From positions 1-21,198 of IMG/VR virus record IMGVR_UViG_3300034378_000209: DNA of 21,198 bases. One strand, written 5' to 3'. Made by a program: the position numbers and the translations under genes. Position 1 is the first letter of the stretch. Each line of letters opens with the position of its first letter. Source of the DNA: a virus. Of the stretch, positions 1 through 21,198 are shown one piece after another. The notes under the pieces were generated by a model. That model ran no database searches. It had not been told where the DNA came from and was given only the letters and a program-made list of their open reading frames with translations.

Positions 1-1
1 C

Positions 2-157
2 AACCGGACTGCCAAGCATGAAATTCTGCATTTGTTACTAGCTAAACTATCTGACGCTGGCAGGTTACGCTATGTTATCGAGAAAGAGATCAACAGGGCG
101 GAGGAGGAGCTTGTTAGGGTATTGCTCAGAGTCGTCAAGTCAACGACTCCCCGCTAA
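2..157 (+). CDS. 3' end of an unknown phage gene, tail rewritten by IS insertion
   Basis: An open frame enters from the left window edge and ends at TAA 155-157. About 45 native residues are visible; they are rich in Glu, Arg and Leu (for example KLSDAGRLRYVIEKEINRAE) and look helical, perhaps coiled coil. The tnpB element starts at about 139, so the final residues STTPR and the stop lie in element DNA. Joining 138 to 1413, the inferred pre-insertion sequence, gives ...RVVK followed by TGA. The insertion therefore adds only five residues. I do not recognise the family, and the N-terminus is outside the window. Confidence 0.6.
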   Translation, partial: NRTAKHEILHLLLAKLSDAGRLRYVIEKEINRAEEELVRVLLRVVKSTTPR

Positions 158-270
158 AGCAGGGAGCTTGCAGTTACGCTCCACCGCAGCTCACCGCAAG
201 CAATAGTTGCTTGGGTGATTTGGCTTCAACACGTACAGCGTATGGCAAGTTGACGATTGCCCTGCCTCGG
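119..270 (-). ncRNA. Probable omega-RNA region (tnpB 3' end + right end + guide)
   Basis: In characterised tnpB elements the guide RNA scaffold is the 3' end of tnpB plus the right end, and the guide is the flanking DNA. Here the tnpB tail, the hairpin at 151-166 (CTCCCTGCTTTAGCGGGGAG on the minus strand) and GTTGAC at 139 would form the scaffold. Minus-strand TTGACGACTCTGAGCAATAC would be the guide. The 5' limit is a guess. The block GGTGGAGCGTAACTGCAAGC recurs identically in the fossil copy at 3754-3773, supporting constraint on this RNA-forming segment. Confidence 0.45.
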
Positions 271-1298
271 ATGTTCAAGGCAGCGTTGTAGTCTGCGTTA
301 GCGGAGAATCCGCAGGACTTACAGGAGAAAGTAGATTGGTCAGGACGGTTAGATTTGGACACATGTCCGCAATTGGAGCATTCTTGGGAGGTGTAATGCG
401 GGTCTACGAAGACGATAGGTACACCGGCGAGTTTAGCTTTGTAGACGATTTTGCTTTGCAAGTCGTAGAAGCTCCAGGAGTGTTGAGTTCTCCGCTGGCT
501 TTTTCTAACTCTTATCCTCTTGCGGATGCCTCTGAGGTCTTCGAGGGCAATACCGGAAGAGGTGCGTTTGCCTTTCTCAACGAGATTCTTCGAGATGACG
601 TGGTTGACGTCGTTTCTGAAACGAGATTCCTTTCGCTTGCGTTTCCTCAGCAGGCGTTTAGCAGACTTTGTGTCTTTGGCTTGCAGTCTGCTTGTAAGTT
701 TACTATGTCTGTTTCTCAGATTATTGATGTGGCTGCCGGAGAAGCTTTCGCCGTTGCTGTCGGTCGCAATATTGACAATGCCCAGGTCGATACCGAGATA
801 GTCTTCAGGTTCACTTTCGGGAGGCTCAGGTACGTCAACGCAGATGTAAAACCAGAACTGACCATCTCGGTATACGAGGTCGGCTTGACCCCTAACACGC
901 TTCAGGTCTACCTGCCTGTAATTGTAAAAGACGAAAGGTATGTCGATCCTATCTTCAAGCGTCTTGATGTTGATCTTATCGGCTTGCTTGAACTTCCAGA
1001 GCCGGTGGTCATAGACTATCGCACCGTGTTCTTTGAATCGGTGATGCTTCTTTTTGTCGCGCTTATATGCTTCTTTTACCTTGCCGATAGCGCGGACGGC
1101 AAGCTGCGCAGTAAGACCGAATTTCGCCCTGATGTGGTAGTAGCAGAGACCGTGCAGAATTATCTGGCTGTAAGTCTTCTGCTTGTACGCCACGTCAGAG
1201 ACGTAATTGCAGGCAGCGTTGAAAGCTTCCATAGTCTCCAGAAGCTTTTGCTCCTGCTGTTGGGTTGTGTGGAGTTTCAATTTCATAGTCAGTATCAT
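174..1298 (-). CDS. tnpB: TnpB, RNA-guided RuvC-like nuclease (OrfB family)
   Basis: Full-length TnpB of about 374 aa when started at ATG 1298 (MILTMKLKL, like the usual MILTYK-type N-terminus); ATG 1286 is an alternative. TnpB is the ancestor of Cas12 and cuts DNA beside a target-adjacent motif, guided by an RNA from the element's own 3' end. The RuvC acidic residues are visible: Asp in LGIDLG (about residue 171), Glu in ALEDLRG (about 253) and Asp in ADYNAALN (about 336). A four-Cys zinc finger (CSNC...CKSC) lies between the last two. An HTH-like N-terminus and a basic middle (KRKRKESRF) fit the family. The protein ends NLPYAVRVEAKSP...CGGA, and homologous sequence recurs at 3673-3800. The gene looks intact. 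The long open frame on the opposite strand is its shadow. Confidence 0.93.
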   Translation of the reverse strand: MILTMKLKLHTTQQQEQKLLETMEAFNAACNYVSDVAYKQKTYSQIILHGLCYYHIRAKFGLTAQLAVRAIGKVKEAYKRDKKKHHRFKEHGAIVYDHRLWKFKQADKINIKTLEDRIDIPFVFYNYRQVDLKRVRGQADLVYRDGQFWFYICVDVPEPPESEPEDYLGIDLGIVNIATDSNGESFSGSHINNLRNRHSKLTSRLQAKDTKSAKRLLRKRKRKESRFRNDVNHVISKNLVEKGKRTSSGIALEDLRGIRKRIRVRKSQRRTQHSWSFYDLQSKIVYKAKLAGVPIVFVDPHYTSQECSNCGHVSKSNRPDQSTFSCKSCGFSANADYNAALNIRGRAIVNLPYAVRVEAKSPKQLLLAVSCGGA

Positions 1299-1307
1299 AA
1301 TGCTAAT

Positions 1308-1337
1308 ATTGTAGGATATTATCAATGCTTTTGTCAA
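1308..1337 (-). promoter_or_regulatory. Sigma70-type promoter of tnpB
   Basis: On the minus strand TTGACA (1332-1337) and TACAAT (1308-1313) are separated by 18 bp. The predicted start of transcription is near 1300, so the tnpB mRNA would have almost no leader, and no Shine-Dalgarno is visible before ATG 1298 or 1286. Confidence 0.6.
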
Positions 1338-1363
1338 GCGTTAAATTGCGCTTAACAAGGAGG

Positions 1364-1405
1364 GCGGCATTCCTCCCCCGGATAAATCCGGGGGTCTCCT
1401 GCCGC
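1364..1405 (-). repeat. Left-end subterminal hairpin of the tnpB element
   Basis: Outer arms GCGGCA and TGCCGC enclose an inner perfect stem CCCCCGGAT/ATCCGGGGG. The same architecture occurs in the left end at 14161-14200. Such hairpins are what the Y1 transposase recognises in IS200/IS605 elements. Confidence 0.65.
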
Positions 1406-1467
1406 ATTTTCTATGATGATTAGCACGAGATTGCTCGTTGGGCATCACTTGCCGGAAGGGGTGACTT

Positions 1468-2034
1468 ATGTACAATGTTGAGTTCTTTTCAGAAGAGCTT
1501 TCTTTGATAGGAAATGAAGAACTACGTGATCATACGAGGGAGATATTATCCTATGCTCCAGCTTGGTTCTGGTGGGCACCTGCTTCGTTGACAGGGTTAC
1601 ACCATCCACCCGAAGATAGGGAGGATGGCGGGAACTGTCTTCACACGGCGAAGGTAGTTTGGCTTGCATACAAATTCTTCCACTGCTTCGATCTGGATAC
1701 AGATCCGGCGGTAGTTGCTGGTCTAACCCACGATCTTGCCAAGTACGGCTGGTATGAAGAGCCGGAGGAGCCTTCGGGGGACAGGACGGATTTCGACAAT
1801 CATCCGCATGAGGCGGCAAATTGGATGGCTCGTCGGCTTCCTAAAACAAAACATGCTATCCAGAAATGGAGACTAGCTTGTGAGTTAGTTATGACGCACA
1901 TGGGGGGTAGGGGTTTTTTCGGCCCGCACAGTTTCGAGCAGAAAATATTTCATCTAGCCGACGTGGCTGCTAGTCGGAGGGGTTTCGTCGCATTAAAGTT
2001 CTACGATGCGGAGAATTTTGAGGGATGGATTTGA
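1468..2034 (+). CDS. HD-domain metal-dependent phosphohydrolase
   Basis: 188 aa starting at ATG 1468 after GGAAGGGGTGA. The HD signature is complete in order: His in NCLHTAKVV (about residue 58), His-Asp in LTHDLAKYG (about 88), His in DNHPHEAAN (about 111-113), His in VMTHMGGRG and Asp in LADVAAS near the C-terminus. HD proteins hydrolyse phosphate esters or nucleotides using bound metals; small phage members are often nucleotide phosphohydrolases, but the substrate cannot be read here. The stop TGA overlaps the ATG of the following PP-loop fragment by one base, so the two were probably translationally coupled. Confidence 0.85.
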   Translation: MYNVEFFSEELSLIGNEELRDHTREILSYAPAWFWWAPASLTGLHHPPEDREDGGNCLHTAKVVWLAYKFFHCFDLDTDPAVVAGLTHDLAKYGWYEEPEEPSGDRTDFDNHPHEAANWMARRLPKTKHAIQKWRLACELVMTHMGGRGFFGPHSFEQKIFHLADVAASRRGFVALKFYDAENFEGWI

Positions 2035-2168
2035 TGGGTCACTACATCTCTTGGGGAGCAGGTGTAAATAGCACCGCTATAATAGCACTGCATTTGCCTG
2101 GCGAATTGGAGGCTCGTCCTGAGATAGTATTTGCCGACACTATTGACAAAATCCCTCCGATGTGGTAA
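2034..2168 (+). pseudogene. Truncated PP-loop / PAPS-reductase-like gene (N-terminal fragment)
   Basis: 44 codons: HYISWGAGVNSTAII, then EIVFADTIDKIPPMW and TAA. The layout matches the N-terminus of phage phosphoadenosine-phosphosulfate reductase/adenine nucleotide alpha hydrolase proteins: a PP-loop (usually S-G-G-x-x-S-T) followed by a strand ending FADTG. Here the loop reads W-G-A-G-V-N-S-T. The remaining roughly 200 residues of such a protein are absent; the frame stops inside a promoter whose -10 is TAATAT. It is probably a remnant left by recombination, and a functional peptide is unlikely. Confidence 0.6.
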
Positions 2169-2171
2169 TAT
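2143..2171 (+). promoter_or_regulatory. Sigma70-type promoter before the phosphoesterase gene
   Basis: TTGACA (2143-2148), 17-bp spacer, TAATAT (2166-2171). The -35 and first part of the spacer (TTGACAAAATCCCTCC) closely match the promoter at 3823 (TTGACAAAAGCCCACC). Transcription would start near 2178 and read the phosphoesterase gene. Confidence 0.7.
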
Positions 2172-2228
2172 AAAAAGGGAGATTAGTGTATTGATATTCC
2201 CGCTATTATCCCAGAGGGGGGAAACGCG

Positions 2229-3578
2229 ATGCGCTTATGGCTACAGGGAGATGAAGAGACGCTTTTGAAATTAAGGAAGCGCAAAGTGCCCTATACGAAG
2301 ATCGCCGAGCAGCTTGGCCGGACGAAAAAAGCCTGTGAGAAGAAATACGAGGAGCTAACGAGATATAGGGCGATTGAGGAGCAGATGGTTGGCCTGGAGC
2401 GCAAGAATACCTCGCTGCGCGATCAGATAAGAGTTTTAAGCCGCAAGTATAAAATCGCCTTGCAGGATAAGACCTTTGAAGAGCGCGTCATTGACGCTTT
2501 TGGCGACCTGTTGTCTGCCTATCCCGCCACAGCCCCGCCAGCTTTGCCGCGCAAAAAGCCCAAAATCGTCGATGAATTAGCCTGTCTGCATTTAGGCGAT
2601 TGGCATTTCTGCGAAGTTGTCGATATTCAGGATACGGGCGGCTTAGCGGAGTATAACAACGAAATTGCACTGCGCAGATTGCAGCACCTCGCTGAGACGA
2701 CTGTGGATATATGCCAGAATAAGTTGAAAGGCTACAGGCTAAAGAAGCTTCTCGTTATCCTGCTGGGCGATATGGTAAGCACAGAAATTCACGACCTGTT
2801 AGTTAATACACCCGACACGGCTGTCGATTCGTTGCTTACAGCGCTTTTCCTGCTGGGTCAGTTCTTCCACGACCTGGCAGCCAATTTCCATGAGGTAGAA
2901 GTTGTCGGCGTCACGGGCAATCATGGTAGGTTGCAGCAGGAGAAGCGGTACAAACAGCGGTATGCTAATTGGGATTTTGTGCTGTTTCAAATGCTCGGAC
3001 TGATGCTTATGAATCAGCCCAATATCAAATTTGATATACCCAAAAGCATCTTTACTATCAAGAATATCGGCGGCTGGGATTGGGTAATATTTCACGGCGA
3101 CCCTGTGCGGTCGTGGATGGGCATACCATTCTATGGGATCGTCCGGTCGCTCAAGAATATTAGAGATCTGCTTGAATTAGCTAGGTCGAAAAAGGAGCGC
3201 GAAGATTTGATGCGCGAACAGGCGCGCTTGCAGCAAGAATTTGAAAAAGTGCGCAAATGGTGGCAGGAGCAAGGCTATAGGTTCGACTATGGCGCTATGG
3301 GTCATTTCCATACCTCTGGCAGCCTGGATATAGGCGCGGGTGAATTGTTTATGAACGGCGCTGGGATCGGCACGACCGATTTCAGTATCGGGAAGATGCT
3401 CATAGGCTCTGAACCCCACCACTGGCTGCATGGTATCCATCATGAGCAGGGCGTATCGTGGCGCTATAACCTCCACCTGGATCGTATCCCTATTAGCTTC
3501 AAGCAGCGCTATCAACTTGGCGGCGTCGATCATATCGCTGAAGAGTGGCGGCAGGTGCTGTTGGAAGAAGTTGCCTAA
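2229..3578 (+). CDS. Calcineurin-like metallophosphoesterase with N-terminal HTH
   Basis: 449 aa from ATG 2229 after AGAGGGGGG. Residues about 10-45 (LRKRKVPYTKIAEQLGRTKK) form a Myb/SANT- or HTH-like module, followed by a coiled coil at about 50-90. The catalytic domain has the phosphoesterase metal motifs in order: GDWH (about 121), LLGDMVS (about 178), GVTGNHGR (about 230), FHGDP (about 287) and GHFH (about 357). A charged helix at about 305-345 interrupts the domain. Proteins of this build are common in phages as putative DNA exonucleases or phosphoesterases. The DNA-binding N-terminus suggests a nucleic acid substrate, but this is inferred. It is the first gene after a strong promoter. 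Confidence 0.85.
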   Translation: MRLWLQGDEETLLKLRKRKVPYTKIAEQLGRTKKACEKKYEELTRYRAIEEQMVGLERKNTSLRDQIRVLSRKYKIALQDKTFEERVIDAFGDLLSAYPATAPPALPRKKPKIVDELACLHLGDWHFCEVVDIQDTGGLAEYNNEIALRRLQHLAETTVDICQNKLKGYRLKKLLVILLGDMVSTEIHDLLVNTPDTAVDSLLTALFLLGQFFHDLAANFHEVEVVGVTGNHGRLQQEKRYKQRYANWDFVLFQMLGLMLMNQPNIKFDIPKSIFTIKNIGGWDWVIFHGDPVRSWMGIPFYGIVRSLKNIRDLLELARSKKEREDLMREQARLQQEFEKVRKWWQEQGYRFDYGAMGHFHTSGSLDIGAGELFMNGAGIGTTDFSIGKMLIGSEPHHWLHGIHHEQGVSWRYNLHLDRIPISFKQRYQLGGVDHIAEEWRQVLLEEVA

Positions 3579-3672
3579 CAGGGCTGGTTTCGTCATCAGG
3601 GGGAAATGCCTGCCCAGCTTGTATACTTTATCGCACTCGCTCGCGAAAACCCCACCTTGCCCATCCTCGTCA

Positions 3673-3800
3673 TCTTAAACGCGGCAGGAGACCCCGATGT
3701 CAACCAGCCGTACGCGATGCGTGTTGAAGTCAAAGCGCCTATTGGTGAATTGCGGTGGAGCGTAACTGCAAGCCCCTTTCGTCAGGGAGGGGTAGTTGAC
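3673..3800 (+). pseudogene. Fossil tnpB 3' end with right end (solo omega-RNA-like segment)
   Basis: Translated sequence VNQPYAMRVEVKAP matches the C-terminus of the window's TnpB (VNLPYAVRVEAKSP). The following GGTGGAGCGTAACTGCAAGC is identical to the region spanning that gene's stop, and the right end again closes with a hairpin and GTTGAC (3795-3800). The frame is shifted before the stop, so an ORF starting at ATG 3606 (fair ribosome binding site, 82 aa) runs through it to 3854; its first 22 residues are not TnpB-like. No matching left end is visible upstream. This is a decayed element in + orientation; its flank TTTTTGAATATATCCTTTTG would occupy the guide position. Confidence 0.75.
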
Positions 3801-3822
3801 TTTTTGAATATATCCTTTTGGC

Positions 3823-3851
3823 TTGACAAAAGCCCACCCGCAAGGTATACT
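3823..3851 (+). promoter_or_regulatory. Sigma70-type promoter before the parB-like gene
   Basis: TTGACA (3823-3828), 17-bp spacer, TATACT (3846-3851). It lies 23 bp downstream of the fossil right end and has a spacer start nearly identical to that of the promoter at 2143. The transcript would have a leader of about 95 nt. Confidence 0.7.
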
Positions 3852-3924
3852 TAATGTGAATTGCAAAGAACGACAATAATCTGCCTGCATAAATAACGCT
3901 TAACGCTAATAGTTATGTAATTGC

Positions 3925-3950
3925 CGCGCCTCCGATATAGTGGAGGTGCG
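3925..3950 (+). promoter_or_regulatory. Hairpin burying the ribosome binding site of the parB-like gene
   Basis: CGCGCCTCC (3925-3933) pairs with GGAGGTGCG (3942-3950) through nine base pairs including one G-U, closing an 8-nt loop. The right arm contains the whole Shine-Dalgarno GGAGG (3942-3946), seven bases before TTG 3954. This would reduce translation until it is opened by a protein, heat or an upstream event. Confidence 0.55.
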
Positions 3951-3953
3951 AAA

Positions 3954-4607
3954 TTGCTGCCCGTAGAAGACCAATTTTTGCCTTCAGGGGCAAAATACCC
4001 TGCCAGGGTAACTGAGCGCGACCTGACGGCGCTCAAGCCACACCCCGGAAATCCCCGTATTCATACGGAGGAGCAGATCCAGCAACTTTGCCGCTTTCTT
4101 GCGAAATTTGGCTATGCCAAGATCAGCATCGCAGTGCAAGCATCGACCGATCTAATCATGGCAGGGCACGGCGTTGTCGAAGCGCTCTTGCGTATGGGCA
4201 TTACGAAAGTGCTGGTCTACGAGGTGGATCTGCCAGATTCTCTGGCATTAGCCTTCATGCTCGCTGATAACAAGTCACAGGAGATGTCGTCGTGGGATAC
4301 CGACCTGTTGCCCGATCTGCTCTTTGACATTGCAGAATTGCCCGATGTCGAGCTTGAGGATACCGGCTTTGCCGAGGATGAGCTTGCCGCGCTGATGGTC
4401 GATGATGAGCCAAGCAATCAGCGAGAGGGCGATGGCGATTTTCATGACCCAGAGCAAGATAGCTTTGTCAACTTTAGCTTTGGCTCTTACTCCGGGCGCG
4501 TTGCCGACGATATATACCAATCGTTTGTCGAAAAGTATCAGCAGATACAGGAGGATTACGACGATATAATGCTCGATGATGTCCTGCGGAGGTGGCTGAA
4601 TGTCTGA
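3954..4607 (+). CDS. ParB/sulfiredoxin-fold nuclease-like protein
   Basis: 217 aa from TTG 3954, chosen because GGAGG sits seven bases upstream; an in-frame TTG at 3921 lacks a ribosome binding site. The core reads LKPHPGNPRIHTEEQIQQL, then a strand and IMAGHGVVEALLRMG, then FMLADNKSQEMSSWD. This is the ParB-N domain typical of phage proteins encoded next to DNA methyltransferases. The conserved GxxR is replaced by GHGVVEA in the box that usually reads GH.R..A, so the key Arg is missing, and the activity is uncertain. The C-terminus (about 120-217) is acidic. The stop overlaps the start of the methyltransferase gene by 8 bp, indicating coupled expression. Confidence 0.8.
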   Translation: MLPVEDQFLPSGAKYPARVTERDLTALKPHPGNPRIHTEEQIQQLCRFLAKFGYAKISIAVQASTDLIMAGHGVVEALLRMGITKVLVYEVDLPDSLALAFMLADNKSQEMSSWDTDLLPDLLFDIAELPDVELEDTGFAEDELAALMVDDEPSNQREGDGDFHDPEQDSFVNFSFGSYSGRVADDIYQSFVEKYQQIQEDYDDIMLDDVLRRWLNV

Positions 4608-5547
4608 CCTGCGCTCGCGTTTGAGACAAAGCGTCGTCAATCGCCAAGCGATGGAGAGGCGTTTTGGTATTATCCCACTCTCGGTTTTGCGCCTCAGCAG
4701 AAGGAAACTATCCAACAGGATGTTTATATATCAGCGCGAAAGGCCGGACAAGAGAGTCGCCAACGTAAAAAGCGAAGAGAAGGCGAAGAAGCTCAGAGAA
4801 GCTGGCTATCAGCATAAGGGCACTGCCAGCCAGCGCGGTGCGGGCAGGGGCAAGCCGGGCTTGACGGTTATGCCAGCCGACCTTGTCGAATTCTTCATTA
4901 AATATTACGCCAAGCCGGGCGACGTGTATTTAGATCCCTTTATGGGACAGGGCATTCAGATGCAAGTGGCGAAAATTATGGGCTTGCATTATTACGGTTA
5001 CGATCTCTCTAAGGAATTTTTCAGCTATATTAAAGCTGTCAAGGAGAAGATAGACGATGGTAAGACGAGTATCGAAATTACGTGTGGCGATAGCCGATAC
5101 CCGCTTGAGATACCCGATAATATAGGAGATTTCAGCTTTCACAGCCCGCCATATTGGGATATTGAGGACTATGGCGATGAACCCGCTCAGTTGGGTAACG
5201 CTTCTTATAAGGGCTTTTTGCTCGGCATGCAATCGGTAGCTAAAGCTTGGTTGCCGAAATTCAAGGATGACTGCTGGCATATTGTCAATGTGAACGACTT
5301 TCGTAAAGAGGGCAAGTTCTATCCCTATCACGCTGATACAATACGCATATTTCAAGCTGTGGGCTGGGAGCTTGTAGACCTCTGGGTTATCGACCAGCTT
5401 GTAAGTGGGTTATCGAAAGCGTTCGCTGTCAGCTTCAACATGAAAAGGCTCGCCCCGAAGGTTCATGAATACGCATTGGTTTTTAGGAAGGCGAAAAAGT
5501 CAAACAAAAAACACGTCACTGTGAGACAAGTTGCAAAAAGTTTGTAA
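4600..5547 (+). CDS. DNA methyltransferase (SPPY type)
   Basis: 315 aa. DPFMGQG (about residue 107) is the SAM-binding motif I, followed by YYGYDLS (motif II-like) and HSPPYWDIEDY (about 184), the catalytic motif IV. The order I before IV and the SPPY tetrad point to an amino-methyltransferase acting on N4-cytosine or N6-adenine. No restriction enzyme is encoded nearby, so it is probably an orphan phage methyltransferase that protects DNA or alters gene expression. It overlaps the parB-like gene, a common pairing in phages. The N-terminal 90 residues are basic and may bind DNA. Confidence 0.85.
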   Translation: MSDLRSRLRQSVVNRQAMERRFGIIPLSVLRLSRRKLSNRMFIYQRERPDKRVANVKSEEKAKKLREAGYQHKGTASQRGAGRGKPGLTVMPADLVEFFIKYYAKPGDVYLDPFMGQGIQMQVAKIMGLHYYGYDLSKEFFSYIKAVKEKIDDGKTSIEITCGDSRYPLEIPDNIGDFSFHSPPYWDIEDYGDEPAQLGNASYKGFLLGMQSVAKAWLPKFKDDCWHIVNVNDFRKEGKFYPYHADTIRIFQAVGWELVDLWVIDQLVSGLSKAFAVSFNMKRLAPKVHEYALVFRKAKKSNKKHVTVRQVAKSL

Positions 5548-5603
5548 AATATCGGGCTTGGAACAAAATGGCTTTTTGATACACCCCTTTTTGTCATAGA
5601 AAA

Positions 5604-5912
5604 ATGTTGACTAAAAAACCGCTAGTAAAACAAATAAGCTTTGAGATTGACGGTAACTTTTCCGACCCTGTATCCGTCTGGCAGAAGTTTCTGGAGGCGC
5701 TAAATGTTGTAAAAGGCATCACGATCCTGGCGACGCTGAAGCACGATTTCCCCGGCGGCGGCGTGTCCGGGATTGTGATCATAGGCGAAAGCCATGCGGC
5801 TATACATACATGGCCGGAGAAGAATCGGGCGTGGGTAGAACTTGTCACCTGCGGCGACCCTGCCAGCTTGACAAGTTTTCGTTATAGAATAACGGATTTA
5901 TTCAAACTTTAA
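5604..5912 (+). CDS. SpeD-like pyruvoyl-dependent decarboxylase
   Basis: 102 aa. The core GGGVSGIVIIGESHAAIHTW followed by PE and VTCGD is the S-adenosylmethionine decarboxylase (SpeD) signature. Aligned without gaps to the Thermotoga maritima enzyme as I remember it, the self-cleaving Ser63 (pyruvoyl source), His68, Cys83, Ser55 and the adenine-stacking Phe49 all coincide. The family makes decarboxylated SAM for spermidine synthesis; some homologues have changed to Arg or Orn decarboxylases, so the substrate is open. The protein is about 20-30 residues shorter than usual at the C-terminus and lacks the GRHL N-terminal motif. No Shine-Dalgarno precedes ATG 5604. It sits between the methyltransferase and the small terminase. 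No spermidine synthase is visible. Confidence 0.87.
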   Translation: MLTKKPLVKQISFEIDGNFSDPVSVWQKFLEALNVVKGITILATLKHDFPGGGVSGIVIIGESHAAIHTWPEKNRAWVELVTCGDPASLTSFRYRITDLFKL

Positions 5913-5965
5913 TTTTCTTTAGGTTTTCTTTGCAAATTTGAATTATTTGGAGGTTTGCTTGGGGC

Positions 5966-6472
5966 GTGAAAGAAAAGCCGAAACATCGCGAGGCATACGA
6001 ATACTTCTATAACTTGGGCGACCATCGCACTAACCGGAAAGTTGCTGAGGCGTTTAAGGTGTCTGAACAGAGCGTCTGCAACTGGCGGAAGGCGTTCAAT
6101 TGGGATAAGCGCGCCGACCAGCGCGACCTTGAGATAGCGACTAAAATCGAGCGGAAGACCAACAGGACGATAGTTGAATCGAAAGCCGAATATCGCGAGG
6201 ACATCAGGCGCTCGTTGAATATAATCAAGCGCGCTTGGAATCAGCTTATAACGTACAAAGACGGCGAAAACGGCAAGGAAATAGTGATAAAAGGGTCGGC
6301 GCAGCAGATCAATCAATTGAGCTTGGCTTTAGATCGATTGATCAAACTTGACCTGATTGTTATGGGCGAAGCTGTGGAAATTGGCGAGAATCAGTTTACA
6401 TTTGAAGTGGTAGGCGTGGATGTGGATAAGTTCCCATCGCCCGCGCCCGCGTCTACAACTGATAATGAATGA
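5966..6472 (+). CDS. terS: Terminase small subunit
   Basis: 168 aa from GTG 5966, with GGAGG at 5949-5953 (spacing somewhat long). Residues about 20-45 (DHRTNRKVAEAFKVSEQSVC) form a helix-turn-helix that would bind the packaging site. A helical middle (about 55-130) probably makes the oligomer, and the C-terminus carries a Pro/Ala tail. It is identified mainly by size, HTH and position directly before the large terminase, with which it overlaps by 8 bp. The sequence resembles phage Terminase_5/PBSX-type small subunits. Confidence 0.8.
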   Translation: MKEKPKHREAYEYFYNLGDHRTNRKVAEAFKVSEQSVCNWRKAFNWDKRADQRDLEIATKIERKTNRTIVESKAEYREDIRRSLNIIKRAWNQLITYKDGENGKEIVIKGSAQQINQLSLALDRLIKLDLIVMGEAVEIGENQFTFEVVGVDVDKFPSPAPASTTDNE

Positions 6473-7865
6473 TAATGGTAAAATCGTATATCGGTTCACG
6501 CCGGCCAATCAGCCGCAAGCTGACGCGTTCGCTTCTCAGGCGACGGCGTTGCTCTTCGATGGGCCTTGGGGAAGCGGCAAGACACAGCTTGGCGCTTCAA
6601 AAGCTCTATTTGTCGGGTGCTATTACCCCAATTCGTGTATAGTGTTTCTCAGGAAGAAGCGTGTCGATCTGAAGCCCACTTTATGGAGCAAGTTCAAGGA
6701 AGTATTGGCGCATATTCCAGATCGGGCAATTGTCGCGAGGAACGATACTGAATTATATCGCAAGCTTAGCAACGGGAGCGAGTTTTTCGGCCTGGGGCTG
6801 GATTCGGTAGGCGATGTCAATAAGCTGGCATCGCGTGAGTATAATTTCATGGTAGTTGAGGAAGCTACCGAATTGATAGAGGACGATTTTGACAGCAAAA
6901 TCATCCGCTGCTTGCGCCTGCCGGGTGCGAAATTTCTTCAGGTGCTGCTTTTATGCAACCCCGGCAGCCCAAGTCATTTTCTCTACAGGCGGTTTATCGA
7001 GTCGCCTATGCCGGGGTATGAGCGCATCGCTGCCGAGATGCTGGATAATCTGCCCCCTATTTATTATGAGTTTATCGAAACGGTAAAGGGCATTCAATAT
7101 CGGCAATACGTGAAGGGCGAATGGGTAGCAACCGAAGGGCTAGTCTACCCGTTCAACCCGCGCAAGCACCTTATTGACAGGTTTGACATACCATCGGATT
7201 GGCGCAGGGTAAACGCCCTGGATTTTGGGTTCGATCATCCGTTCGTATGCCACTTTTGGGCAGTATCGCCCGAAGACGAATGGTATCTTGATAAAGAAAT
7301 CTATCATACGCGGCGTATCGTATCGCGACACGCTGAGGATATTCTTCAGATTTGCAGCCAGCGTGGTATTCCGAAGCCGCGCGTTATTTGCGACCACGAT
7401 AACGAAGATGAGGCCACTTTGCGCTCTTGCAAGATCAATACGCGGAAGGCTAATAAAGCGCGATTACCCGGCCAGCAGAGCGTATATGCGAAATTTGATG
7501 ATGATAAAATATTCTTTTTCAAGGATGGCTTATACGAAATCGACCCGCGCTTGGTGCTGGAAGATCAGCCTTATAAGACGATCATGGAGTTTCCCTATTA
7601 TATGTGGGCAAACACTCAGAAAGAGGACATGATCAAGGAAGGGGATGATGGTATGGATACGATGCGGTATGCTATCCATACCGACAAGATGGTCAGGGAT
7701 ATAACTGTCGATATGCTAGAGAGCGCGAGGACACGCAGCGAGCGCGAAGGAGGAACTTATAAGCAGGCGTATGAGCGCATGGAGGAAAGATTGAGGCAGG
7801 TAAGCGGCTTGCCGCCTGAACACGAAAAAGTTAAGGCGCTACTGAGGGAAGTATTTCGTAAATAG
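6465..7865 (+). CDS. terL: Terminase large subunit (packaging ATPase and nuclease)
   Basis: 466 aa from ATG 6465 (MNDNGKIVYRF), overlapping the small-subunit stop. Walker A is GPWGSGKT (about residue 33), Walker B FMVVEEATE (about 127) and the coupling motif LLCNP (about 165). The RuvC-like nuclease acidic residues appear in NALDFGFDHP (about 256), VICDHDNED (about 307) and EGDDGMDTMRYA (about 393). Both the ATPase and nuclease halves are complete. The protein cuts concatemeric phage DNA and pumps it into proheads through the portal. It resembles Terminase_3/6 (PBSX/Mu gp28-like) proteins. Confidence 0.95.
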   Translation: MNDNGKIVYRFTPANQPQADAFASQATALLFDGPWGSGKTQLGASKALFVGCYYPNSCIVFLRKKRVDLKPTLWSKFKEVLAHIPDRAIVARNDTELYRKLSNGSEFFGLGLDSVGDVNKLASREYNFMVVEEATELIEDDFDSKIIRCLRLPGAKFLQVLLLCNPGSPSHFLYRRFIESPMPGYERIAAEMLDNLPPIYYEFIETVKGIQYRQYVKGEWVATEGLVYPFNPRKHLIDRFDIPSDWRRVNALDFGFDHPFVCHFWAVSPEDEWYLDKEIYHTRRIVSRHAEDILQICSQRGIPKPRVICDHDNEDEATLRSCKINTRKANKARLPGQQSVYAKFDDDKIFFFKDGLYEIDPRLVLEDQPYKTIMEFPYYMWANTQKEDMIKEGDDGMDTMRYAIHTDKMVRDITVDMLESARTRSEREGGTYKQAYERMEERLRQVSGLPPEHEKVKALLREVFRK

Positions 7866-7872
7866 GATGGCT

Positions 7873-7923
7873 TGTAAAGAAAAGTTTACATATGTAACAA
7901 AAACTTTACAGTTGCTGTTACAT
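7873..7923 (+). promoter_or_regulatory. Nested dyads, possible operator
   Basis: TGTAAA (7873-7878) and TTTACA (7885-7890) form a 6-6-6 dyad, and ATGTAAC (7892-7898) and GTTACAT (7917-7923) form a second, wider one. CTTTAC also lies inside the second. The cluster occupies the AT-rich gap between terL and the next gene and could bind a regulator or mark a processing site; it lacks the U-tract of a terminator. Confidence 0.4.
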
Positions 7924-7951
7924 TATTACGCTAGTTGGGGAGGTTAAAGTT

Positions 7952-8155
7952 GTGTCCTTTGACGATTACGGCTCGCGAGAGTGGCAGCGGGTAAAGCGCG
8001 AGATGCAGAGGCAGCGGGCATTAGAGCGCAAGTGCCGTGAGAATAGGAGAAATCCCGCCCCACGGCCCATATACGACGAAGAAGCAACCAAAAGTGGCTT
8101 CTTACACGGTTTACCAATATCTGCGCTTTTCCGAACGACGCGGAGGAGGGGGTAG
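7952..8155 (+). CDS. Small basic hypothetical protein before portal
   Basis: 67 aa from GTG 7952 with GGGGAGG eight bases upstream, the best ribosome binding site in the gap. The first half is a charged helix (REWQRVKREMQRQRALERKC) and the C-terminus ends RTTRRRG. No known family recognised. It lies between terL and the portal gene and ends 7 bp before the portal start; its 3' end carries the GGAGGAGGGGG portal ribosome binding site. Confidence 0.6.
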   Translation: MSFDDYGSREWQRVKREMQRQRALERKCRENRRNPAPRPIYDEEATKSGFLHGLPISALFRTTRRRG

Positions 8156-8162
8156 GTCTGCG

Positions 8163-9596
8163 ATGCAAGCTATAGAGATATTCAAAGGCAAACTTGCCGC
8201 TGTGAGCGCGCCTATCACACAGCTCCTCGCTCGCTATCAGGAGGGACAGAGGCGACTGAAGGGCGATTACAGGAGAGAGCGCGCGACGGGCGACGCTGAC
8301 TTGATCTATTACGCTAATGTCAACCCAGACGACCTGGTTGAGAAGAAGGGCTTGGAACTCTATGACGATATGAAAAAGGACGATCAGGTCAGAGCGGCAT
8401 TGGTCGTCAAGAAGTTTTCGCGCCTGTCTACTCCATACAAGTGGGTAGGAGCCTCGAACGAGCAGATAGATCGCGACCTGGCTAACTTTATGAACTACGC
8501 GGTTGAGCAGATGCCAACTACCTTTGTCAGGACACTTATGTCTATTCTCACAGCTTTGGATTATGGCTATTCAATTTGCGAGAAGAACTTTAGCTATATG
8601 AAGGCTGGCGACTATCCCGGCAGAATTGGGCTTGCTAGCATCAAGAGCAAGAAGCCGCATGACTTTGGCTTTAACTTGGACGATTATGGCAATATCGAGG
8701 AATTATTACAGGAGCAGAAGGGCGTAGAGAAAGAGCTGCCTATAGATAAGTTTATTATCTATACTTATCAGCCGCTATGGGAAAACCCATATGGCGTAAG
8801 CGACTTGAAAGCGGCTTATGAGCCTTACTGGTCGAAAAGCGTGATTTTGAAATTTTGGAACATGCACCTGGAACGCTGGGCATCGCCTGTGCTTGTCGGC
8901 TTCTACGAAGAAGGTATCGATCAAGATATAATAGATAGATTAGTGGATATCCTTGCCGATCTGCAAATCGGCACTGTTGCAAAAGTGCCCGAAGGGATTA
9001 GGATTGAGCCGATACAGATGAAATCGAGCACGGGTGCGCAGTTGTATGAGAAAGCTGTAGAGAAGCGCGATAGGATGATATGCCGCGCTATGCTGGTGCC
9101 CGACCTGCTGGGTATGGGCGAGGCGACTAAGGGCGGCTCATATGCGTTAGGTAAGAAACAGCACGATCTGTTTTTTACTATGCTCACTTTTCTGGGCTGC
9201 GAAATCGAAGAGCTAATAATGGAGCAGTTGACGAAGCAACTGATCGATATGAATTTCGGTAAGGTTGAACGCTATCCGCGCTTCCAATTTGAGCCTTTTG
9301 AGGAGCATAGCAGTGAGCAGGTAGCCAAAATGAATGTGTCTAAAGCACAAGTGCTGCAAATACTCGCTAACGCGGGCTTTATCGACCCCCTTGACGAGAA
9401 CGTTCAGAAAGCCGCGATGGATTACATAAACATACTGCCTGGGGCTGGCAAAGGGTCGATGATGGCAGCAGAGGCACTTGACTTCAAACAGCCGCTCAAA
9501 TTTACCAGCCCCGATGGGCGCGAGGCGTTTGAACTGGAAATCGAGGAGAATATAGCGCGATTCCAGCTATTACAGGACGCGCTGGAGGTAGCATAA
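8163..9596 (+). CDS. Portal protein (DUF935, Mu gp29-like)
   Basis: 477 aa from ATG 8163 (MQAIEIFKGKL), chosen because GGAGGAGGGGGTAGG precedes it; longer in-frame starts overlap the previous gene. Recognisable portal features are DDQVRAALVVKKFSRL (about residue 75), YGYSICEKNF (about 140), IIYTYQPLWENPYGVSDLK (about 200), WASPVLVGFYE (about 240) and LLGMGEATKGGSYALGKKQHD (about 315), all typical of DUF935 portals. The dodecamer forms the DNA channel at the capsid vertex and docks the terminase. An acidic tail follows. Confidence 0.93.
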   Translation: MQAIEIFKGKLAAVSAPITQLLARYQEGQRRLKGDYRRERATGDADLIYYANVNPDDLVEKKGLELYDDMKKDDQVRAALVVKKFSRLSTPYKWVGASNEQIDRDLANFMNYAVEQMPTTFVRTLMSILTALDYGYSICEKNFSYMKAGDYPGRIGLASIKSKKPHDFGFNLDDYGNIEELLQEQKGVEKELPIDKFIIYTYQPLWENPYGVSDLKAAYEPYWSKSVILKFWNMHLERWASPVLVGFYEEGIDQDIIDRLVDILADLQIGTVAKVPEGIRIEPIQMKSSTGAQLYEKAVEKRDRMICRAMLVPDLLGMGEATKGGSYALGKKQHDLFFTMLTFLGCEIEELIMEQLTKQLIDMNFGKVERYPRFQFEPFEEHSSEQVAKMNVSKAQVLQILANAGFIDPLDENVQKAAMDYINILPGAGKGSMMAAEALDFKQPLKFTSPDGREAFELEIEENIARFQLLQDALEVA

Positions 9597-9610
9597 TCAG
9601 AAAAGACAGC

Positions 9611-9727
9611 ATGGTTATATCGAGGGGTGATGTGCATATTCCCCAACCTTTGAAGGTACGAACTCGGCGACAAGGAAAAAAGCCCCGAAAGAGGCGCAGA
9701 CGAAAACGCACGGAAAGGTGGCGGTGA
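9611..9727 (+). CDS. Arg/Lys-rich miniprotein 1
   Basis: 38 aa from ATG 9611 (weak ribosome binding site; GTG 9632 is possible). The N-terminus is ordinary (MVISRGDVHIPQPLKV), then 17 of 38 residues in total are Arg or Lys, including KKPRKRRRRKR. Its TGA overlaps the GTG of the next ORF (9724-9727). The least certain of the three, because the frame that continues into miniprotein 2 is also open here with a less extreme composition. Confidence 0.4.
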   Translation: MVISRGDVHIPQPLKVRTRRQGKKPRKRRRRKRTERWR

Positions 9728-9840
9728 ACGTGCCTAAGAAGAGGAGGCGTGGTGCTCCACCACGTATAACGAAGCGGCGCAGGGAAGAGAAGCGCAAAAG
9801 CACTAAAAAGCGCAAAAGGCGCAGAAAATCATGTAGCTGA
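9724..9840 (+). CDS. Arg/Lys-rich miniprotein 2
   Basis: 38 aa from GTG 9724 (or GTG 9718/9730), with GGAAAGG a short distance upstream. 21 of 38 residues are Arg or Lys, with two Glu and one Cys (MNVPKKRRRGAPPRITKRRR is the start). Codons for Arg are mixed (CGC, CGG, CGT, AGG, AGA), so the composition is not a simple DNA repeat. It shares the Pro-Lys-Lys start with miniprotein 3. Confidence 0.5.
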   Translation: MNVPKKRRRGAPPRITKRRREEKRKSTKKRKRRRKSCS

Positions 9841-9854
9841 GGGAGGTGATAAAC

Positions 9855-9995
9855 ATGCCAAAGAAAAAAAAGCCAAAGAAACGGCTAAGGCCAGGAACAC
9901 CACGGCCGACGGGCAAGAGAAGGCGCAGATCGCGTCGCAGGCGTCTTCAGAGACGGAGCCGGCGCAGGCGTGGTGCGACGACCGGGAGGCGCTAA
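9855..9995 (+). CDS. Protamine-like Arg-rich miniprotein 3
   Basis: 46 aa from ATG 9855 after a near-perfect ribosome binding site GGGAGGTGAT, which strongly supports this frame. 26 of 46 residues are Arg or Lys and none is acidic: a Lys-rich start (MPKKKKPKKRLRPGTPRP), then blocks of four Arg separated by single Ser or Leu-Gln. Composition and spacing resemble protamines and viral core peptides such as adenovirus mu. It would bind DNA or RNA without sequence specificity. A long in-frame opening on another frame leads into the next gene but has no start codon. Confidence 0.62.
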   Translation: MPKKKKPKKRLRPGTPRPTGKRRRRSRRRRLQRRSRRRRGATTGRR

Positions 9996-10036
9996 ATATT
10001 CCCCCGGTTGTAATTGCGCGCGGAGATAACTGGATA

Positions 10037-11131
10037 TTGAAACTCGATATAAACGATTTGTTTAAGTTGGGCAGTAACTGGCATCAGTTCGTTCCCTATT
10101 CGCCCGAAGAGTTGAGCGACAGGATTCAGGCGATTACGTGTCATAGAGCGTGGGCGATCAGCTCGATCAAAATGGAGCGCTTGCTCCCCTATCGGTATAT
10201 ATGGGAAATAGAAGCGATAATCGACAGCCAACAGGCGGGGAAAGAAGCCGGTTATGAGGGTGTTATTTTACAATTTCTTATCTGGGTGGAAAGGCTCGAT
10301 AAACTTTATTTGCCACCGGGCCTGCAATTGCCTGAAGATCTTGGAAGTAGCCTGAGAGAAGCCATTGGCTATTGCCTGAGAACGCCGGAATACCGCAACG
10401 GTGCGAGACTGTATGCTGCCATCTTTGACGAACGGTTGCGTAAGCGCGTTCGCACAAAGACGGATGAATTTATCTGGGAGCGCCTCTATCCGGGCACTCT
10501 ATTTGCGCCATTGGGCGTTTTCCTTGAGCATATGAATCGCTATAAATTTGTAGCTGACACAATTGGGGATTACATCTTCGGGACTAATGAGGTTTTGGAC
10601 TTGGGCTGCGGGCTTGGCTATGGAGCTAAGCACCTCGCCACAAGATTACCAGGTCTCCAAATCTTCGCTGTAGATAGGGATTCCGAAACGCTGGCCGATG
10701 CCGCGAAATATTACAGCGCTGACAATATAACGTGGGTTTGGGATGATGTTGTAGGCTTGGGCGGCTATTACGCTGATGTAATAGTCTGCTTGGAGCTTTT
10801 AGAGCATATGCATCGACGCGCTTACCCAACGCGGGACGATCTGTTGAATACTATCATACGGCTGTTGAATCCTGGCGGGATTGCCTTTATTTCAACGCCC
10901 AATTCTGAATCCGAACGTCGACGAAATATACGCAACCCATATCATACGTGCGAATTGACGTACGATGAATTTAGCGGGTTATTGAACAGGCATTTTGGCG
11001 AATTTGTAATCGGCTCGCTGTTGTGCAACAATCCTCTTGCACAAGAGCGCTGTTGTATCGGTTTTGTTCCTCCGAAGGAGCATCTATCACAAGTGGCTGG
11101 GTTTATAGCTATTTGTAGGAATCCCAGATGA
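10037..11131 (+). CDS. SAM-dependent methyltransferase with unknown N-terminal domain
   Basis: 364 aa from TTG 10037 (GGAG about 11 bases upstream, a modest start). Residues about 185-364 form a class I methyltransferase: VLDLGCGLGYGAKHLA (motif I), IFAVDRDSET (motif II), VCLELLEHMH and LLNPGGIAFISTPNS (post-motifs). The first 170 residues are helical and unrecognised. There is no DPPY or cytosine-methylase motif, so the target may be a small molecule, protein, RNA or glycan rather than DNA base nitrogen. It stands between the portal and structural genes. Its stop overlaps the next start (ATGA). Confidence 0.82.
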   Translation: MKLDINDLFKLGSNWHQFVPYSPEELSDRIQAITCHRAWAISSIKMERLLPYRYIWEIEAIIDSQQAGKEAGYEGVILQFLIWVERLDKLYLPPGLQLPEDLGSSLREAIGYCLRTPEYRNGARLYAAIFDERLRKRVRTKTDEFIWERLYPGTLFAPLGVFLEHMNRYKFVADTIGDYIFGTNEVLDLGCGLGYGAKHLATRLPGLQIFAVDRDSETLADAAKYYSADNITWVWDDVVGLGGYYADVIVCLELLEHMHRRAYPTRDDLLNTIIRLLNPGGIAFISTPNSESERRRNIRNPYHTCELTYDEFSGLLNRHFGEFVIGSLLCNNPLAQERCCIGFVPPKEHLSQVAGFIAICRNPR

Positions 11132-11295
11132 AATTATCATTAGACATAATACCGCAAGCTGTAGTTTTAAGATTGCCCACTGTATCAATTGCTCTGGCTA
11201 TCGAATCGGCTGCTGTTAGCTTGGATATACGCGATAGTCAAGCGGAAACGCTCGATACTGAATCGCCTGCGGTTTCGGTTTCGATTGAGGATTAA
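11128..11295 (+). CDS. 55-aa hypothetical protein
   Basis: Starts at ATG 11128 overlapping the methyltransferase stop (ATGA, 4 bp), which implies coupled translation. The sequence alternates hydrophobic and polar residues (AVVLRLPTVSIALAIESAAV) and ends acidic (SVSIED), giving a beta-rich impression without a clear membrane segment. It is not recognised; its position suggests a small virion component. Confidence 0.5.
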   Translation: MKLSLDIIPQAVVLRLPTVSIALAIESAAVSLDIRDSQAETLDTESPAVSVSIED

Positions 11296-11437
11296 ATGTC
11301 AACAAAAAAATCGCTATTTTACCTTGACAATCGGTATGTTATCAAAAAACATGGGGTTTTAACATCTTCCCTTTTTTATATATGCTTTTTTGTCTTAAAA
11401 GTTTATTGTCGGTACGCTCAAAGAACGGGGTGATTTT

Positions 11438-11773
11438 ATGGCCGATTTGCCGACTTTGCAATTTAAGCAGGGCGAAGCGAGGCAGGGCGTCCAATTCACA
11501 ATTACGCAGGGCGGCGCGGCGTTGGATGTTTCATCTGCAACTTTGACGCTGAGCGTTGCGCCAGCTAATACGCCCGGCACGCCAGCTTTTACGAAGACCG
11601 ATAGCGATTTTACTAAAACTGACGCGGCAAATGGTGTCATAACGGTGAACTTTTCTGCTGCCAATTTAGCTACCGCTGGGTCGTATTTAGCTGACATCAA
11701 GCTGCAATTCAGCGCGGCTGATATACGCAAGACTGAAACCTTCAGGATAACTATCGAGGATGCAATTACTTAA
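11438..11773 (+). CDS. Ig-like structural protein, BppU/DUF2479-like
   Basis: 111 aa from ATG 11438 after GGGGTGAT. The pattern FKQGEARQGVQFTITQGGAA, then VSSATLTLSV, GVITVNFSAANL and SYLADIKLQF is that of the Ig-like N-terminal domain of phage baseplate upper proteins, which bind the tail or capsid and carry receptor-binding modules. Here the domain stands alone. Upstream bases 11296-11437 are AT-rich with no convincing gene. A tRNA gene starts at the very next base after its stop. Confidence 0.6.
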   Translation: MADLPTLQFKQGEARQGVQFTITQGGAALDVSSATLTLSVAPANTPGTPAFTKTDSDFTKTDAANGVITVNFSAANLATAGSYLADIKLQFSAADIRKTETFRITIEDAIT

Positions 11774-11849
11774 TGCGCTGTAGCTCAAATGGTAGAGCGA
11801 GCGACTGTTGATCGTGGGGTTGCAGGTTCGATCCCTGTCAGCGCAGCCA
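11774..11849 (+). tRNA. tRNA-Asn (anticodon GTT), CCA encoded
   Basis: A complete 76-nt cloverleaf: acceptor TGCGCTG/CAGCGCA, D arm GCTC/GAGC, anticodon stem AGCGA/TCGTG with loop CTGTTGA (anticodon GTT), variable GGGTT, T arm GCAGG/CCTGT with loop TTCGATC, discriminator G and encoded CCA. The end pair of the anticodon stem is an A-G mismatch and there is one G-U in that stem. It begins immediately after the stop of the preceding gene, so it must be cut from the polycistronic transcript. Confidence 0.92.
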
Positions 11850-11866
11850 AAGAGGGGAATTTATAA

Positions 11867-12988
11867 ATGGGCAACGTAAGCGATATTGAAGGCAAAGATA
11901 TTCCTATCAAAGCTTTTGCGGAAAAAAGGAAGCTTTGGCGCAACTTGACAATTTACGAAGAAGCATGCAAAATTGACTTTGTAGAGTTAGAAAGCCGGTT
12001 TGAAGGGCACGTGCAAGCTACTACCGATAGGTTAGCAAGAGCGGTCAAAGATATTCAGGAGTCGATAATCTCTCAAGTCGGGCGGCTGAAAATACTTGAG
12101 ACTGGCAACATGAAGCTGATCAGAGATGTCGTAATTGCGCCTAAAAAGCTGTCAGATGGCGTCAAACATGTGAAGAATATTTGCTTGAATTCCTTCGGCT
12201 ATGTCTACCTTGAAGGCAGAAGCGATGCGCTAATAGAGGTAGAAAACTCTTTTGGCAAAAGTATCAAGTTTGGCGAAGATTCCGGCCCGTTTGCATTCGT
12301 CCTGCGCGAGCAGGGATGGGACATCGAAAATGGTTACGAACGCAACAGGGCGCATTTTGCCGACATAGCCGACTTGACACCTGCTGAGGCGCTAAAAAAG
12401 TTCAAACGCAAAGTGCCTATGACCAAACGCCAATATTCGCAGTTGCTCGATATGGCTAAAGGCAGAGCGTTCACTGTCGCTGGCATAATCGAGAAAGACA
12501 TCTTGAGGACGATACAAGATCTGCTTTATAAGGGCATAAGGGAAGGCGCGTCAATTAAGGATTTTGCCTTTGCGCTCAGGCAGGCTAATATCGAGTATAC
12601 GGGTACTGTCTATGGCACTGATAAGAAGAAAGGCGAGCCAATATCGCCAGTGCATACGGAAACCATTTTGCGGACGAATTTTGCGAGCGTATATAGCGAC
12701 GGCCGGTGGGATTTGTTTAACGACCCTGCGGTTGTAAGTTTCGTGCCAGCTTATCAGTATAGCGCCATACTCGATACGAGGACGCGCGAGACGCACCGCA
12801 GGATGGATGAGCGCGTTTACCTGAGAGACGACCCTATCTGGTACAAATGGCGCCCACCTGCTGGATATAATTGTAGATGTATACTCACGCCTGTCACCGT
12901 GAATATGGACTTTTCAGTATCGCGACCGACGGCTTTGAAACCCGACCCCGGCTTCGGGGCGCTTATCGAAGCGAGAGTGCCTAGGTGA
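11867..12988 (+). CDS. MuF (gp30-like) head morphogenesis / minor capsid protein
   Basis: 373 aa from ATG 11867 after AGAGGGGA. The C-terminal third is a clear Phage_Mu_F domain: HTETILRTNFASVYSDGRWD, YQYSAILDTRTRETHRRMDE, VYLRDDPIWYKWRPPAGYNC and RCILTPVT. It ends shortly after the domain, so no toxin or other effector is fused. The N-terminal half is helical. MuF proteins associate with the portal and are needed for head assembly in SPP1 and Mu. The stop TGA 12986-12988 lies inside a 61-bp mobile micro-element; without it the reading would be the same residues V-P-R then TAA. Confidence 0.9.
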   Translation: MGNVSDIEGKDIPIKAFAEKRKLWRNLTIYEEACKIDFVELESRFEGHVQATTDRLARAVKDIQESIISQVGRLKILETGNMKLIRDVVIAPKKLSDGVKHVKNICLNSFGYVYLEGRSDALIEVENSFGKSIKFGEDSGPFAFVLREQGWDIENGYERNRAHFADIADLTPAEALKKFKRKVPMTKRQYSQLLDMAKGRAFTVAGIIEKDILRTIQDLLYKGIREGASIKDFAFALRQANIEYTGTVYGTDKKKGEPISPVHTETILRTNFASVYSDGRWDLFNDPAVVSFVPAYQYSAILDTRTRETHRRMDERVYLRDDPIWYKWRPPAGYNCRCILTPVTVNMDFSVSRPTALKPDPGFGALIEARVPR

Positions 12989-13045
12989 ACTACCCCCGCT
13001 TAAAAGCGGGAGCTTCCGGCTTCGTCGTTTTCTGCCGCGTCTTCT
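12985..13045 (-). mobile_element. 61-bp micro-element (left and right ends only)
   Basis: On the minus strand it reads AGAAGACGCGGCAGAAAA joined directly to a 43-nt right end with hairpin CCCGCTT/AAGCGGG and GTTCAC. The first part is identical to the left tip and the second differs by one base from the right tip of the 338-bp element at 14152-14489, so it looks like an internal deletion derivative. Flank TTTAT next to the left tip is shared by both copies. Confidence 0.75.
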
Positions 13046-13065
13046 ATAAAAAAGGGGGATTTATA

Positions 13066-13506
13066 ATGCAACTTGCGACACGCGATTCCAACCCAATTCG
13101 CTTAGCGAGAGCGCAGGTTACGGGTCAGGATGCGGGCAATACTGCGAATTTTACTATCACACGAGATGTTGATAGTGTACCAATTCCGCGCAGGATACGC
13201 ATCCTATACCTGACTGTGCAATCCAGCCAGGCGAATACTTACATATTGCGCATCTACACGAGGTCAACGCGGGTGCTAACGCCCGGCCAGTCCAATTACT
13301 CGTTGCTCTGGGAAAGGGTGATCACCAACAGCGGCGAGCTGCACATATTTGTCGATGAAATTACCTATCTGGACGAAGAAGCTGCTGCAAATAATTACGA
13401 CCCAGCGGAGACGAATAACGAGTATCGGGCGACTATATACTTACAAATCGTCAGCAGCAGCGGCGCTAATGCCGATTACGACGTATGCCTCGGCTATGTT
13501 CAGTAA
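13066..13506 (+). CDS. Hypothetical phage structural protein
   Basis: 146 aa from ATG 13066 after AAAGGGGGAT. A longer frame reaching back to 12985 only translates the micro-element and is rejected. The protein is beta-rich (RRIRILYLTVQSSQANTYIL, then LHIFVDEITYLDEE and ATIYLQIVSS), suggesting a sandwich fold such as a decoration or tail-attachment protein. No family recognised; placed between the MuF gene and the endolysin gene. Confidence 0.7.
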   Translation: MQLATRDSNPIRLARAQVTGQDAGNTANFTITRDVDSVPIPRRIRILYLTVQSSQANTYILRIYTRSTRVLTPGQSNYSLLWERVITNSGELHIFVDEITYLDEEAAANNYDPAETNNEYRATIYLQIVSSSGANADYDVCLGYVQ

Positions 13507-13534
13507 GTAAACTCAAAACTGAAAGAGGATATAA

Positions 13535-14122
13535 ATGCGCGCTTTGCGAATAATGCTTGACCCCGGACACGGCGGGCGCGACCCCGGCGTCGTGAGGCGC
13601 AATTATGGGACGCGGATTATCAAAGAAAGCCATATCGCGCTTATCGCCTCGCAGGTTATAGCTATCAAATTGCGTAAGGAGGGCTTTTTAGTTAAGATGA
13701 CCAGAGTGGATGATAGCTATGTCGCTCAATGGCGACGTTGCTTTCACGCTAACCGATGGAAAGCCGACTTCTTTCTGTCCATACACGTCAACAGTTTCGT
13801 GACGCCTATACCGAGGGGCTTTGAGGTGCATTATTACCCAAGCTCGCTTAAAGGGCGCTTGGTATCGCGCGGTATTGTCGGCAAGTATCTTCAGCTTGTC
13901 GAGCGCTATAGAGAATATATCCTGCACGGCACGGGCTTATTTGCGTCGGATTACAAAGTGTTACGATCTACGAGCATGCCCGCCGCGCTTGTCGAGTTAG
14001 GCTTTATGCCCAATGACGACGACTTGGATTTGCTCACATCGCCTGAAGGCTTTGGGCTAACATTGAGCGCTATCACCGATTATTTATGCTCGGATCAGTT
14101 CAGGGGGATGATAGACAAATGA
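13535..14122 (+). CDS. N-acetylmuramoyl-L-alanine amidase (Amidase_3 endolysin)
   Basis: 195 aa from ATG 13535 after AAGAGGAT. The zinc and catalytic residues of Amidase_3 are all there: His in MLDPGHGGRDPG (about 11), Glu in IIKESHIAL (about 30), His in FLSIHVNSF (about 83) and Glu in AALVELGFMPND (about 152). The single catalytic domain cuts the amide between muramic acid and the stem peptide. There is no signal peptide or cell-wall-binding domain, so release needs the holin encoded 6 kb downstream. Its location inside the head gene cluster is unusual for an endolysin. Confidence 0.92.
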   Translation: MRALRIMLDPGHGGRDPGVVRRNYGTRIIKESHIALIASQVIAIKLRKEGFLVKMTRVDDSYVAQWRRCFHANRWKADFFLSIHVNSFVTPIPRGFEVHYYPSSLKGRLVSRGIVGKYLQLVERYREYILHGTGLFASDYKVLRSTSMPAALVELGFMPNDDDLDLLTSPEGFGLTLSAITDYLCSDQFRGMIDK

Positions 14123-14151
14123 AATCGCCATTGCCGCACGTAGCTCTTTAT

Positions 14152-14489
14152 AGAAGACGCGGCAGAAAACTCCCTGCTTTAGCGGGGAGATGAATGCCGC
14201 CCCCTTTCTTTGGTTGACATATTACAACGACTGTGCTATAATTTGCTACGTAATCGAAAACCAAGATTACATTCGCTCTTTGACAATTGGTATGAGGTTG
14301 TGACAAGTCAATGGTTGTCACGTAAAACCAATTCCTAAGTTGTGTACTTTTGGCTGTGTTCAGTACGCGTAATAAAGAAAACATAGTGTAGTAGGGCAGG
14401 TACTGCCCGAATTGACGCCGGTGGAGAACGGTAGAAGTAGTACCCTCGACGAAGCCGGAAGCTCCCGCTTTTAAACGGGGGTAGTTCAC
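14152..14489 (+). mobile_element. 338-bp non-autonomous tnpB-type element
   Basis: The left end AGAAGACGCGGCAG, next to flank TTTAT, leads into a hairpin with inner stem CTCCC/GGGAG and outer arms CGGCA/TGCCG, like the intact tnpB element's left end. A consensus promoter follows. The 3' part translates as TPVENGRSSTLDEAGSSRF then TAA, the kind of C-terminal tail found on IS1341-type TnpB proteins. The element closes with hairpin CCCG/CGGG and GTTCAC at 14489. No protein-coding capacity remains. The 61-bp copy at 12985 shares both tips. Confidence 0.75.
14214..14242 (+). promoter_or_regulatory. Consensus sigma70 promoter inside the 338-bp element
   Basis: TTGACA (14214-14219), exactly 17 bp, TATAAT (14237-14242): a perfect match to both consensus hexamers at optimal spacing. 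It occupies the place of the tnpB promoter in the intact element and would start RNA near 14249. Confidence 0.85.
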
Positions 14490-14510
14490 ATATTGAGCTT
14501 TTGTACTTTT
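14249..14510 (+). ncRNA. Candidate standalone omega-RNA-like transcript
   Basis: Between the promoter and right end there is no ORF but several stems: GTGACAA/TTGTCAC nested inside TTGGT/ACCAA (about 14289-14332), GGGCAG/CTGCCC (about 14394-14408), and the right-end hairpin. The last 70 nt derive from a tnpB 3' end, the part that forms omega-RNA scaffolds. The 20 nt after the right end, ATATTGAGCTTTTGTACTTT, would be the guide. Ends are estimates. Confidence 0.5.
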
Positions 14511-14554
14511 GTCTTGAAAGGGCAAGTTGAGGTTGTCCTCTATTCTAGATCTTA

Positions 14555-14596
14555 CCGATATAAATCCTCAGAGAAGTAAGTCTACCCGATATAAAT
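14555..14596 (+). repeat. Direct repeat CCGATATAAAT
   Basis: The 11-mer occurs at 14555-14565 and 14586-14596, 31 bp apart (about three helical turns), in the leader before the capsid assembly genes. This spacing would suit a protein binding one face of the DNA; function unknown. Confidence 0.4.
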
Positions 14597-14622
14597 AGCG
14601 ATAACAACTGAATACAGGAGCT

Positions 14623-14664
14623 TTACGCCTGCTGCGTAACGCAGTAAGCGTAATTTGCGTTTTT
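14623..14664 (+). terminator. Hairpin with T-run before capsid assembly genes (possible attenuator)
   Basis: Outer arms TTACGC (14623-14628) and GCGTAA (14648-14653) with inner arms CTGCG and CGCAG, then TTTGCGTTTTT. The T-run is interrupted and the gene at 14678 begins 14 bp later, so it may attenuate rather than end transcription coming from the upstream element promoter. Confidence 0.4.
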
Positions 14665-14677
14665 CGGGGGTGATTCT

Positions 14678-15085
14678 ATGCCATACCCTAATGAACACGC
14701 AGCCAGAATACGCAGTGTAGGCGACTTTTCTAAAGTCTTTCGCAGAACTAAGGGCGGCAGGATATACGGCAGGATCAAAGTGCCCGCCTCTATCGGCATT
14801 ATCTGGGGTAAGCTGAAGGGTAGAGATAAGCCGACGGATATGCCAATACCGCAAGCGTTACGATTCGATAAGAAAGTCTGGACGGTGGCTGGTGCGAAGA
14901 AATGGCTGAAAGATCACAATATCAAATATAAACGATTTGAACCTGCTAAGAAGACAGCGAAAGCAGGCGCCGACGAAGAGGATACATTGGAGCTATATAA
15001 AGATGAGCAAGGCATTAACCTTGAAAAACTTGTGCTAACGATCAATGGCAGCCGGTTAGCGATCCTGCCAGATGGGGAGGGATAA
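14678..15085 (+). CDS. Conserved phage protein with PYPNEHAAR motif (prohead-protease-associated)
   Basis: 135 aa from ATG 14678 after CGGGGGTGAT. The start MPYPNEHAARIRSVGDFSKV followed by FRR and later IIWGKLKGRDK resembles a domain often joined to or encoded beside phage capsid maturation proteases. The middle (VWTVAGAKKWLKDHNIKYKR FEP) fits the usual 'W-A..W...H' ending of this domain. The C-terminal 40 residues are acidic. It lies 3 bp before the protease/scaffold gene and probably acts in prohead assembly; a catalytic role is not evident. Confidence 0.6.
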   Translation: MPYPNEHAARIRSVGDFSKVFRRTKGGRIYGRIKVPASIGIIWGKLKGRDKPTDMPIPQALRFDKKVWTVAGAKKWLKDHNIKYKRFEPAKKTAKAGADEEDTLELYKDEQGINLEKLVLTINGSRLAILPDGEG

Positions 15086-15088
15086 GCA

Positions 15089-16768
15089 ATGAATTTCGAT
15101 CTGGATAAAGAAGAGCTTGATAACCTCAGCGATGAGGAGCTTGGACAGCATTTTCGATATATACTTGGCGAATCCGAATATACAGAGGGCGACGCATCTG
15201 ATGACGAAGCTGATGAAGATGCGAGCGAAGAGGATATGAATAGCGATAATCCAGATAGTTCCGATAATCCCGACGATTCCGATGAGAGCGAAGATGGGCA
15301 GGATATAGAGGATTATGGCGACTGGCCGGTTGACGACATGACTGGCTTACCCAAGCGGCTCACTGTAGCAGATATGGAAAAGTTAAGCGACTCAAAGCTG
15401 GGTAAGCTCGTAAGAACGTGGCTAAAGCAAAGACTCGCTCGGAAGTCTATCGATCTGCTGGTATTCGGCAGCGAACAGGAGGCAGATGCCGAAGAGTTGG
15501 CAGAAAAAGGCCAGCAAGATGGCGATAAGACCTATGCGCTCAAAGACGTTGCTATTTTTGCCACAGGTGAATATAAGAAGAAGAAATGGACGCTAAAGCA
15601 CCTACGGCAGATAAAGGCTAACTATGATAAATTCAAGGGCAAGATCACGCCCCCGCTCAAGATTGGGCATGGCGTACAGCCCAAAATTGACACGAGAAAG
15701 TCCAAGAGCGAGCAGCCAGCCGCTGGCTGGGTGACAGCATTGCGACTTAAAGGCAATAAGCTATATGCCGACCTCGCCAATATCCCGAAGGTGGTTTACG
15801 ACCTATTGGTCAAGAAAGCGTATAAACGGCTCTCATCCGAGATATATATCGACTTCAAGGACGACACGGGCAAGAATCATGGGCCGGCGTTAGCGGCTGT
15901 GGCACTTCTGGGCACCAGCCCGCCTGCTATCAAGTCCTTGCCCGAAATCGACGCGAGGTATGCGGAGTTAGCTGAAGAGAATGAGACTGAGACGGTAGAA
16001 TTTGCTTTGGTTCAGGATCTGATCTTAGCAGAAGCGGCATCGGGAAGCGATGCTGAGGACACAGAAGGAGGTTTGGAAGACATGGCTGACGAAGAAAGAG
16101 ACCAAGAACTATCGGAAGAGGAAGCTGAAGATAGTCCAACTGGTTCTGAAAAGCCGGATGAGAAAGAAGAAAAGCCGGATGAAAAAGAGGAAACTTCAGA
16201 ATCAACCGATACAGAAAGTCCCGATCCCAATATAGCGAAATTGCTGAGCGAAAATTCCGCATTAAGGGAGCGCGTTCAGCAGTTGGAACAGGCATTTAAA
16301 GACGAGCAGCGCGAAAAGCGGCACATAGAGGAGAAGGCGTTAGTCGAGAAGCTGAAAGAGGATGGCAGGCTCTTACCTGCTAACGAGGTGGATATATACA
16401 GGCTTTTCGACGCTTATGCTGACGACAGCAAGCCCGTCAAGTTTGCCGAGAAAGCCGACGATGGCACTGAGCGCGAAGTTGAGACAACCGCATATAAGCT
16501 CTTCAGGGCGCATTTGGAGAAGCTGCCGCAGGTTGTCGATTATTCGGAGCGCAGCCCGGCCAGTGAATCGGCCAGGCCCGGCAAGGCAAGCTCTGACAAG
16601 AAATCGAAAGGTGAACCCGATCTGGACGTGGGCGAGACGTGGACAGGCGAAGATTTGCATGGTCGCATTGTCGCTTATATGGAAGCCAATCCGGAGAAGG
16701 TTAAAGAATACGCTGAAGCTAATGGCGTCAGCGAATATGAAGCTGCGATGGATCTAATTCAGCAATAA
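15089..16768 (+). CDS. Mu gpI-like prohead protease fused to scaffold
   Basis: 559 aa from ATG 15089 after GGGGAGGGAT. The first 80 residues are very acidic. Residues about 155-290 carry the Mu I-protein pattern: WTLKHLRQIKANYDKFKGKI, PPLKIGHG, PAAGWVTALRLKGNKLYADL, YKRLSSEIYIDF and AAVALLGTSPPAIKSL. The rest (about 330-559) is a scaffold-like acidic region with a short tandem repeat (EKPDEKE twice), a coiled coil (ALRERVQQLEQAFKDEQREK) and a helical tail. In Mu, gpI cuts the scaffold after assembly and the scaffold gene Z is nested in its 3' end. The same design is present here. Confidence 0.82.
   Translation: MNFDLDKEELDNLSDEELGQHFRYILGESEYTEGDASDDEADEDASEEDMNSDNPDSSDNPDDSDESEDGQDIEDYGDWPVDDMTGLPKRLTVADMEKLSDSKLGKLVRTWLKQRLARKSIDLLVFGSEQEADAEELAEKGQQDGDKTYALKDVAIFATGEYKKKKWTLKHLRQIKANYDKFKGKITPPLKIGHGVQPKIDTRKSKSEQPAAGWVTALRLKGNKLYADLANIPKVVYDLLVKKAYKRLSSEIYIDFKDDTGKNHGPALAAVALLGTSPPAIKSLPEIDARYAELAEENETETVEFALVQDLILAEAASGSDAEDTEGGLEDMADEERDQELSEEEAEDSPTGSEKPDEKEEKPDEKEETSESTDTESPDPNIAKLLSENSALRERVQQLEQAFKDEQREKRHIEEKALVEKLKEDGRLLPANEVDIYRLFDAYADDSKPVKFAEKADDGTEREVETTAYKLFRAHLEKLPQVVDYSERSPASESARPGKASSDKKSKGEPDLDVGETWTGEDLHGRIVAYMEANPEKVKEYAEANGVSEYEAAMDLIQQ
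16082..16768 (+). CDS. Nested in-frame scaffold protein (Mu gpZ-like)
   Basis: An internal in-frame ATG at 16082 (MADEERDQELSEEEAEDS) is preceded by GGAGG at 16067-16071, ten bases upstream, a real ribosome binding site inside the protease gene. It would give a 228-aa acidic coiled-coil protein identical to the C-terminus of the protease, matching the I/Z arrangement of Mu and C/Nu3 of lambda. The internal start is inferred from sequence only. Confidence 0.62.
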   Translation: MADEERDQELSEEEAEDSPTGSEKPDEKEEKPDEKEETSESTDTESPDPNIAKLLSENSALRERVQQLEQAFKDEQREKRHIEEKALVEKLKEDGRLLPANEVDIYRLFDAYADDSKPVKFAEKADDGTEREVETTAYKLFRAHLEKLPQVVDYSERSPASESARPGKASSDKKSKGEPDLDVGETWTGEDLHGRIVAYMEANPEKVKEYAEANGVSEYEAAMDLIQQ

Positions 16769-16785
16769 TCGGGAGGTGACAACTA

Positions 16786-17229
16786 ATGCCCGAAAGCACA
16801 GGCAAGCCAGACCGGTCGTATAGGGCGGGGGAGGATCTTTCATCCTCTCAATATAGGGTAGTGGTCTTTAGCACTACTACTGATGACGATGTTACTCTCC
16901 CCGGCGCTAGAGGTGCTGGCAGAATTGCTGGCATACTTCAGGACAAGCCCGAAAATAACGTGGCGGCTTCGGTGCGATTCGAGGGCGTCTCGTGGGTTAA
17001 GCTGGCGAAAGCAGTTACGGCTGGTGACGCGTTGATGGTAGCCGCTGCCACAGGCACGGTCGAGAGGCAGAATGGTTCTAGCGCAATGGTTGGCATCGCC
17101 CTTGAGACGGGTGTTGCTAACGAGCTAATTGAATGTTACGTTCAGATCATACCATACAATCAACTGGCAAGTAGCAGCTCGTCAAGCAGTTCTTCATCCT
17201 CTAGCTCATCCTCATCTTCAAGCGCCTAG
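16786..17229 (+). CDS. DUF2190-like capsid decoration protein with 18-Ser tail
   Basis: 147 aa from ATG 16786 after GGGAGGTGAC. The repeated beta pattern (VVVFSTTTDDDVTLPG, RIAGILQDKPENN, VSWVKLAKAVTAGDALMVAA, MVGIALETGVANELIECYVQ) is that of DUF2190/gp35-like proteins that sit on the capsid surface. It ends with 18 consecutive Ser (17170-17223) encoded by mixed AGY and TCN codons, then Ala. A paralogue follows at 17314. The tails would project from the capsid in hundreds of copies. Confidence 0.75.
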   Translation: MPESTGKPDRSYRAGEDLSSSQYRVVVFSTTTDDDVTLPGARGAGRIAGILQDKPENNVAASVRFEGVSWVKLAKAVTAGDALMVAAATGTVERQNGSSAMVGIALETGVANELIECYVQIIPYNQLASSSSSSSSSSSSSSSSSSA

Positions 17230-17313
17230 AAAAAAAATAGCGCCTGAAGTGATGATAGGCAACAGGGTATAACTTTATAAACCATAAGAGCGTAGAAGCG
17301 AGGAGGGATCGAG

Positions 17314-17829
17314 ATGCCTGAAGCGACAGGAAAACCCGACAGATCCTACCGAGCGGGTGAAGATCTGTCCAGTTCGATATATAGGATCGTTGTATTCAAC
17401 ACAACGACTGACGACGATGTGGAGCTGCCCTCGGCGGCTGCTGCTCAGCGGATTGCAGGTATACTACAAAATAAGCCTGAGAATAACGAGGCTGCTAGTG
17501 TGAGGTTTGAAGGTGTATCGTGGGTTAAGCTTGCGAGCGCTGTCAGTGCCGGTGACGCCCTACAGGTTGCCGATGCGACTGGCGCTGCGATGAAGCAGAA
17601 CAATTACCACGATATGGTAGGAATTGCGCTGGAAACAGGGGTTGCGAATGAGATTATCGAATGCTATGTCCAAATAGTACCGATGGCGCAGCTTTATAGC
17701 TCAAGTTCCTCGTCCTCATCGTCTTCGTCCTCATCTTCCAGCAGTTCGTCAAGTTCGTCATCCTCATCTTCCAGCAGCTCGTCAAGTAGCTCATCCTCAT
17801 CCAGCAGTTCGTCAAGTTCTTCTGGATAA
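17314..17829 (+). CDS. Paralogous DUF2190-like decoration protein with 42-Ser tail
   Basis: 171 aa from ATG 17314 after GAGGAGGGAT. The body is closely similar to that of the preceding gene (shared GKPDRSYRAGEDLSSS, VVVF/IVVF, RIAGILQ.KPENN, VRFEGVSWVKLA, MVGIALETGVANE.IECYVQI), so the pair arose by tandem duplication. It ends with 42 Ser and one Gly. Body differences lie mainly in surface-type residues. It immediately precedes the major capsid gene. Confidence 0.75.
   Translation: MPEATGKPDRSYRAGEDLSSSIYRIVVFNTTTDDDVELPSAAAAQRIAGILQNKPENNEAASVRFEGVSWVKLASAVSAGDALQVADATGAAMKQNNYHDMVGIALETGVANEIIECYVQIVPMAQLYSSSSSSSSSSSSSSSSSSSSSSSSSSSSSSSSSSSSSSSSSSG
17698..17823 (+). repeat. Poly-serine coding tract, 42 codons
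   Basis: The tract uses six Ser codons in irregular order with imperfect copies of a unit of roughly 30 bp (TCATCTTCCAGCAG-type followed by TCGTCAAG). Both the mixed codons and imperfect unit suggest growth by duplication followed by selection to keep Ser. Confidence 0.8.
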
Positions 17830-17937
17830 GGCTGAAATGGGCAATTGGCTGGCATTGGATAGCGAGAGGAAGCAGGCTGCTTAATAATGCAAAGATGAGA
17901 GAAAATTCGGATGCTATAAAAAAAGGAGGTATGGCGC

Positions 17938-18855
17938 ATGGCTTCCCCGACAATCAGCGATGTGCATGTTAGCAGACCGTTAACCAATCTTGCCATCCAC
18001 TACACTATCCCAGAGATGGTTGCTGGGCGTGTCTTCCCACAGATCCCTGTGGATAACGAAGTGGATAGGTTCTACAAGTTTACGAGTCAGGAAGAGCTAT
18101 TAGCATATTCCACCTTGCGAGCGCCCGGAGATCCGGCAAACGAGATGGAATTTGCGCCCACAAACGATACATTTGAGTGCGAAGAGCATGCGCTCAAGAT
18201 ACCGCTTCCGACGCGTGTGGCAGCTAACGCTGACGAAGCTACCGATCTTGAGAAAAATAGCGTCAAAAAGCTAACTCGCGCGCTGCAAATAGCGTATGAG
18301 CGCAGGGTGCAAGCTCTCGCACAGGCTACTGGCAGCGTCGATAACAACTTTGCCGCCACAACGGCGTGGAATACCGCCGCTGGTGCTGGTACTGTCGAAG
18401 AGGACATCATGGTTGCTAAGAACAACGTCAGGCAGGCATGCGGCGCAGAGCCTAACGCTTTGCTGCTTAGTTCAACGGTAGCCGACGATGTGCTCCGATG
18501 GCTCAAAATCAACGCCTTTACCGAGTTTGAAACTTGGGTACAACAGGGCAAGCTACCGCCGGTGCTATGGGAGCTTGAGACTATCGTTGGTAAGGGTGTG
18601 TATAACACTCAGCCCAAAGGCGTTACTGCTGTCTTGGCCGACATCTGGAATAACAATGTGGTCGTCTTCTACAAGACCGACACTCCATCCAAAGAAGCTC
18701 TCAGCTTTGGATACACGTTCACCAACCAGAACTTCAAGGTGACGACCTGGTTCTCCGATGAGAGGAACGCGACATTTTACGAAGTCGGCCATATTGTAGA
18801 TGAAAAAGTCGCCGCCTCTGGCGCTGGCTGCATCATTACGAGCGTGCATACATAA
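17938..18855 (+). CDS. Major capsid protein (HK97-fold)
   Basis: 305 aa from ATG 17938 with GGAGG eight bases upstream. The N-terminus (HVSRPLTNLAIHYTIPEMVA, then GRVFPQIPV) and the central block with LQIAYERRVQALAQATGSVD and NALLLSSTVADDVLRWLK are typical of HK97-fold capsids, as is the C-terminal VVVFYKTDTPSKEALSFGYT. There is no long N-terminal delta domain, consistent with a separate scaffold. The gene follows the scaffold and decoration genes as in Mu. Confidence 0.85.
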   Translation: MASPTISDVHVSRPLTNLAIHYTIPEMVAGRVFPQIPVDNEVDRFYKFTSQEELLAYSTLRAPGDPANEMEFAPTNDTFECEEHALKIPLPTRVAANADEATDLEKNSVKKLTRALQIAYERRVQALAQATGSVDNNFAATTAWNTAAGAGTVEEDIMVAKNNVRQACGAEPNALLLSSTVADDVLRWLKINAFTEFETWVQQGKLPPVLWELETIVGKGVYNTQPKGVTAVLADIWNNNVVVFYKTDTPSKEALSFGYTFTNQNFKVTTWFSDERNATFYEVGHIVDEKVAASGAGCIITSVHT

Positions 18856-18915
18856 AAAGCTAATAGCTCAGCTAATTTCTGATTTATTAGAGTTTTCTGA
18901 TGCTCTCTATCGGGG

Positions 18916-18943
18916 TTGACAGATCATATTGTAGCTGTAATAG
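18916..18943 (+). promoter_or_regulatory. Possible promoter after the capsid gene
   Basis: TTGACA (18916-18921), 16 bp, TAATAG (18938-18943), in the 144-bp gap before the connector gene. The -10 is imperfect. It could give extra transcripts of the connector-holin-tail block. Confidence 0.4.
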
Positions 18944-18999
18944 GCTCAGTGTGTCGTCAACCTCGGTAGACTAACGGCGGCTAGATGGAGGCTGCGGCG

Positions 19000-19458
19000 A
19001 TGGCGATTTCGTATTGCACTATCGAAGATGTGTTGTTCAATCATGCCAGAATTCCCGACACAGTTGACGAACGCGCTGCTATCACAATGTTTATAGAATT
19101 GGCTGAGGGCAAGATCAACGATAAGCTGCGCGGCAAATACACGGTGCCTTTCGCAACTGTTCCTGCCACCATTCGTGAAGTCTGCATGAATCTCGCCACT
19201 GCTATGGAACTGCGTCGTCTTGCCGGGGCAAATACCAGCATACAACAGGATTGGATCGATTCTTACAAAACCGACGCTCAAGAGACGCTTTCCGAGATCG
19301 CCGGCTGCAAGATCAATTTTGACAGTGACGACGTTACACCTGCCACACTTGTCGATAGCAATACTCTGAATATAGTGAAAATCTTTGACTTGGGCGATGT
19401 ATACGGGCAGGATTACCACGACACCGATGCGGATGAGCGATATGGCGAGGACGAATAG
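19000..19458 (+). CDS. Head-tail connector, DUF1320 (Mu gp36-like)
   Basis: 152 aa from ATG 19000, chosen because GGAGG (18987-18991) lies eight bases upstream; ATG 18985 overlaps that site. The pattern YCTIEDVLF, AAITMFIELAEGKINDKLRG KYTVPF, IREVCMNLATAMELRRL is characteristic of DUF1320 proteins, which join the head to the tail. The C-terminus is acidic. Confidence 0.85.
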   Translation: MAISYCTIEDVLFNHARIPDTVDERAAITMFIELAEGKINDKLRGKYTVPFATVPATIREVCMNLATAMELRRLAGANTSIQQDWIDSYKTDAQETLSEIAGCKINFDSDDVTPATLVDSNTLNIVKIFDLGDVYGQDYHDTDADERYGEDE

Positions 19459-19469
19459 GAGGTGGCAAT

Positions 19470-19883
19470 ATGGCTTTAGCTGCATGGAGTACGATTAAAA
19501 AAGGCGAAGATAACTTAATTCGTATGCAAGAGGCGACCCTGCGCGCTGATGCGGAGTTAAAGGCTACATATCAGGATACAGACAGGATTGATGCCAGTGC
19601 ATTTACGGAGCTTAATTTTCTGTTCAAAATCACCAAAGCTTCCCTGACATCGTGGCAGTGGAAGCTCTACTGGAGCGATAACGAATCCGATTGGTATCCT
19701 GTTCTGGGCGAATCTGTGGGCTTGGGCACGACAACTGTAGCAGCACAGGAGTATAGCACTACTGAGGATGAAAACCTGTGCTGGTGTGTGCGCGTGAAAG
19801 CGCGTTATGCTAAATTGCAAGTCAAAGGGACTGGCACTGTAGCTGGCAGCAGCCTCGGCGTGAAGGTTACCGGCAGGTATTAA
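19470..19883 (+). CDS. Hypothetical phage structural protein
   Basis: 137 aa from ATG 19470 after AGGAGGTG. Predicted beta-rich with several Trp (SWQWKLYWSDNESDWYPVLG) and a C-terminus VRVKARYAKLQVKGTG, resembling a jelly-roll or carbohydrate-binding fold in tail or fibre proteins. No specific family recognised. Located between connector and small tail-like gene. Confidence 0.65.
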   Translation: MALAAWSTIKKGEDNLIRMQEATLRADAELKATYQDTDRIDASAFTELNFLFKITKASLTSWQWKLYWSDNESDWYPVLGESVGLGTTTVAAQEYSTTEDENLCWCVRVKARYAKLQVKGTGTVAGSSLGVKVTGRY

Positions 19884-19897
19884 AAGGGGGCGTTAAA

Positions 19898-20239
19898 ATG
19901 TCATCAGCCATTCTCTCGCTAAACGATCAGGTTGGCTTGGGCGATGCGGGCGGCTTTGTCACTACGTTCACCGATGGCGACACGACCCCTAGCGTTGCGG
20001 GTGCGGTCGCTTGCGAGACCAACAATTCGGGCGCTACTACGATCACCAATTTCGATGGCGGTATTCAGGGTCAGCGGATTACAATCACGTTTATGGACAA
20101 TAATACTACAGTCCAGTCGAATGCCAATATTAAGCTGCGAGGTGGGCAGAATTACACGTTTGCGCAGTATGATACTATGGAATTGGTACGGAGCAGCGAT
20201 GGCGTCTGGTGCGAGATAAATCATAACCTGAATACTTAG
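19898..20239 (+). CDS. Small tail-fibre-like beta-repeat protein
   Basis: 113 aa from ATG 19898 after AAGGGGG. The segment TTITNFDGGIQGQRITITFM followed by NANIKLRGGQNYTF and SSDGVWCEI is a pattern frequent near the ends of phage fibre and spike proteins, with a 'G-x-W-x-E' close. The partial gene at 20676 contains a similar NITFDSGTLAAGVGQNE...DGSAWQTVW segment, so both may be receptor-contact modules. Confidence 0.6.
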   Translation: MSSAILSLNDQVGLGDAGGFVTTFTDGDTTPSVAGAVACETNNSGATTITNFDGGIQGQRITITFMDNNTTVQSNANIKLRGGQNYTFAQYDTMELVRSSDGVWCEINHNLNT

Positions 20240-20252
20240 GAGGTAAAGTAAA

Positions 20253-20654
20253 ATGACCATTCTATACGAAGGGATGCTGGAGGTCATTATCCCTGTGCTC
20301 GGTTCGGTACTTACAGCGGCGGTAACTGCTGGCATTGCCGCCATAGCGCGATATTTTATGCGCAGGACGAAAAGTCAGACTTTGCGTGATTATATCGACC
20401 TGTTGCACGGTATCGTCAGCGATACTGTTAGCTCGCTTATGCAGACCGAAGTTAAGGCTTTGAAAGAGGCGAGTGCCGATGGTAAATTAGACCCGGAGGA
20501 TGTGCAATGTCTGAAAAAGCTTGCTATCAGGACGATCAAAGCTGACGCTTCGGACGGTATACTCCGGTTTTTGGAGAAGTGCAACGTCGATTTGGATAAC
20601 TACCTTGACACTCTAATAGAGGCGGAAGTCGGCCTACAAAAGAGTTATAAATAA
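20253..20654 (+). CDS. Holin (LLH-type)
   Basis: 133 aa from ATG 20253 after TAGGAGGT. One strong membrane segment (about 8-34: MLEVIIPVLGSVLTAAVTAG then IAAIARYF) is followed by a basic stretch (MRRTKSQ) and a helical domain. This matches the LLH-type holins, which have a single N-terminal membrane helix and a long helical C-terminus. It would let the amidase reach the cell wall. Its separation from the amidase by 6 kb is unusual. Confidence 0.7.
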   Translation: MTILYEGMLEVIIPVLGSVLTAAVTAGIAAIARYFMRRTKSQTLRDYIDLLHGIVSDTVSSLMQTEVKALKEASADGKLDPEDVQCLKKLAIRTIKADASDGILRFLEKCNVDLDNYLDTLIEAEVGLQKSYK

Positions 20655-20675
20655 CAGGGCAAAGGAGGGAAAGCC

Positions 20676-21198
20676 ATGATTAGAGGCTTGCTGTCTAAGT
20701 CTTTATGCTTTTTGATGCTGATTGCGCTATTTTTAGCTTTTGGGCATAATAGCATCCTCTGGGCGGCTGGCAGGTGGCAGCTTGCTAACGTGTCGATTAT
20801 CTTCAAGGCGGAAGTTACCACCATGTCGGGCGACGAGACGTTTGATAACGACGATGCGCTGTTGTTCGTGAAAGATCCGGGTGGCGCTGCGCGCAATTTC
20901 AACCCGTCGGGTACGTTTCCTGCCGGCTGCGTTGTATACCTCGTGAATACAGCCGACGCTGCTGAAAACATTACATTCGATTCTGGCACATTGGCTGCGG
21001 GCGTTGGGCAAAACGAATGCGGTATATTCGCTTATGACGGCTCGGCATGGCAGACTGTCTGGCTTGGACAGACCGACCTGACGCAGGATGCTACCGCTGT
21101 CTTTAGTAACCTCGGCGTTGGAGTAGCCAGCCCTACAACTTTATTTGAGGTAATCGGCGCGGGTGCAACTATCGGCGGCTATGCCGACAATGTGGCTC
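20676..21198 (+). CDS. Tail-fibre-like protein with signal-peptide-like start (partial)
   Basis: Open from ATG 20676 (AAAGGAGGG upstream) to the window end, 174 residues seen. The start MIRGLLSKSLCFLMLIALFL AFG followed by AAG looks like a signal peptide or membrane anchor: basic, then about 15 hydrophobic residues, then small residues. The following region (NDDALLFVKDPGG, GCVVYLVNTADAA, DGSAWQTVWLGQTDL) resembles fibre or spike repeats. The 3' end lies outside the window. Confidence 0.65.
   Translation, partial: MIRGLLSKSLCFLMLIALFLAFGHNSILWAAGRWQLANVSIIFKAEVTTMSGDETFDNDDALLFVKDPGGAARNFNPSGTFPAGCVVYLVNTADAAENITFDSGTLAAGVGQNECGIFAYDGSAWQTVWLGQTDLTQDATAVFSNLGVGVASPTTLFEVIGAGATIGGYADNVA

Follow-up and report, generated by a model that had tools for sequence, protein, structure and literature searches.

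In the window, by which we mean the whole 21,198 nucleotide stretch of the virus record IMGVR_UViG_3300034378_000209 that was analysed, a gene for a homologue of the S-adenosylmethionine (SAM) decarboxylase SpeD is the third gene of a putative phage DNA-modification cassette, following genes for a ParB-like protein and an amino-methyltransferase (MTase). The operon is conserved, its catalytic residues are intact and pocket residues of the MTase covary with the presence of SpeD. The "MTase" of this cassette probably aminopropylates the phage DNA with decarboxylated SAM (dcSAM) provided by SpeD.

The ParB-MTase-SpeD cassette

The SpeD gene (5604..5912; like all genes, codons and mini-ORFs located below, on the plus strand) encodes a class 1b S-adenosylmethionine decarboxylase homologue of 102 amino acids. 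In the profile search it matched PF02675 with E=4e-16 and 59.7 bits, compared to a cut-off of 25 bits. The alignment with the Thermotoga AdoMetDC 1tlu is gap-free over residues 13-87 and in register, and S63, H68 and C83 therefore coincide in both proteins; the codon for the pyruvoyl residue Ser63 (Thermotoga numbering) is located at 5790-5792. At the level of sequence the gene is confirmed as real, with all catalytic residues kept. The other SpeDs of the module likewise carry S63 (67/67 complete proteins), H68 (66/67) and C83 (68/68). In the window-type SpeDs a proline is displaced (F-x-P-x-G in Thermotoga, F-P-G-x-G here), and they may have lost a proline that possibly marks true AdoMetDCs. 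One MTase clade is served by canonical SpeDs (L048, L051, L056 and L059) as well as by short ones (window, L010, L012, L041 and L057), which argues that the window-type SpeDs share the job of the canonical ones. The SpeD of phage P2559S is a proven AdoMetDC: E. coli with deleted speD regained spermidine through it (PMC9992855). For this homologue only, SAM is the proven substrate, as opposed to arginine or ornithine; for the SpeD of the window it is the predicted one.

The first gene of the cassette (3921..4607) codes for the ParB-like protein, and tblastn found homologues in loci L010, L012 and L041 (E 1e-16 to 1e-20). Two of four aligned ParB-like members match PF02195 (ParB_N), the best with 1.8e-7; the member from the window stays below the threshold. 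Its reading frame shares 8 nt with that of the amino-DNA-methyltransferase-like enzyme, the proposed DNA aminopropyltransferase (4600..5547; PF01555, E=2.8e-20). This protein matches phrog_12517 over almost its full length and has the hallmarks of N6/N4 amino-DNA-methyltransferases, a PF01555 match together with the FxGxG and S/D-PPY motifs. The catalytic motif IV, SPPY (residues 182-185, 5143..5154), is invariant in an alignment of 25 members, and both DPF.GQG and SPPY are invariant among the five closest relatives. The AF2 model (pLDDT 82.6) has a Rossmann MTase fold, and the nearest PDB structures are Trm11/TrmN/Trm14 with Z about 20. Pfam searches up to E 0.1 returned N6_N4_Mtase alone, with no spermidine synthase and no C5-MTase family. 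No spermidine synthase is among the best 50 PDB matches listed for the model, which is not evidence of absence. The likeness of the MTase to spermidine synthase would be one of function and not of family membership.

The preliminary description had reported a SpeD-like decarboxylase just before terS, which is borne out: the gene for the small terminase subunit (5966..6472; phrog_6299, E=5e-22) follows as a neighbour outside the cassette, and genes for the large subunit TerL (6471..7865; PF04466 Terminase_3, E=3.4e-12) and a Mu-type portal (8163..9596; PF06074 Portal_Mu, E=6.9e-49) are located further downstream. The ParB-like and N6/N4 DNA methylase genes directly before SpeD had been missed. 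The closeness of SpeD to the terminase is due to the ParB-MTase cassette, which adjoins terS/terL upstream even without SpeD, as in Fusobacterium phage Funu2. The assumption that such a decarboxylase is unusual in a phage proved wrong, since SpeD is the commonest polyamine enzyme in phages (PMC9992855) and a single SpeD query matched 149 phage records.

The ParB-MTase-SpeD trio or pair was found in about 65 further viral loci, and the cultured phages with the cassette are Croceibacter phage P2559S (gp66-gp67) and Stutzerimonas phage ZRG1. Their hosts are Croceibacter atlanticus HTCC2559 and Stutzerimonas stutzeri NCTC10475, respectively. Within the close MTase family of the window type, all 13 lineages have ParB before the MTase, and 10 of the 13 have SpeD after it; SpeD is present in 53 of the 80 P2559S-type ParB-MTase loci. 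The SpeD start overlaps the MTase stop codon in 55 of 65 cases measured. The partners of SpeD are the ParB-like and MTase genes upstream and not the miniproteins proposed downstream of the portal gene. When genome contigs were scanned with the alignment of short SpeDs, most of the matches were SpeDs of hosts, and none of six neighbourhoods inspected was a ParB-MTase cassette. Among the accessory genes examined beside K-type MTases (GDTQK, GEQTK), a 162 amino acid PLP-synthase-like gene follows the GEQTK type; no Pfam match was found for it. In the literature searched we found no description of ParB, MTase and SpeD together, nor of dcSAM-dependent or aminopropyl DNA modification in phages.

Cofactor-pocket residues and the presence of SpeD

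Motif I of the window MTase (F-M-G-Q-G-I-Q) contains Q117 (codon 4948..4950) and Q120 (codon 4957..4959). At the position of Q120 all 68 SpeD-linked MTases have a non-basic residue (F, Q, Y, L or M), whereas R or K is found in 42/47 SpeD-less MTases. The five SpeD-less exceptions are L058 with Q (on a 4.3-kb fragment), L134 and L141 with F and a deletion of the acidic residue, L139 with T and L162 with G. A further sample of 80 loci contained 77 MTases of the GGSVR type (R-type), all 77 without SpeD. Across 113 MTases the Q120 column has the highest mutual information with SpeD of all MTase columns, and it also ranks first within the fusion family alone; the Q117/D247 column (D247 in gp66 of P2559S) is fourth overall. 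Further columns of the MTase associate with SpeD too, partly through descent. For the phylogeny test the motif was left out when the tree was built. SpeD switches 10 times on this tree. Of 8 independent pairs with support, about 4.4 on average (3-5) show a change of the residue together with SpeD, and none shows a change in the opposite direction. The phylogeny-corrected sign test gave a median p of 0.0625, which is only borderline because the switches are few.

At the position of Q117, three residues before Q120, D or E is present in 56/56 SpeD-linked MTases of the P2559S type (fusion), and their residue at +3 is F, L, M or Y. In the window family both positions are Q; thus, the acidic signature is confined to the P2559S type. 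The phmmer alignment (query 94-145 = chain 175-226) places Q117 opposite S198 of M1.HpyAVI, a residue that contacts the terminal carboxyl of AdoMet (PMC5173035). In spermidine synthase, Asp103 of motif I binds the amine of dcSAM and is assumed to repel the carboxyl of SAM, and the exchanges D103I, Q79T and V106T convert the enzyme to a SAM methyltransferase (PMC3725402). A motif I Asp orients dcSAM in BpsA as well (PMC12979288). The spacing of Asp103 and V106 (D and D+3) is that of the two MTase positions, which are equivalent to the ones known to switch enzymes of the spermidine synthase fold between SAM and dcSAM. The pocket residues of the window MTase argue against SAM as the donor.

Basic mini-ORFs downstream of the portal gene

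Three very basic miniproteins had been described after the portal gene. The reading frames exist: mini-ORF 1 (9632..9727, 31 aa) starts with GTG, with an ATG at 9611 also possible, and has only a weak Shine-Dalgarno sequence; mini-ORF 2 (9730..9840, 36 aa, MPKKRRRG...) has an alternative start at 9718, and mini-ORF 3 (9855..9995, 46 aa, MPKKKKPKK...) one at 9846. The K/R richness is above composition chance, as three such ORFs were obtained in 0/1000 dinucleotide shuffles of the same 440 bp. A strong Shine-Dalgarno sequence is present in mini-ORF 3 only (GGGAGGTGAT...ATG 9855, with GGAGGTGAT located 4 nt before the ATG), which is the most likely of the three to be translated. The codon log-odds of mini-ORFs 1-3 are -0.51, -0.33 and -0.75 and resemble non-coding DNA, compared to +0.02 to +0.47 for trusted genes, in a test that is biased against Arg-rich proteins, and profile searches against Pfam and PHROG gave no family match. 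The putative miniproteins are indeed Arg-rich, as protamine-like DNA-condensing peptides would be, and their translation is uncertain.

No counterpart was found downstream of the portal gene of L046, the locus with the MTase nearest to that of the window, or in the other related loci checked, and the mini-ORFs are absent from every relative with a readable region. Searches with the window portal and TerL confirmed no near kin among viral contigs. As an alternative, mini-ORF 3 might be the out-of-frame reading of a longer N-terminus of the methyltransferase encoded at 10037, whose frame is open from 9770; this was rejected, since the extension scores poorly as well (-0.115) and has no ATG, GTG or TTG start. 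Elsewhere in the window, two other K/R-rich ORFs (15418-15528 and 16050-16235) are out-of-frame shadows of the gene for a Glu/Lys-rich protease, which cautions that ORFs of this kind can be due to chance.

Proposed DNA aminopropylation and known systems

In the mechanism that we propose, SpeD would decarboxylate SAM to dcSAM, which would be taken up by the neighbouring MTase-like enzyme with its rebuilt SAM-carboxylate site. This enzyme would then place the 3-aminopropyl group on an exocyclic base amine of the DNA (cytosine N4 or adenine N6), and methylthioadenosine would be released. The modified base would bear a primary amine that is positive at neutral pH, which should block restriction and may partly neutralise the packaged DNA. 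We infer the use of dcSAM, the transfer of an aminopropyl and not a methyl group, DNA as the acceptor and the biological purpose. Cytosine or adenine with an N-(3-aminopropyl) group would constitute a new class of base modification, and it is reasonably likely that phages possess it: a former amino-methyltransferase would have become a DNA aminopropyltransferase via pocket changes, with the SpeD of the same operon as its source of dcSAM.

SpeD might instead raise dcSAM for the host spermidine synthase, resulting in more spermidine for translation or DNA packaging, next to an ordinary methyltransferase. E. coli can regain spermidine through phage SpeDs (PMC9992855), and those of cyanophages are mostly annotated near replication genes and not beside such an MTase. 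We consider this unlikely, since it accounts neither for the fixed association of SpeD with ParB-MTase and the gene overlap nor for the change of the MTase SAM pocket with SpeD, which is found beside 0/77 R-type relatives. It is quite unlikely that SpeD acts against SAM-dependent host defences, either by depleting SAM or by flooding the cell with dcSAM, with a pocket altered to keep the MTase working under these conditions. SAM lyases of phages are a known counter-defence and dcSAM has been described as inhibiting methylation competitively (PMC7877911 and PMC2933235, respectively), but with an acidic residue at the SAM-carboxyl site and without the Arg, the enzyme should bind SAM less well and prefer dcSAM, which is contrary to dcSAM resistance, and the tight operon pairing predicts that one enzyme uses the product of the other.

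Phage SpeD homologues with proven arginine (ADC) or ornithine decarboxylase (ODC) activity have been reported (PMC9992855, PMC10407285), and the displaced proline would fit a window SpeD that was neofunctionalised in this way to supply agmatine or putrescine for DNA packaging or conjugation to DNA. This is very unlikely: a true AdoMetDC is encoded in the same gene arrangement in P2559S, canonical and short SpeDs serve one MTase clade, and the changed cofactor site of the MTase would be left unexplained. Highly improbable is the joint neutralisation of packaged DNA by polyamines and Arg-rich miniproteins suggested in the preliminary description. Both parts are encoded close to the packaging genes and the K/R richness and the ribosome binding signal of mini-ORF 3 speak for it, but SpeD and such miniproteins do not co-occur in the relatives checked, the mini-ORFs have non-coding-like statistics, and SpeD has another, conserved partner, travelling with ParB and MTase in the other loci. 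A role of SpeD in giving phage DNA positive charge may still be real, via covalent aminopropylation by the adjoining MTase-like enzyme.

If aminopropylation is true, the virus genome carries covalently bound positive charges, and a cationic one-step hypermodification would be added to DNA chemistry. It would account for the lone SpeD in many phages without the remaining polyamine pathway, and CmoA/CmoX would be joined by a second natural case of a phage that makes a SAM analogue for its own DNA enzyme. For labelling, a DNA aminopropyltransferase with sequence specificity would be a useful tool, because a primary amine would be left on the DNA.

Spermidine synthase and BpsA use dcSAM, as the phage enzyme would, and have an acidic residue in motif I (GGGDG, GDDD) that holds the aminopropyl amine; spermidine synthase also has a hydrophobic residue at D+3 (V106). 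Among the SpeD-linked MTases an acidic residue at this position is seen in the P2559S type. Polyamines are the substrates of both enzymes, which are members of other families, whereas those of the phages have S/C-PPY and match PF01555 N6_N4_Mtase. The ParB-linked MTases of Listeria phage B054 (gp77), Fusobacterium phage Funu2 and Microcystis phage Mae-JY30 are of the same family and are sometimes encoded at the same site upstream of the terminase, but their motif I is GGSVR or GGVIR; no SpeD gene was found beside them, and these phages are not among the SpeD matches listed. In phage PhiW-14 the DNA contains putrescinylthymine. Phages such as PhiW-14 and M6 have hypermodified DNA, as proposed here, with an aminoethyl base in M6; thymine bases are modified there (PMC5977210, PMC6449724), in contrast to our proposal, in which an exocyclic amine would receive its group from dcSAM in a single step.

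The ParB-MTase-SpeD cassette would be the dcSAM counterpart of the carboxymethyl system of Synechococcus phage S-B43, in which CmoA provides the Cx-SAM for CmoX, a DNA carboxymethyltransferase; CmoX (and CmoY) catalyse Cx-SAM-dependent carboxymethylation of cytosine C5 in DNA (PMC12783734). That report found no N6/N4 candidates linked to CmoA, and it contains no mention of aminopropyl, SpeD or decarboxylated SAM. In both systems, here as predicted, a phage enzyme turns SAM into an analogue used by a phage DNA-MTase homologue with a pocket residue changed to fit it, and a ParBc protein is encoded on many contigs. They differ in the SAM enzyme, which is SpeD (dcSAM) here and CmoA (Cx-SAM) there, and in the MTase, an N4/N6 amino-MTase (PF01555) in the window and a C5-MTase homologue in the case of CmoX. 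The predicted product here is a cationic aminopropyl amine, whereas the CmoX product is a carboxylate.

The ParB-methyltransferase-SpeD cassette

The SpeD gene (5604-5912) of the window, a 21,198-bp IMG/VR virus record, encodes a sound class 1b AdoMetDC homologue (PF02675, E=4e-16); in the alignment to Thermotoga 1tlu its S63, H68 and C83 fall in register. The two genes immediately upstream code for a ParB-like protein (3921-4607) and an amino-DNA-methyltransferase (MTase; 4600-5547, PF01555 E=3e-20); terS, terL and the Mu-type portal gene are located downstream. At the left end of the window a TnpB-like (IS605-family) ORF of 387 aa was recognized by eye on the minus strand (174-1337), antisense to the other genes. 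Two small tandem paralogues, likely head decoration proteins, are encoded at 16786-17229 and 17314-17829; both terminate in long poly-serine tails.

Scans with SpeD as query identified five divergent viral lineages with short-type SpeD (50-56% identity, contig GC 50-67%). ParB and MTase are encoded directly upstream of SpeD in four of them (L010, L012, L041 and L009/L008, the last with both fused). In contig L002 a truncated ParB directly precedes SpeD and the MTase is missing (7789-8294); this arrangement, which lies among the clustered head-tail genes of a Mu-like phage, is regarded as a decayed or rearranged cassette. With the MTase as query, ParB precedes the MTase in all 13 lineages of the close family and SpeD follows in 10; among the distant family (L061-L081) only L064 has SpeD. 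Behind the close-family MTases SpeD is of the short type in the window, L010, L012, L041 and L057 and of the canonical type in L048, L051, L056 and L059. That different SpeD types stand behind one MTase clade suggests that SpeD is functionally required rather than simply inherited along with the MTase. One cassette (L012:6643-9342) contains two Q-type MTases with a homing-endonuclease-like ORF between them, followed by a single SpeD.

The cassette is also present in cultured phages. In Croceibacter phage P2559S the SpeD gene gp67 is overlapped by gp66 (ParB-MTase), and in Pseudomonas (Stutzerimonas) phage ZRG1 the gene order is ParB-MTase, SpeD, DUF1441 gene, TerL. P2559S SpeD is among the phage SpeDs that restored spermidine to E. 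coli lacking speD and is thus a true SAM decarboxylase (PMC9992855).

MTase motif I and the presence of SpeD

A third scan returned 80 ParB-MTase loci, in which motif I is AGD[T/S]VFG or closely similar if SpeD follows, and AGGSVRG, AGDTQKG or GGEQTKG if it is absent. In the window MTase family the motif is GQG[I/V]Q with SpeD and GQGVR (L050, L053) or GHNSR without; L064 combines GQGAQ with SpeD within a GHNSR neighbourhood. Across 115 aligned MTases the column of window Q120, a cofactor-pocket position, is non-basic in 68/68 SpeD-linked and basic in 42/47 SpeD-less enzymes (Fisher p=3e-26, relatedness ignored). In a tree calculated with the motif columns left out, SpeD presence switches about 10 times; among 8 independent comparisons with good support, the residue changed in the same direction as SpeD in 4.4 on average (range 3-5) and in the opposite direction in none, giving, with few independent evolutionary switches, a median sign-test p of 0.0625. 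When all columns were ranked blindly by their mutual information with SpeD, that of Q120 came top both across the 113 MTases and within the fusion family; within the window family only one column, gappy and hypervariable, stands above it. The M91/L221 column just before motif I is second, and the window Q117 column (P2559S D247) is fourth overall. In M1.HpyAVI the residue aligned with Q117 is S198, a contact of the terminal AdoMet carboxyl (PMC5173035). The Q117 column holds Asp or Glu in 56/56 SpeD-linked fusion enzymes; the window family has Q/Q at the Q117 and Q120 positions, not D/F. A further sample testing the rule, 80 loci centred on L009, contained 77 R-type MTases, none with SpeD; two or three of their contigs duplicate earlier ones, and some near-copies are included.

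Five loci are exceptions to the rule: L058 (a short fragment), L134, L139, L141 and L162. The SpeD-less MTases L134:343-1776 and L141:3749-5095, within the SpeD-linked clade, kept the Phe and lost the acidic residue via a one-codon deletion; the acidic residue and SpeD were lost together.

Other motif I types were found as well. ParB-MTases with GDTQKG or GDITKG (acid plus Lys; L116, L117, L119, L128, L168) are without SpeD, and their pocket may accommodate SAM or a different cofactor. The GGEQTKG ParB-MTases have in SpeD's stead a gene (L153:5325-5813, L158:4121-4609) for a 162-aa product that contains a PTGSGETL-type motif and resembles a reduced PLP-dependent synthase; it has no Pfam match, and the arrangement is possibly another accessory-enzyme DNA modification. 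Pseudanabaena phage Pam4 encodes a single 829-aa protein (L045:1219-3708) in which a ParB-like domain is joined to a region annotated as PLP-dependent enzyme and to a GGSVR MTase; here the small-molecule enzyme linked with ParB-MTase is of yet another, third kind.

Basic mini-ORFs near the portal gene

The preliminary description proposed that SpeD and three Arg-rich mini-ORFs form a DNA charge-neutralisation module that serves packaging. The SpeD-like gene before terS and the mini-ORFs after the portal gene do exist, but the partners of SpeD are ParB and MTase, and the mini-ORFs have no counterparts behind the L046 portal gene or anywhere in the further related loci examined; a search for closer kin found none. 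Their K/R richness exceeds what composition accounts for (three such ORFs in 0/1000 shuffles of the region). A strong Shine-Dalgarno sequence precedes mini-ORF 3 alone, family matches were not found for any, and their codon usage differs from that of trusted genes by a statistic that penalises any Arg-rich protein. K/R-rich ORFs at 15418-15528 and 16050-16235 are out-of-frame shadows of a Glu/Lys-rich protease gene, which calls for caution with basic mini-ORFs. SpeD may add positive charge to the phage DNA; the preliminary description would then be correct in outcome, via covalent modification with the miniproteins uninvolved.

A possible aminopropyl transfer and known systems

The simplest account of the operon, catalytic residues and covariation observed here is that the adjacent MTase-like enzyme would receive dcSAM from SpeD and transfer an aminopropyl rather than a methyl group to an exocyclic base amine. 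The acceptor would be DNA, at cytosine N4 or adenine N6, and the modification would presumably benefit the phage. For relatives, both the P2559S SpeD activity and the role of the two motif I positions are published. Asp103 in motif I of spermidine synthase binds the dcSAM amine and presumably repels the carboxyl of SAM; replacement of D103, Q79 and V106 yielded a SAM methyltransferase, in which Thr at 106 is placed for a hydrogen bond to the SAM carboxyl (PMC3725402). In this motif, GGGDGGV/T, D and D+3 are spaced exactly like the two covarying MTase positions, and AF2 models place the covarying residues at the beta1-loop-helix A junction. The GDDD motif of BpsA likewise orients dcSAM (PMC12979288). 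In a human-gut phage contig (MT839461; L007:1606-3273) SpeD is the C-terminal part of a protein similar to BpsA, the branched-chain aminopropyltransferase (GDDD and DPPY motifs, assigned by eye).

A literature search, with most subscription journals and preprints outside its scope, returned no publication describing either a ParB-MTase-SpeD cassette or phage DNA with aminopropyl groups. As a precedent, the CmoA/CmoX system of phage S-B43 comes closest: there a phage enzyme makes a SAM analogue that is used by a C5-MTase homologue (PMC12783734). Decarboxylation, SpeD and aminopropyl go unmentioned in that paper, which found no CmoA-linked N6/N4 counterpart.

Follow-up and report, generated by a model that had tools for sequence, protein, structure and literature searches.

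The window, i.e. the whole 21,198-bp stretch of phage DNA that was analysed, carries Mu-like genes for the head (terminase, Mu-type portal, Mu F, amidase and Mu I-like protease) together with the element of interest, designated element 4, and three further IS605-type elements, two of which lack tnpB. Other genes in the window include an S-adenosylmethionine decarboxylase at 5604-5912 (Pfam AdoMet_dc, 4e-16), which is an unusual auxiliary gene for a phage, and two tandem, similar proteins at 16786-17829 with a weak match to phage cement proteins and long poly-serine tails. Just upstream of the head genes, at 14550-14596, two 16-nt direct repeats (TCTTACCGATATAAAT and TCTACCCGATATAAAT) lie 31 bp apart and are perhaps a late-gene control site. 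The transposon-related features are as follows.

139-1412, minus strand: element 1, tnpB-bearing, of the other omega-RNA type, 3' of ATCAT
174-1337, minus strand: tnpB of element 1, 387 aa, with apparent RuvC residues D184, E266 and D349 present
3674-3800, plus strand: element 2, a 127-bp tnpB-less relative of element 1
12985-13045, minus strand: element 3, a 61-bp ends-only relative of element 4, 3' of TTTAT
14147-14151, plus strand: TTTAT, a target- or TAM-like pentamer abutting the 5' end of element 4
14152-14489, plus strand: element 4, tnpB-less, IS200/IS605-type, 338 bp, delimited by end homology
14159-14200, plus strand: left-end hairpin, outer stem GCGGCA...TGCCGC, inner stem CTCCC...GGGAG
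14214-14242, plus strand: promoter TTGACA-17-TATAAT with a TG extended -10, a 12/12 sigma-70 match
14249-14387, plus strand: leader without an ORF and without a Pfam match
14388-14489, plus strand: omega-RNA (reRNA) 3' scaffold, 102 nt, 79.8 bits with covariance model R1 (E = 2e-18)
14394-14408, plus strand: scaffold hairpin GGGCAG-GTA-CTGCCC, a covarying helix with double changes in four of six pairs among relatives
14409-14411, plus strand: GAA, pairing with UUC at 14485-14487 as a pseudoknot (90.5% of cells paired in relatives)
14418-14458, plus strand: stem 2, CCGGU (14418-14422) with GCCGG (14454-14458)
14461-14481, plus strand: right-end hairpin from the R1 alignment, with one mismatch (C14468/A14475)
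14490-14505, plus strand: predicted 16-nt guide AUAUUGAGCUUUUGUA, consisting of flanking phage DNA and placed by analogy with ISDra2 (PMC10097598)

The first letters of element 4, AGAAGACGCGGCAG, begin at 14152 immediately 3' of TTTAT, which would correspond to the left cleavage site and TAM position of IS605-type elements. A start of the form AGAA...GCGGCAG, or a near variant, is common to element 4, element 1 and Anaerolineae elements encoding TnpA/TnpB, and in most cases the Anaerolineae IS605 elements have CCAT or ATCAT ahead of the AGAA or its near variant. The left end of element 4 is 81% identical over 59 nt to that of the Anaerolineae loci L049 and L196 and 80% identical over 51 nt to that of locus L207, in which such a left end is followed by a Y1-type TnpA-like protein, named by eye rather than by a family search, and then by TnpB. 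The right end, GTTCAC with its last base at 14489, is the same terminus as that of TnpB loci L202, L204 and L206, and all of its relatives were TnpB loci. Because the left start and the right GTTCAC are both set by homology, the length is exactly 338 bp, in agreement with an earlier note on this DNA, which had described an element of this size retaining both ends. These ends are near-terminal palindromes (the left and right hairpins) rather than terminal inverted repeats, reading AGAA... and ...TTCAC, and the element is too short for a transposase. The same note had reported no ORF, which holds for the plus strand, where none of at least 60 aa occurs within the element; a 125-aa minus-strand ORF (14148-14525) spans it and is mechanical only. 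Element 4 is thus very probably a non-autonomous IS200/IS605-type transposon resembling the palindrome-associated transposable elements (PATEs).

The promoter is the sole perfect 12/12 match in the whole window, with 0.009 expected, so the ideal promoter that had been noted earlier was recovered without a second candidate. An RNA start is predicted at approximately 14249 from the promoter position, and transcription of element 4 is likely given the presence of this consensus promoter. No terminator-like site occurs on the plus strand from the promoter to the following gene (14242 to 14678), and read-through into the downstream structural and head genes is possible. Within the leader, a possible remnant of a tnpB N-terminus (TFGCV...) at approximately 14346-14375 was a single weak match that did not reach significance and to which Pfam gave no support, and it was set aside. 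A candidate hairpin at 14285-14333 was no better than shuffles, and a 16-nt repeat shared by the element and the guide region (14340-14355 and 14499-14514) did not show a TAM-plus-seed arrangement and is likely due to chance.

The scaffold occupies the last 102 nt of the element. Covariance model R1 was built from 14 TnpB-locus sequences, with element 4 left out, collected mainly by searching 199 Bacillota genomes with the L202 TnpB (tblastn) and reading off the 3' ends. Element 4 aligned to the model over its full length (positions 1-111 of 111), and the next matches in the window were elements 3, 1 and 2 (E 3e-4, 0.015 and 0.044), which have right-end features in common; all E-values obtained with R1 depend on a short calibration. 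The modelled structure, comprising the first hairpin, the GAA/UUC pairing, stem 2 and the right-end hairpin, was paired in 88.7% of cells in the relatives, and this fraction dropped to 39-52% when the structure was slid along the alignment. Double changes were present in 11 of 21 pairs, and the total of 42 double-change cells was reached by none of 500 shuffles. The third pair of stem 2 is G-C in element 4 and U-A in all 14 relatives, i.e. a compensatory change. Positions 14390-14427 matched the 3' ends of TnpB loci at 87-92% over 36-38 nt, in Chloracidobacterium (L197 and L200) and in the viral contig L202. Both the retained tnpB 3' tail and the omega-RNA-like transcript region proposed in the earlier note were recovered. 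An interpretation of the tail as coding sequence (LPELTPVE) was abandoned, since it is the RNA that is conserved. The overall fold energy is ordinary (z -1.35 against shuffles), so the case rests on homology and covariation rather than stability. Rfam, at gathering and permissive thresholds, gave nothing relevant. TnpB omega-RNAs are encoded at the 3' end of tnpB, and since element 4 contains no tnpB, its RNA is here called omega-RNA-like, a scaffold without its gene.

The scaffold is also in register with the cryo-EM structure of the ISDra2 omega-RNA, in which the stretch from -5U to -3C is base-paired to -103A to -105G and that from -35 to -32 to -81 to -84, the latter flanked by the non-canonical -36G and -31A (PMC10097598). 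With C14489 taken as -1, the 3' end of element 4 reads G UUC A from -6 to -2 and positions -36 to -31 read G CCGG A, so that the G/UUC/A end, the GAA partner and the G-CCGG-A of stem 2 fall in the same register; the partner strand, G CCGG U (14417-14422), has flanks matching ISDra2 -85G and -80U. The right-end hairpin is likewise shared, and the RNA of element 4 would also end in flanking sequence as its guide. In contrast to the ISDra2 type, the scaffold of element 4 is not overlapped by tnpB, has its own promoter approximately 146 nt upstream, and places the first hairpin before the GAA rather than around it. The other omega-RNA type of the window, represented by elements 1 and 2, has CAA/UUG instead of GAA/UUC, and relatives have GTAAAC with GTTTAC, a further covariation of that pairing.

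The four elements fall into two families, and both families have deletion derivatives within this single phage contig. The TnpB of element 1 has Pfam matches to Cas12f1-like_TNB (4e-24) and OrfB_IS605 (5e-13), appears intact from its sequence, and has best identities of 56% in genomes (Alicyclobacillus, L036) and 58% in viral contigs. Element 2 retains the tnpB 3' tail and right end and is possibly a second guide for the phage TnpB, but its stem 1 is truncated, the 5' strand being gone, and it has no internal promoter. It lies 2.3 kb from element 1, and an 11/12 promoter is found just downstream at 3823. Element 3, composed of 18 nt of left end and 43 nt of right end, is 96% identical to element 4 across one stretch of 46 nt and 100% identical across another of 24 nt. 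It overlaps the Mu F-like gene at its stop codon. The mechanical ORF 12985-13506 starts inside element 3, and the gene of that ORF therefore more likely begins at the ATG near 13066.

No TnpB or TnpA matching element 4 was found in the 21-kb record, which may itself be a fragment, and as the phage TnpB (174-1337) goes with the other scaffold type, any matching TnpB would presumably be encoded elsewhere. The suggestion in the earlier note of a standalone guide RNA gene is borne out for the transposon ends, scaffold, promoter and loss of tnpB; a working guide gene, or the captured regulatory RNA that the note gave as an alternative, is a more tentative proposal. No copy of element 4 was found outside the window by DNA similarity in phages and plasmids or by exact patterns in IMG/VR and genome contigs. 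The scaffold pattern was absent from the Bacillota, Negativicutes and Anaerolineae searched, and element 4-like DNA in Chloroflexota was limited to left ends. Protease-scaffold and amidase proteins identified no near phage relatives, the joined flanks of element 4 gave nothing convincing against phages, and neither approach (protein relatives or joined flanks) yielded an empty insertion site in a related phage.

As a TnpB-less omega-RNA element, element 4 is not unique. A haloarchaeal plasmid of Salinigranum marinum carries a TnpB-less omega-RNA scaffold (L203:1802-1938, E 1e-13), with no transposase annotated in its incomplete gene table and, among the ORFs examined upstream, none resembling TnpB. 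Each of the 14 Geobacillus genomes searched contained a tnpB-less element of approximately 245 bp (e.g. L083:8706-8942); individual genomes had between 1 and 23 matches at E <= 1e-10, many of which were partial. This Geobacillus element shares with element 4 the IS605-like ends, an omega-RNA-like scaffold and a T-rich 5' flank, most of the copies examined beginning after a T-rich stretch that reads TTTAA and nearly all of them having different flanking sequence as a potential guide; unlike element 4, it is multi-copy, scores lower with R1 (approximately 23 bits) and lacks a perfect promoter. The earlier note had pointed to decay of the stems in homologous copies as a check, which was run on this analogous family. 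Across 27 distinct copies the stems were 89-94% paired and the right-end hairpin 60% (with pairs set by hand), but double changes did not exceed those in shuffles. The lack of a covariation excess argues neither for nor against selection on the RNA and is what mere drift of the copies once inserted would produce.

PATEs arising by deletion of the core have been described in Haloquadratum (PMC3119063), and a 271-nt PATE-like IS605 sequence in Halanaerobium keeps a complete right end along with 58 nt of tnpB (PMC7290912). These elements resemble element 4 in having palindromic ends, in being too short for a transposase, in keeping a 3' tnpB remnant with the right end and in presumably being mobilised in trans; element 4 differs in its phage location, consensus promoter and covariance-model-supported scaffold. 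Neither paper is known to have tested a guide function of the RNA.

The proposed scheme combines transcription, TnpB action in trans, empty-site cleavage and TnpA mobilisation, all inferred from the arrangement of sequence features. Internal loss of tnpB would have produced element 4 while keeping TnpA-recognisable ends, the promoter and a complete omega-RNA scaffold. An RNA initiated at approximately 14249 would run through the scaffold and end with a guide of ~16 nt taken from the adjoining phage DNA, and a matching TnpB, encoded by the host or on another element, would bind this RNA in trans and cut sites consisting of TTTAT followed by the guide (ATATTGAGCTTTTGTA) at which no insertion is present. 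The element's own locus would be spared under the TAM rule, because the guide-matching DNA at 14490 follows GTTCAC rather than TTTAT, and TnpA acting in trans would mobilise the element. IscB-type omega-RNAs located away from their gene have also been reported. A non-autonomous element with an apparently intact, promoter-driven omega-RNA that would plausibly serve a TnpB in trans is favoured as the overall explanation, with a probability of about two in three. Counting against it are the absence of a matching TnpB or TnpA from the record, the failure to find a homologous copy elsewhere, the mismatch in the right-end hairpin, the ordinary fold energy and the lack of a covariation excess in Geobacillus. 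The narrower proposition that a TnpB actually uses this RNA in trans is more tentative and would fall somewhat short of even odds.

The main rival is an inert remnant, i.e. a dead deletion derivative in which the deletion is recent enough to have left the scaffold intact while the RNA goes unused. This is a serious contender, if a little under an even chance: element 4 has no tnpB and the record no matching TnpB, elements 2 and 3 are accumulated deletion derivatives in the same contig, the Geobacillus copies lack a covariation excess, and the formation of PATEs by core deletion is well known, as set out in the account of PMC3119063. Retention of a perfect promoter and a full-length scaffold speaks against it, as does the compensatory change in stem 2, although the latter may predate the loss of tnpB. 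An effect of the IS-borne promoter in raising expression of the downstream head genes would fit the orientation of the 12/12 promoter towards the genes from 14678 on and the terminator-free interval between them, but it may be a side effect and leaves the scaffold unexplained, and as an account of the element it appears improbable.

A nuclease-dead TnpB (TldR-like) of host or phage could use the element 4 RNA to repress a gene, and prophage-borne TldR-guide pairs do exist, with frameshifted tldR loci proposed to provide guides in trans (PMC13418256); those RNAs resemble that of element 4 as phage-borne, TnpB-type guides. However, they adjoin tldR, whereas no TldR gene is near element 4, and the window's single tnpB-like gene lies at a distance of 13 kb, goes with the other scaffold type and has its RuvC residues present. 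The transposon ends are moreover intact and the guide is merely flanking phage DNA, making a regulatory RNA highly improbable. A decoy that acts like an RNA anti-CRISPR and occupies the TnpB of the host might be supposed, since the phage carries a guide scaffold under a consensus promoter but no effector to match; as nothing points to restriction of this phage by TnpB, and the transposon ends and element 3 favour a mobile passenger, this too has very little probability. The wider idea that a dedicated, promoter-driven standalone phage omega-RNA takes over host TnpB, whether by guiding or by occupying it, is doubtful; on that view, a TnpB system would be a single protein gene served by many scattered guide transposons that encode no protein.

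If protein-less elements such as element 4 do guide TnpB in trans, as the favoured explanation holds, a single TnpB would defend many non-autonomous transposons. TnpB is the ancestor of the Cas12 gene-cutting enzymes, and TnpB nucleases would in that case work with multiple guides while lacking a CRISPR array. Because its strains are cultivable and nearly every copy examined has a different guide, the Geobacillus family makes the trans-guide idea testable.
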